Positions 1 through 64,000 of a DNA stretch of 64,000 nucleotides are shown piece after piece (position 1 is the first letter of the stretch; each line of letters opens with the position of its first letter). A program made the translations under genes and the position numbers. The stretch comes from Verrucomicrobiia bacterium. Its GTDB lineage: Bacteria; Verrucomicrobiota; Verrucomicrobiia; Verrucomicrobiales; Akkermansiaceae. A model generated the notes under the pieces. That model was not told where the DNA came from. It saw nothing but the letters and a program-made list of their open reading frames with translations, and did not search any database. The stretch spans positions 24,347 through 88,346 of the forward strand of contig JAUIJD010000016.1 of assembly GCA_030431475.1 (NCBI GenBank). The letters run 5' to 3'.

Positions 1-1
1 A

Positions 2-190
2 ACCAAATCGAAGTCGCAGCTCAAGGAGACGCTGGGGGCCATCGCCACCCAGCACGAGAACCAGCCGGTCCGCGTCCGCGGCGACGCCACGACCCCCTTC
101 CAGCGCATCGTGGAGGTCATCGACACCTGCCAGCAGGCCGGCATCTGGAATATTTCCTTCGCAACCCAGAAGCCCGAGGGCGCTGAATAG
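2..190 (+). CDS. ExbD/TolR family biopolymer transporter, C-terminal fragment (truncated by window start)
   Basis: Open frame from window edge ending ...LKETLGAIATQHENQPVRVRGDATTPFQRIVEVIDTCQQAGIWNISFATQKPEGAE*; resembles the ExbD/TolR C-terminal fold pattern. Confidence 0.7.
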   Translation, partial: TKSKSQLKETLGAIATQHENQPVRVRGDATTPFQRIVEVIDTCQQAGIWNISFATQKPEGAE

Positions 191-248
191 GAAACGGCCC
201 CGCCCTCCGGCGGCTTGCAAATCGGCCGTGGATCCCGACACTCCCGCC

Positions 249-2621
249 ATGCTCCGCCTTCTGCCACTGCTGCTGCTTCCGGCCGCCCTGATCGCTCAGG
301 AAGCGCCGCGGGCCCAGCCCGTCGACCCCCGGCTGGAGCGCAACACCGCGGTCGATTCCTTCCAGCACGGGCGGAACGTCTACGAATCGGCCAAACGCTC
401 CGGCGGCGCCGTCCAGCAGGACCTCTACCAGCGTGCGATCGATATCTTCGGCCGCTACCTCAACGATTTCCCCAATCACGCCAACGCCGAAGCGGCCTGG
501 TGGTATCTCGGCGAGTCCTACTACGCGGTCGGCCGCGTCGAGGACGCCAAACGCTGCTTCCACTCGTTGCTGAACCGCTTCGGACGCGGACGCTACGCCG
601 CCGCCGCCGCCTACAAGCTCGGCGCCGATCACTTCAACAACCGCCAGTACGCGCTCGCCGCCACCCTTTTCGACAAGCTCGCGACCATCGCGACCAAGCC
701 GACCGAGCGCCATCGCGGCCTCTACTACGCCGGTCTGAGCTACGAGCTGATGGGGCGCGCCCGGCAGGCGAAGACGTACTACCGCCAGCTCCTCGACGAC
801 CCGGCGAACCCCTACATCCACAAGGCCCGCATCGCCCTCGGAAAACTCCTCGCCGCCGATGCCCAGCTCGACGAGGCCCTGCGCCTGCTCGACCAGGTGG
901 CCGTCTCGAGGGCCGCGCTGAAGGTCCGCGGCGAGGCGGCGCTCCACGCCGGTGCGGTGGCCGCACGCCTGGGCGATTCGGAGCGTTCGGACCTCTACTT
1001 CAATCTCATCCTCAAGACCCCGGGCATGGAGGAATACCGCCCCGACGCCCAGATCGCGATGATGGCCGCCCGCTTCGACCAGAAGCGCTACGACGAGGTC
1101 GTCCGCATCTTCCAGCGCAGCACCGAGCGCAGCGAGGGCGAGCGGGAGGCCAAGCGTCTGATGCTCGCGGCGCGGGCCTTCATGATGCTCGATCGCAACG
1201 CCGACGCGCTGCCGCTGTTCCGGGAGGTCGAGCGCCTTCAACCGCCGGAGTCGCAGCAGGCCTTCGACGCCACCTACTTCCGACTGCTCTGCTTCTATCG
1301 CATCGAGGGCCGCCACGTGCTCGACCAGGTCGAGGCCTTTCTCCAGCTCTACCGCAAGCAGCACCCGCGCGATCCGAAGATCCACACCGCGCTGCTGATG
1401 AAGGCCGAAACCCTCTACGCCGAGGGCAAGCCGACCGAGGCCGCCGACGCCTACCGCGACATCGACCCGGCCGCCATCTCGGAGAAGAACCGCCGGGGCA
1501 TGCTCTACCAACGCGGTCGCTGCCTCGATGAAGCCGGCGATTCGGCCGGCGCCGCCGCCTCGCTCAGCGCCTTCATCGAAGGCTACCCGGACGACCCGCG
1601 GGTCCCGGTCGCCCGCGCCGCCCGCGGCCGCGCCCTCGCCGCCACCGGCTCGACCGGCAAGGCGCTCGAGGACTTCAACTACCTCATCGAGAAAGCCGAG
1701 GATCCCGAGCTGCTCAGTCTCGCCTACCTCGAGAGCGCCGACATCCACAAGCAGCGCAGCGAACTCGACGCCATGGTTTCCCGCTATCTCGAGTTCCTCG
1801 AGAAAGTTCCCGGGCGCGAGAAGGCCGCCAGTGCCAAGGCCTCCTACTGGGCCGGCTGGGGTCTCGTGAAAACCGACCGCGGAACCGACGCCATCCCCCA
1901 TCTCCAGCAGGCGCGCGAACTCGCCCCCCAGCTCTACGAAAAACACGCCGGCCTGCTGCTCTGCCTCGTCCACCTCGCCGAGAAGAACCCCACGCCCCTG
2001 ATCGAGGAAGTCGGCAAGGCGATCGAGAAGAACTACTCCGCCGACCTGCCCGAGCCGCTCATCCGCTGGGCCGCCGACCAGGCCTTCAATGCCGGTGACT
2101 ACCGCAACGCCGCCCGCTTCTACGACCTCATCGCCGACGACAGCAATCCCGAGCTCGTGGTCAAGGAGGTCTGGCGTTTCCTCGGCAAGGCGCGCATCCG
2201 CTCCGGCGATCCCGCGGGAGCGCTGATGGCCATCGAACACGCCCTCAACGCCGAGCAGGAACCGGGTTGGCGCGCCGACGCGCTCGCCGACAAGGGCCAG
2301 GCACTGCTCAACCTCAAGAAGTTCGACGAAGCGACCCAGGCGATCGAGGACGGCCTCGCGCTTCGCCCGGAGGGTCGCATCGGCGCCAGCCTCCTCCTCA
2401 TCCGGGGCGACATCCTGATGGCCACCGGCCAACCGGCGGAAGCCGTGCGTTCCTACATCGTCCCGGTCGAGCTGATGGACGACAGCGACCGGGTGGTCAA
2501 ACCGAAGGCCCTGCACAAGCTCATCGCCGCCCTCGAGCAGACCGGCAAAACGCAGGACGCCGAGAAGTACCGCCAGGAACTCCAGCGGAAGTATCCGAAC
2601 TGGAAAGCGGAGAAGGAGTAA
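249..2621 (+). CDS. Exported tetratricopeptide-repeat protein
   Basis: Signal-peptide-like MLRLLPLLLLPAALIAQ followed by many TPR-like helical repeats; ORF 228..2621, start taken at the Met before the signal peptide. Confidence 0.85.
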   Translation: MLRLLPLLLLPAALIAQEAPRAQPVDPRLERNTAVDSFQHGRNVYESAKRSGGAVQQDLYQRAIDIFGRYLNDFPNHANAEAAWWYLGESYYAVGRVEDAKRCFHSLLNRFGRGRYAAAAAYKLGADHFNNRQYALAATLFDKLATIATKPTERHRGLYYAGLSYELMGRARQAKTYYRQLLDDPANPYIHKARIALGKLLAADAQLDEALRLLDQVAVSRAALKVRGEAALHAGAVAARLGDSERSDLYFNLILKTPGMEEYRPDAQIAMMAARFDQKRYDEVVRIFQRSTERSEGEREAKRLMLAARAFMMLDRNADALPLFREVERLQPPESQQAFDATYFRLLCFYRIEGRHVLDQVEAFLQLYRKQHPRDPKIHTALLMKAETLYAEGKPTEAADAYRDIDPAAISEKNRRGMLYQRGRCLDEAGDSAGAAASLSAFIEGYPDDPRVPVARAARGRALAATGSTGKALEDFNYLIEKAEDPELLSLAYLESADIHKQRSELDAMVSRYLEFLEKVPGREKAASAKASYWAGWGLVKTDRGTDAIPHLQQARELAPQLYEKHAGLLLCLVHLAEKNPTPLIEEVGKAIEKNYSADLPEPLIRWAADQAFNAGDYRNAARFYDLIADDSNPELVVKEVWRFLGKARIRSGDPAGALMAIEHALNAEQEPGWRADALADKGQALLNLKKFDEATQAIEDGLALRPEGRIGASLLLIRGDILMATGQPAEAVRSYIVPVELMDDSDRVVKPKALHKLIAALEQTGKTQDAEKYRQELQRKYPNWKAEKE

Positions 2622-2646
2622 GCGAGCATCCGGACCGTCCGGCGTT

Positions 2647-3852
2647 TCAGCTCTTGAGAAGCATCCATCCCGTCCCCACCGCGGCGGCGAGGATCAAGCC
2701 GATGGCGAGGGTGCCGACGATGCGGTCCACACCGGTTTCGCGCGGGCGCCGCGCCGAGGATGAACTCGGGAACACGGCGAAGGCATAGGCCATCCCGGCC
2801 AGCACCCCGCCCCCGTGGGCGCCGTTGTCGATCGGGAGGAACGGCACCGCCCCGATGGCCGCGGTCAGAAGCAGACCGGCGAGCAGTCGCCGCCGCGAAC
2901 TGGTCGGGACCAGGCGCCGGTGCATCCATTCGAAGACCAACAAAAAGCCCAGCATGCCGAGCAGGCCACCCGATGCCCCGAGCGACGGCCGGTCGGGCAT
3001 GAACATCGCCGACGCCTCACCTCCGATCCACGCCGCGAGCACGAAGACGATCGCCACGTGCGGCCACCGCGCGAGAAGCTCCATCCGCCGCCCGAGGTAG
3101 GCGAGCGCCGCGACGTTGAAAATGAAGTGAATCAACCCGCCGTGCAGGAACGGCGCCGTAGCCAGCCGCCACCAGTCGGCCGGCCGGCCGCCTTCCTTGA
3201 CCAGGCCGGCCGCATCGACCTGATCGAAGGCATTCGCCGCCGACAACGGCAGCGGGCTGAGCAGCTGCACCAGGCCCACCACGGCGATCAGCACCATCAA
3301 CCCCCGCGTGACCGGTGCCTTCTGCTGCATCAGCCAGGTCTCGAATCGCAGCCCCTCGACATCCACCTCCATCTCCCCGGACTGCCAGCGCCGGGCGCGG
3401 CTCAGACGCTTGCGGCCCTGATACCAGGGAAAGAATCCGAGCATCAGGAACAACACCACCGCCAGCCCCAGCGGCCCGAATCCGAGCACCGCATTTCCGG
3501 TGATGAGGGAATAGAGCCCGAACAGGCCGAGCACGCCGCCGAAAATCATCATCTGCCGCCGACCCTCATCGATCTCCCACAGCGCCCAACGAATGCGCGC
3601 CTCCTTCAGCGCCGGGTGGAGTTCGGGCAACTCCTCGGGCAGCACCACATGCTCGTGGCGCGGCGTCCATACCAGGTCGACCCTCGCGCCGGCGTCATCA
3701 ACGATCGCCGCCGCCAGTTCCTCAAAGCTTCCACACGTGGTGCGGTTTCCCCGGCGGTCCACCCAGCCCCATCCCTCCCCGGCCCGGGGAAAGGCCTCCG
3801 GCCGCGCCCAGATCGGGAGCTCGGACGAGGAAGAGGTCGTCATGTCATCCAT
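2647..3852 (-). CDS. Rhomboid family intramembrane serine protease
   Basis: Several TM segments, GASGGLLGMLGF catalytic-Ser motif, H in HFIFNVAALAYLG and NGAHGGGVLAGM; start codon uncertain. Confidence 0.88.
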   Translation of the reverse strand: MDDMTTSSSSELPIWARPEAFPRAGEGWGWVDRRGNRTTCGSFEELAAAIVDDAGARVDLVWTPRHEHVVLPEELPELHPALKEARIRWALWEIDEGRRQMMIFGGVLGLFGLYSLITGNAVLGFGPLGLAVVLFLMLGFFPWYQGRKRLSRARRWQSGEMEVDVEGLRFETWLMQQKAPVTRGLMVLIAVVGLVQLLSPLPLSAANAFDQVDAAGLVKEGGRPADWWRLATAPFLHGGLIHFIFNVAALAYLGRRMELLARWPHVAIVFVLAAWIGGEASAMFMPDRPSLGASGGLLGMLGFLLVFEWMHRRLVPTSSRRRLLAGLLLTAAIGAVPFLPIDNGAHGGGVLAGMAYAFAVFPSSSSARRPRETGVDRIVGTLAIGLILAAAVGTGWMLLKS

Positions 3853-3935
3853 CGAAGCGTCTCCAAATCCGCGACCTGTCCGCACAAAAAAGGGCGCGCC
3901 GACGCGCGCCCCGTGAAAAGTCGATCCGCGCCGCC

Positions 3936-4550
3936 TCAGGGCTGCTCGGCGTCTTCCTCGGCCGGCGCGTCGCCCTCTTCGGTGCCACCCTCGGCATCCG
4001 TGGTTCCGGCGTCTTCGGGCGTTGTACCGTCGGCCGCGTCCTCGGAGGGCTCGGAAGCATCCGCGCCTTCTTCTTCCACCGGGGTCTCCGTGGCGGTGTC
4101 CTCGGCCTCGCCATCGGTCTCGTCGGCGGACGTCGATTCGAGTTGTCCCTCAAGCGATTCCTCGAGCGAGGGCGTGTCCCCCTCGTCGTCGGCGGCCTCT
4201 TCTTCCGGCGTCTCCTCGGCCGGGGTGGCGGACTGTTCCTCCGCGGCGGGCTCCTCGGCGGTCAGCGACGAGAGGTTGTCACGGTCGTTCCGCTTCGCGA
4301 AGAGAATCGCCAGCGTGAGGGTCAGGATGAAGAAGAGCGATCCCAGATAGACGGTGCCCTTCTGCAGGACGTTGGTCGTGCGGGCGCCGAACATCTGGTC
4401 GGTCATGCCCGAACCGAAGGCGGCCCCGAGGCCTTCCTGCTTCGGCCGTTGCATCAGGATCAGGAGGCTCATCAGCAGCGCCGTAATGACGAAGACGATG
4501 AGCAGCAGGTTGATGCTGATCGTGAGCCAGTCGGTGGAGGCGAGAATCAT
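3936..4550 (-). CDS. secG: Preprotein translocase subunit SecG with long acidic C-terminal tail
   Basis: Two TM segments with MQRPKQEGLGAAFGSGMTDQMFGARTTNVLQKGT typical of SecG, then ~115 aa Glu/Asp/Thr/Ala-rich tail. Confidence 0.9.
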   Translation of the reverse strand: MILASTDWLTISINLLLIVFVITALLMSLLILMQRPKQEGLGAAFGSGMTDQMFGARTTNVLQKGTVYLGSLFFILTLTLAILFAKRNDRDNLSSLTAEEPAAEEQSATPAEETPEEEAADDEGDTPSLEESLEGQLESTSADETDGEAEDTATETPVEEEGADASEPSEDAADGTTPEDAGTTDAEGGTEEGDAPAEEDAEQP

Positions 4551-4617
4551 GGGGGCGGGAAACTGTCAGAGGGTCCCGGGGATGTAAAGCGGGCTTTTGC
4601 CCGGGAAATGCGCCGCC

Positions 4618-4965
4618 TCAGCGCCCGGACCGGACCACCCGGTTGTGCTCGTCGAGCACCAGTTTCACCGGCTCGACCGGCGTCTCCGAAAGCGCGAAGG
4701 CCATGATGGTGAGCCGCTCGCCCTGCTTGATCCGGTTGGCCGCCCCGCCATTGATCAGGATCCTGCCGGTACCCGGGTCGCCGGGCAGCACGTAGGTCTC
4801 CAGCCGGGCCGTGGTGTCGATCGACGCCACCAGCACCTTCTCCCCAGGCCACAGGTCGGCCTCCTCCATCAGATCCCTCGGGATCTCGATGCTGCCCTCG
4901 TATTCGACGATCGAGTCGGTCACGACCGCACGATAGAGCTTGGATTTGAGCACCTGTCGGAGCAT
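4618..4965 (-). CDS. panD: Aspartate 1-decarboxylase
   Basis: MLRQVLKSKLYRAVVTDSIVEYEGSIEIPRDLMEEADLWPGEKV with Gly-Ser processing site, INGGAAN, GERLTIMAF; ORF extends upstream, start placed at MLRQ. Confidence 0.93.
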   Translation of the reverse strand: MLRQVLKSKLYRAVVTDSIVEYEGSIEIPRDLMEEADLWPGEKVLVASIDTTARLETYVLPGDPGTGRILINGGAANRIKQGERLTIMAFALSETPVEPVKLVLDEHNRVVRSGR

Positions 4966-5033
4966 GGCGCCGGGAACGAACCACCCGCGCCGCCACCGGT
5001 CAAGCGCCAAGCCCGGCCGGAATCCTGACACGC

Positions 5034-6122
5034 ATGCTTGAAATAATCGCCCGTTCCGCTTCGCTTATTCTCCCCGTGAAAGCCCTCCTTCTGCTCCCGG
5101 TGCTCCTGTTGCCCGCCTACGGAAACCAGGCCGCCTTCCTCCGCAAGGCCGAGCAGTGGATGGCCTCCACCGAGGCCTCCAAACGCCAGGCCGCCTACCG
5201 CTCGTGGCTGCAGATGGGCCCCGACGCGATGCCGAAATACGAAGAGGCCCTCGAGGACTCCCGGGATTTCCACGAAGGCGCCATCGACAAGCTCTGCTCG
5301 GGCTCGCGGAACCAGCCGAATCCGTACGCCGACCACGACCTGGCGGCCGATGAACTCGAGTCCGAGCGGGAGCGTGTGATCCCGCTGATCCGGACCGACT
5401 GGAAGAAGGACTCCAAGAAGATCGCGATGCTGCGCAACGAGATGGAGGACCTCGAAAGCCTCTTCGAAAAGGTGGCCAAAACCGCCGGGGTCGAGACCGG
5501 GACCTTCGACCGCGCCGTCGACGGCCACCTCGAGGCGCTCTTCGAGGTCCGGCGGGAACTCGAGCGCTTCGACGACGACGCCGACAGCAAGGAACTCTCG
5601 GACGACGAGCTCCGCAGCCTGGTCCTCGAGGACCACCTCGAAGCCGCCCACCTGCGCAAACTCCAGCGGCGCTTCCAGCGGACCCGCGACGCGATCGACG
5701 CCCACAACGCCGCCGAGAAGGCCAATGCCGAGGCCCCGCGCTGGGCGAGCGCGCCGATGAAGGACTTCGCCACCACCCTGAACCACGAGCGGCTCATCCT
5801 CGGGCTCGGCCCGTTCCGGCTTGAGGAGAAGCTCTCCGATGCCGCCAAGGGCCACTCGAAGGACATGGCCAGCCTGGGCTTCTTCGCCCACGAGTCCCCC
5901 GTGCCCGGAAAGAAGACGCCGTGGGACCGTGCGCGCAAGGCCGGCTTCCAGGGCAACGCCAGCGGCGAGAACATCTACATGGGCTCGACCGACCCGCAGG
6001 CCGCCTACCACGCGTGGTTCGCCTCCGACGGCCACCGCTTCATCATGATGGCCTCGGGCCCCAACGTCCTCGGCGTCGGCATCTCCGGCAAGCACTGGAC
6101 GATGATGACAGGGAAGCAGTGA
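5034..6122 (+). CDS. CAP (SCP/PR-1) domain secreted protein
   Basis: C-terminal LNHERLILGLGPFRLEEKLSDAAKGHSKDM..GFFAHESP..GENIYMGSTDPQAAYHAWFASDGHR typical of CAP domains; start uncertain. Confidence 0.88.
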   Translation: MLEIIARSASLILPVKALLLLPVLLLPAYGNQAAFLRKAEQWMASTEASKRQAAYRSWLQMGPDAMPKYEEALEDSRDFHEGAIDKLCSGSRNQPNPYADHDLAADELESERERVIPLIRTDWKKDSKKIAMLRNEMEDLESLFEKVAKTAGVETGTFDRAVDGHLEALFEVRRELERFDDDADSKELSDDELRSLVLEDHLEAAHLRKLQRRFQRTRDAIDAHNAAEKANAEAPRWASAPMKDFATTLNHERLILGLGPFRLEEKLSDAAKGHSKDMASLGFFAHESPVPGKKTPWDRARKAGFQGNASGENIYMGSTDPQAAYHAWFASDGHRFIMMASGPNVLGVGISGKHWTMMTGKQ

Positions 6123-6220
6123 GCGCCGCCACCCCCACGAATCCCTGAAACCCCGGCAGGACCCGCCGTCGCAGGTGTGATTCGACATCGGCCCGTTCCC
6201 TGCTTCACTGGGGCCGACCG

Positions 6221-8947
6221 ATGACTCTCTCGAAACGCGAACAACTCCGCCTGCAGGGCTTCGACCTGATCGATGACAACCTGCAGTTCCTCATCGACTG
6301 TCTCACCGACGCCCTGCGGGCGCTCGGCGAGGACGAGCTGGTCCGCTACATGCCCTGGTCCGGCAAGGTGCCCGAGGACATGCCGCCCGAAGGCCTGCAG
6401 CAGCTCTACTCGATCGGCTTCCAGCTGCTCAACATGGTCGAGGAGCGCGTCGCCGCCGCCATCCGCCGCGAGCGCGAGAAAACGCTCGGCGCCGAGTCGA
6501 TCCGGGGCCTCTGGCCGCGGGCCCTCAAGGACATGGGAGATCTCGGGCTGTCCCCGGAGGAAATCATCGACGTGCTCGGCGACGTCGACGTGCAACCGGT
6601 CCTGACCGCGCACCCGACCGAAGCCAAGCGCAGCTCCGTCCGCGAACGCCACCGCGCCCTCTACGACGACCTCGTCCGCTCGGAGTACCCGAAATACACC
6701 GAGCGCGAGCGCCGGCGGATCCGCGAGAAGATCGTCACCTCGCTCGAGACCCTGTGGCGCACGGGGGAGATCCACCTCGTCCGGCCCGATGTGTTCCGCG
6801 AGCTGCGCGATGCCATCCACTACCTCCGCGACCTCTTCCCGGCAGCGCTCGACCGCCTGGATCTCCACTTCACCGAAGCGTGGCGGGACGCCGGCTTCCC
6901 GGTCTCCCTGCTTCGCTCCGCCGGCAACATCCCCCACCTTTCCTTCGGCACCTGGATCGGCGGCGACCGCGACGGCCACCCGCTGGTCACCCCCGAGGTC
7001 ACCCGCAAGGCGCTCGGCATGCTCCGCACCGGCGCCCTGCAGCTGCTCCACCGCGAGCTGACCCAGCTGGCCACCCAGCTGACCCTCTCGCGCCACCTCA
7101 ACGAGGTTCCCGAGAACCTCGAACAACGCATCGACGAGCTGTCCTTCGTCCTCGGCGACGAAACCGTCGCCAACGAACTCCACACCCGCTTCCACGAGGA
7201 GCCGTGGCGCCATCTCGTCGGCCTGATGGCCGCCCGCATCCGGCGCCAGATCGACGGCCACCCGGGCTACCCCGCCCCGTCGTCGCTGCTCGGCGACATC
7301 GACCTGCTCTCGGAGACCATCCGGGGCACCGGCTGCACGCTCATCGAGGAACAGTACCTGCGCCCGCTGCGCCACAAGCTCGACCTCTTCGGCTTCCACC
7401 TCGCCACCCTCGACATCCGTCAGAACTCGGAATTCCACGACCAGGCGATCTCCCAGCTCCTCACCGCCGCCGGCATCGAGGACGGCGAGAACTACGCCTC
7501 CTGGCCCGAGGAGAAGCGCGTCGAGTTCCTCAGCCGCGAGCTCGAGTCCCCGCGCCCCTTCCTCCACGACTCCGCCCGCGCCGGCGAGCAGACTGAGCTG
7601 GTGCTCGATGCCTACCGCGTGCTGGTCCGCCACCGTCGCCACCACAAGAACCGCGGCCTCGGGGCCCTCATCGTCTCGATGACCCGGCAGCTCTCCGACC
7701 TGCTCGGCGTCTTCCTCCTCGCCCGCGAGGCCGGACTCACCGAGGAAAAGAACGGCGGCCTCACCTGTCCGCTGGAAGTCGTTCCGCTCTTCGAGACCAT
7801 GGACGACCTCGAGCGGGCGCCCGGCATCCTCGCCGCCTATCTCGAACATCCCGTGGTCAAACGCCGGGGCACCGACGTCCAGCAGGTCATGCTCGGCTAC
7901 TCGGACTCGAACAAGGACTGCGGCATCCTGACCGCCGCCTGGTCGCTCCACCGCGCCCAGGAGGAACTCAGCAAGGTCGGCCGCGACCACGAGGTGAAGC
8001 TGCGCTTCTTCCACGGCCGCGGCGGCACCATCTCCCGCGGAGCCGGCCCGACCCACTGGTTCATGGCCGCGCTGCCGCACGGCTCACTCTCCGGCGGTTT
8101 CCGCATGACCGAGCAGGGCGAAACGATCGCGCAGAAATACGCCAACCTCGCCAACGCCACCTACCACCTTGAGCTGCTGCTCGCCGGGGCCGCCTTCACC
8201 ACCGCCGGCCACCGCCGGACCCCGGCGACGGAGGACCCCGCCGAGGCCCTCTTCCCGGCGCTTTCGGATGCCAGCCAGAAGGCCTATCGCGAGCTGCTCC
8301 ACGCCGACGGCTTCATCGAGTTCTACCGGCAGGTCACGCCCATCGATGCCCTGGAAAACTCGCGCATCGGTTCGCGCCCCGCCCGCCGCACCGGCAAGAA
8401 AGGCCACTCGATTTCCGACCTGCGCGCCATCCCGTGGGTCTTCTCCTGGACCCAGGCGCGCTTCTACCTGCCCGGCTGGTTCGGCGTCGGCACCGCGCTC
8501 CAGACGCTGCGGACGGAAAACCCCGGGGACTTCGATCGCCTCAAGGCCGCCGTTCCGGAGTCGAACTTCCTCTCCTACATCCTCACCAACGTCGAAACCA
8601 ACCTCGCCTCCGCCAACCTCGACCTGATGAACCGCTACGCCGCCCTGGTGGACGATGAGGAACTGCGCGAGCGTTTCATGGAGCGCATCATCACCGAGTT
8701 CCACCGCACCAAGGAGTATCTCGCCGAGCTCTTCAACGGCGACATGCACCAGCGACGCCCGCGGATGGCCAAGACCCTCGACATCCGCGAGGAACCGCTC
8801 CGCGTGCTCCACCACCAGCAGGTCGCGCTGCTCACCGAATGGCGAGCGCTGCTGGCCGAGGGCAAGGAGGCACAGGCCGACGACCTTTTCCCGAAGCTCC
8901 TGCTCTCCATCAACGCCATCGCCTCCGGCCTCAGGACCACGGGCTAA
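6221..8947 (+). CDS. ppc: Phosphoenolpyruvate carboxylase
   Basis: 908 aa with VLTAHPTEAKR, GGDRDGHP, LGYSDSNKDCG, FFHGRGGTISRG motifs. Confidence 0.97.
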   Translation: MTLSKREQLRLQGFDLIDDNLQFLIDCLTDALRALGEDELVRYMPWSGKVPEDMPPEGLQQLYSIGFQLLNMVEERVAAAIRREREKTLGAESIRGLWPRALKDMGDLGLSPEEIIDVLGDVDVQPVLTAHPTEAKRSSVRERHRALYDDLVRSEYPKYTERERRRIREKIVTSLETLWRTGEIHLVRPDVFRELRDAIHYLRDLFPAALDRLDLHFTEAWRDAGFPVSLLRSAGNIPHLSFGTWIGGDRDGHPLVTPEVTRKALGMLRTGALQLLHRELTQLATQLTLSRHLNEVPENLEQRIDELSFVLGDETVANELHTRFHEEPWRHLVGLMAARIRRQIDGHPGYPAPSSLLGDIDLLSETIRGTGCTLIEEQYLRPLRHKLDLFGFHLATLDIRQNSEFHDQAISQLLTAAGIEDGENYASWPEEKRVEFLSRELESPRPFLHDSARAGEQTELVLDAYRVLVRHRRHHKNRGLGALIVSMTRQLSDLLGVFLLAREAGLTEEKNGGLTCPLEVVPLFETMDDLERAPGILAAYLEHPVVKRRGTDVQQVMLGYSDSNKDCGILTAAWSLHRAQEELSKVGRDHEVKLRFFHGRGGTISRGAGPTHWFMAALPHGSLSGGFRMTEQGETIAQKYANLANATYHLELLLAGAAFTTAGHRRTPATEDPAEALFPALSDASQKAYRELLHADGFIEFYRQVTPIDALENSRIGSRPARRTGKKGHSISDLRAIPWVFSWTQARFYLPGWFGVGTALQTLRTENPGDFDRLKAAVPESNFLSYILTNVETNLASANLDLMNRYAALVDDEELRERFMERIITEFHRTKEYLAELFNGDMHQRRPRMAKTLDIREEPLRVLHHQQVALLTEWRALLAEGKEAQADDLFPKLLLSINAIASGLRTTG

Positions 8948-9028
8948 GCTCCAGGCGATCCGGAAACCGACCGCGCGACCCCGGTCGCGCCCCGGAGCAC
9001 CGGATGTTCGAAACCGACCGCTTCCAAC

Positions 9029-9688
9029 TTGAAAGTCCTCATCACCGCCGGCCCGACCCGCGAACCGCTCGATCCGGTCCGCTACCTGACGAACCGCTCG
9101 TCCGGCAAGATGGGCTATGCGCTGGCCGCGGCCTTCGCCGACGCCGGTCATCACGTGCTGCTCGTCTCCGGACCCACCGACATCGACATTCCACCCGGCA
9201 TCGATTTCGTTCCCGTCGAAACGGCCTCCGAGATGCACGACGCCGTCCGCCGGCATCTCTTCCGCATGGACGCCGCCATCTTCGCCGCCGCGGTCGCCGA
9301 CTACCGGCCCGCCACCGTGGCCGGGGAGAAGATCAAGAAGAGCGGGGAGGAACTCGTCCTCAAGCTGGTCCGCAACCCCGACATCCTCGGCGAGGCCCGC
9401 GACAAGATGAACTTCGAGGGGATCCTCGTCGGCTTCGCCGCCGAAACCGAGAACCTCGAGGCCAACGCCCGGGACAAGCTGAAGCGCAAGCGCTGCGACC
9501 TCATCGTCGCCAACGACGTCTCCAAGCCCGGCATCGGCTTCGACTCCGACCGCAACGAACTCCTGCTCGTCTTCCCCGAGCACACCGCCGCCCTTCCCGA
9601 AGACGAGAAGCACCACCTCGCCCGCCACCTCGTCAAGGAGGTCGAACTGCTCGCGGCGACGAGGAGTGGCGCTTTCCAAGCGCCATGA
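9029..9688 (+). CDS. coaB: Phosphopantothenate--cysteine ligase (CoaB)
   Basis: MKVLITAGPTREPLDPVRYLTNRSSGKMG, AAAVADYRP, KIKK, LVGFAAET, VANDVSKPGIGFDSDRNEL; C-terminus is read from a palindromic repeat. Confidence 0.92.
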   Translation: MKVLITAGPTREPLDPVRYLTNRSSGKMGYALAAAFADAGHHVLLVSGPTDIDIPPGIDFVPVETASEMHDAVRRHLFRMDAAIFAAAVADYRPATVAGEKIKKSGEELVLKLVRNPDILGEARDKMNFEGILVGFAAETENLEANARDKLKRKRCDLIVANDVSKPGIGFDSDRNELLLVFPEHTAALPEDEKHHLARHLVKEVELLAATRSGAFQAP

Positions 9689-9780
9689 GCCGGGTAGGCG
9701 GCTTTCGAGCCGCCGGTCCAAACGGGGCGATCCGGAGATCACCCACCCGACCATCATGGCTCCTGCAAGGAGCCACTCCT
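9664..9780. repeat. Multi-hairpin palindromic repeat, family A copy 1
   Basis: GGAGTGGCGCTTTCCAAGCGCCATGAGCCGGGTAGGCGGCTTTCGAGCCGCCGG ... GGCTCCTGCAAGGAGCCACTCC; shares GGAGTGGCGC..GCGCCATGAGCCGGGT with 30908 and 35996. Confidence 0.9.
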
Positions 9781-9859
9781 TGCCCGCTGCCCGCCCGCCG
9801 CTCATCCTCCGTTCATCTCAAGACCCCGCTCCATCCGGCCTTCCCCGAAGGCCACGCCC

Positions 9860-10324
9860 TTGATCTTCCCGTGCCGGAGACGTGTCTCCCTCTGGTGGTG
9901 GTTGTGGGGAATTGCAACAGCAGGCATCGCGATTCACCACTTCATCGAGTTCCTCGAAGAACACAGCGCATACAACATCGTGTTCTCTGCAATCTGGGCC
10001 GTATGCATTCCCGCAACGGTCCTCCGTATCCGTCAGGAGTCCCACCGACCCTTCATCATTCTCACCCACACAGCCGGCTATGGCCAGCGGTGTGATGCAT
10101 ACGGATTGGTGGCCTTTCCCGAAGTCGTGGAAGCTACGGAAACCGCGAGTTCTCTGAAGATCCGTCATGTAAAAAAGGGTTGGCGTGCCCACTCCAATCC
10201 CACGATTCCCCGCCACCAGTTCGCCGCCGAGGACTGGGAGCAGATCGTCTCCATCCTCCTCGACCGCATCCGCAGCCAGTCGCCCGACGCCACGATCCGC
10301 ACCGCTCTCCACCCCGAGGGCTGA
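9860..10324 (+). CDS. Hypothetical membrane-anchored protein
   Basis: 154 aa ORF with two N-terminal hydrophobic segments; no recognised family. Confidence 0.6.
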   Translation: MIFPCRRRVSLWWWLWGIATAGIAIHHFIEFLEEHSAYNIVFSAIWAVCIPATVLRIRQESHRPFIILTHTAGYGQRCDAYGLVAFPEVVEATETASSLKIRHVKKGWRAHSNPTIPRHQFAAEDWEQIVSILLDRIRSQSPDATIRTALHPEG

Positions 10325-10363
10325 CAATCCCCCTCGTCCGCAGCGAATCGCGTCCGAGCCGCT

Positions 10364-10398
10364 GTCATTCGACATTTGTCATTTATCATTCGTCATTG
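10364..10398 (+). repeat. Heptad array (GTCATTC type)
   Basis: GTCATTC GACATTT GTCATTT ATCATTC GTCATTG, five exact 7-nt units. Confidence 0.8.
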
Positions 10399-10416
10399 GA
10401 GGCACAGCCTTCCCGC

Positions 10417-11163
10417 GTGACCGATCTCGAACTCACCGTCCACGCCGCCCACGAGGCCGGCAAGCTCCTCCGCGAACACTTCGGGTCCGAGGCCGTCGTC
10501 GACGAGGCGAGCCATCACGACATCAAGCTCGCCCTCGACAAGCAGTCGCAGGACCTCATCCAGTCCATCCTCCTCACCGCCCGCCCCGACGACGCGTTCT
10601 ACGGCGAGGAAGGCATCGGCGGAAAGCAGGACGCCGAGCGCCAGTGGATCGTCGATCCCATCGACGGCACGGTGAACTACTTCTACGGCATCCCGCACTT
10701 CTGCGTCTCCATCGCCCTCCGTGTGGGCGAGGAGATCGTGCTCGGTGTCATCCACGACCCCATCGTCGGCGAGACCTGGACCGTCGAAAAGGGCGCCCCC
10801 CCCATGCTCGACGGCAAACCGATCCGCTGCAGCCAGCGCTCCAAGCTCGAGGAGAGCGTCCTCTTCATCGGCTGCGGCAAGGACGAGGAGGCGCTGCGTC
10901 TCGGTCTCGAGCGATTCCGGAAGGCCTCCGTACGGGCCCGCAAGATGCGCATGATGGGCTCCGCGGCGCTCGGACTCGCCTACATCGCCACCGGCCGGCT
11001 CGACGCCTACGTCGAGTCCCGTATTTCCCTCTGGGACATCGCCGCCGGCAAGCTCCTCGTCGAGGCCGCCGGCGGCAAGGTCGATCTCGGCCCGTCCACC
11101 AAGGAAGACTCCTGGTCCATCGTCGCCACCAACGGCAGGATCCCGATCGAAGAAATTCTGTGA
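10417..11163 (+). CDS. suhB: Inositol monophosphatase family protein
   Basis: GEEGIGGKQDAERQWIVDPIDGTVNYFYGIP and SLWDIAAGKLLVEAAGG; GTG start just downstream of a heptad array. Confidence 0.9.
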   Translation: MTDLELTVHAAHEAGKLLREHFGSEAVVDEASHHDIKLALDKQSQDLIQSILLTARPDDAFYGEEGIGGKQDAERQWIVDPIDGTVNYFYGIPHFCVSIALRVGEEIVLGVIHDPIVGETWTVEKGAPPMLDGKPIRCSQRSKLEESVLFIGCGKDEEALRLGLERFRKASVRARKMRMMGSAALGLAYIATGRLDAYVESRISLWDIAAGKLLVEAAGGKVDLGPSTKEDSWSIVATNGRIPIEEIL

Positions 11164-11167
11164 CGAA

Positions 11168-11202
11168 CATCCAACATCGAACGTCCAACATCGAACTTCG
11201 AA
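11168..11202 (-). repeat. Heptad array (TTCGATG type), left arm of cassette
   Basis: Minus strand TTCGAAG TTCGATG TTGGACG TTCGATG TTGGATG. Confidence 0.9.
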
Positions 11203-11208
11203 GGCTCC

Positions 11209-11583
11209 ATGAGTGAACAAGACTATGATCTTGAAGACCGCCTCCTCGACTACGGAGCGCGCATCATCACGCTTACCAAGGCGCTCCCGAGCGACTTCGC
11301 CGAACATCACATCGCCCAGCAGTTGCTCCGTTCAGGCACCGCACCCCTTTCTCATCACGGCGAAGCCCAGGCGGCCGAATCCCCCGCCGACTTCATCCAC
11401 AAGATGAGCCTCGCGCTCAAGGAGCTTCGTGAGTCGTGGCGTTGGCTGCGCCTGCTCGACCATGCGAAGCTGACTCCCGAAGGTCGCAGCATCACGCCAC
11501 TCATCGACGAGACCGACCAGCTCATCCGGATCTTCGTCGCCAGCATCGCCACGGCCCGCCGCAACCGGGACAAGGACAAGTAG
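11209..11583 (+). CDS. Four-helix-bundle protein (23S rRNA intervening-sequence protein / bAvd-like family)
   Basis: DYDLEDRLLDYGARIITL..LPSDFAEHHIAQQLLRSGTAPLSHHGEAQAAESPADFIHKMSLALKELRESWRWLRLL.. matches the IVP/four-helix-bundle pattern. Confidence 0.88.
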   Translation: MSEQDYDLEDRLLDYGARIITLTKALPSDFAEHHIAQQLLRSGTAPLSHHGEAQAAESPADFIHKMSLALKELRESWRWLRLLDHAKLTPEGRSITPLIDETDQLIRIFVASIATARRNRDKDK

Positions 11584-11618
11584 CCGCATCCACTCGAACG
11601 ATGCCTGAATCCATCGAC

Positions 11619-11656
11619 TTCGACGTTCGATGTTGGACGTTCGATGTTGGATGTTC
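11619..11656 (+). repeat. Heptad array (TTCGATG type), right arm of cassette
   Basis: TTCGACG TTCGATG TTGGACG TTCGATG TTGGATG TTC; inverted relative to 11168-11202. Confidence 0.9.
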
Positions 11657-11668
11657 CAGCCTCCGGCC

Positions 11669-12133
11669 ATGACCGGCCTCGGCTACGACATCCACCGCTT
11701 CGCGGAAAACCGCCCGCTCATCCTCGGCGGCGTGGAGATCCCCCACACCCACGGCCTCGACGGACACTCCGACGCCGACGTGCTCTCCCACGCCATCGCC
11801 GATGCCGTGCTCGGCGCGCTCGGATTGCCCGACATCGGCCACTGGTTCCCTCCCGGTGACCCCGGGTGCAAGGACATCTCCTCGCTCAAGATTCTCGAGA
11901 AGGCCGCCGCCCTGATCCGCGAGCGCGACCACGAGATCGTGAACGTCGATGCCACCCTGATCGCCGAGGCGCCGAAAGTGCTGCCCCATCGCGAGGCGAT
12001 GCAGCAGAACATCGGCCGCTCCCTCGGCATCCCGCCGGAGCGGGTCGGCATCAAGGCCACCACCAACGAGCTCCTCGGCGCCATCGGTCGGCGGGAAGGC
12101 ATCGCCGCCATGGCCATCGCGGAGGTCAGGTAG
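11669..12133 (+). CDS. ispF: 2-C-methyl-D-erythritol 2,4-cyclodiphosphate synthase
   Basis: GYDIHRF, LGGVEIPHTHGLDGHSDADVLSHAIADAVLGALGLPDIG, IKATTNELLGAIGRREGIAAMA; start placed after repeat-derived MLDVRCWMFQPPA. Confidence 0.96.
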   Translation: MTGLGYDIHRFAENRPLILGGVEIPHTHGLDGHSDADVLSHAIADAVLGALGLPDIGHWFPPGDPGCKDISSLKILEKAAALIRERDHEIVNVDATLIAEAPKVLPHREAMQQNIGRSLGIPPERVGIKATTNELLGAIGRREGIAAMAIAEVR

Positions 12134-12237
12134 CCCTTCCGGAGCATCGACATTCCTGTCGATCACCGGACACCGCCCCCTGGGGTATCAATGAAGGCGG
12201 TGGGCGCTTGCATCCCGTACCGCGGACCCCCGGAAAC

Positions 12238-12308
12238 GTGGCCGGGGCTTCCAGCCCCGTCGCCGAGACCCAGAGCCAACCCGGCGACGCGCCTGGAAGG
12301 CCCGGCCA
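12238..12308. repeat. Palindromic repeat downstream of ispF
   Basis: GTGGCCGGGGCTTCCAGCCCCGTCGC ... GCGACGCGCCTGGAAGGCCCGGCCAC, inverted arms. Confidence 0.75.
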
Positions 12309-12378
12309 CATCCGCTTGCCCACCGCCTCCGTTTACAGTCCCCTTGCCAAGACTCCCTAAGTTTCCTAAACCATCCCC

Positions 12379-12642
12379 GTGCCGACCCCCGACCGCCGCT
12401 ACCTGAGCCAATGGCTGCGCCGCACGCGCAAGCAGCTCGCCCCGAGCGGCCGGCTCAGCGAAACCGCGCTGGTCCTTTCCCAACGCGAGGGTGGCGCGCC
12501 CGAGTGGCACGCCGGTCGCCTGCGGGCCATCCTCGATGAAGAGCTGGTCCCCTCCCTCGACGAGTTGACCTCCATCGATCTGCTCCTCGCCCGACCGAAG
12601 AACCGCTCCGCCGAAATCGCGGAGCCGCTTTCCCTCTTCTGA
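12379..12642 (+). CDS. Small hypothetical protein
   Basis: 87 aa ORF between ispF and porin gene; coding potential only. Confidence 0.45.
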   Translation: MPTPDRRYLSQWLRRTRKQLAPSGRLSETALVLSQREGGAPEWHAGRLRAILDEELVPSLDELTSIDLLLARPKNRSAEIAEPLSLF

Positions 12643-12648
12643 TTCCGC

Positions 12649-13863
12649 TCAGAAGATGACCCGCGTCGAGAGCCACAGGGTTGTGCCGCGATAGACGTTG
12701 ACCGAGTTCGAGCTCATCTGCTCCCACTCGACCCCTCCGAGCACGCTGAGGTGCTTCGGGCAGACCCACCACACGAAGCCCCCGTAGAGGGCCTGGTGAT
12801 AGTCGCCCCGCCCGGCGGCCAGCGTCGGAATGCCCTCGTTCTGAGGACGCCCGGCCTCACGGGCGTAGCGGGAGCGCATCTGGATGCCCCTCGGGGCGTC
12901 CGATTTCATGAACTCATAGCGGCACACCAGTTGGAACCGGTCCTCGACCAGCCAGTAGGTCGGCATCAGGCACGCGCCGTAGAACGTCCCCCCGGTGGTG
13001 GCCGCCGGACCCTCGAGTTCGCCATAGGCGGTGCTGACGTGAAACTGCCACGGTCCCTCGCAAAGCCGGAACCAGGGGGTGAAGACCCACTCCCAGGGCG
13101 AGTACATCTCGTCGCGGCCCTTCACGTCCTGGATCCCGCCACCGACCGACAGCAGCGCCTCATCGACGCACAGCGCCTTGGCAAAGTCGTGCTCCCACGA
13201 AGCGATCAGCAGCGTGCCGTCATCCCAGGTGCCGAACTCCGGCGAAGTATCGGTGCTGAACACCCCGACCTTCACCAGGTCGTCGCCGCGACCGAGCGAC
13301 ATCCACGCCCCGGTCGTCCCGGTCGCCGCGCGGAAGGGGACGACGAAGGACGACAACGACGAGCGCTCGACCGTGTAGATGCTGTTGATCGAGGTTTCGT
13401 CCTCCTCGTTGAGCTCGGTCAGCTTGCGCTTGCCGTAGCTGATCGAGAAGGTGTCGAGCGGGTTGTCCGGAGCGAAGGCGTTGAGATCGAGGGTGGCGTA
13501 GGCGGTGAACAATCCGAAGTAGTCGAACTCGACCCCGTCGTTGGTCCGACCCTCGTCCTGGCTCATGTTGGCATGCACACTCCAACTCAGCGCGTTGAAG
13601 GCCTTGCCCTTCATCGTCAGCCGCGTCCGGCGCACGTCCAGCGCCCGGCCGTAGGAGAAGTCCTGGTTCGCGGCCCGGCCGTCGACCTGCGCCGCCTGCA
13701 GGTGGATGTAGCCGCCGAAGCGGAGCGACTGCAGCCACGGCGACTCCGCATCGGTGGGCACCGTCCCGATGTCCCACGGGATCGCCTCGCACCAGTTTCC
13801 GTCATTCCCATCCGCCGTCGAAACGGCAGCCGTCAGCAGCAGGGCGATCCATGTCGGCTTCAC
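12649..13863 (-). CDS. Porin (OprO/P-like outer membrane beta-barrel)
   Basis: Signal peptide, RFGGYIHLQAAQVDG..DVRRTRLTMKGKAFNALSWSVHANMS, terminal aromatic ...LWLSTRVIF*. Confidence 0.75.
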   Translation of the reverse strand: MKPTWIALLLTAAVSTADGNDGNWCEAIPWDIGTVPTDAESPWLQSLRFGGYIHLQAAQVDGRAANQDFSYGRALDVRRTRLTMKGKAFNALSWSVHANMSQDEGRTNDGVEFDYFGLFTAYATLDLNAFAPDNPLDTFSISYGKRKLTELNEEDETSINSIYTVERSSLSSFVVPFRAATGTTGAWMSLGRGDDLVKVGVFSTDTSPEFGTWDDGTLLIASWEHDFAKALCVDEALLSVGGGIQDVKGRDEMYSPWEWVFTPWFRLCEGPWQFHVSTAYGELEGPAATTGGTFYGACLMPTYWLVEDRFQLVCRYEFMKSDAPRGIQMRSRYAREAGRPQNEGIPTLAAGRGDYHQALYGGFVWWVCPKHLSVLGGVEWEQMSSNSVNVYRGTTLWLSTRVIF

Positions 13864-13906
13864 GGCGGGAACGAATCATATCCCGCGCCACCTGCGAAGC
13901 GCATGG

Positions 13907-14641
13907 TCAGATCCCGGCAACAAAGCGCAGGATCCGCTGCGCCTTGTCCCGCGCGCCTTTCCACGGCACCGCCGGTCGGACCACCTCCCACCCGTGATGC
14001 TCCGCCAGACCGGTGAGCCGCTCGGACGGGTTCACCACCGTCCCCTCACGACACGCCCGCATCATCGGCAGGTCCGCCGTGCTGTCGGTGTAGCCGTGGC
14101 TTCCCTCCCAGCCCTCACCGCCGGGCGAGCCGATCAGCTTCGAGAGCCGCCGGACCTTCTCCCCGCCCTTGTGATTCGTCAGATCCGGAAACAAGGACAT
14201 CCGTTCGCCGCACTCGACCTCGGTCCCCAGGGCGAGGTCGAAGCCCAGCACCCTTCCGACCTCCCTCACGTAGAACTCCGGACTGGCCGAGGCGAGCACC
14301 GTCAGGTGCCCGGCCTCCCGGTGACGTTCGAGCATCGCGACCACTTCGGGATAGCACTTCGCCGGCACCCACTCATCGACGAACTCCCGCGCCCAGGTTT
14401 CGATCTGCCGGCGTTCCGCGCGCCACAGGTAGCTCAGAAAAACCCGCTTCATCCCCTCGTCGCCGAGGATCCGGTAGAACGGGGCGAACATCGCGAACAA
14501 CGGCAGGTAGAGCCGCCTCGCGCCCTCGCGACGCAGCACGTGGTTGGCGAAGATGACCTGCGTGTCCCACGGGATCAGCGTCCCGTCGAAATCGAACAGC
14601 GCCAGTCCGCGCTTCCTCTTCTCGCTCTGCTCCGGCGTCAC
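13907..14641 (-). CDS. HAD-superfamily hydrolase, subfamily IB (phosphoserine phosphatase-like)
   Basis: LALFDFDGTLIPWDT, LASASPEFYVREVGRVLGFD, HGYTDSTADLPMM; GTG start assumed at 14641, ORF extends into repeat DNA. Confidence 0.85.
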   Translation of the reverse strand: MTPEQSEKRKRGLALFDFDGTLIPWDTQVIFANHVLRREGARRLYLPLFAMFAPFYRILGDEGMKRVFLSYLWRAERRQIETWAREFVDEWVPAKCYPEVVAMLERHREAGHLTVLASASPEFYVREVGRVLGFDLALGTEVECGERMSLFPDLTNHKGGEKVRRLSKLIGSPGGEGWEGSHGYTDSTADLPMMRACREGTVVNPSERLTGLAEHHGWEVVRPAVPWKGARDKAQRILRFVAGI

Positions 14642-14691
14642 CGCGGCAGGCTTTCCCCGATCCGGCGAACTGCCAAGAGCAGAGGTGGCTC

Positions 14692-14877
14692 TTTGGAGTG
14701 CGGAGGCTTGCCTCCGCTTTGCGGCAGGCGGAGCTTGCTCCGGCCGGGGGCGAGCCGCCATCGGATGCCGCCCTCCCAAACATCCGCCGGAAGCGTTCGC
14801 TTCTTCAGGATGACCTCCTCCACCGGCACCAGCTCGACCGGCGCTCGAAAAGCGGAGGCAAGCCTCCGCACTCCAAA
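14692..14877. repeat. MITE-like element with perfect 29-bp terminal inverted repeats
   Basis: TTTGGAGTGCGGAGGCTTGCCTCCGCTTT (14692-14720) and its exact reverse complement (14849-14877). Confidence 0.85.
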
Positions 14878-14922
14878 TCCTGCCGATGGGAGACCCACCC
14901 GCCTCCCTCCGTATCGATCACC

Positions 14923-16251
14923 ATGCGACTTGCCATCCTCTGCCAATTCGGACTCATCGCCAGCGTCCACGCTCTCGGTTTCGCCAACGGGGTCAAGATC
15001 GGCGAGGTCACCCCGGATTCGGCCGTGCTCTGGACCCGGCTCACCGCCGCGGACGAAGCCGAAAACCGCGTCGCCTCCTGGAACGCGGAAGACCCCCACT
15101 GGCGGGCGCCCGGCCTGAGCGGACACCTCACCTTCCGCTACTGGCCCGAGAACCGTCCCGAAGCGGCGAAGGAAACGCCGCCGGTCAAGGTCGGTGCCGA
15201 CACCGACTTCTGCCACCAGGTGCGCGTTGCCGGCCTGCTCCCGGCGACGAACTACGCCTTCTCCGCCATCGGGCGCTCCGGCGACGACTCCGCCGGGTTC
15301 ACTGCTTCCTTCACCACCGCCCCGGCCGACGACTCCGGCGCGCCGGTCACCTTCGTGGTCTCGACCTGCCAGGACTTTCCCCGCCGGGACGACACGCAGA
15401 ACGGCCACCGCATCTACCGCTCGATGCTCGAGCTCGGCCCCGCCTTCTTCATCCAGACCGGCGACACGCTCTACTACGACAAGCCGAAGCCCTTCGCGAA
15501 GGACCTCGCCACGGCGCGCTACAAATGGAACCGGCTTTACGCGCTGCCGAACCTGCGCGAGTTCCACCGACGCATCCCGACCTACTGGATGCACGACGAC
15601 CACGATCTGCTGAAAAACGACTGCTGGCCCGGCCAACGCTACGGCGACCTCACCTGGGACCAGGGTCTGAAGATCTGGCACGAGCAGGTCCCGCAGTCGG
15701 ATCTCCCCTACCGCCGCTTCCGCTGGGGCCGGCACCTGGAGATCTGGCTTCCCGAGGGCCGCGAGCACCGCTCGCCGAACCCGATGAAGGACGGCCCGGA
15801 GAAATCGATCTTCGGCGACGCCCAATGGAAGTGGCTGGAGGACTCGATGCGCCGCTCCGATGCCACCTTCAAGCTCTTCGTCTCCGCGACCCCGGTGGTC
15901 GGCCCGGACCGGAAGAACAAGAACGACAACCACGCCAACGAGGGCTTCGCCCACGAAGGCGAGCGCCTCCGCCGTTTCCTCTCCGCCATCCCCGGCTGCT
16001 TCGTCATCAATGGCGATCGCCACTGGCAGTATCATTCCGTCGATGCCGAAACCGGACTTCACGAGTTCGGCTGCGGTCCCGCCTCCGACCTGCATGCCGG
16101 TGGCTGGAAACCCGGCGACCGCCGGCCGGAGCACCGCTTTCTCCGGGTCAAGGGCGGCTTCGCCAGCATCTCGGTCGAAGCGGGGCGGGCGGTGGTCACC
16201 CACCACGACGTCGACGGCAAGCCCGTCCATCGCACCGAGATCGAACGCTGA
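14923..16251 (+). CDS. PhoD-like metallophosphatase (alkaline phosphatase D family)
   Basis: GFANGVKIGEVTPDSAVLWTRL, QTGDTLYYDKP, YWMHDDHDLLKNDCWPG, FVINGDRHWQYHSV. Confidence 0.88.
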   Translation: MRLAILCQFGLIASVHALGFANGVKIGEVTPDSAVLWTRLTAADEAENRVASWNAEDPHWRAPGLSGHLTFRYWPENRPEAAKETPPVKVGADTDFCHQVRVAGLLPATNYAFSAIGRSGDDSAGFTASFTTAPADDSGAPVTFVVSTCQDFPRRDDTQNGHRIYRSMLELGPAFFIQTGDTLYYDKPKPFAKDLATARYKWNRLYALPNLREFHRRIPTYWMHDDHDLLKNDCWPGQRYGDLTWDQGLKIWHEQVPQSDLPYRRFRWGRHLEIWLPEGREHRSPNPMKDGPEKSIFGDAQWKWLEDSMRRSDATFKLFVSATPVVGPDRKNKNDNHANEGFAHEGERLRRFLSAIPGCFVINGDRHWQYHSVDAETGLHEFGCGPASDLHAGGWKPGDRRPEHRFLRVKGGFASISVEAGRAVVTHHDVDGKPVHRTEIER

Positions 16252-16252
16252 A

Positions 16253-16385
16253 GGGAGCGCCGGGTTCACCCGGCTGGAGCCCGGGTGCGGCAGCGGAAAG
16301 ATCCCGCCCAGCTCATGGGTGGCCAACCTTCGCCAAAGCGTTCCTTGCACGATTCATCGCCGATGCCGGGTGAACCCGGCGCTCC
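16253..16385. repeat. Inverted repeat pair between convergent genes
   Basis: GGAGCGCCGGGTTCACCCGG at left and CCGGGTGAACCCGGCGCTCC at right; each arm itself a hairpin. Confidence 0.8.
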
Positions 16386-16386
16386 G

Positions 16387-17313
16387 TCACTTCGAATACG
16401 CCGCCGCCCATCCGGCGATCGTCGCACGCTCGGGCTCGCCGTCGAAAACGATCACCCGGTAGCGGGCGCGGTAGGGTTTCCCCGGCTCGATCGACATCGC
16501 CCCGGCCTGCGGCGGCGCGTAGCAGAAGAAGGGCTCCTCCGGATGGGCGCGGATCGGCTGCGGCGCGCGGAAGTTCGTCGGGTGACAGAGGATCGCCACC
16601 CCGGTCGTCCTGCCATCCACCGTGCCACCGACCCAGCACCATGGCTCCTGCGAACCGTTCACCTGGTTCCGATCCGTCTCGCCGGAAGCGCTGAGGAAGC
16701 GGCAGCCGTCCGCTCCGTTCCACGCGCGGTTGCCGCGGAATCCGAAGCCCCCGTAGTGATGCTTCGGCAGCTTCAGCGGCGAATCGCCCGCACACCACTG
16801 CTCGAGGTCCAGGTCGATGACGTGCCGGCCGTCCTCCACCCGCACCCGCACCTCCCAGCGCTCCTCGAGCGCCACCTTCTCCGGCTTGGCCAGCATGTCG
16901 ATGAACCGATGCCTCACCCGGAAGCGTCCGATTTCCCCGCCGCTCTCGATCTCCTCCACCTCGACGAATTCCACGCGGCCCTTGCCCGCGCCCATGTTCC
17001 AGAAATCCGGCTGGCGGCCCTCGAACTCCGTCTTCGTCCACGGGGTCCAAACGCCATGGTGATGCGTGTGGTCCGGCGGAAAGTCATCCGTCACCTCCCG
17101 CCCCGAGGGCGAGAGGATCGAGCGGATGTAGCCCCCCCGGCGATACAGGGGATCGATCCCCTCCCGCGGAAACTCACCCGGCTCCGCCTGATAGCGCAGC
17201 ACCACCCGGTCCCCGCCACGGACCACGATCTCCTTCCCGTCGCGGATCACCGACACCGGCTCGGCCGCTGCCCCCGAAAGTCCCAGCACCAGGCAGAGAA
17301 AGACACGCTTCAT
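16387..17313 (-). CDS. DUF6807/PmoA-family exported protein
   Basis: Signal peptide; PLYRRGGYIRSILSPSGREVTDDFPPDHTHHHGVWTPWTKTEFEGRQPDFWNMG pattern; family name from memory. Confidence 0.7.
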   Translation of the reverse strand: MKRVFLCLVLGLSGAAAEPVSVIRDGKEIVVRGGDRVVLRYQAEPGEFPREGIDPLYRRGGYIRSILSPSGREVTDDFPPDHTHHHGVWTPWTKTEFEGRQPDFWNMGAGKGRVEFVEVEEIESGGEIGRFRVRHRFIDMLAKPEKVALEERWEVRVRVEDGRHVIDLDLEQWCAGDSPLKLPKHHYGGFGFRGNRAWNGADGCRFLSASGETDRNQVNGSQEPWCWVGGTVDGRTTGVAILCHPTNFRAPQPIRAHPEEPFFCYAPPQAGAMSIEPGKPYRARYRVIVFDGEPERATIAGWAAAYSK

Positions 17314-17357
17314 GCCGCCACTCTGACCCGCCACGCCATCGCGGCGCACTCCAAATC

Positions 17358-18656
17358 CTACCCCATGAACCCGAGCCGCCCGTAGTCCTTGCCGAGGATC
17401 GGCGCCGACTTCGTCCGCAGCCAGTCCTCGAGTACGGTCGCATACACCTTGCGGAAATCCACGGTGTGGACGAGGTCGCCCTTGTCGAGCTCGGTCAGGC
17501 TCGGATAGCTGCCGTAGAGCCCGCCCTTCACCGGCGCGCCGGCAACGAAGAGACACGACGCCTTGCCGTGGTCGGTGCCGCTGCTGGCATTCTCCGACAC
17601 CCGGCGGCCGAACTCGGAGAAGGTCATCACCGTCACCCGGTCCGCGTTGCCCTGTGCCTTGAGGTCCGCGAAGAAGGACTTCAGCGCGTTGTCGAGCTGG
17701 CCGAGCAGGCGGTCGTGCGAGTTGTCCTGGCGGTTGTGCGTGTCGAAGCCGCCGTGGCTCACGTAGTACACCCGCGTCGGCATCTTCCCGGCGATCATCC
17801 GCGCCACCATGTTCAGGCTGCGGGCGACCGGGGTGCCTTCATAGTTCACCTTCGAGCGATGCTTCGACGCCAGTTCGAGGATCTTCTTCGAGGAAACCCG
17901 CGCGTCCATCGCGACGCGTTCGAGGAAGTCGAGGTTCGACTCGCCGGCGACGCCCCCGACCTTGCCGGCGGGGGGCTCCGCGATCGAGGCGCCATCGACG
18001 GGCGCGTCCGGCGAGTTGAGCGAGTTGAAGAATGCCTCCGCCTCCGCCTTCTCGCCGCCGCCATGGATCCAGCGGTAGAGCTCCGGGGTCGAAAGCGACA
18101 CGCCGGGGTTGCTCATCGCCCCGAAGGCCTCGGGATGCGTCTTCTTCAACGAAATGCCCACGGTCGGATCCGAGCCCGCGCAGGCGTTGTCGAAGTAGCG
18201 TCCTACCCATCCGGTGTTCGCCCGCGCCAGCGGGTCGGCGGTCTCCCACACCGAGGTCGAGACGAAGTGCGAGCGGTTCGGGTTCGGATAGCCGACCCCC
18301 TGCACCACCGCCAGGTCGCCCTCCTTGTACATCCGGCCCAGGTTCGGCATCGCCGCGTTCAGCCCGATGCCGTCGGAAAGCTGGATCAGATCCTTCGCCT
18401 TCTTGCCGATCTTCGGCCGCGCCTTGTGGTAGGCGTCGTTCTCGAACGGCACCAGCGTGTTCAGCCCGTCGTTGCCGCCGGCGAGCTGGAGGACGACGAG
18501 GATCGTATCATCCTTCCCCGTCACCGCCTGCGTCGCCAGATCCCGCGCCCCGAGGTGCAGGTCCCCGAAGGTGCGCTCGACAAACATCGGCACCGTCCAG
18601 ACCGACGACGCCCCCAGCATCGCCGATCGCAAAAACTCCCGTCTCGTCTTCATCAC
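17358..18656 (-). CDS. DUF1501 domain-containing protein
   Basis: Twin-Arg-like start TRREFLRSAMLG; VVLQLAGGNDGLNTLVPFENDAYHKARP; adjacent to DUF1800 gene. Confidence 0.9.
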   Translation of the reverse strand: MMKTRREFLRSAMLGASSVWTVPMFVERTFGDLHLGARDLATQAVTGKDDTILVVLQLAGGNDGLNTLVPFENDAYHKARPKIGKKAKDLIQLSDGIGLNAAMPNLGRMYKEGDLAVVQGVGYPNPNRSHFVSTSVWETADPLARANTGWVGRYFDNACAGSDPTVGISLKKTHPEAFGAMSNPGVSLSTPELYRWIHGGGEKAEAEAFFNSLNSPDAPVDGASIAEPPAGKVGGVAGESNLDFLERVAMDARVSSKKILELASKHRSKVNYEGTPVARSLNMVARMIAGKMPTRVYYVSHGGFDTHNRQDNSHDRLLGQLDNALKSFFADLKAQGNADRVTVMTFSEFGRRVSENASSGTDHGKASCLFVAGAPVKGGLYGSYPSLTELDKGDLVHTVDFRKVYATVLEDWLRTKSAPILGKDYGRLGFMG

Positions 18657-18661
18657 AAATC

Positions 18662-18696
18662 TTGAATTTTAGAGTTTAAAGTTTCGAGTTTCAGCA
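18662..18696 (+). repeat. Heptad array (TTnnAGT type) between DUF1501 and DUF1800 genes
   Basis: TTGAATT TTAGAGT TTAAAGT TTCGAGT TTCAGCA. Confidence 0.7.
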
Positions 18697-20244
18697 AAGC
18701 TGGTAGTGCGGCGTGCTCATCATCAGGTGGCACAACTCGGCCACCTCGTGGTTGGTGAAAACGACCCCCTTCTTCGACCGGGCGTAGTCGACGAAGGTCT
18801 CGCGCTGCTTCTTCCCCGGATCCGCCTGGAACAGCCGGTCGACCAGCGCCTCGACCAGCTCGGCCGGCTTCTCCCGCAACGGGCGCGGCGCGATCTTCTC
18901 GTAGTCGGGTCCCTCCCAGCGGTCCATCGCCCGCTTCACCATCCGCGCCAGCATCTGCTGGCCCGGCTTTCCGCCGGCCGCCGCCATCTCCATCATCGAG
19001 CTGCCTTCGTCCTCGACGCCTTCGGCATTGATCGCCCCCTTGGTGATCACCCCGGCGGTGTTGTAGCGACTGAGCAGGGAGTTGGTGTTGATCCATGCCC
19101 GGCCCCAGTCCCACCCGGCCACGTTCGGCGGAAAGAAGAGCTGCTGCCCGAGCTCGCGCTGCACGGTCTGCACGTAGCCCCGCGGCAGGTCGTCGATCTC
19201 GAGCTCGCGGCACATCTGCACCAGAAACTGCACCGGGCTCTTGATCTGGTTGCGGATCACCGTGCCGTCGTAGAAGGCGCGGGAAAGGAGGATCTCGCGG
19301 AGCACCGGCTTGAGCTGGAAACCGCTCGCCCGGAAGGTCGCCGCCAGCTCCTTGACCACCGCCTTCGGGGCCTCGTCCTCGACGAAGAACTCCCACAGCT
19401 TCGACGGCACGTAGGCCGCCGCCGCATCCTGCTCGAAGAGCAGGTCGATGATCTGCTTGCCGTCAAATTTCCCGCTCCGGCCGAGCACCGTCTTGGTCCC
19501 CTCGTCCCACTGACGCCGGTTGTGGGTCACCTCGCCGTTCAGCCGGTTCAGCTGGTAGCCGGTGAAGGCCCGCGCCGCCTCCTTGATGTCCTGCTCGGTG
19601 TAGTGCCCCTCGCCGAGGGTGAAGAGCTCCATCACCTCACGGGCGAAGTTCTCGTTCGGCTTGCCCTTCTTCGAGTTCTGGGTGTCGAGGTAGAGCATCA
19701 TCGCCGGATCGACCGCGATCTCGTGCGTCAGCGCCCGGAAGTCGCCGAAGGCGTGCTCCCGGAAGAGCTGGTTCTGGCGCAGCATCAGCACCGACTGGCG
19801 GACTTTCTGCGACGAGGTCGCGAAGTGGTCGTGGAGGAAGATCACCATCTTCTCCCGCAGCGGGGCGCGCGAGTGCATCATCCGCCCGAACCACCATTCC
19901 CCGGCACTCACGATCTGCTCGCGCTGGCTGCGGCGGACCTCCCGCTGCATCTTCCGGCGCGCCTCCTCGCGCTCCTTCGGCGTCATGTTGCGCTGTTCCT
20001 GCCTCGACGCGCGAACCCTCTCGAAGCGCTCGCGCCGCTCCGCGGCGACCTTCTTCGGGTCCGCCCAGTCCGGCACCGGGATCGCGCCGATCGGCTCGTC
20101 GGGATCCAGCAGCCCGTCCACCGCCGCCTCGCGGCCCAGCTCGTGGATTTTCCGGATCTCGGCGGGCGAGGCCCCGAATCCGGCCCGCCTCACCAGGTGG
20201 GCGGCTTCCTCGAGGGTCCATTCGTTCTTGGCGCGCGGGAGCAT
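18691..20244 (-). CDS. DUF1800 domain-containing protein
   Basis: EAAHLVRRAGFGASPAEI, ENFAREVMELFTLGEGHYTEQDIKEAARAFTGY, FFPPNVAGWDWGRAWINTNSLLSRYN. Confidence 0.92.
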   Translation of the reverse strand: MLPRAKNEWTLEEAAHLVRRAGFGASPAEIRKIHELGREAAVDGLLDPDEPIGAIPVPDWADPKKVAAERRERFERVRASRQEQRNMTPKEREEARRKMQREVRRSQREQIVSAGEWWFGRMMHSRAPLREKMVIFLHDHFATSSQKVRQSVLMLRQNQLFREHAFGDFRALTHEIAVDPAMMLYLDTQNSKKGKPNENFAREVMELFTLGEGHYTEQDIKEAARAFTGYQLNRLNGEVTHNRRQWDEGTKTVLGRSGKFDGKQIIDLLFEQDAAAAYVPSKLWEFFVEDEAPKAVVKELAATFRASGFQLKPVLREILLSRAFYDGTVIRNQIKSPVQFLVQMCRELEIDDLPRGYVQTVQRELGQQLFFPPNVAGWDWGRAWINTNSLLSRYNTAGVITKGAINAEGVEDEGSSMMEMAAAGGKPGQQMLARMVKRAMDRWEGPDYEKIAPRPLREKPAELVEALVDRLFQADPGKKQRETFVDYARSKKGVVFTNHEVAELCHLMMSTPHYQLC

Positions 20245-20357
20245 GATGATCGGAAGGTTACGAAAACCGAAAACCCCGCCTTCCGGGGAAAGTCGCGAGG
20301 GCTCCGGATGATTTCTTCCGTGATTTCCGCGGTGCGCATGGTTTCTTCCCCCCGCCG

Positions 20358-22877
20358 ATGTCTTCCGAGCCCGAACTCCTCAGCCCCGCCGGGAACTGGG
20401 ACTGCGCCCGCGCGGCCGTGGCCGCGGGCGCCGACGCGATTTTCTTCGGCCTGCCCGCCTTCAACGCCCGCCTGCGCGCCGACAACTTCACCAACGAGGA
20501 CCTGCCGGAGCTGATGGACTTTCTCCATCGCCACGGCGTGAAGGGCTTCGTGACGATGAACACCCTCATCTTCACCGGCGAACTTGAGGCCGCCGAGGCC
20601 CAGCTGCGCCGCGTCGCCGAGGCCGGCGTCGACGCCCTCATCATCCAGGATCTCGGCCTGGCGAAGATGGCCCGCGAGATCGCGCCGGAGGTCGAGCTCC
20701 ACGCCTCGACCCAGATGACCATCACCTCCCCCGAGGGCCTCGCCTTCGTCGAGAGCCTCTTTCCGCTCGAACGCGCCGTCCTCGCCCGCGAGCTTTCGGT
20801 GAAGGAGATCGAGCGCTTCGGCCATCCGGCCACCACCCCCCTCGAGGTCTTCGTCCACGGCGCCCTCTGCGTCGCCTACTCCGGCCAGTGCCTCACCAGC
20901 GAGTCGCTCGGACAGCGCTCCGCCAACCGCGGCGAGTGCGCCCAGGCCTGCCGCATGCCCTACGAGCTGGTCGTCGATGGCGAGACCCAGCCGATGGACG
21001 AGGTCCGCTACCTCCTCAGCCCGCAGGACCTCGCCGCCGTCGACCTCATCCCCGACCTCGTCCGGGCCGGCGTGAAATCCTTCAAGATCGAAGGCCGCCT
21101 CAAGTCCCCCGAGTACGTCGCCGCCGTCACCCGCGTCTACCGCAAGGCCCTGGGGAGAGCGGGTTTCCAACCCGCTGCACCAAGCCGGGCCGACCGCTAC
21201 GCGCTCGAGATGACCTTCTCCCGCGGGCTCACCACCGGCTGGCTCGGCGGCACCAACCACCCCTACCTCACCCACGGCCGCTTCGGGAAGAAGCGCGGGC
21301 CCTTCCTCGGCACCATCACCGAGGCCCAGAACGGATGGGTCCGTCTCGACACCCCTCCCGCCGACCACACGCCACCTCTCAAAGCCGGCGACGGGGTCGT
21401 CTTCGATGCCGGGGAAAACCGCGACCTCGAACAAGGCGCCTCCATCTGGAAGATCGAAGGCGACCGCATCATCTTTCACCGCACCTACAGCGGCATCAAC
21501 TTCGACCGCATCCGCCCCGGCGTCACCCTCTACAAGACCTCCGACCCCGCCCTCGAGTCCGAGATCCGCAAGTTCTGGCAAAACGCCAAACTCCCCGAAA
21601 CGAAGACCCCGCTCCACCTCACCGTCAGCGGCCGCCCCGGCGAACCTCTCACGCTTTCGTCTTCGTTCGATGTCGAGCGTCCGATGTTCGATGTTCGATG
21701 TTCGACTTCCAGTCCGCTGGAAGTCGCCGCCAAACACCCCCTCACCACCGACACCCTCGAAAAGCAGCTCGGCCGCCTCGGCGACACCCCGTTCGAACTC
21801 GCCACCCTCGACAACCGGCTCGAAGGCGACTGCCACCTCGCCCTCTCCGAACTCAACCGCCTCCGGCGTGAACTCGTCGAGCGTCTTTCCACCACCCCCG
21901 GGCCTCGCTCCCCGAAAGCCACCGCCGTTTCCCACCGCGATCTTCTTCCCGAACCTTCGAAGTTCGATGTCGGACGTTCGATGTTGGACGTTCCCCGCCT
22001 TTCCGTCCTCTGCCGCACCCTCCCCCAGGTCGAGGCCGCGCTCGGGTCGGACATCGGCACCATCTACTGCGACTTCGAGGACCCGCGACGCTACAAGGAC
22101 GCCGTCGCCCTCGTCCGTGAAACTTGTCCGACGAAGCCTTGGCGAAGTCGGATTCATCTGGCCACCCCGCGCATCATCAAGCCCGGCGAGATCGGCTACC
22201 TCAAGCACATCGAGCGGGCCGAACCCGACGGCCTGCTCCTCCGCAACCTCGCCTCCCTCGACTACTACAAGGATCGGAGCGACCTGATCCGCACCGCCGA
22301 CTTCTCACTCAACGTCGCCAACCCGATCACCGCCCGCCTGCTCAAGGAAGCCGCCCGGCTCGATCACCTGACGATCTCCTACGACCTCAACATCGGCCAG
22401 GTGCTCGACCTGCTCGCCAAGGCACCCGCCGACTGGTTCGAGCTGACCCTCCACCAGCACATGCCCCTGTTTCACATGGAGCACTGCGTCTTCTGCACCT
22501 TCATGAGCGAGGGCACCGACTACCGCGACTGCGGACGCCCCTGCGAGAAGCACGTCGTCCACCTCCGCGACCGCGTCGGACAGCTCCACCGCCTGCAGGC
22601 CGACGTCGGCTGCCGCAACACCCTCTTCAACGGCCGCGCCCAAACCGGTGCCCGTTTCTACGACGAACTCCGTAGCACCGGCCTCTCCCGCTTCCGCATC
22701 GAACTCCTCGACGAGGACCGCGAAGCCGCCACCCGCACCATCCAGGCCTACCAGGCCCTGCTCGACGGAAACCTCGCGCCCGCCGACCTCCTCGCCCGCG
22801 TCACCGCTCTGGAGAAGCTCGGCGTCACGGAAGGCACGCTGGCCGGAGCCGGCATCGGCGCTTCCCAAGCGCCTTGA
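20358..22877 (+). CDS. Peptidase U32 family protein carrying multiple in-frame repeat insertions
   Basis: ELLSPAGNWDCARAAVAAGADAIFFGL, ELHASTQMTI, FVHGALCVAYSGQCLTSESLGQRSANRGECAQACRMPYEL, KSFKIEGRLKSPEYVAAVTRVYRKAL. Confidence 0.93.
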   Translation: MSSEPELLSPAGNWDCARAAVAAGADAIFFGLPAFNARLRADNFTNEDLPELMDFLHRHGVKGFVTMNTLIFTGELEAAEAQLRRVAEAGVDALIIQDLGLAKMAREIAPEVELHASTQMTITSPEGLAFVESLFPLERAVLARELSVKEIERFGHPATTPLEVFVHGALCVAYSGQCLTSESLGQRSANRGECAQACRMPYELVVDGETQPMDEVRYLLSPQDLAAVDLIPDLVRAGVKSFKIEGRLKSPEYVAAVTRVYRKALGRAGFQPAAPSRADRYALEMTFSRGLTTGWLGGTNHPYLTHGRFGKKRGPFLGTITEAQNGWVRLDTPPADHTPPLKAGDGVVFDAGENRDLEQGASIWKIEGDRIIFHRTYSGINFDRIRPGVTLYKTSDPALESEIRKFWQNAKLPETKTPLHLTVSGRPGEPLTLSSSFDVERPMFDVRCSTSSPLEVAAKHPLTTDTLEKQLGRLGDTPFELATLDNRLEGDCHLALSELNRLRRELVERLSTTPGPRSPKATAVSHRDLLPEPSKFDVGRSMLDVPRLSVLCRTLPQVEAALGSDIGTIYCDFEDPRRYKDAVALVRETCPTKPWRSRIHLATPRIIKPGEIGYLKHIERAEPDGLLLRNLASLDYYKDRSDLIRTADFSLNVANPITARLLKEAARLDHLTISYDLNIGQVLDLLAKAPADWFELTLHQHMPLFHMEHCVFCTFMSEGTDYRDCGRPCEKHVVHLRDRVGQLHRLQADVGCRNTLFNGRAQTGARFYDELRSTGLSRFRIELLDEDREAATRTIQAYQALLDGNLAPADLLARVTALEKLGVTEGTLAGAGIGASQAP
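21159..21175. repeat. Mini-hairpin in frame inside peptidase U32 gene
   Basis: GCGGGTTTCCAACCCGC. Confidence 0.75.
21666..21726 (+). repeat. Heptad array (TTCGATG type, six units) plus adjacent hairpin, in frame inside peptidase U32 gene
   Basis: TTCGATG TCGAGCG TCCGATG TTCGATG TTCGATG TTCGACT then GACTTCCAGTCCGCTGGAAGTC. Confidence 0.9.
21956..21993 (+). repeat. Heptad array (TTCGATG type) in frame inside peptidase U32 gene
   Basis: TTCGAAG TTCGATG TCGGACG TTCGATG TTGGACG TTC. Confidence 0.9.
22127..22152. repeat. Palindromic repeat in frame inside peptidase U32 gene
   Basis: TCCGACGAAGCCTTGGCGAAGTCGGA. Confidence 0.75.
22858..22874. repeat. Mini-hairpin at the 3' end of peptidase U32 gene
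   Basis: GGCGCTTCCCAAGCGCC followed by TTGA containing the stop. Confidence 0.75.
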
Positions 22878-22955
22878 CGGGCCCGGGTCACCCCGCCGTC
22901 CCGGGAAAACCGAGCGCCTGCGGAAAACGTTCCCGAGACCGGAGAAAATCCGACC

Positions 22956-24395
22956 TCACGCCACCCGTGCCGGATCCTCGCCCAGCAGGAACGCGAGCAC
23001 CTCGGCCGCCGTGTAGTGCGGGTTCCCCGGGGAAGCCAGGGCGCGAATTCCCGACAGGTCCTTGCCGCAGGTGAGCAGCGGCGGCTCCACCCGGACCTCG
23101 CCATCGCCTTTCCGAACCTGACCCAGACCGAGGTTCGCCATCAGGCTGTTGCACAGGCACTTCCGGCCCTCCGCGTCCTCCTCACAGCCACCCCGTCGGG
23201 CAAAGTCCTCCGGCGCCTCGGCCGGACACCGCCACGCCACCGATCCGTCGTCCCGCTCATAGGCCTCGCGCAGGTAGCCCAGGTCGCATCGTCGATGCCG
23301 TTCGTCATAGACTTCCGCTTCGGAAAGCGTTCCGGGCAGGGACAACACCTGGAAGGGAAAGCCGGTCGGGGAGGCCACCGGATCGCGGAACACCCGTTCT
23401 TCGCCACGGAGTGCCGCCTCAACCACCTCCCGCTTGAGGTCCGCACGCAGTCCCGACTCCTCGCAGAAGGCGAACAGCGTCCCCACTTGAACACCGCTCG
23501 CCCCAACCTCACGGGCCTGTCGCAGGCCTTCGGCCGACGCTTTCGATCCCGCCAGCCAGAAAGGCAGGCCGAGGGCCGCGATCGCCGACGGATCCACCTC
23601 GTCCCGGCTGCCATACACCGGCTCGCCCGCGTCATCCATCTTCAGCGCCCCCCGCGGCGGCGCGTTGTGCCCCCCCGCGGTCGGGTCTTCGACCACCAGG
23701 CCATCGATCCGGCCCCGGCTCTTCTTCACCAGCATCGTCGCCAGCGTGACCGAGGCCACGATGGGAAAGAAGGCCGGACGCACCAGCTCCGGCGGATCGC
23801 CCGGAAAGAGGGCCCGCGGATCGAAGCGCAGCTTGTGCTCACGACTTGCGCCGGACACGTGCAGGCCGAACTCGACCGGCTCCCACGCGGCCAGGCGGTC
23901 GAGAATGCCCGCAATCTCGAGCGGAATGCCGGCCCCCACCAGCACCACATCGACGCCCGCCAGCATCGCCCCGAGCAGCGAGGGAAGCATCGGCGCCTGG
24001 ATCTTGTGGAGGTAGTTGATGCCCACCGATCCCCGGTGTCCCTCCTTGGCCAGCCAGACCTCGACGAAATTCGCGACCACCAGCAGTTCCTCAAGCCCGC
24101 GATCCGGCGCCTCCCCGACCATCGGCTTGGCGGCATACGGCACCGCCGGGTCCTTGCCGCCGTCGATCCAGTACCGCTCGCGGACGCGGTCCGCGATCTC
24201 GGGGTCGGGAAACGCCTCCAGCGCCCGGCGGACATGCCCGCCGGGATCCCCCGCCTGCAGGCGCCGACTGAGGATCAGGTCGATGGCCGTGCCCGACACC
24301 ACACCAAGCTGCCCCTGAGAGGCCACCGCCCTGGCCAGCCGCCAGCTTGAAATGCCGAGGCCCATGCCTCCCTGGATGATCGATGGAACATTCAT
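22956..24395 (-). CDS. Nitronate monooxygenase / 2-nitropropane dioxygenase-like protein
   Basis: IIQGGMGLGISSWRLARAVASQGQLGVVSG; DGLVVEDPTAGGHNAP; GASGVQVGTLFAFCEESG. Confidence 0.82.
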   Translation of the reverse strand: MNVPSIIQGGMGLGISSWRLARAVASQGQLGVVSGTAIDLILSRRLQAGDPGGHVRRALEAFPDPEIADRVRERYWIDGGKDPAVPYAAKPMVGEAPDRGLEELLVVANFVEVWLAKEGHRGSVGINYLHKIQAPMLPSLLGAMLAGVDVVLVGAGIPLEIAGILDRLAAWEPVEFGLHVSGASREHKLRFDPRALFPGDPPELVRPAFFPIVASVTLATMLVKKSRGRIDGLVVEDPTAGGHNAPPRGALKMDDAGEPVYGSRDEVDPSAIAALGLPFWLAGSKASAEGLRQAREVGASGVQVGTLFAFCEESGLRADLKREVVEAALRGEERVFRDPVASPTGFPFQVLSLPGTLSEAEVYDERHRRCDLGYLREAYERDDGSVAWRCPAEAPEDFARRGGCEEDAEGRKCLCNSLMANLGLGQVRKGDGEVRVEPPLLTCGKDLSGIRALASPGNPHYTAAEVLAFLLGEDPARVA

Positions 24396-24650
24396 GGCAA
24401 CCCGCCTGGAAACCGCGAAGCGAGGACGCCACCAGCGACATCACCACGGCACAGCTTCCTTGCCGTGAACCCTCCGCCGCCCGATCGCGGGCGCAAAGCC
24501 GAAAACCCCCGATCGGCCCTCCAAGCAAAGTGGCGCGCCGACTTCCGGAAACCGTGCGCAGGCCCGGCACGACATCCTCCCTTTTCCACACCCCGCCATT
24601 GCCCCTCCCCTGGAGAGACTCACCCCATTCGCAGCGCTCGAAACGAGCGC

Positions 24651-24845
24651 CTAGCGCCAGCCGCGCTCCTGCTCGCGGTTCTCGAGTTCCGCGCGCCGCA
24701 GCTGCTTCATCTCGTGGGCTTCCGGCGAGACCGCCTCCTCTTCGGCGGCGAGGCCACCGCGGGAACCGCAGCTGGACAAAAGGAAACCGGCGAGAAGAGA
24801 AAGAAGGGCAAGCAAGGGTGCGAATTTCACGCGACCAACATCCAA
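24651..24845 (-). CDS. Small lipoprotein
   Basis: Hydrophobic N-terminus followed by lipobox-like LLSSCGS; 64 aa. Confidence 0.5.
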   Translation of the reverse strand: MDVGRVKFAPLLALLSLLAGFLLSSCGSRGGLAAEEEAVSPEAHEMKQLRRAELENREQERGWR

Positions 24846-24937
24846 AACCCACGCTCAGCCGCAAGCCTCCAGTTGCCGAACCGGGAGGAAATCCCCGTCG
24901 GCACGCGGGCATCGCGGCGCTCCACCTCCGGACTCGC

Positions 24938-25441
24938 TCAACTCCCGGAGCCGTCGGCGGATTCCTCCGGCTCCTCCCGCAGTCCGTGATACCGCACCAG
25001 GTTGTCGTGGGTGTGGTTGACGAAGATCGAGGTCCCGAACGGGTGATGACCGTGCAGCGCCTTGTGAAGTCCCTTGGCGAGGACCGACGCGACCCGGGCT
25101 CCGGTCTCCGCCGCGGTGGTGACCATCGACGGCGGCGAGTCGGCGAGGAACGCGGCCTCGTGCTCGACCGAAAGCTCCTCGCGTTCGATGTGGTGAATGA
25201 GCGCCTCGAGCCGGGCCAGACGTTCCGGATCGGACTTGCCCTGGGCCTCGGTGAAGTTGCGCCGCAAGGCGCGGTCCTCGACCTTCAAGGCCTCGAGCCG
25301 CTCGATCAGGCGGTTGCCCGCCGGGCGACCAATCCGGCGAACCCGGTATTCAAGGACCTTCAGTCGCGCCTCCACATACGCGATCTTCTCAGCGACGGAG
25401 TCAGGATATGCATTCATGGCGGTAGGGGTTGCATCCGTCAT
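24938..25441 (-). CDS. Hypothetical cytoplasmic helical protein
   Basis: MTDATPTAMNAYPDSVAEKIAYVEARLKVLEYRVRR...; charged helical composition; start placed at MTDA. Confidence 0.55.
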   Translation of the reverse strand: MTDATPTAMNAYPDSVAEKIAYVEARLKVLEYRVRRIGRPAGNRLIERLEALKVEDRALRRNFTEAQGKSDPERLARLEALIHHIEREELSVEHEAAFLADSPPSMVTTAAETGARVASVLAKGLHKALHGHHPFGTSIFVNHTHDNLVRYHGLREEPEESADGSGS

Positions 25442-25633
25442 GATATCGCGCTCCCTCCGAAATGACCATGGGATTCTCGGCTTTGGAGCAAGCAGGGTGA
25501 TCAAGCCAGGGAGGGATCGGTTGCTTGATGGAGAGGATTCCAAGGATGACCATGATGAGATCTCAATTCTGCCGGTCCGACGGTGCGCGGAACGTCCTGC
25601 AAGTTGCCGGAAACTGGAGAAAGGATCCCATTC

Positions 25634-25669
25634 ATCCTGTCCATCCTGTCCATCAAGTCCATCATGCTC
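25634..25669 (+). repeat. Nonamer array
   Basis: CATCCTGTC CATCCTGTC CATCAAGTC CATCATGCT. Confidence 0.75.
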
Positions 25670-26037
25670 CCCTATTCCCGGCGTTCCGCATGCTCCTTTC
25701 CCTCGCTTGATCGCCCTATTTGGACAGGGCTACCTCATTCTGACTCAAGCCATCTGTTCTCGCGCTCGAAGTGGATTGGGGGAACCACCAATGAACGCGG
25801 ATCGACACGAATGGGAAGGTCACCTGGCTCCGGATGGGCACTCTGAGCCGTGGGATCCTCCTGGTGAGGACATTTCTCGGACGGATTTCTTCCAGTATTA
25901 GCGTCCATTCGTGTCCATTCGCGGTGGATCTCCCAAGGTGAGGCAGTCCTGCGGCTTTGGAGCCATTCCCGGAAGTCCCGACCGGAAACGGTCGGAATCC
26001 GCCGACGCCCCCCCGCGACCGGGCGCCCCCGCCCCGC

Positions 26038-28398
26038 CTACTTCGCCGGCACCCGGAGCGTCTCCGGCTTCTGATCCCGGATGATGCCCACCGTCATCGC
26101 CCCGTCCCGCGACGCCCCGGTCAGGCGGAAAAGGTCGAGCGAGTGACGGACCGGCTTGCCGTCGATCCGCTGGATCAGGTCGTCCTTGCGCAGGCCGGCC
26201 TGCAGGGCGGCGGAGCCGGCGGGGACGTCGGTGAGCTGGACGCCGCCATCCTCCTTGCGGGTGCCGAAGGCGGAGAACTCCTCGCCGCGCAGGCTGTGGA
26301 TCTTCGCGCCGAGCCAGCTCCGGGTGTCGCCGACGTCGATCGGCGACTTCGGGGCGATCCCGCGCAACGCGGGGATCTCGGGGGTGGCGGCGATGGCTTT
26401 CAGCGAGGCCTTCTTCACCCCGAAGCGATCCATGGGGAAGTTCTCGAAGCCGACCTCGAGCGCCGGGGAATCCGGGGCGACCCGGAAGTCGCCGGCCGCG
26501 GGATCGACGAACTTCGGATCCCCTGCCAGCGAGTGGGTGTCGCCGCCCTTGGCGCGGTTCCGCTCGAGCACCGGGGTGGAGGTGTGGAAGTTGTGGTCGA
26601 TCCGGTCGGTCCAGCCCGCGGCGCACCGGATGTCGGCGTGCGCCGCCATCACGATGTTCCGCTCGAAGGCGGAGTGGCAGTCGGGGTACCAGACGTGGGG
26701 GTGGAACCCGTTGTTGATGAGGATGTTGTTCCAGGCGCGTCGGTGGTAGCCCTCGCGGAACTTCAGCCCGCCGCCGAGCATCAGGTTATGATGGATCTCG
26801 TAGTTGCTCGAACCGTCGTCGAGGTCGATGTCCCAGCCGTGGTCGCAGCGCCACCGGGAGTGGCGGATGACGGTCGTCTCCACCGCGTCGAGCCGCGGGA
26901 GATCCGGCACTTCGGCCACGGCTTTTGCCGTCACGCTCGTGTTCGGATGCCAGAAGCGGTCACGGCCCCACGAATTGAACGACCCGTGGTCGTGGGTTTC
27001 CTGGACGGTCTTGAAGACATCGCAGCCCTCGATGAGATGACCACCCCAGGTGCCCTCCGAGATGTTGATGCCGGCTCGGGCGCAGTCGTAGATCGAGCAA
27101 TCGCGCACCGTGATCCGGGCGGCCATCGAGATCTGCACGCCGGCGGGCTGGCGCTCGACGCGGCCGATGCCGGTGATCAGGCAGTCCTCCACCACGCAGT
27201 CGGCGGGGTAGTTCGGGGTTTTCGGACCGGCTTCGCGGCTGACCTGGAGAAGATCCTGCGTCTGCCCGTACTCGAAGAGCGGATCGCGAACCGCGCCGGG
27301 ATCGCCGACAAAGCAGACTCCCGACGCCCCGCAGTCGTGGATGTGGCAGCCCTCGACCCGGCCGCTGCGGTTGTAGTTGCTGAAGAAGACGGCATTGCCG
27401 CCGGGCTGGTCGAACTCGCTGTCGAGGATGGCGACGTCCTCGGTGCCGGTGAGCACCACGGCCCCGCCGCGGTAGATCGTCCAGTCGGAGCGCAGCAGCG
27501 GCTCCCGGGTCTGCATGAAGGTCCGCGCGGTGTGACGGAAGACCAGGCCGCGCAGCGTGAGGTGGGCCACCGGCTCCTCCGCCGAACCCCGGAACTCGAT
27601 GAGGTGGGGCAGGCGCACGACCTCGACCGTGGCATCCTCGAGGTCCTCGCCGGGATGCGGCTGGTAGTAGAGCGTATCGGTCTTCGCATCGTGGAACCAC
27701 TCGCCCGGGGCGTCGAGCTCCTCGAAGAGGTTCTCCACCATGCGCTGCTGCGGGTGCATCCCCATCTGCCGGTTGTTCTGCCAGCCGCCCTCGTAGGCGA
27801 CGCTGCCGTCCGGCTTCTTGCCGGTGATCCGGTAGTGGTAGCCGCCCCAGCGCGAGCGATGCATCGAATGGATGTAGCCGCCGACCGGGTCGCTCCACTT
27901 CGCCGCCCGCTGCTTCGAGAAGGCATCGGCCGCAAAGCCCTGATACGCCTGGGTCGTGGCCGCCGGGTCGAAGTTCGGGTAGCGCGCCATGTGCCGGCGC
28001 ACGCCATTGACGAACACCTGATCGATGGACAGGCCGGCCGGGGTGGTCGCCCGGAAGATGCCGTTTTCGAACGACTCCCAGGCGAGATCGAGCCTGAGTC
28101 CGCCGCTGACCACCGCCCCGCCTTCCCGTTCCGCCTTCCAGACGACGGGATGCTCCGCACTACCGGAGTCGGCCGTGGTGAAGACCAGCGTCTCGGGCAG
28201 GTAGTAGATGCCATCGGCCAGATGGATGGTCACCGGTTCCTTCCCGAGGAACGGGCGGGCGGCATCCCGGGCGGCGCCCAGCGTGGCCAGCGGAGCCTCC
28301 GCCGTGCCGGGTTGGCGGTCGTCACCCCCGGGCGCGACATGAATTTCAGCAGCATGGATCCGGGCCGCAAGGAACAGCAGAGGAAGAAGGAGGCGCAT
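26038..28398 (-). CDS. Exported right-handed parallel beta-helix protein with C-terminal PDZ-like domain
   Basis: Signal peptide; AEIHVAPGGDDRQPGTAEAPLATLGAARDAAR; DCSIYDCARAGINISEGTWGGHLIEGCDVFKT; C-term VPAGSAALQAGLRKDDLIQRIDGKPV. Confidence 0.85.
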   Translation of the reverse strand: MRLLLPLLFLAARIHAAEIHVAPGGDDRQPGTAEAPLATLGAARDAARPFLGKEPVTIHLADGIYYLPETLVFTTADSGSAEHPVVWKAEREGGAVVSGGLRLDLAWESFENGIFRATTPAGLSIDQVFVNGVRRHMARYPNFDPAATTQAYQGFAADAFSKQRAAKWSDPVGGYIHSMHRSRWGGYHYRITGKKPDGSVAYEGGWQNNRQMGMHPQQRMVENLFEELDAPGEWFHDAKTDTLYYQPHPGEDLEDATVEVVRLPHLIEFRGSAEEPVAHLTLRGLVFRHTARTFMQTREPLLRSDWTIYRGGAVVLTGTEDVAILDSEFDQPGGNAVFFSNYNRSGRVEGCHIHDCGASGVCFVGDPGAVRDPLFEYGQTQDLLQVSREAGPKTPNYPADCVVEDCLITGIGRVERQPAGVQISMAARITVRDCSIYDCARAGINISEGTWGGHLIEGCDVFKTVQETHDHGSFNSWGRDRFWHPNTSVTAKAVAEVPDLPRLDAVETTVIRHSRWRCDHGWDIDLDDGSSNYEIHHNLMLGGGLKFREGYHRRAWNNILINNGFHPHVWYPDCHSAFERNIVMAAHADIRCAAGWTDRIDHNFHTSTPVLERNRAKGGDTHSLAGDPKFVDPAAGDFRVAPDSPALEVGFENFPMDRFGVKKASLKAIAATPEIPALRGIAPKSPIDVGDTRSWLGAKIHSLRGEEFSAFGTRKEDGGVQLTDVPAGSAALQAGLRKDDLIQRIDGKPVRHSLDLFRLTGASRDGAMTVGIIRDQKPETLRVPAK

Positions 28399-28435
28399 GT
28401 GAGGGAAGGGTGGGGTCGTGGAGGTCATCGGCAGG

Positions 28436-29482
28436 TCAGCGCGGCGACGTCCACTTGAGCAGGTGAACGTCGGTGCCCTCGTCGCCATCGAGCGAGGTGC
28501 CGGACGGCAGGTAGAGGTAGGCCGGGCGATCCTCGACGGTGAGCATCTGCGGGCGCTCGAACTTGGTCTCCCGCCCGTAGATCATGCGCGCGCCCTCGGG
28601 CACGCCATCGTCCAGGTACGCGCGGAGGGGGTGGAAGGCGTGACGGGGCTCGGCCTCGAAGTGGATGCCGTCGTCGGACACCCAGAGCAGGCCGCCGCCG
28701 CGTTCGATCATGCCGTGGTTGTCGGTGGTGACGAGGCAGATGCGGTCGCCCCACCGGAAGGCGGTGCCATCCTCGATGGTGCGGTCGTTGGCGGTGATCG
28801 GCTTCTCCTGGATCGCGTACTGACCTTCGAGCCGGTCGGCGACCGCGACCCCCATGCGGACGCCGCCCTGGCGCCCCGGCCGGGCCTTGAAGTAGAGATG
28901 AAAGCGTCCATCCGGAGCCTCGACGATGGCCGGATTGTTGACGCCGCAACCGGAGTTCGCGCACCAGCCGCCCGGCTCGAGGATGAGTCCATCCCGGCCG
29001 ACCTTTTCCCACGGCCCCTCGAGTGAATCGGCGATCCTCATGCCGATGCGCTGGTTCGGTCCGTGCCCTTTCCGGCCGTCCTTCCAGTCGTTGGCGATGT
29101 GAAGTAGAACGTACCGATCCCCGAAGCGCTTCACGCAGGGATTGTGCATGCCGACCGCATCCCACCCCTCGCCGTCGCCCTTGAGCACCGTCTTCACATA
29201 CTCGAACGGCCCCTCGGGGCGGTCGGCACGGTAGAGCGCGATCTCCGAATGCTTCCGCCACCCGGTTTCCCAGCCGTCGTCCATGCCCCAGCGGGCAACG
29301 AAGAGATTCACCCTTCCCTGGTCATCGATCACCGGTGAAGCCCCCCAGAGCGACCACCCCGGGGTGTCCACGACCTGTGGCATGACCTCCCAACGATCCG
29401 CGATCGACGACGGAATCGCGGGCCTATCAGCGGCCGGTGCGAGACTGCACACCACCACCCCCATCAGGACAAATACCGTCAT
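28436..29482 (-). CDS. Exported glycoside-hydrolase-like five-bladed propeller protein (GH43-type fold suspected)
   Basis: SLWGASPVIDDQGRVNLFVARWG..; HNPCVKRFGDRYVLLHIANDW; CGVNNPAIVEAPDGRFHLYFKA; adjacent to sulfatase. Confidence 0.65.
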   Translation of the reverse strand: MTVFVLMGVVVCSLAPAADRPAIPSSIADRWEVMPQVVDTPGWSLWGASPVIDDQGRVNLFVARWGMDDGWETGWRKHSEIALYRADRPEGPFEYVKTVLKGDGEGWDAVGMHNPCVKRFGDRYVLLHIANDWKDGRKGHGPNQRIGMRIADSLEGPWEKVGRDGLILEPGGWCANSGCGVNNPAIVEAPDGRFHLYFKARPGRQGGVRMGVAVADRLEGQYAIQEKPITANDRTIEDGTAFRWGDRICLVTTDNHGMIERGGGLLWVSDDGIHFEAEPRHAFHPLRAYLDDGVPEGARMIYGRETKFERPQMLTVEDRPAYLYLPSGTSLDGDEGTDVHLLKWTSPR

Positions 29483-29563
29483 CCCTTGGAATAACGAACG
29501 CCACCGGCCACTTCTTTCTCCGAGGCACCGGCACGGAGGAAACGGAGCCCGGAACGCTGTGAG

Positions 29564-30889
29564 TCAGCGACAGGATTTCATCCACTTATTTAGCGCGGAA
29601 TGCATCCTTTCGACCTCCCCATTGCGATCTCCTGCGAGATCCTCCTGCTCACCCGGGTCGCTCTTCAGATCGTAGAGCTGGGGAACCTTCGAGCGTCGCG
29701 CGAAGATCAATTTCATATCCCCCTCCATCCAGGCGCGCTGTCCGCCCGACTGGAAACCGATGGGCTCGCGGCGGCTCGCGAGCTTCCCATCGAACACCGG
29801 TGTCAGCGAACGGCCGTCCAGCTCCACCGCGACCTCCGTCCCCACGACTTCGGCGAGCGTCGGCAGGTAGTCGCTGGTCACCGCCGCGAAGCCGGTGCGG
29901 CCCGGCTTGATCCGCTTCGGCCATTCGATCACCGCCGGCACGCGGATCCCGCCTTCCAAAAGGGTCGTCTTGAAGCCACGGAACGGCCCCGCCGAGCCGA
30001 CGTGCTCGGGGTCCCCCTGCCGCGCCGGGCCATTGTCGGAGGCAAAGGCCACCAGGGTGTCCCCGGCGACGCCCAGCTCGCGCAACGCCGTGCGCAGCCG
30101 GCCGACCTGCTCATCCATCGCGGTGACGCAGGCATAGTAGTGCTGGTTCGGCACGGGGTGTTCCGAGTAGCGCGCCCGGTATTCCGGACCGCCCACCACC
30201 GGACTGTGGGGCGCGTGGAACCAGATCACCGCGAAGAAGGGCTGCTCCGCCTTCGCCGCCTTCTCGATGAAGGGCAGCGCCCGGTCCATGATGATCCGCG
30301 AATCATCTCCCTCAAGGGGGTCGGTCACGTTCTTCCCATCCTGCCAGTAAAAACGACGGGTGTCGTACTTCCCGCCACCGTGCTGGTTGGCCGGGTCGTA
30401 GGGGTCCCAGGTGGCGACGGCGAACTCGGTGGAGAACCACTCGTTGAAACCCGCCATGTCCGGCGACATGTGGTTCTTCTCCGGCTTGCGGCCCGGACCC
30501 TTCCCGGAAAAGTCGGCCGTCAGGGTGCCGAGATGCCATTTCCCGAAGTGCCCGGTGGCGTAGCCCCGTTCCCCGAGCATCTCCGCGAGGGTCAGCTCGC
30601 GGGCCTTCAGATGGCCCACGTTCGCGCCGGTGATGCCGTAGCGGTAGGGATGGCGGCCGGTCAGGCAGGATCCCCTCGTCGGCGAACAGACCGGGGCGGC
30701 GGCGTAGAAGCGCTCGAACACCAGCCCCCCTTCCGCCATGCGGTCGAGCTCGGGCGTCTCGATGATCTCGCCGCCGTTGAACCCGACATCCCCCCAGCCG
30801 AGATCGTCGGCCATCATCAGGATCACGTTCGGGCGGTCGGCGGCGAAGGCCGGCACCACGGCCAGGCATAGAATGAGCAGACCTCGCAT
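29564..30889 (-). CDS. Sulfatase (Cys-type formylglycine motif)
   Basis: RPNVILMMADDLGWGDVGFNGG; AAPVCSPTRGSCLTGRHPYRYG (C-S-P-T-R); GKWHLG; HAPHSPV. Confidence 0.95.
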   Translation of the reverse strand: MRGLLILCLAVVPAFAADRPNVILMMADDLGWGDVGFNGGEIIETPELDRMAEGGLVFERFYAAAPVCSPTRGSCLTGRHPYRYGITGANVGHLKARELTLAEMLGERGYATGHFGKWHLGTLTADFSGKGPGRKPEKNHMSPDMAGFNEWFSTEFAVATWDPYDPANQHGGGKYDTRRFYWQDGKNVTDPLEGDDSRIIMDRALPFIEKAAKAEQPFFAVIWFHAPHSPVVGGPEYRARYSEHPVPNQHYYACVTAMDEQVGRLRTALRELGVAGDTLVAFASDNGPARQGDPEHVGSAGPFRGFKTTLLEGGIRVPAVIEWPKRIKPGRTGFAAVTSDYLPTLAEVVGTEVAVELDGRSLTPVFDGKLASRREPIGFQSGGQRAWMEGDMKLIFARRSKVPQLYDLKSDPGEQEDLAGDRNGEVERMHSALNKWMKSCR

Positions 30890-30907
30890 GAGGCCCATAC
30901 GTGCGCT

Positions 30908-30957
30908 GGAGTGGCGCCTTGCAGGCGCCATGAGCCGGGTCGGTGGCTTTCCAGCCT
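30908..30957. repeat. Palindromic repeat family A copy 2 (truncated)
   Basis: GGAGTGGCGCCTTGCAGGCGCCATGAGCCGGGTCGGTGGCTTTCCAGCC. Confidence 0.9.
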
Positions 30958-33900
30958 ACGGCGTGGAAATCGAGACCCTCCCCGACTCATCGGAGCGGGC
31001 CACCCGCCCGTCGCCATCGAGGAAAAAGCAGCCCGGCGCAGCCCGGCCGAAGTGCTCCAGCTCACTTCCGTCCGTATCCAAAAGCACCAACTCCTGACCA
31101 AATCTCCCCTGCAGTTTCAGCAAGCGCCCGGAGCCCCCGAGATCGGAACGCCCATCCGCACCGCGGACCTCACATGCGGGAGCCCCTGTCCGAGACTCGT
31201 CCGGCTCAAGATCGGACAGGCGAAACCAAGACCACGAATTTCGCTGCGGCTGTCCCGCCTGTGCCGCAGGCGCGTTCGTGCCGACCACCACCCAGGCTTG
31301 ATCGCCCTCCTCGACCACCACATGTCTCTGACAGGATACCCCGTCCCGCTTCGCCAACGGCTCAGCGCTTTCCCCCTCCAGATCCCACACCGCCATCTGC
31401 TGGTCATCGTCCACCGCAACCATCCACCGGCCTCCCTCCGATACCGCCAGCTGAACCGGATGAACGAAAGCGAACACCGGTTGTGGAAAGCCCCGACCGG
31501 CTTCGTAGCGCCAGAGATCACCCTCCGCATCCATCACCCAGACATCGCCCGCCACCTCGTTCATCCAAACCGGTGCCGCCTGCAATCTCCGCAGCTCACC
31601 CAGCCGACCTGTGTCCGGATCAAGCCTCGCCCACCACCCCTCGCGCACCGAGTCACGGTAATCCCGCCGGCCCGACAATCGCCTCGCAGCCCGATGGATG
31701 GGGTCATTTCCATCGGCACCACCGACCCACCATCCGCTCTCCCCACGAGCCAACCACGTAGGCCGGAAAGGCAGCACGCACAAGACCTCGTCATCAATGC
31801 GCTCGGTTTGGATAAATCGCACGTCCGACACCTCCAGCCCGCCGAGGGCCTTATCATCCCGCCTCAGACGCAGACGCGAAATCGAGCCTAGCTGCGTGCC
31901 CTCCGGCATCGCCGCCGATGCCAAGGTCCAAGAAGTAGCTTTTCGCGCTTCGGTTACATAAGACGCGCCCAGCATCCGGCCTTTCGCATCCAGCCACTCA
32001 AAGTGGAACCCGCCTGAGCGGGAACTCGGTCTCCGCACCCAGAAGCTCACGCCGCACCGCACGGGTGCCGACACCTCTGCCTCGGCAACCACCCCCCGAG
32101 CCCGCATCGAGGGTATGCCAGGAAACGGCCCCTCACCGGTCGCTTCGCACACAGACTTCGACTCAAGCTCAACGGGGGTGGAAAAGACCACTTGCTGGCT
32201 TCTCCATCGACCGTCGTGGTCCCGATGAATCACCTCCAAGCGAGCGTCCGCCTCAGCCACTTGCGGATCGATCCTGCCGACCACCTCATCCACCGCCTGC
32301 CGCCACAGTGTTCGCCGTGCCTGCCCGTCGCGGACCACCAATTCGATCTCACCTCCCTCGGCAAGCACCGCCCCTCCATCCAGACGCGAGACCGCCCATT
32401 GCAAGCCACCATCCCCGAGCAACCGAACGTCCAGGCGATCGGCCGGGCCCGTCTTTCCCGCTCGCGCCTCCAGCCACGCCCGGCTGATCCGAGTCTCCTC
32501 GTGGCGACCCTGCGGATCAAGCGCGACCAGAGCCTTGAGCAGCTCCACCTCACCTGCGGCCCGGACTCCCGGCAGAACTCTCGGCAGGTCCAGACTTCTC
32601 TCACGGACGTGATCGAGCAGCGACTCCCGGAATGGCTCCAGCAAGGCCCACGCCGCAGCCGGCGCAGCCGCCTCGTTCAGCGCCCAGACCGGCCCCGGGA
32701 TCAGTCGATCCAACGTCCAGGGCTGCGGGCTTCCCGCTTCCTGGAATCGCTGAATCACTTCCGCCTCCCCCATCACATCCACGGCCATGCGGGTCGGAAA
32801 ATGCTCCGGCGAACCGGACTCGGGCCAATGCCGGCGGAAACCACGCTCCACCTTCTTCGTTTCCGGCGGAAACAAAGCGAGCATCCCCACCACGCGGGGT
32901 GAGAGTTCTCCCGGCTCGATCGACTCGGCCAAGTCTGCCGCCAGCCCGGCAAGCACCTGCCGCACAACCTGTCGCGCAGCATGTTTCACCGGTGGCCAAG
33001 ACTTGGTGGCTTGGATCGCACTCGTCAGCAGCTCAAGCTGATCGGCGGCCTCCGGCAGCAGCTCGCGAAGCAAGCCGAAGTCTTCCGATTCTGCCGCGAT
33101 CAAACTGTAGAGCAAGGATCGTGCCCGGTCCTTCTCCGTCCCCCAACGCTCCTCGGTCGCCAACAGACCGGCCACCGCCAGCCATTCCTCCGCCGGCAGA
33201 CCCGCCGGCAGCTCCTTGAGATCCGCTCCGCCTCTGGAGACAGCCCAGCGCCGATCGATCTCGACCGTCCGCCCGGTCAACCACGCCGCCGCCAGTTCCT
33301 GGCGCGATTTTCCCTCAGGCAGGCAGCGCAACACACGCCCCAGGGAAAACCGATCCCACGCACTGCTTGCCCGCGCCACCCGAAGCGCCGCCTCTTGGTC
33401 GCTTACCTCGACAAGTCTAGCGACGATCCGTTCGAGGCGCGGACCGTGCGTGTCGCCCACGGCCCTGGTTCGGGCGGAAGTCGTTTGCTCGACCAAGGTT
33501 GCCACCCTCTCCGGCCCGAGCCACACGACCAGAGCGGGGTCGTCGAGGAACTCCAGCGCCACCCCTTGGTCCGCGAGTTCCGACAAGCCGGCGTCGATCA
33601 TCTCCAGCTCCCGATCCCTCCGCAGCCGTGGCACGACCGCCCAAGCCAGCGACCTTTGGAAACGGCCGGACTTTGCCACTGCCATCGCGGCCTCCAGAGA
33701 AAAAGGGCCCTTCGAGCAGCGGTAGCGGTAGCGGCACAACGCCAGGTCGGCTTCTGAAACTCCAGCCGATTGAAGCCGTTCGAAAGCCTCCGCCACGCCG
33801 CGCTCGTCGGCCTGTCGCAGCGGCCCGGAATCGCATCTCCGGAACATCCGCAGATTGTGATTCGCACCGAGCAGCACCCCGGCTCTCGACAAAAGAAACG

Positions 33901-35950
33901 TCGCCTCCTCCTCTCCAAGGACCTCCACCGCTTCCCGGCGTCGCCCGGGCTTACCCGCCGCATACAGCGGGCGGGGAGTGAAACCCAGAGCCCGCTCGAT
34001 GCCCGCGCGCTCATCCTCGTCGTCACACATCCCATGCAGCAGGATTCCGAAGGCCGAGTCCGAGGTCTCGCGCCACCACCGCCGTGCCCTTTGCAACGCC
34101 GCATCTCGATCCAGCGGCGAGGTCAACTCCGATACCACAAAGTCGAGCACCTCACGCCCGCCCACCGAAAGCCGCTCGAGATCGATCGGATCCAGCGAAG
34201 GCACCTCCACCGCCACCTTCACCACCGGCGGGCGGTTGCCGCTCCAATCATAAATCGTCGAGGGTATCATCTGGTTCCTCCCCACCGAGATCGAACGAAA
34301 GCCGGTCGGCGGAATCCCTGCCGCCTGCGGACCAGGCTTGGGATGCGCGGTAAAGGACCACTGCCGGAAGGGGGTCTCCCAACACAGCGCAGCGACCATG
34401 CCATCGTACAAGGTGCGCAGCTCACCCGCCGTAGCAAAGTCCACCCCGGCAGGCCGCTCCACTGAAGCCTCCTGCGGCAGACCCCGGGTGGGCCTCGGCA
34501 GATCTTTCACCCCCACCACTTCCAGGCTGCCCACGAGCGAGCCCGACCAGCCCTCGTCGAGGCAGGCACGATACACCTCCCGCACCCTGCGCGCATCCTC
34601 CCACTTCACCCCCCCGACCCGCCTCGACGCGACCGCACCAAGCATGGACTCCGGCGCAGCTTTCACTCCCTCGTCCCACTCGTTCCAGAACGCATCCGGC
34701 AAAGCAAGCCACGCTGCCATCATCGCCGCATCCAGAGGCTCCGCCTGCCGCTCCCTCACCCAGCGTTCGTGGAACTTCGCTCGTGTGCGCTCCGGAATCT
34801 CCCGGGCTCCGAAATGCAGCACCTCCGCCTCGAAAGAACCCGAGAACGAGTTCAAAGGCTCCATCAACACATCCGTAGGCACCTTGTCCACGCTTGCCGC
34901 CGCAGTCTCCCACACCTCGATCACCTCCCGCGTCGAAGCTCCCAGGGCCCGCAGCGCCCGGGCGAGCGCAAACCTCGCCTCGCGGTCTTCGGGCACCTCG
35001 TCCACACGTTCTCGCAGCGCTTGAATCAGGAGCGGACTTCCCAGCTCGGGAGCTCGTTCCCATGCCCTTCCATCACTCCGCACCGCAAGTTCGACCCCCT
35101 CTTCCGGATGCGTCGCCAACAAGCCGGCAAGCGCCACCTTCCACAGCCTCGGATTCATCGACTTCGTGGCGGCCATGGCATCCCGCAAGATCCGTCTTTC
35201 CCCGGCCATGCCACCGCTTTCCATGATCTCCAGCACCCGCAACACCTCGCCGCCATCCAGCTCACCTGCCGCCACGCCGACACCAAGCCTCAACAACTCG
35301 GGAACCTTCCCGGACGCCTTTGGAAAACCCTTCGCCCGCGCCTGAAGCCACGCCACCTGCACGCCCGGCCGATCCCACCAAACGCCATGCGGTTGACAGT
35401 GCCAGAAAAGCCTCGCCACCTCCCTGTCTCCGAGATCTCGCAGAAGAAAATCGCGAAACGCCGTGACGTCCTTATCCGTCCCCATCGCCACAAGAGGAAG
35501 CATCGCCAACCAAGCCTCCCTGATCGTGTTCTCGCCGTTGAAAATCCATGACTGCTTCGATTGAGGCAAGGGGTCCGGTCCCCAATCGGAAAGCCTCTCC
35601 CACATCTCCCCCGCCTCGGCGATCCGGCCTTGCCGCCAGATCAGCCGCAGCCGGTCGGCCGGAAACTCCGCGAGTTGCTCCGCCGCCGCAAACTCCCCGC
35701 CATCCTCCAGCAACAGGCACTTCAAGCGTCGCCCTGCGATCGTCTCCGGGTCGCGATCCCGCCACACCTCTCGCAGATCATCCCGCAATGGCTTCGCCAA
35801 TAGGAGCACCGCCGGTGGACCATCGAAGGGACTCGGTCGCGCGACCTCCGCCTCACTACTGAAGAACGCCACCGGAGCCGGTGCAGCCTCCGCGCGGACC
35901 CAAACTGCCCCGATGACAACGGAAATCCCCAACCATAGGCCAAGCTTCAT
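30956..35950 (-). CDS. Very large exported hypothetical protein (1664 aa), helical-repeat N-terminus, propeller-like C-terminus
   Basis: Signal peptide MKLGLWLGISVVIGAVWVRAEA; TPR-like helices (LEDGGEFAAAEQLAEFPADRLRLIWRQGRIAEAGEMWERL); C-term WD-like strands (GGRWMVAVDDDQQMAVWDLEGE). Confidence 0.75.
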   Translation of the reverse strand: MKLGLWLGISVVIGAVWVRAEAAPAPVAFFSSEAEVARPSPFDGPPAVLLLAKPLRDDLREVWRDRDPETIAGRRLKCLLLEDGGEFAAAEQLAEFPADRLRLIWRQGRIAEAGEMWERLSDWGPDPLPQSKQSWIFNGENTIREAWLAMLPLVAMGTDKDVTAFRDFLLRDLGDREVARLFWHCQPHGVWWDRPGVQVAWLQARAKGFPKASGKVPELLRLGVGVAAGELDGGEVLRVLEIMESGGMAGERRILRDAMAATKSMNPRLWKVALAGLLATHPEEGVELAVRSDGRAWERAPELGSPLLIQALRERVDEVPEDREARFALARALRALGASTREVIEVWETAAASVDKVPTDVLMEPLNSFSGSFEAEVLHFGAREIPERTRAKFHERWVRERQAEPLDAAMMAAWLALPDAFWNEWDEGVKAAPESMLGAVASRRVGGVKWEDARRVREVYRACLDEGWSGSLVGSLEVVGVKDLPRPTRGLPQEASVERPAGVDFATAGELRTLYDGMVAALCWETPFRQWSFTAHPKPGPQAAGIPPTGFRSISVGRNQMIPSTIYDWSGNRPPVVKVAVEVPSLDPIDLERLSVGGREVLDFVVSELTSPLDRDAALQRARRWWRETSDSAFGILLHGMCDDEDERAGIERALGFTPRPLYAAGKPGRRREAVEVLGEEEATFLLSRAGVLLGANHNLRMFRRCDSGPLRQADERGVAEAFERLQSAGVSEADLALCRYRYRCSKGPFSLEAAMAVAKSGRFQRSLAWAVVPRLRRDRELEMIDAGLSELADQGVALEFLDDPALVVWLGPERVATLVEQTTSARTRAVGDTHGPRLERIVARLVEVSDQEAALRVARASSAWDRFSLGRVLRCLPEGKSRQELAAAWLTGRTVEIDRRWAVSRGGADLKELPAGLPAEEWLAVAGLLATEERWGTEKDRARSLLYSLIAAESEDFGLLRELLPEAADQLELLTSAIQATKSWPPVKHAARQVVRQVLAGLAADLAESIEPGELSPRVVGMLALFPPETKKVERGFRRHWPESGSPEHFPTRMAVDVMGEAEVIQRFQEAGSPQPWTLDRLIPGPVWALNEAAAPAAAWALLEPFRESLLDHVRERSLDLPRVLPGVRAAGEVELLKALVALDPQGRHEETRISRAWLEARAGKTGPADRLDVRLLGDGGLQWAVSRLDGGAVLAEGGEIELVVRDGQARRTLWRQAVDEVVGRIDPQVAEADARLEVIHRDHDGRWRSQQVVFSTPVELESKSVCEATGEGPFPGIPSMRARGVVAEAEVSAPVRCGVSFWVRRPSSRSGGFHFEWLDAKGRMLGASYVTEARKATSWTLASAAMPEGTQLGSISRLRLRRDDKALGGLEVSDVRFIQTERIDDEVLCVLPFRPTWLARGESGWWVGGADGNDPIHRAARRLSGRRDYRDSVREGWWARLDPDTGRLGELRRLQAAPVWMNEVAGDVWVMDAEGDLWRYEAGRGFPQPVFAFVHPVQLAVSEGGRWMVAVDDDQQMAVWDLEGESAEPLAKRDGVSCQRHVVVEEGDQAWVVVGTNAPAAQAGQPQRNSWSWFRLSDLEPDESRTGAPACEVRGADGRSDLGGSGRLLKLQGRFGQELVLLDTDGSELEHFGRAAPGCFFLDGDGRVARSDESGRVSISTP

Positions 35951-35995
35951 GGTGGTTCGCAGACAGCCAGAATCGCCACTTCATGTAAAGAGTCC

Positions 35996-36128
35996 GGAGT
36001 GGCGCCTTGCAGGCGCCATGAGCCGGGTCGGTGGCTTTCCAGCCGCCGGGCGACCGGAGATCGCCCGCCCGGCGCATGGCGCTTCGACAAGCGCCACTCC
36101 GCCTCAAGGCGCCTGGAGGCCGCCACTC
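35996..36128. repeat. Palindromic repeat family A copy 3 (complete, multi-hairpin) plus adjoining half element
   Basis: GGAGTGGCGCCTTGCAGGCGCCATGAGCCGGGTCGGTGGCTTTCCAGCCGCCGGGCGACCGGAGATCGCCC...GGCGCTTCGACAAGCGCCACTCC. Confidence 0.9.
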
Positions 36129-39100
36129 CCGATCCTCACCCGGTAGAATCCGGCGCCCGGACCGATCGGCAGGTCGTCGAAGTTCACGGTCCCGGGACCC
36201 CCCTCGCCGACCGTCGAAACCGGCGCCCCCTCGTCGCTCCACGCCGAGAGGTCGCTCGAGAACTCAAGCTGGTAGATCCGATCCGGCAGGCTCGGGAAAC
36301 TGATGTCGAGCAGGTTGCCGTCGCGGACCAGGCTCAGACGCGGGAAGTCGGCCGCATCGTCCTCCTGCGGATCGAGCCCCACCAGCCACTCGTCGAAGTT
36401 GGACAGACCGTCTCCGTCGGGATCGCCGTCCGGCCCGTTGTCGCCGTCCGGGTCATCGTCATCGAGCCCGTTCGCCAGCTCCCACGCGTAGGGCAAGCCG
36501 TCGGCATCGCCGTCGAGCACCACCACGTCGAGCGCGAGCGAGACGGTGAAGGTCGTCGCCTGGCTCTCCACTTCGACCTGCTGGGTCTGCGCCTGGTTGC
36601 GCATCGCCACGGTGTCGAAGGCGCCCTCGTCGTCATTGGCGGCCGACTGCCAGGTGACGTTGCTGTCGAGTCCGACCAGGGACGAGGTGAAGAGGGTGGG
36701 CGTCGTGTGCGCGACTTCGACCCCGCCGGCCGCCGCCCCGATGGTGAGTCCTTGCTGGCCGCGGACCAGCAGCTCGTCGAGGTCGGGGCTGAGGCCGAAG
36801 CGGACGAACAGCTTGTTCACCGCACCGGTCAGCGAGTAGTCGGCGACGAGCGCATCGGCCCCGTTCCCGAGCGTGATGGTTTTCGCCACCGCGCCATCCG
36901 AGGAGGTGAAGGTCCATCCGCCGGTGGCCGAGGACACGGCGTAGAGGTCGTTGACGTAGCCGGTCGTGCCCCCACCGCCGCCGTCGGCGTACCAATCCTT
37001 GAAGGCCGAGGTCCGCCGGGCGAGCACCGAGCCGTCCGGGTTGCGGTTGCCCGCCCCTTCCTCCTCGGTCTCGAATGCCGCGAGCGACAGCGGGTTGCCG
37101 ACGACCTGCACGATCTCTCCGTTCGGCGCCAGACGCCAGGCGCCGACGCAGCGTCCGCCGATCGCCTCGAAGATCGCGAACACCCGGTCGTTGCGGATCA
37201 GATACTCGTCCTCGCCGTCGAGATCGACGTCCTCGGCCACCGCCTCGGCCGTCGCCGGCGGCGATGCCGCCCAGGCCGCCACCGCGGCGTAGCGTGCCGC
37301 CATCCGCGTGCCGGCCTGCGCCCGCTTCGAGAAGCCGGCGAGCTCGTCATAGCTCGTGTCCGGATAGATGAAGTCGCCCGTCGAGTAGGTGCGGAGGTCG
37401 TTGTTGTCCTCGTTGTGCCAGCCGGCGAGGAAGGTGGAGGCGTGATAGGTGCCGCGGGCGATCCGGCCAAGGCGGCTGTCGGGCAACCCACCCACCGCGC
37501 TCCAGGCACTGCTCGCCATGCCGGATCCTCCCCCGCCGAAGTTCTGGACCCCGTAGAAGTCATCGCCCGCGGGATCGACGTCCACCCCGGGGCGGATCTC
37601 GAAGACCTTGTCGCGCAGGCTTTCCTCCTGACCCGAGCCGAACCACCAGAAGTCGTAGTTGCCCTGGGTCGCGTGGTCGAGCCACAGCGGCCCGAGCTTG
37701 CGGCCGAAGGTCGTGCTCCCGCGGTCGATCCCCGCGAAGTTGTCGCCGCCGCCGTCCGGTGGCAGGGAAAGATCGACCTGGCCCGTGGCAACCTGGTCCG
37801 GCCCGACGAGCTCGACCCACGGGCGGCTGGCGAGCCAGGCGAGGTTGCGGTCGTAGGCACCCGCCTGATCGGCACTGCCGAAGTCGGCGAGGTCGCTGTA
37901 GAACACGACGAGCTGGTGCTGCTCGCCGCTGCGCGCCTTGCGCGAGAGGAGCTGGCGCAGGTTGATGTCGAGGCCGCTGTCGGTGTTGCGGAAGCGGAAG
38001 GTCGAGGCCTGGTCGTTGATGACGATGGTGTCGAGGCCGTTGATGCGGTTGATGCGGTAGCCGTCGTCGAGCAGCGCGGCCTGGCGCCCGAAGCGGTCGA
38101 GGATGTGGCGGAACTGGTCGGCGAACACGTGGGTGTAGCCGAGTGCCGAAACCTTCGACAGCACCGTCTCGTCGATCACCCGCTCGGGGATCCAGAACAC
38201 CTTCGACGAAGGGGCGACCCCGTAGATCGCCTCGAGGGTGCGGTCGGCCAGCGAGACGTTGTCGTCGATGTGGTTCACGTCGTAGTAGGCCAGCGGCGCG
38301 TCGGCGAAGGTCGAGGCGATCAGCTCGACCGTGCCGTCCTGCGCCAGCACGCCGATGCGCTGGTTGAAGGCCGGGCCATCGCGCCACGGCTTGCCGGCGC
38401 CCGGATCGACCGCCGCCCACTGCGCCGCCGCGGCAAGCGTCGGGGTGAGATGGAGGCCGAGCTTCGCGCCGAAGGACTCGTGGGCGTCGAACAAGCGATA
38501 CCAACCGGCCGCGGTGCCGTCGTCGATGTCCGCCTGGACGGCGGCGTTGCTGATCCCGCTCTGGATCTCCGAGCCCGGATTCAACGCCTGGTTCCCGTGC
38601 GCGAGCATCATCACCTTCGCCCGCTTGCCCTTGTCCGGTCCGTGGTAGCCGAACCATGACCGCAGCTCGCTGTTCTGGCCGATGTAGCCCTGGTCCCGCC
38701 AGTAGTCCTCGGCCAGGTAGTCATCGTAGATCGTGTCGCGGATGTCGGTGCGGCCGCCGATGTCGCCGGCACCGGGCGGGCTGTTGCTCGTTCCGTCACG
38801 GGTGGTGATGACCTGGAAGTTCAGGCTCGCGGGGTCGCCGAGCCAGCCGGCATCGGTCAGGGCCTTGCGGGAAATGGAGAACTCGACGGCATCGAGGCGG
38901 CTGTCGAAGTAGGCCTTCCCGAACCCGTCCGGCGTGTTCTGGTCGCGACGCTCGACCCCCTTCGGCGTCAGGTCCTCGTTGATACCCGTGGTGTTGCTGG
39001 CCGGGTTGGTGTCGACGTACACCGCGCCGTTGTTCGACTGATAGACCGCGACCACGGCCTCCCAGCGCATGAGCGTCCCGGTATCGACATCGTCGGGCAG

Positions 39101-42100
39101 CGTGTACTCGCCGACCTCCGTGTTGCCGCTGTCGATCACCACGTAGAGGTCGAGATTCCCCTCCTCGGCGTACGGCCGGAGGTCGTGGAGATCGACGCGG
39201 AAGTAGAACTCTCCGGTGCCGCCGACCGAGGGGTCGCCGCCGTCGCGGGCGTAGAAGGCGACCAGGTCGCGGGAGCCGTCGTGACCGTCGTAGCCGAGAT
39301 AGGTGTCGCCCCCCTGGTGACCCGATCCGTCGCCCTCGAAGGCATCGAGCACGACCAGGTCGTCGATCGTCCAGTCGGTGAATTCCTGACGGTTGCTCAC
39401 CGCACCCCGCACGATGGCGTCTTCCTCGGCGACCGGCCCGATCACGATCTCCTCGCCCGGCTCGAGCACGACGCTGTTGTCGACCGTCGGGTCGGTGCCG
39501 GCGAGCAACTCCTGGAGGTTGGTCAGCCCGTCGCCATCGCCGTCACCGCTGCCGCCGTTCACCGGGTCCGGCGAGGTGCCGTCGAAAGTCGTCGTGCCGT
39601 CGTCGAGCGGGTTCAGCCCGAAACGTCGCTCCCAGCCGTCAGGCAGGCCGTCGCCGTCGGTGTCGCCTGAGAGCGGATCGGTCTCGGTCCACACCTCACC
39701 TCCCTGCCACGTGCGGTCGCCGTTGGTGTCGCCGGTGATGTCGCCGGTGAAGTCCGTGTCCTCGCCGAAGCCGTCGGAAAGACCGTCATCGTCGGTGTCG
39801 GAATCGTTCGGCGAGGTCTCGATCCACGTCTCGCCGGGATCGATCACCCCGTCCGGCCAGTCGCGTCCGGTGGTCGGCCCATCCATGGTGCCGAGCGGCG
39901 CGCCATCGCCGTCGATCCAGCCGTTGGCATTGGTGTCCTCGATCCCGTCGAGCAACCCGTCGCCGTCGCTGTCGGGATCTCCGGGATTCGTCGTACTTCC
40001 CCACAACTGCTTCGCGCGGTCGCCACCTTCGCTGGCGCTGTTCACACCGGGCACCGAGCCGAGGTTGTCGAGCGTGTTGTAGAACGGGGGGTCGAGGTCG
40101 CCGATGAAATTGAGGGTGCCGTCGCCGTTGGTGTCGGCGAGCTCGTCGGTATCGCTGCCCGGCGTCCGCCAGCCGACCTCGAGTCCGTCCGGCAGGCCGT
40201 CGCCGTCGGTGTCGGGCATCAGGGGATTCGATTCGCCGTAGGCGTTGTGGACGTGGACCTCGCCGTTGGTCCACTGCTCCGGGTTCGGCTTGTAGCGCGG
40301 ATCGGTCGCCGGAAAGCCGTTCGGCAGGGGCAGCGGCGTGCCCTCGTCGAAGTCGGCGAGCCCGTCGTCATCATCGTCGAGGTCGTTCGGATCGGCCTCG
40401 ACCAACTGACGGCGGATCACCGTGGCGTTGCGCAGGTCGGTGGCCGTGCCACCCGGCGAAACGGCCTCGGCCTCCAGCCGGAACGAGCCGGGCTGGGTGA
40501 TGGTCCAGATGAAGTCCCAGAACGCGCTCGACCCCTGGATGTCCGGCTGGATGCCGGGCGTGCCGGGATCCTGGTCCACCGGTGTCAGCGTGCCGCTTCC
40601 GAGCAGGAAGGAAAGCGCGACCGAAGTTGTGTCGGCATCCGTTTCGACCCGCACCGTGTAGTCGAGCGAATCCGGACCGGGGCCGTCGGGCAGCACGATC
40701 TCGACCCGTCGGCCGTTGCTGTCGAACTCCTGCGGCTGGAGGATGGTCACCCGCGGGGCGGTGCTGGGCGCGGCACGGACTTTCCGCGAAGCGAGCAAAT
40801 CGGAGAGCGGATCGGGCCGGTCGTGGGTGACTTCGATCCGGTGCAGGAAGTCGTCGATGCCGTTGTAGAGGTTCGGCAGCGTGAAGGCGAGGGCGTGGTA
40901 ATCGGCGGTCTCGTTGTAGTTGATCGAGAGGTTGCCCGGATCGAGCACCAGCGCCGAACCCGGCCACGACTCGTCGCCCCCGTAGCGGACGAGGAAGCGG
41001 GCCTTGAGATCGGGCTCGCTCAGGCCGTCGGCCAGCGCCTTCGAAAAGTATGCCTTCACCTCGTAGTTCTCGTCGATCAGGTCGCCGTCGGCCGGCGGAT
41101 AGGCGGTGAACATCCGCAGATCGGGACCCTCCGTGTTCACCGTGCGGTTGAGGGTGGTGAAGTGCCCGGTGGTGTCGGCGAGCAGGTCGTCGTCGGACGA
41201 GCTGAGCTCGCGCAGGCGGACCTGGATCGTGCCGGCGCCGCTGGACGGGATGTTGACGTAGTTGAAGCGGAACTCGCGACGGAAGGCGGGGTCGCCCGGA
41301 GTGATCGAGGCCGAGGGCGTGACCTCGGTCGCCCGCACCCAGGCGCCGTTGCCGTTGTCGACGCCGGTCTGCAGGTCGTCGTTCGTGGCGTCGCTGTCGG
41401 TGATCCGGTACCAGGCCTCGGTCACCGAGGCGTCGGCCCGGACCACCACACCGTATTCGCTGCCGCCCACCGTGTCGCCGTCGCTCGCCGGGAAGAGGAT
41501 TTCCCCGCCCGGTCGCTCGGCGTCGTAGTAGAAGGTCTGGAGGTAGGTCTTGTAGATCGGCGCCCGGTTGTCGCGCTGGAGGAAGGCGCGCGCCCGCAGC
41601 ACGTGGAAGCCCTCCTCCAGTCCCGTCTCGGTGGCCCACGGCCAGGTCGAGTAGTCGGTGCCGGGCACGGGGGTGCGGGCGTAGTCGTTGTGGGGGAAAT
41701 ACTCGACCGACGTCGCGTCGAAGTCCTCGATCGCGAAGGTCGTCATCATCCCGAACTTGCGTCCGACGTTGGCCGTGTCCGACGGGAACACGCTGGCCGC
41801 GCCTTCCTTGTAGATCCCAATCTTGTACTTGAGCGTCTCCCCGGACCCCGGCTTCGGGATCGCGGCGGTCATCCACCAGTCGTCGCCGCCCTCGTTGTGG
41901 GAGAAGCCCATTTCCTCGACCGCGGTCGTGCCGCGCCCGACGCCGCCGGCCCCCTCCGGATTGCTGCCGTCGATGGTGTAGTAGCAGAACATCCGGAACC
42001 CACCGCCGACGCCGTTCGGCTTGGCCCAGACCGACACCGTCGTGGCGTCTTCCTCGTACTGGTCCGGCGCGCTGCCCCCGGGCCATCCCCCGCCGGGCGT

Positions 42101-44443
42101 GCCGCCGACCACCGCCTCGGGGTCGTGGTAGAGAAAGGCGGCGAGGTTGCCGCCGTCGGTCGAGAAGTCATTCGCTCCATCCGGGCCGTTGGCGATGTCG
42201 AACACGCCGCTGCCGATCTCGGTGGCGTAGGTTTCCGCACCGCCCGATCCGATCTTGTTCCGGCCCGTGTCCGCCGCGGCGAACTTCTCGGCATGCTGGC
42301 GATCCACGAAGACCGGTTGCTCGTAGCCGAGGAAGACGTCGTCGCTCACGGCCGGCGGGTGGTCTCGCTTCGCCGGCCCTCCACCGGTGCCATTGAGGTC
42401 GATGCCGCCGTCGAGCTTGAACAGGATGTTCTCGGCGGAGCCATCGGCGCGCACGATGAAGTCGAGGTCGGTGCCGTCGGTCACCCGCGGCACCTCGATC
42501 GTGTACTGGTAGTCGTCGTCGACCGGGTCCGGCAGACCATACGGATTGAACCCGGGGTCCCCGTCGGGGCCGTCGCGTCGCTCGACCGCCACCGTCCCGA
42601 CCTCCTCGCCGCTCTGGGCGATGGTGATCGGCTGGCCGCCGGCCGAGGCCCACAGGTCGGACGGGTCCGGGTTCTTCCAGGAAAAGAGATAGTAGCCGCC
42701 GGGTGGCACCAGGGTGCCGTAGGAATCTTCGAGATTGCCGGTGATCAGTCCACGACCGCCGCCGGCGTCCCCGAGCGTGAGGTAGAAGCCGTCGAGCGAT
42801 CCTCCGTTCGCCGCCCCACCACGCGCATACTGGTAGAGTACCGCACCGGGCGGGAAGCTGGTCGAGAAACTCGTCCCTTCGCCGGACGCGTAGTTGTCGT
42901 TGATCATCACCAGCGCCACCACGCCGTCGGCATCCGACATCGAATTGTTCACCCGCTTGTCGATCCGCTCGTAGGCGACGAGGTCCGGACTGCTCCCCCA
43001 CGCGCCCTGCTGGTAGCCCCGCGCGAAGTCGCGGTGGAAACGCGCGACATTGGGAAGTCGCGGATCCCCCCATTGACCGAGGAAGGAGGTGTTCGCGTGA
43101 CGCGGGAACGCCCCCCCGCTCTCGCCCAGCGTCTCGGCGTGATAGTTGCCGTCGGTGTAGACGAGTCCGAGCCCCTCGCGGGTGAAGTAGAAGGCGTGCT
43201 GCAGCTCGCGACGGGCCGCGTAGTCGTTGTCGTGGCTCTGCGCGTGCATCACGGCCACGCCCGGGGAAAACCCGCCGGACCCCGGCTGATCATACCCCTG
43301 CAACCCCGACGAGGGATTGCCGAGCAGGTTGTTGAAGTTCGAGCGCAGGTCGTTGTCGACCAGCCGCATGCCGGCATCGATGTACGACCCGTAGGCCGGC
43401 GGTTGCCCGAGGTGCTCGCCGAAGAGCATCGCGTCGTCCCGGCCCTGCTCGGTGTTGAAGACCGAGTCGCGGTGGTTGTCCCAGTCCGAGAACCCGCGCG
43501 TCAGGTTGAACTGCAACTGCACCTGTCCGGTGTAGCCGTAGTTCGACGAGTCCTTGTCGACGCCGAAGGTCGCGCCGAAGAACTCGGCCGGCGTGTGCTT
43601 CACGGCGTCGAGACGGAGCCCGTCGGCCCGGGTGCGGTCCATCTTCCAGCGCGCCGCGCGGTGGAGGAAATCCTCGACCCGCTCGGCGTAGAACGACGGA
43701 TCCCCGGCGATCGTCGCCGGGGTGATGCCGTTGCCGGGACCGAAGCCGACGTAGGTTCCCTCGCCGTTTGAGTGCTTCTGCCCCGGGCCGCTCGGAATGT
43801 AGCAGTAGTACTGCGGATCGTTCGGCTGACGCACGAACTCGAACTTCGGGATCGTGTCGCCTTCGTAGGCACCGTGGTTGTAGTTCAGCGATCCGGGCTC
43901 GGTGGCGATGTCGATCAGGTCCGACAGCCCGAGGTTCTGCACCTGCCACGCGTCGTTCCAGTCGCGGGTGTTGTCCCACTTCCGGTAGAATCCGTCCTCG
44001 GTCCGCCGCAGGTGGAAATCCTCCGGCAGAAAGCCGGGATACACGTCGATCGGCGTGAAGGCGTTGTAGCCCGGCACATCGAACGCGTTGTGGTTCATGA
44101 TGTTGTCGAAATACACGCGGATCCCGAAGCGGTGGGCGACGCGCACCATCTCCAGCAGCTCCGCTTCCGTCCCGTAGCGGGTCCGCGTGCTGCCGCGCTG
44201 GTCCTTCGACCCGAGGTCGAAGCGGTCCCAGCAGTCGTAGCCGACCGACAGCCCGCCCGACCCCTTGGTCGGCGGCGGCAGCCACAGCGACGAGTAGCCG
44301 GCCTCGGCGATTTCCGGCATCTTGGCGGTGAGTTCCGCCCAGCTGGTGTTGAAATACTGCAGCATCGCCTCGCCGCGCACCGGGGCGGCGAGCAGCAGGA
44401 GCCATCCGGCGATCAGGCCGGGCCAGTTCGAAAAACGGATCAT
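36104..44443 (-). CDS. 2779-aa exported protein: N-terminal GH13 alpha-amylase-like domain, Ca-binding TSP3-like repeats, glucodextranase-C-like region, GH57-like domain
   Basis: GH13: DNIMNHN, GLRLDAVKH, GEHL, QSHDND. GH57-like: VMMLAHGNQALNPG, FWIPERVIDETVL, VVFYSDLADFGS. DTDGDGLPDG repeats between. Start at MIRFSNWPGLIAGWLLLLAAPVRGE. Confidence 0.85.
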   Translation of the reverse strand: MIRFSNWPGLIAGWLLLLAAPVRGEAMLQYFNTSWAELTAKMPEIAEAGYSSLWLPPPTKGSGGLSVGYDCWDRFDLGSKDQRGSTRTRYGTEAELLEMVRVAHRFGIRVYFDNIMNHNAFDVPGYNAFTPIDVYPGFLPEDFHLRRTEDGFYRKWDNTRDWNDAWQVQNLGLSDLIDIATEPGSLNYNHGAYEGDTIPKFEFVRQPNDPQYYCYIPSGPGQKHSNGEGTYVGFGPGNGITPATIAGDPSFYAERVEDFLHRAARWKMDRTRADGLRLDAVKHTPAEFFGATFGVDKDSSNYGYTGQVQLQFNLTRGFSDWDNHRDSVFNTEQGRDDAMLFGEHLGQPPAYGSYIDAGMRLVDNDLRSNFNNLLGNPSSGLQGYDQPGSGGFSPGVAVMHAQSHDNDYAARRELQHAFYFTREGLGLVYTDGNYHAETLGESGGAFPRHANTSFLGQWGDPRLPNVARFHRDFARGYQQGAWGSSPDLVAYERIDKRVNNSMSDADGVVALVMINDNYASGEGTSFSTSFPPGAVLYQYARGGAANGGSLDGFYLTLGDAGGGRGLITGNLEDSYGTLVPPGGYYLFSWKNPDPSDLWASAGGQPITIAQSGEEVGTVAVERRDGPDGDPGFNPYGLPDPVDDDYQYTIEVPRVTDGTDLDFIVRADGSAENILFKLDGGIDLNGTGGGPAKRDHPPAVSDDVFLGYEQPVFVDRQHAEKFAAADTGRNKIGSGGAETYATEIGSGVFDIANGPDGANDFSTDGGNLAAFLYHDPEAVVGGTPGGGWPGGSAPDQYEEDATTVSVWAKPNGVGGGFRMFCYYTIDGSNPEGAGGVGRGTTAVEEMGFSHNEGGDDWWMTAAIPKPGSGETLKYKIGIYKEGAASVFPSDTANVGRKFGMMTTFAIEDFDATSVEYFPHNDYARTPVPGTDYSTWPWATETGLEEGFHVLRARAFLQRDNRAPIYKTYLQTFYYDAERPGGEILFPASDGDTVGGSEYGVVVRADASVTEAWYRITDSDATNDDLQTGVDNGNGAWVRATEVTPSASITPGDPAFRREFRFNYVNIPSSGAGTIQVRLRELSSSDDDLLADTTGHFTTLNRTVNTEGPDLRMFTAYPPADGDLIDENYEVKAYFSKALADGLSEPDLKARFLVRYGGDESWPGSALVLDPGNLSINYNETADYHALAFTLPNLYNGIDDFLHRIEVTHDRPDPLSDLLASRKVRAAPSTAPRVTILQPQEFDSNGRRVEIVLPDGPGPDSLDYTVRVETDADTTSVALSFLLGSGTLTPVDQDPGTPGIQPDIQGSSAFWDFIWTITQPGSFRLEAEAVSPGGTATDLRNATVIRRQLVEADPNDLDDDDDGLADFDEGTPLPLPNGFPATDPRYKPNPEQWTNGEVHVHNAYGESNPLMPDTDGDGLPDGLEVGWRTPGSDTDELADTNGDGTLNFIGDLDPPFYNTLDNLGSVPGVNSASEGGDRAKQLWGSTTNPGDPDSDGDGLLDGIEDTNANGWIDGDGAPLGTMDGPTTGRDWPDGVIDPGETWIETSPNDSDTDDDGLSDGFGEDTDFTGDITGDTNGDRTWQGGEVWTETDPLSGDTDGDGLPDGWERRFGLNPLDDGTTTFDGTSPDPVNGGSGDGDGDGLTNLQELLAGTDPTVDNSVVLEPGEEIVIGPVAEEDAIVRGAVSNRQEFTDWTIDDLVVLDAFEGDGSGHQGGDTYLGYDGHDGSRDLVAFYARDGGDPSVGGTGEFYFRVDLHDLRPYAEEGNLDLYVVIDSGNTEVGEYTLPDDVDTGTLMRWEAVVAVYQSNNGAVYVDTNPASNTTGINEDLTPKGVERRDQNTPDGFGKAYFDSRLDAVEFSISRKALTDAGWLGDPASLNFQVITTRDGTSNSPPGAGDIGGRTDIRDTIYDDYLAEDYWRDQGYIGQNSELRSWFGYHGPDKGKRAKVMMLAHGNQALNPGSEIQSGISNAAVQADIDDGTAAGWYRLFDAHESFGAKLGLHLTPTLAAAAQWAAVDPGAGKPWRDGPAFNQRIGVLAQDGTVELIASTFADAPLAYYDVNHIDDNVSLADRTLEAIYGVAPSSKVFWIPERVIDETVLSKVSALGYTHVFADQFRHILDRFGRQAALLDDGYRINRINGLDTIVINDQASTFRFRNTDSGLDINLRQLLSRKARSGEQHQLVVFYSDLADFGSADQAGAYDRNLAWLASRPWVELVGPDQVATGQVDLSLPPDGGGDNFAGIDRGSTTFGRKLGPLWLDHATQGNYDFWWFGSGQEESLRDKVFEIRPGVDVDPAGDDFYGVQNFGGGGSGMASSAWSAVGGLPDSRLGRIARGTYHASTFLAGWHNEDNNDLRTYSTGDFIYPDTSYDELAGFSKRAQAGTRMAARYAAVAAWAASPPATAEAVAEDVDLDGEDEYLIRNDRVFAIFEAIGGRCVGAWRLAPNGEIVQVVGNPLSLAAFETEEEGAGNRNPDGSVLARRTSAFKDWYADGGGGGTTGYVNDLYAVSSATGGWTFTSSDGAVAKTITLGNGADALVADYSLTGAVNKLFVRFGLSPDLDELLVRGQQGLTIGAAAGGVEVAHTTPTLFTSSLVGLDSNVTWQSAANDDEGAFDTVAMRNQAQTQQVEVESQATTFTVSLALDVVVLDGDADGLPYAWELANGLDDDDPDGDNGPDGDPDGDGLSNFDEWLVGLDPQEDDAADFPRLSLVRDGNLLDISFPSLPDRIYQLEFSSDLSAWSDEGAPVSTVGEGGPGTVNFDDLPIGPGAGFYRVRIGSGGLQAP

Positions 44444-44607
44444 GGATGGGTTTTGAGGCGACCTCCCGCGACCGGGCGAACGCCAGGGTTCGTTGTGCGG
44501 ATGGCGGATGGTGCCCGGGGGTTTAGAAAACAAAGCACAACCGGCCGGGAGTGCCAAACGCGCACGCGACCTTCCCTTTCCCCGCCAATGCCCTACCATC
44601 GACCCTC

Positions 44608-45108
44608 ATGAGCGAGGCCCCGGAGCACTTCGGCCGTTTCCTCGTGATCACCGTGGTGGTCTCGTGGGTGGTCGGCGGCACGCTGTTCTGGTGGCTCCGC
44701 CGGCGGGCCCTCAACCGCCTCGACCGGATGGAGGAATCCACCTCCGAGGAGATGCTCGAGGAGCTCGACAAGGCGTGGAAACCGCGGCCCGCCATCACCA
44801 TCCGCACCCAGACGGAATACCTCCCCTTCCTCGTCGAATCGATCCGCGAGGTGATCGACCGCGGACTCGACGACGACCAGGTGATCTGCCTCCAGGAGCG
44901 ATTCGAGCACAGTCGGCCGAACGAAAGCCGGACGGCGACCTTCACCGTGGAGACCCGCGGGCAGGCCGACACGATCTGCTTCGACTGGCGACGTGACGAT
45001 TTCGACAGGATCGAGCTGCGTGTCCGCGCCGCACCCGCCATCGTCCGCGCCCTCAAGGCCCACCGCCGGAAAATCCCCAAGGCGCGCCCCGATCAAGCCC
45101 GGCGATAA
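44608..45108 (+). CDS. Hypothetical membrane-anchored protein
   Basis: One N-terminal TM (FLVITVVVSWVVGGTLFWWLRRR) plus soluble domain; start placed at MSEAPEHF. Confidence 0.6.
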   Translation: MSEAPEHFGRFLVITVVVSWVVGGTLFWWLRRRALNRLDRMEESTSEEMLEELDKAWKPRPAITIRTQTEYLPFLVESIREVIDRGLDDDQVICLQERFEHSRPNESRTATFTVETRGQADTICFDWRRDDFDRIELRVRAAPAIVRALKAHRRKIPKARPDQARR

Positions 45109-45156
45109 CTCGGTCGCGGGCTTGCCCGTGCCCCCCCCCCGACGCATGCTCCCGCC

Positions 45157-46557
45157 ATGCCCGAGGAGATGGTCATCCCACCGGTCGAGGAGCTGGTCCG
45201 CGCCCTCGAGGCCGGCGACCAGAGCGCCATCCTCTCGGCGGCGGCCGAGACCCACTACGCCGATCTCGCCGACCTCTACGAGGCGGCCGAGCCGGAAAAA
45301 CACAGCCTCTTCCTCAAATCCATCGGACCCGAACTGGCGTCCGACCTGATCGTCGAACTTCCGGAGTCGATGATCGAGGAGGCACTCGACCACTTCGGTC
45401 CCTCGGAGCTGAAGGTCCTGTTCCGCGAGCTTTCCGACGACGACCGCGTCGACATCCTCCAGGCCGTCGGCGACGAGGCCCGGCTCCGCTATCTCGGCCT
45501 GCTCGGCCCCGAGGACGAGGAACTCACCCGCAGCCTGCTGCGCTACGAGCCGGAGACCGCCGGGGGGCGGATGACGACGCGCTTCGGCCGTCTGTTCGCG
45601 TCGATGACGGTCAAGCAGGCCATCGATCACCTGCGCCGCGACCAGGAGAACACCGAGACGCTCTCCCGCATCTTCGTCATCAACGCCAAGGGACACCTGA
45701 TCGGTCGCGTGCGGCTGCGCGACCTCGCCTTCAACACCTGGGACACCCCCATCCGCGACATCATGGCCGAGGTCGGGCCCGAGCAGCGCGTGCTGGCGAC
45801 CGCCGACCAGGAGGAGGCCGCCAACACGCTCCTCCGCTACGACCTCATCCTGCTGCCGGTCGTCGATGAGTTCGACCACCTGCTCGGCATCATCACGCAC
45901 GACGACGCGATGGAGATCCTCCAGGAGGAAAGCACCGAGGACATCGAGAAGCAGGCCGGTATCGTGAGTGAGCAGAACGAGGAGACCTACCTGCAGAGCT
46001 CCGTCATCACCCACTTCAAACGGCGCTTCATCTGGCTCGTGGGACTGGCCTTCCTCGCCATCGCGTCCGGCTACGTGATGCTGCGTTTCGAGGACACGCT
46101 CACCAGCATCTTCCTGCTTTCCCTCTACCTGCCGATGGTGGTCGCCGCCGGCGGCAACACCGGCGGCCAGGCCTCCACCATGGTCATCCGCGCGATGTCG
46201 CTCGGCGAGCTCGAGCCGGGACAGACCGGCAAGGTGCTGTGGAAGGAATTCCGCCTCGGCAGCCTGCTCGGCGTACTCCTCGGCGCGTCGATCGCGGCGG
46301 TGACCGTCCTCATCCTCCCCGCGTTCCGGCCGGAGTTGCCGGAGGGGGTCGGATTCACCCGCTTCGGCCTCGCGGTCGCGCTCGCCCTCACCGCCCAGGT
46401 CATCACCTCCACCTGCATCGGCGCGGTGCTGCCGCTCGGCGCCCGCGCCATCCGCCTCGACCCCGCCGCCGTCGCGGCGCCCGCGATCACCACGCTGGTG
46501 GACGTGTCCGGGATGGTCATTTACTTTACGATCGCCCAGGCGATGCTGGGACTCTGA
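45157..46557 (+). CDS. mgtE: Magnesium transporter MgtE
   Basis: MgtE N domain, CBS pair, LYLPMVVAAGGNTGGQASTMVIRAMSLGE, AIRLDPAAVAAPAITTLVDVSGMVIYF. Confidence 0.96.
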   Translation: MPEEMVIPPVEELVRALEAGDQSAILSAAAETHYADLADLYEAAEPEKHSLFLKSIGPELASDLIVELPESMIEEALDHFGPSELKVLFRELSDDDRVDILQAVGDEARLRYLGLLGPEDEELTRSLLRYEPETAGGRMTTRFGRLFASMTVKQAIDHLRRDQENTETLSRIFVINAKGHLIGRVRLRDLAFNTWDTPIRDIMAEVGPEQRVLATADQEEAANTLLRYDLILLPVVDEFDHLLGIITHDDAMEILQEESTEDIEKQAGIVSEQNEETYLQSSVITHFKRRFIWLVGLAFLAIASGYVMLRFEDTLTSIFLLSLYLPMVVAAGGNTGGQASTMVIRAMSLGELEPGQTGKVLWKEFRLGSLLGVLLGASIAAVTVLILPAFRPELPEGVGFTRFGLAVALALTAQVITSTCIGAVLPLGARAIRLDPAAVAAPAITTLVDVSGMVIYFTIAQAMLGL

Positions 46558-46560
46558 ATC

Positions 46561-46983
46561 ATGCGAGAACTCAAAGACGGAATCCGCGCCGAAGTGCGGC
46601 TCGACTGGATGAACCGTGTCCACAAGCGTTTCCGCGGCACCGACGCCGACCAGCGCTACGCCACCGAGGTGAAGGTGCTCAAGGTCCTCGAAGAACGGGG
46701 CTGCCCGTATGTGCCGAGGGTGCTCGAGGAGCATCCGGAGGAACTCTACTTCGTCAGCAGTTCCTGCGGCGAGGTCGCCTCGCAGATCAGCAAGGAACGC
46801 GCGCTCGAGCTGTTCGCCGACCTTGAGAACCACTACGGGGTGCGCCACCTCGACGCCGAGCGACGCAACATCACCTACGACCGCAACCGCGGCCGCTTCT
46901 GCATCATCGACTTCGAGCTGGCGGAAATCCTCCCCGACCCCACCGGCGGCCCCGAGCCGGGCCGCCTCGACGAGGAGGATTGA
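46561..46983 (+). CDS. Small protein-kinase-like (Bud32/RIO-like) protein
   Basis: 140 aa; HLDAERRNITYDRNRGRFCIIDFELAEIL resembles the catalytic loop plus DFE/DFG region of atypical kinases; starts 4 nt after mgtE stop. Confidence 0.6.
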   Translation: MRELKDGIRAEVRLDWMNRVHKRFRGTDADQRYATEVKVLKVLEERGCPYVPRVLEEHPEELYFVSSSCGEVASQISKERALELFADLENHYGVRHLDAERRNITYDRNRGRFCIIDFELAEILPDPTGGPEPGRLDEED

Positions 46984-46986
46984 CGG

Positions 46987-49900
46987 TCAGGGCGTGAAAT
47001 CGACCGAATCGAAGGACGAGGCGTTGAGCACCGCATCGTCACCGCTCGCCACGACCAGGCCCGCGTAGGTGGTGGGCGGCAGATTGGCCGTCAGGGCTCC
47101 GAGCGTGACCCAGTTCACCCCGTCGAGACTCCTGCGGACGAAGATCATCCCCCCGCTGCGGCTGAGTTTGAGCCAGGCGTCGCCCCCGACCGAGGAGCCG
47201 CTTCCCGAGGTCGCGGCGCGGCCACCCGTGCTGGTCCGCCGGACCCAGCGGAAGTCTCCGGATCCATCGACGCCGATGAAGACATGGCGAGAGTTCGGCG
47301 CCAACGAGTCCCGGATCATGATCCCGACCCGCGCGTCGCCACCGGTGTCGTCGAGTGACCGGACCCGGGCGACGATCTCGCCGTCGTCCTCCATCGGTTG
47401 ATAGACGAACTGGAAGTTGTCCTCGCCACCGGCGAGACGTCCACCGCCGGACACACTGAACACTCCCGCACTATCGGTCGCCTCTCCCTGCACTTGGGCG
47501 GTGCCGATCGCAATCTGCTCCCACGGCAGGGACAACTCGGCGGCCTGCACCGCGATCTCGAGCGACGCCTCGTCGTACTCTCCGGCGACGTCGTCCACCC
47601 GCACCGTGAAGACCTCGGTCCCGGCGCTTCCGGCCGGCGGCGTTCCCGAAAGCGAACCGTCGCCCGCCACCGTCAGCCAAGACGGCCCCGACACCTTCGA
47701 GTAGGTCAGCGTATCACCCGCATCCGGATCGCTCGCCGTGCCGGCCAGAGACGCTCCACTGAAGGCTTCGTCCTCGACCGCCCCTGCGATCACCACCGGA
47801 TCGCTGCCGAAGACCGGCGGATCGTTCACGTTGGTGACCTCGATGTTCAAGGTCGCCTCGTCGAACTCGCCGGCATCGTCGGTGACCCGCACCGTGAAGG
47901 CGTTCGCACCGACGTCGACGTTGTCGGGCGTGCCCGAGAGCGCCCCGTCACCCGCCACCACCAGCCACGCCGGGCCGGCCGTCTTGGTGAAGGTCAGGGT
48001 GTCGCCGGTGTTCGGGTCGTCGGCCGTGCCCGCCAGGGTGCCGGTGTAGGGAGCATCCTCCGTCGCCCCTACTCCGGCGATCGGATCACTGGTGAAGGCG
48101 GGCGGGTCGTTGGAGGCCGTCACCCCGATCTCAAGCGTCACGTTCACCCCCGCACCGGCCAGATCCTCGACGCGCACGGTGAAGCTCTCCGTGCCCTCGC
48201 TGCCGTTCGGCGGGGTGCCCGAAAGCGCGCCGCCGCCGGCCACCGTCAGCCACGCCGGGCCACTGACCTTCGAGAAGCTGAGCGTGTCGCCCGCATCGAC
48301 GTCGTCCGCATGGGTCGCCATCGATCCGGAGAACGCTTCCTCCTCAACCGCGCCGGACAGCACGACCGGCGAGGTGTTCCAGGTCGGCGGATCGTTCACG
48401 TTGGTGACCTCGAGGTTCAAGGTCGCCTCGTCGAACTCCCCTGCCACATCGGTCACCCGCACCACGAACGCATTGCTTCCGACCTCATCGTTGCCCGGCG
48501 TGCCGGTCAGCGCTCCGTTGGAGGCGACCGACAACCATGCGGGGCCGGACTGCTTGGAGAAGGTCAGGGTGTCGCCGGCGTCGAGGTCCGTCGCCGAACC
48601 GGCCAGCGTGCCGGTGTACGGGGCATCCTCGGTCGCGCCCGCACCGGCGATCGGGTCCGTCACGAAGCCCGGGGCGTCGTTGACGTTCGCCACTTCGACC
48701 GTGAAGGCCGCCTCATCGAAGGCACCGGCAAGATCGGTCACCCGCACCACGAACGCATTCGTGCCGACGTCGCCCGCGCCGGGCGTCCCCGACATCGAAC
48801 CATCGGGAGCCACCGTCAACCAGGCCTGCCCCGAGGACTTCGAGAAATCCAGCGAATCGCCGACATCGACATCCGCCGCACTACCGGCCAGCGTGCCGGT
48901 GTAGGGGGTGCCCTGGACCCCATTGCCGCCCGGCAGAGGATCGGCGGTGAACGCGGGATCGTCGTTCATGTTCGTCACGGTCACCTCGAGCGTCACCTCG
49001 TCGAACGCGCCGGCCAGGTCGGTCACCCGCACCGCGAAGGCGTTCAATCCGACGTCTCCGTTGGCCGGCACCCCGGTCAGCGAACCGTCCGGGGCGACGT
49101 TCAGCCACGCCGGCCCCGACTCCTTGGTGAAGGTGAGCGTGTCCCCCGCATCGGGGTCGCTGGCGGATGCCGCCAGCGTTCCGGTGAAGGAACCGTCCTC
49201 GGGAGTCGTCCCCCCATCGAGCGGATCGGAAACGAACGATGGCGGCTGGTTGATCGAGATCACCTCGAGCGCGACGCCGGGACTCCCGCCCGGGTCTTCG
49301 ACCACCTGCCAGCTCAGGCCGGCCGGAAGGCCCGGAAGGTTGTAGGCCGAGAAGGATCCGGTGCGGGACGCCGCCGACAACACCGTGAAACCCTGCCCGG
49401 CGACCGGCACGAAACCGTCGATGAGCGTGACGTTCAACGCGCCGTCGAGCGTCGCCGCCCCCGCGACCATCACCTGGTCGTGGTCCTGCCCCGCCGCCGG
49501 GCCGCCGATCTCCACCAGCGTGGCGGCGGTCCCCGACTGGGTCAGGCTGCCGAGGGCAAGAACCGCCGGGCCTCCGTCCCCGGGCAGCATGACGCCGTCC
49601 TGGGTCAACCCGCCGAGCGAGGATCCCGTCCCCTCGATCGTCGCGGTTCCCTCGACCAGCACGCTCGAACCGGCCGCAAGCGATCCATTGACCACCACGC
49701 TGCCGGCCCGCACCGTCAGCGCGCCCGAGTAGGTCGCGTCCGAAGCGATCACCATCCGTCCGTCGCCATCCTTCAGTATGGCGGACCCTCCTCGAAGATC
49801 CCCGGTCATCAGAAGGTCGACCGTCGCCGTTCCATCTTCAACGACAAGCGTCGTACTTCCCACCGCGTTGAAGGGCGCGGCGAACTCCGCACTCACGTCC

Positions 49901-52900
49901 GCGGCCCGGACCGTGACGACCGTCCCGCTGCCGCTGCGGGACCGCATCTCGTCCGGACCCTCGAAACGCCCTCCCGTGACCTCGGCGTCGTCGAAGTAGG
50001 TTTCCGCCTCGAAGCGGAACGTCCCCCCCTCGAGCACGATGTCGCGGGACGGAGTGGCACCACTTCCGAAGGAATGGGCATTCACATTCACCACGGTCGC
50101 CCCCTCCCTCACGCGCAGCGTCGTGTTGCCGCCAACATAGCCCGCATACCAGCCGCCGCCGCTCAGGCGCAGCGTGCCGGCATCGACGATCCACTCACCG
50201 CCGTAGGAGCTCGTCCCGCTCACCTCGAGCTCGCCGGTGCCGGTCTTGGTCACGGCCCCGGATCCCGAGATACCGCCCGACACGGTCAGCGAGCCGTCCG
50301 GCCCGATCGCCCACTCCTGGGCCGCCCCGACCGCAACGGGCGCGGAAATCGTCAGGTCCTCGGTGGCGGCGCTCATTTCAACCCCGTCGCCGATCTGCAG
50401 CGTGCCGCCGGCGATGCTCAGCGCGCCGAGGGGGTCGAGCACCACCAGTCGCGCGATCGAGGTACCCGCGCCGGTATCCGTCGCAAAATTCGCCAGCGCC
50501 TGATCATCGAAGATCGCAGCGTCCGACGCTCCCGGAGCGCTGCCTCCGATCCAGTTGGAACCCACCGCCCAGTTCGCGTCGGTGCCGCCCTCCCACACCT
50601 TGAGGTTCGATCCACTTTCCGGAACCAGCGAAAGGCTGACCTGGGCAGGAAGCGAGTCGTTGACGCCGTCATCGACGATGAAGGTGAAGGAATCGGAACC
50701 GGATGCCCCCGGATCGGGCGTGTAGGTCAGGTTCGGGGCGGTCCCCGCAAGCGTGCCCTTCGACGGGGGTTCGACCACGGTGAATCCGAGCGCGCCCGGC
50801 TCGAAGTCGGAGCCCGTCAACGTCAACGCCAGCGGCGTGCCTCCGAAGACGGTGTAGGACGCCGGGTCCGCCACCGGCGTATAGTCGGCGGGCGGCTGGA
50901 CCAGGTCGTCCACCGTGCCGCCGATCTGATACTCGAGCACCGCCCCCGGCAGCGGCACCTCGCTGTTCGACGGCGCGTTCCAAACGCCCGGCGAGTCCCA
51001 GTTCCACGTAAACCCACAGTGGTCGCCACCGCCGCCTTCCTTGTGCAGGACCTCGACGTAGTAGCGCTGCCCGCCGATCAGGGAGATCGACGACGACGAG
51101 GGAGCTCCCGACCATGCCCGGTAACCGCGGTAGCCATTCAGGCTCACGATCAGCTGGCGGTTCGCCCGGGTCGCATCCGTGGAAAGATAAAGTTCGGAGG
51201 AATCATCCGAAGCGAGGTAGAAGGTGTAGTTGCCGTCCTCCGGGGGTGTGATCCAGCCGCTGATCCGTCGGCCATAGTTTTCCGCGTAATCCTCGGGAGC
51301 CTCGCCGCCGTCCAGCACCAGCCCCGCATCGGGAAAATCCGGATAGTTGGCGGACGAGGTCAAGTCCGCCACCGAACTCCCCGAGATCCCGGTGAACACA
51401 TCGCTCCACAGGCCTCCCCAGGCAAATCCGCCGACTCCCTCGACCGCCACCGTGGCCGTCGCGCTGGTCACCGTGCCCGCGGCATTGGTGACCACGCAGT
51501 CGTAGTCGCCCGCGCTCGACGCCGAGAGGTTGGAGATGTCCAGAAGGGGCGAGGTCGAGGCACTCCCGACCGGCTGACCGTTCTTCCGCCACTGGTAGAC
51601 GAGCGGCTCACTGCCTTGCGCGGCGAGATTCAGTGTGACCGTGCCGCCCTGCTCGGCGGTCACGCCGTGCGGCTGGGTGACGATGTAGGGTGCCACGTCC
51701 GCCGGCGGCGCCACGCTGTCGATCACCAGGTCGATCGGTTCGGTCAGGGTGTAGCCCGGAGTGGTCACCTCCAGCTGCACCCGGTAGGATCCGTCCGCCG
51801 GCGCCGTGACATCGGTGGTCGCCGCAGCGGCATCGGAAAAGCCGATGGTCCCGGGACCGGACACGTTCGTCCAGGCGGCCGAGTAGGATGCGGGGGCGAG
51901 CACGTTGCCGTCGATGTCGGTGATGTCGACCTCCAGCGTCTCGCCGAGCGAGGCCAGGCGGATCTCGCGGGCATCCAGCGTCGACCAGGTCGCCACCGGC
52001 TCCTTGATGTGGATCAGGAGGCGGTCGGGATCCGGGGCGGCGAAGCCGGGCAGGTTCCCCGAGCGGATCGCCGTGGCGATCGCGCCGTTGACCAGCGTCA
52101 CGTTGCTGGTGTTCAGGTAACTGTCGCCTCCGTTGTTCTGGCGTCCGGGAAAGTAATCGAGGGAGCCATCGGTCTGGCGGGAGAGCACCGAGAAGAACGC
52201 CGAATTCTCCTGATAGAACCGCTCGGCCCGATCGCCGAGGAAGGGCGCGGCCATCTGCGACAGCGCCACCCCGCCCAGGGTGTAGGCGTGGCAGTGCTGC
52301 TGACGGAACCACCTGCGGGTGAGATACGCCTTCTGCCGCGCCAGGTGGTCGAGGTCGTCGGCCGTGGCCGCCATGCCATACAACTCCCACCCGGCGATCG
52401 CACCACCGGTTCGTCCCGAGCTGTCGCCGCCGCCCTGCTTGCCGACGTAGCCGACGTTCCCGTCGTCGAGCCCGCCGCTGTTGTTGGTCGCCTGCTTCAG
52501 CCAGTCCCAGCAGCTCCGGAATTTCTCGTCGATCGTCGGCAGCGGATCGCCCGAACTGTCGTTGAGGGTCGTCCCCGGCACGGCGTTGACGTCGGCTCCC
52601 GCCTGTCGCAGCAGGCCGAGCGACACCACCGCGTGGGCGTTCATGATGTTGAGCCCGCCCGCCCCGTTGTAGTGGGAATAGTCGCCGTGCACACCGCCAT
52701 GCCCCATGCGCCCGTTGCCCGGGACGAAGACGGTGCCGGCGTCGTTGTACTGGCTCCAGTGCTGGATCCGGTTGGCAATCATCTCCGCCGCGGTCTGCAC
52801 GATGGCATCGACCCCGGTGTCGCCGGTTTTCGATCGGTAGAGGGCAAGGAACATCGCACTCGAGCAGACGTCCCAGTTCTCCAGGCCCGGCGACTGCGAA

Positions 52901-53571
52901 TCGTAAAGCGGCTGGTCGATGCTCGGTTCGACGGGCTCGAACGCCCGGCCGTTGAGATAGCTGATGCAGCGGTCGCGCAGCTTGTTGATCGAGTTCCGGT
53001 AGGGCCGCGGACCCGAGGTCGAGTTCCAGTCCGGGTGCGACAACAGGATCAGCCCGAACCAGCCGCTGTTGTAGGCGAAGTTCCCGCTCGAACTTGCATC
53101 GACCTTGTTGTGGATCTCCTCGCAGCACCACTCGTAGATCGCATCCGTCTTCGGGCTCGAGGCCGGCCAGGCGGGCCCCAGCTTTCCGGACGTGCCGACA
53201 TTCACCGGAACCGACACCCCTCCGACGCCGGACCGGATCACCTCGAGGTTCACCATCCCGGTCCCTCCCTCGGCCCGGTCGATCGCCATCCCGAGATCCT
53301 GGATCGCCCCCTGATACCCGTCGTTCGAATTCGAGGAATGAATGCCGAAGGGAATCCCGTCGGCCCCGCCGATCATGTCGCCGAGCTGCAGCCCGGCGGT
53401 ATCGCCCGGACCTCCCGCATCCAGCGAGGTCACCTCGATCAGGGGCTCACCGGCAACGCCGGCGCCTCCGGCGCCAATGGGCCCCAAGGGAACGGTCTGG
53501 GCTCCGAGCAGGCCAAAGTGCATAAGAGCGGCGGCAACCCCACCGCTCCGGAAAAAGAAGGGCTTTTTCAT
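46987..53571 (-). CDS. 2194-aa exported multidomain protein (DUF6288/PDZ-like N-term, Ig-like, PA14-like, beta-strand repeat, six cadherin/He_PIG-type repeats, laminin-G-like C-term)
   Basis: Signal peptide; GDTAGLQLGDMIGGADGIPFG; PA14-like WITPPEDGNYTFYLASDDSSELYLS; KTGTGELEVSGTSSYGGEWIVDAGTLRLSGG; SGPAWLTVAGDGSLSGTP repeats. Confidence 0.85.
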   Translation of the reverse strand: MKKPFFFRSGGVAAALMHFGLLGAQTVPLGPIGAGGAGVAGEPLIEVTSLDAGGPGDTAGLQLGDMIGGADGIPFGIHSSNSNDGYQGAIQDLGMAIDRAEGGTGMVNLEVIRSGVGGVSVPVNVGTSGKLGPAWPASSPKTDAIYEWCCEEIHNKVDASSSGNFAYNSGWFGLILLSHPDWNSTSGPRPYRNSINKLRDRCISYLNGRAFEPVEPSIDQPLYDSQSPGLENWDVCSSAMFLALYRSKTGDTGVDAIVQTAAEMIANRIQHWSQYNDAGTVFVPGNGRMGHGGVHGDYSHYNGAGGLNIMNAHAVVSLGLLRQAGADVNAVPGTTLNDSSGDPLPTIDEKFRSCWDWLKQATNNSGGLDDGNVGYVGKQGGGDSSGRTGGAIAGWELYGMAATADDLDHLARQKAYLTRRWFRQQHCHAYTLGGVALSQMAAPFLGDRAERFYQENSAFFSVLSRQTDGSLDYFPGRQNNGGDSYLNTSNVTLVNGAIATAIRSGNLPGFAAPDPDRLLIHIKEPVATWSTLDAREIRLASLGETLEVDITDIDGNVLAPASYSAAWTNVSGPGTIGFSDAAAATTDVTAPADGSYRVQLEVTTPGYTLTEPIDLVIDSVAPPADVAPYIVTQPHGVTAEQGGTVTLNLAAQGSEPLVYQWRKNGQPVGSASTSPLLDISNLSASSAGDYDCVVTNAAGTVTSATATVAVEGVGGFAWGGLWSDVFTGISGSSVADLTSSANYPDFPDAGLVLDGGEAPEDYAENYGRRISGWITPPEDGNYTFYLASDDSSELYLSTDATRANRQLIVSLNGYRGYRAWSGAPSSSSISLIGGQRYYVEVLHKEGGGGDHCGFTWNWDSPGVWNAPSNSEVPLPGAVLEYQIGGTVDDLVQPPADYTPVADPASYTVFGGTPLALTLTGSDFEPGALGFTVVEPPSKGTLAGTAPNLTYTPDPGASGSDSFTFIVDDGVNDSLPAQVSLSLVPESGSNLKVWEGGTDANWAVGSNWIGGSAPGASDAAIFDDQALANFATDTGAGTSIARLVVLDPLGALSIAGGTLQIGDGVEMSAATEDLTISAPVAVGAAQEWAIGPDGSLTVSGGISGSGAVTKTGTGELEVSGTSSYGGEWIVDAGTLRLSGGGWYAGYVGGNTTLRVREGATVVNVNAHSFGSGATPSRDIVLEGGTFRFEAETYFDDAEVTGGRFEGPDEMRSRSGSGTVVTVRAADVSAEFAAPFNAVGSTTLVVEDGTATVDLLMTGDLRGGSAILKDGDGRMVIASDATYSGALTVRAGSVVVNGSLAAGSSVLVEGTATIEGTGSSLGGLTQDGVMLPGDGGPAVLALGSLTQSGTAATLVEIGGPAAGQDHDQVMVAGAATLDGALNVTLIDGFVPVAGQGFTVLSAASRTGSFSAYNLPGLPAGLSWQVVEDPGGSPGVALEVISINQPPSFVSDPLDGGTTPEDGSFTGTLAASASDPDAGDTLTFTKESGPAWLNVAPDGSLTGVPANGDVGLNAFAVRVTDLAGAFDEVTLEVTVTNMNDDPAFTADPLPGGNGVQGTPYTGTLAGSAADVDVGDSLDFSKSSGQAWLTVAPDGSMSGTPGAGDVGTNAFVVRVTDLAGAFDEAAFTVEVANVNDAPGFVTDPIAGAGATEDAPYTGTLAGSATDLDAGDTLTFSKQSGPAWLSVASNGALTGTPGNDEVGSNAFVVRVTDVAGEFDEATLNLEVTNVNDPPTWNTSPVVLSGAVEEEAFSGSMATHADDVDAGDTLSFSKVSGPAWLTVAGGGALSGTPPNGSEGTESFTVRVEDLAGAGVNVTLEIGVTASNDPPAFTSDPIAGVGATEDAPYTGTLAGTADDPNTGDTLTFTKTAGPAWLVVAGDGALSGTPDNVDVGANAFTVRVTDDAGEFDEATLNIEVTNVNDPPVFGSDPVVIAGAVEDEAFSGASLAGTASDPDAGDTLTYSKVSGPSWLTVAGDGSLSGTPPAGSAGTEVFTVRVDDVAGEYDEASLEIAVQAAELSLPWEQIAIGTAQVQGEATDSAGVFSVSGGGRLAGGEDNFQFVYQPMEDDGEIVARVRSLDDTGGDARVGIMIRDSLAPNSRHVFIGVDGSGDFRWVRRTSTGGRAATSGSGSSVGGDAWLKLSRSGGMIFVRRSLDGVNWVTLGALTANLPPTTYAGLVVASGDDAVLNASSFDSVDFTP
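47540..49250 (-). repeat. Six tandem ~94-aa (about 282-bp) cadherin/He_PIG-like coding repeats
   Basis: Recurring NDPPxFxxDPxxGxxATEDAPYTGTLAGxAxDxDAGDTLTFxKxSGPAWLxVAxDGxLSGTP..VGxNAFxVRVTDxAGEFDEATLxxEVTNV. Confidence 0.85.
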
Positions 53572-53663
53572 GATGACTGTGTCTGGACAAAGGCCATACC
53601 TCGTCGCTAAACATCATAAAAGCTGAAATTGCCTGATAATCGTTGCATCTTCACGTAACCGCA

Positions 53664-54437
53664 ATGAGACCCCTGCCTCGAAGCCTCCATCTCCTCATCG
53701 GCGTCTGCCTGGGGGTCGCCGCGGCCTCTTGTCGCCGGGAATCCGCCCCCCGGCCGCCTCAATCCGCCGACGCAGCTCCTGCTCCGGACCTTCCCGCCGA
53801 GGCTCCGGAGCCGCCCGCCGCCACCGATGACCCGAAGCCATCGGTGACGCCCCTGGGTGACGAGCGTTTCCGCATCGGCCGGGTCGAATTCGACAAGGCA
53901 AACCGCTCGATCACCATCCCGGCGACGGTGCTGATGCGCGAGCACGCGGTCGAGTACCTCCTGGTAACCCGCGCCGGCAAGGTCCACGAATCGGTCTTCG
54001 TGACCGACGCCGATCCCCGAAACGTCCACCTCGCGGCCCTCCTCCTCGGCCTGCAGCCATCGGCCGAACTGGGAGCCCTCGACACAAGACTCGCGGTGCC
54101 GCCGGAGGCCGCGATCCGCGCCCAGGTCGAGTGGGACCGCAACGGCCCGCCGGCTCGTGAGAACCTCCACGAGATGCTCGCCATTCGCGAGGCTGGAATC
54201 GAACAACCGGCCCGCCCCGCCCCGCCCACGCTCTGGCACTACAATGGCTCCCGGGTTGCGGATGACGGCACGTTCGTGGCCTCCCGCGACGGGTCCGTCA
54301 TTTCCATCATCCGCGACCCCGAGGCGCTGATCAACTACCCCGGCCAGACCCGTGACGACGATGAAATCCATGTGCCGAACGCCGACAAACTGCCGAAACT
54401 CGGCCACCCGGTGCGCATCGTCCTCAAACTCCGCTAG
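53664..54437 (+). CDS. YdjY-like domain lipoprotein
   Basis: Lipobox-like AAASCRR; FRIGRVEFDKANRSITIPATVLMREHAVEYLLVTRAGKVHESVFVTDADPRNVHLAALLLGL. Confidence 0.75.
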   Translation: MRPLPRSLHLLIGVCLGVAAASCRRESAPRPPQSADAAPAPDLPAEAPEPPAATDDPKPSVTPLGDERFRIGRVEFDKANRSITIPATVLMREHAVEYLLVTRAGKVHESVFVTDADPRNVHLAALLLGLQPSAELGALDTRLAVPPEAAIRAQVEWDRNGPPARENLHEMLAIREAGIEQPARPAPPTLWHYNGSRVADDGTFVASRDGSVISIIRDPEALINYPGQTRDDDEIHVPNADKLPKLGHPVRIVLKLR

Positions 54438-54468
54438 CCACCCGCCCCATCCCGCCTAGGCTCCGCGC

Positions 54469-60378
<5,910 letters not shown>

Positions 60379-60439
60379 CGCCCTCCCTCCTCGTTCTCGT
60401 CGTCCTCGCCTGCCTCTTCGTCGAGGAACGGTATCCACT

Positions 60440-60573
60440 GCGGCCCGAAGGTTCGCGAGAACAGAGCCCGGGGTCAACGACCCCGGGCCAGCCGCCGAAG
60501 CACACCGGCGGCCTGAAAGGTCGCGAGAACTGTCGGCGAAACCCGGACCTTCCTCGCGATCCTTCGGGCCGCC
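60440..60573. repeat. Multi-hairpin inverted repeat between uvrA and esterase gene
   Basis: CGGCCCGAAGGTTCGCGAGA ... TCCTCGCGATCCTTCGGGCCG, with inner GAGCCCGGGGTCAACGACCCCGGGCC hairpin. Confidence 0.8.
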
Positions 60574-60636
60574 TTTTCCCCCACCCTCCCATTCCCGGGG
60601 CCAACGGGCCCCGGACTCCGAGGGCGGGGACGAAGG

Positions 60637-61698
60637 CTACTTGATCATTTCCACCATCGCTTTGCCCATGGCGAGGCCGACGTTCATGTAGGTCTCGGCG
60701 TTGCCACCGTAGTGGCCGCTCGAGCTTCCGCCCTGGATGAGCGGATGGGTGTAGACGAAGCCGATGTCGTCGCCCAGCTCGCCGGCGTACTTGCCGCCGG
60801 CCACGGCCTTCATCGCCTGCAGGATCACGCCGTGCCCCGAGGTGGTGTCGTCCTCCTTCGTCTGGCCGAGCGAGGCCGTCACGAAGGGCGCCTCCGGGGC
60901 GTCGAAGTCCTTGCGCAGCGCCTTGATCAGCTGCACGAGGTTCTTCTCGTAGGTTCCGAAATGCCCGGGGTTGCGCATGTCCTTGTCGCCCTGCCACCAG
61001 AAGAAGCCGGCCACCTCGTAGCCCTTCGCCCCGGGGTAGTGGCGGTCGAGCTGCTCCAGCACCATCCTGGCGTTCGCGACGTCGTCGTCGTACTGCTTCC
61101 CGGCATACCACCCGATCGGCTTCGGCTCCGTCCCCTTCTCCCATCGATCCGGCGACTGCTTGTAGCCGGCGTAGACCCAGGTCTTGCCGCTCTTCGGGTC
61201 CTCGTATTCCCACGACTCGCTGCCCGGCGGCAGCAGGTCCCAGCCGAGGCTGCGGTTGCCGATCGAGCTCTTGAGCACCATCACGGGCGCGTCGATCGCC
61301 TCGCCGAGCTCGTGGCCGATCCCGATCTCAATGCCGATCTTGCCACCGCTGATGGTCAGCCAGTCGTCGCGGTAGATGTTCGCCTTGCCGCGCTTCTGCA
61401 TCACCGAGACGTTGCGGACGTCCCGGCGGGTCGTCCACTTGCCGTCGTCATCGACGAGGAAGGAATAGAGCCCCTCCTTCTTCACCGCGTGCTCCAGGGT
61501 GCCGTCCTTGTCGGCCCCCGCGACCTTGCCCATCTCCAGGGTGTTCGACTGGCCCATCACGATGAAGACCTGCACCGGCCTCGACAGGTCCGCCGCCTCC
61601 TCGGCGGCAAGCGGGACGAGCCCGGCGGCAAGCAGGCCGGCGAACCACAGAGGAGGTCTTGGGATCACGGTTTTCAGGAACGAAGGCATCTCCACCAT
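60637..61698 (-). CDS. Sialate O-acetylesterase/SASA-type carbohydrate esterase
   Basis: PVQVFIVMGQSNTLEMGKV; VLKSSIGNRSLGWDLLPPGS; GFFWWQGDKDMRNP. Confidence 0.82.
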   Translation of the reverse strand: MVEMPSFLKTVIPRPPLWFAGLLAAGLVPLAAEEAADLSRPVQVFIVMGQSNTLEMGKVAGADKDGTLEHAVKKEGLYSFLVDDDGKWTTRRDVRNVSVMQKRGKANIYRDDWLTISGGKIGIEIGIGHELGEAIDAPVMVLKSSIGNRSLGWDLLPPGSESWEYEDPKSGKTWVYAGYKQSPDRWEKGTEPKPIGWYAGKQYDDDVANARMVLEQLDRHYPGAKGYEVAGFFWWQGDKDMRNPGHFGTYEKNLVQLIKALRKDFDAPEAPFVTASLGQTKEDDTTSGHGVILQAMKAVAGGKYAGELGDDIGFVYTHPLIQGGSSSGHYGGNAETYMNVGLAMGKAMVEMIK

Positions 61699-61850
61699 AC
61701 CTGCCCCACCCGGCAGATTTTTCGTGGAAACGGACTCCCCGCCGCCCGTCGTTCCCGCCATCGCCATCGACAAGCACCGCGACGGCAGGACCCTCGAGAA
61801 CGAGGAGGAGGACGAAATGCCTCGGTCAGTCTCCAGATTTCCACATCCCG

Positions 61851-61884
61851 CCACGGCGGGACCCCGCGAACGCGGGGCCAGGCG
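61851..61884. terminator. Twin hairpin immediately downstream of lepA (terminator- or REP-like)
   Basis: TCCCGCCACGGCGGGA followed by CCCCGCGAACGCGGGG, just past lepA stop. Confidence 0.5.
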
Positions 61885-61890
61885 CTGAAA

Positions 61891-63690
<1,800 letters not shown>

Positions 63691-63851
63691 AGTTCGGAAG
63701 GGGGCCGCGGCGGGCGGGCCGGAGAAAAGCGCGGCGTCCGGGGAAAATCACGGAAAATCGGCCGCTCCGCAACCCCGACTCGAAGCAGGCACCCGCCCGC
63801 CACGTCCCGGAGGTTGCACTGGGCCTGTGAAATCTGATACCCGGTGGAGGC

Positions 63852-64000
63852 GTGAGCGGCCGCTACGAGATTCTCGACATTCTGGCTCAGGACGGCGACG
63901 GCGTCGCCTTCCATGCCGAAGATCGCGAGACCGGCCACGAAGTCGTCCTGCGGCGGTTCTTTCCTTTCGGGGCCGATGGCGGCGGCCTCGTCGATGAAGA
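63852..64000 (+). CDS. Protein kinase, N-terminal fragment (truncated by window end)
   Basis: GTG start; SGRYEILDILAQDGDGVAFHAEDRETGHEVVLRRFFPF resembles Ser/Thr kinase N-lobe with a degenerate Gly-loop. Confidence 0.55.
   Translation, partial: MSGRYEILDILAQDGDGVAFHAEDRETGHEVVLRRFFPFGADGGGLVDE

Follow-up and report, generated by a model that had tools for sequence, protein, structure and literature searches.

The analysed window, a stretch of 64 kb, holds a compact cassette between suhB and ispF in which a single small gene is enclosed by two inverted heptad arrays (Table 1). On the minus strand the left array (11168-11202) reads TTCGAAG TTCGATG TTGGACG TTCGATG TTGGATG. The right array (11619-11653, plus strand) repeats these heptads with TTCGACG in first place, so that 1 of 35 positions differs, and the inverted match extends over 39 nt with one mismatch. 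The ispF start codon follows 12 nt past the right arm. A double-heptad pattern matched 11 times in the window against 0.05 expected, and the reversed pattern, searched as a control in the whole genome, gave no match; the arrays are therefore not due to chance. The first-pass annotation had described a 124-aa four-helix-bundle gene at 11209-11583, flanked by inverted five-heptad arrays with about one difference over 35 nt, separating suhB from ispF and lacking a transposase. The family scores and the four-helix model given below agree with this, as do the exact count of differences and the PF00459 and PF02542 matches of the neighbours, and the four-helix bundle is the sole gene of the cassette. 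The distances of 7 and 36 nt needed correction: the ATG is 6 nt away from the left array, and 35 nt separate the stop codon from the right one.

Table 1. Coordinates of the cassette, its neighbours and related arrays in the window.
Feature	Position	Strand	Basis or remark
suhB, inositol monophosphatase family, upstream neighbour	10420..11163	+	PF00459 E 5e-56
Left arm, heptad array matching the inverted right arm (38/39)	11165..11203	-	sequence
IVP/S23-family four-helix-bundle protein gene, 124 aa	11209..11583	+	PF05635, TIGR02436, AlphaFold, fold matches
Right arm, heptad array TTCGACG TTCGATG TTGGACG TTCGATG TTGGATG	11618..11656	+	sequence
ispF, downstream neighbour	11669..12133	+	PF02542 E 1.6e-61
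Solo array of window heptad type, in frame in U32-peptidase-like gene (FDVERPMFDVRCST)	21665..21705	+	some 8 residues missing in many relatives
Further solo array in that U32-peptidase-like gene (SKFDVGRSMLDV), same orientation	21956..21993	+	sequence
Inverted heptad hairpin without gene, 60-nt loop	59124..59259	.	arm type that of IVP cassette L004, which lies elsewhere in the genome

Both Pfam (PF05635, 42.1 bits, cut-off 33.8, E 1e-10) and NCBIfam (TIGR02436 'four helix bundle protein', 68.2 bits, cut-off 24, E 6.5e-19) place the cassette protein firmly in the IVP/S23 family. Its AlphaFold model (pLDDT 93.8) consists of four long helices. The nearest solved folds are both from the S23 family, namely 2rld (TM 0.80/0.88) and 2gsc (TM 0.79/0.83), while Avd (4dwl) and subunits of the DGR ribonucleoprotein are further off (TM about 0.7). 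To our knowledge, the IVP family is not known as an enzyme or a nuclease. The genome has 14 PF05635 matches, corresponding to about 13 genes, and the family is present in 190 of the 289 sampled genomes of the phylum (E <= 1e-15). At orthologous loci the median dN/dS of IVP genes is 0.10, which indicates purifying selection.

Other repeats occur in the neighbourhood of the cassette. A solo array of another heptad type (CATTCGACATTTGTCATTTATCATTCGTCATTGG) lies at 10363-10397, shortly before the start of suhB. Near 12140-12166 there is a hairpin repeat not built of heptads (GGAGCATCGACATTCCTGTCGATC), which recurs in the genome (L156 9880-9955, L163 5576-5914, L164 15379-15439), and a further recurrent inverted repeat family (TTTGGAGTGCG..GAGGCTTGCCTCCGC) is present at 14692-14877 and in L163 at 73-222. 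No Rfam family matched in the 64-kb window.

The first-pass annotation had counted a lack of flanking arrays at most IVP genes of relatives as evidence against a cassette; the opposite was seen. We sampled 101 IVP loci at order level, from this genome and 37 relatives, and compared the left flank of each with the reverse-complemented right flank by local alignment; arms were called at a score of at least 14, and displaced intervals of the same length at the same loci served as controls. Inverted arms were found at 82 of the 101 loci compared to 8 of 606 controls (Mann-Whitney p 5e-48), leaving about 19% of the IVP loci without detectable arms. When the flanks of these loci were compared in direct-repeat orientation, almost no signal was obtained. 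The arms are periodic, with self-identities of 0.54, 0.50 and 0.43 at lags of 7, 14 and 21 compared to about 0.27 elsewhere. Within the phylum, 20 of 28 IVP loci had inverted arms, against none of 168 controls. A species-genome scan with the IVP alignment gave 80 loci from many phyla, of which 78 were testable; here inverted arms were present at 60 of 78 loci and at 6 of 468 controls, and the heptad period was still sharper (0.68, 0.66 and 0.65). In one planctomycete, the inverted heptad arrays on the two sides of an IVP gene (L187) are each about 240 nt long.

The letters of the arms vary from locus to locus, already among the IVP genes of this genome, while both sides of each locus match. 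Every IVP locus has its own heptad, which rules out a TTCGATG-specific arrangement, and the cassette idea of the first-pass annotation does not hold in the form tied to that heptad. As a family control we used the small GIY-YIG genes and uvrC genes of the same relatives, and neither had heptad arms; the arms are thus not something that small orphan genes have in general. Long direct repeats (scores 50-100) stand instead around a few of the small GIY-YIG genes of relatives, the orphans L277, L283 and L286, and suggest a separate type of element. Because the same bracketing recurs around IVP genes, with letters that differ by site and sides that match, the arrangement suggests a hairpin element of an unrecognised type that spreads in gene spacers. 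No prior description of such cassettes was found in the open-access literature, so an earlier account elsewhere is possible.

The window cassette, which is not inside a 23S rRNA gene, is typical in its setting: cassettes lie mostly between co-directional genes, in operon spacers. Their gene is oriented sense rather than antisense in 74 versus 6 cases in the order and in 82 versus 2 across phyla, counts that are approximate since the crude gene caller misassigns some genes (the window suhB was called antisense).

An IVP gene between suhB and ispF was found in the window genome only. In four species the junction is empty, with spacers of 9-16 nt. In six others it holds gene-less heptad arrays of at least three heptad types, the inverted pairs being clear in G006, G011 and G012 and weaker in G004, G008 and G009. 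G001 and G010 have one array-like stretch each, and two species have a different gene, dioxygenase-like by eye (L125 of G002 and L126 of G014). In G002 this gene is followed by a TTCGATG-type array and then ispF. The first-pass annotation had reasoned that relatives sharing the order suhB-IVP-ispF without arrays would speak against a cassette; no such relative was seen, the junction being empty or occupied by a gene-less array or hairpin or by another gene. A second site is likewise polymorphic for presence and absence: the spacer that carries a gene-less copy in G009 (L315a) is uninterrupted in three other species. No target-site duplication was identified at the empty sites, whose spacers are too short and diverged to reveal one reliably.

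Hairpins were also surveyed in 464 kb of this genome (G000) and in 400 kb of the congener G009. In G000 the strong long-loop inverted heptad-like pairs are mostly arms of IVP cassettes, four of them belonging to the window cassette, L002, L008 and L011. In G009 there are six gene-less heptad hairpins, and five of these share the arm type AATCACCAATC... with the G009 IVP cassette L117; the gene-less hairpins and L117 also have subterminal sequence in common. A pattern search for L117-type arms gave 41 copies in G009, fewer in congeners and 0 for the reversed control. In a weak density comparison, genomes in which the sampled IVP genes bear other arms had AATCACC-type arms as well, if somewhat less densely. 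Copies elsewhere in the genome were more frequent per arm for a genome's own IVP arms than for the arms of other genomes (1.09 vs 0.33 and 3.75 vs 0.22), with the whole excess in G009 due to one of its IVP cassettes.

Solo arrays form a further class. The two arrays near 21.7 kb (Table 1) are in direct orientation in a U32-peptidase-like gene that carries PF12392. The first-pass annotation had listed them, at 21666 and 21956, as array-only derivatives of the cassette; the arrays are real, but they lie in frame within a coding gene, which rules them out as gene-less cassettes. The other window-type solo arrays are in spacers, just upstream of start codons. Elsewhere in the same genome (L034, C93:99437) a heptad array is situated in a ribosomal-protein operon, directly before an rplO-looking gene.

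We next consider how the two arms of a locus are related. Arm-to-arm identity is 0.88 in register and 0.66 when the arms are slid by one heptad, and the arms are therefore copies of each other, beyond merely sharing a heptad consensus. Many IVP loci are orthologous according to flanking synteny. In 95 of 97 orthologous pairs the two arms of a locus matched each other better than an arm matched its counterpart in the other species (medians 22.5 vs about 10). Since the arms change and yet still match each other while the gene is conserved at orthologous loci, they evolve in concert. The IVP gene itself is thus old, under selection and mostly vertically inherited. With most loci old and vertical, mobility of the gene-bearing form is rare. 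At non-syntenic loci, protein subfamily and arm type are significantly but weakly correlated (Mantel r 0.16, 0/500 permutations). These data bear on the proposal of the first-pass annotation that the cassette may be a selfish or exapted element whose protein recognises its arrays as RAYTs recognise REPs. The gene-less copies with resident IVP arms (L117 in G009) lend support to the comparison, whereas a restriction to TTCGATG is not supported, nor is recent movement for most IVP loci, which are inherited vertically.

Several known systems resemble these cassettes in part. The 23S rRNA intervening sequence (IVS) of Coxiella burnetii has a terminal stem of 28 bp, carries an S23 ORF in its loop and is excised by RNase III (PMC4990558). 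It has in common with the window-type cassettes the protein family, the ORF as loop of a long terminal inverted repeat and a size of about 430-490 nt, but the latter lie in spacers of protein-gene operons, have arms made of heptad arrays and occur as gene-less copies. In REPIN/RAYT systems, too, distinct, single-copy protein genes are flanked by their own repeat type, which varies between protein genes, and inverted doublets of the repeat occur as gene-less spacer hairpins (PMC3116915). Such gene-less hairpins of a resident repeat type are seen here in the L117 copies of G009 and in the window hairpin with L004-type arms. RAYTs, however, are Y1 tyrosine transposases, whereas the cassette's sole gene encodes a four-helix bundle; REPs are short palindromes without heptad periodicity, and IVP hairpins have lower copy numbers. 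As with MITEs and their autonomous transposons, the short-loop elements of G009 have their ends and their subterminal sequence in common with a copy that bears the gene, but that copy has no transposase, and no target-site duplication was identified in the short, diverged spacers. Finally, TAACTGA heptamer direct repeats have been described in marine Beggiatoaceae, Cyanobacteria and Bacteroidetes (PMC4679880). These intergenic heptamer arrays also often stand just upstream of start codons; they differ in being direct arrays of one heptamer, described with no mention of an S23 or helix-bundle gene.

Our best reading is that the cassettes may constitute a system of the REPIN/RAYT kind, its heptad hairpins being served by a non-enzymatic four-helix-bundle protein of their own. 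More specifically, we propose a widespread two-part unit, an IVP/S23 gene in the loop of a heptad-array hairpin, whose protein would recognise its own arrays and whose hairpins would be copied into operon spacers, and we judge this to have about an even chance of being correct. IVP binding, its part in the spread and the role of host enzymes are what we infer; recognition by IVP and spread through host replication are proposed because the anatomy is that of the 23S IVS and the population behaviour that of REPINs and RAYTs. The IVP protein, probably as an oligomer, would recognise its own unit's heptad arrays in the form of DNA, and hairpins with such arms, gene-bearing or gene-less, would get copied into operon spacers. 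Breakage and joining would be left to host enzymes, probably at replication forks, because the IVP family is no known nuclease. Template switching of the hairpin at replication forks could also keep both arms matched.

An alternative places the element at the RNA level: an IVS-like cassette in a polycistronic mRNA, whose arms pair, whose stem is cut by RNase III and whose hairpin is bound by IVP, which thereby controls either its own translation or how the downstream gene is expressed. We retain this explanation, though we think it rather unlikely, because of the strong sense orientation between co-directional genes and the proximity of an arm to the start codon (6 nt in the window). The predicted RNA fold of the window cassette has a long, stable terminal stem (z = -7.15), the Coxiella IVS is a precedent for such a stem with RNase III excision, and the purifying selection on IVP is also in keeping with it. 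The sense bias, however, may reflect only selection against antisense transcription or a need for a promoter. A selected sense pairing should moreover favour G:U over A:C mismatches, whereas no excess of G:U was seen (161 vs 182, p 0.28); arm matching is therefore strand-symmetric, and a DNA process fits better than a selected sense RNA stem. Nor does an RNA stem need heptad periodicity, and single arrays as well as in-frame coding arrays occur.

The same strand symmetry, together with the concerted evolution of the arms, would also suit a passive association, in which replication slippage and template switching make and homogenise hairpins and IVP genes tolerate or prefer such spacers with their protein uninvolved. 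Many hairpins indeed have no gene. Yet 77-81% of IVP genes are bracketed across phyla compared to about 1% of controls, small GIY-YIG genes are not, and resident arm types are enriched where the genome has the matching IVP, so that we regard a passive association as improbable. The homology of the fold to bAvd of DGRs (PMC10053308) and the similarity of the model to Avd and DGR ribonucleoprotein subunits would allow a DGR accessory unit moved by reverse transcription, but the best folds are those of the S23 family. A reverse transcriptase domain (PF00078) is absent from the 95%-complete genome, which makes retro-mobility unlikely; we consider this origin very improbable altogether, and for this genome it is close to refuted.

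Returning to array recognition by IVP, a broader form of the proposal seems to us plausible but somewhat likelier to fail than to hold. S23/IVP genes across bacteria would be the factors resident in a so far unrecognised class of heptad-arm hairpins, and their protein, neither a transposase nor a nuclease, would recognise its own arrays; the 23S IVS would be the rRNA branch of this class, and the arms would be rewritten in concert. The arrays give orphan IVP genes a testable candidate ligand and a genetic context, and the concerted evolution of inverted arrays can be traced at dozens of orthologous loci. The proposal would link rRNA intervening sequences to a broader hairpin element and, if true, an element that spreads in the service of a non-enzymatic protein's own repeats would be a novelty.
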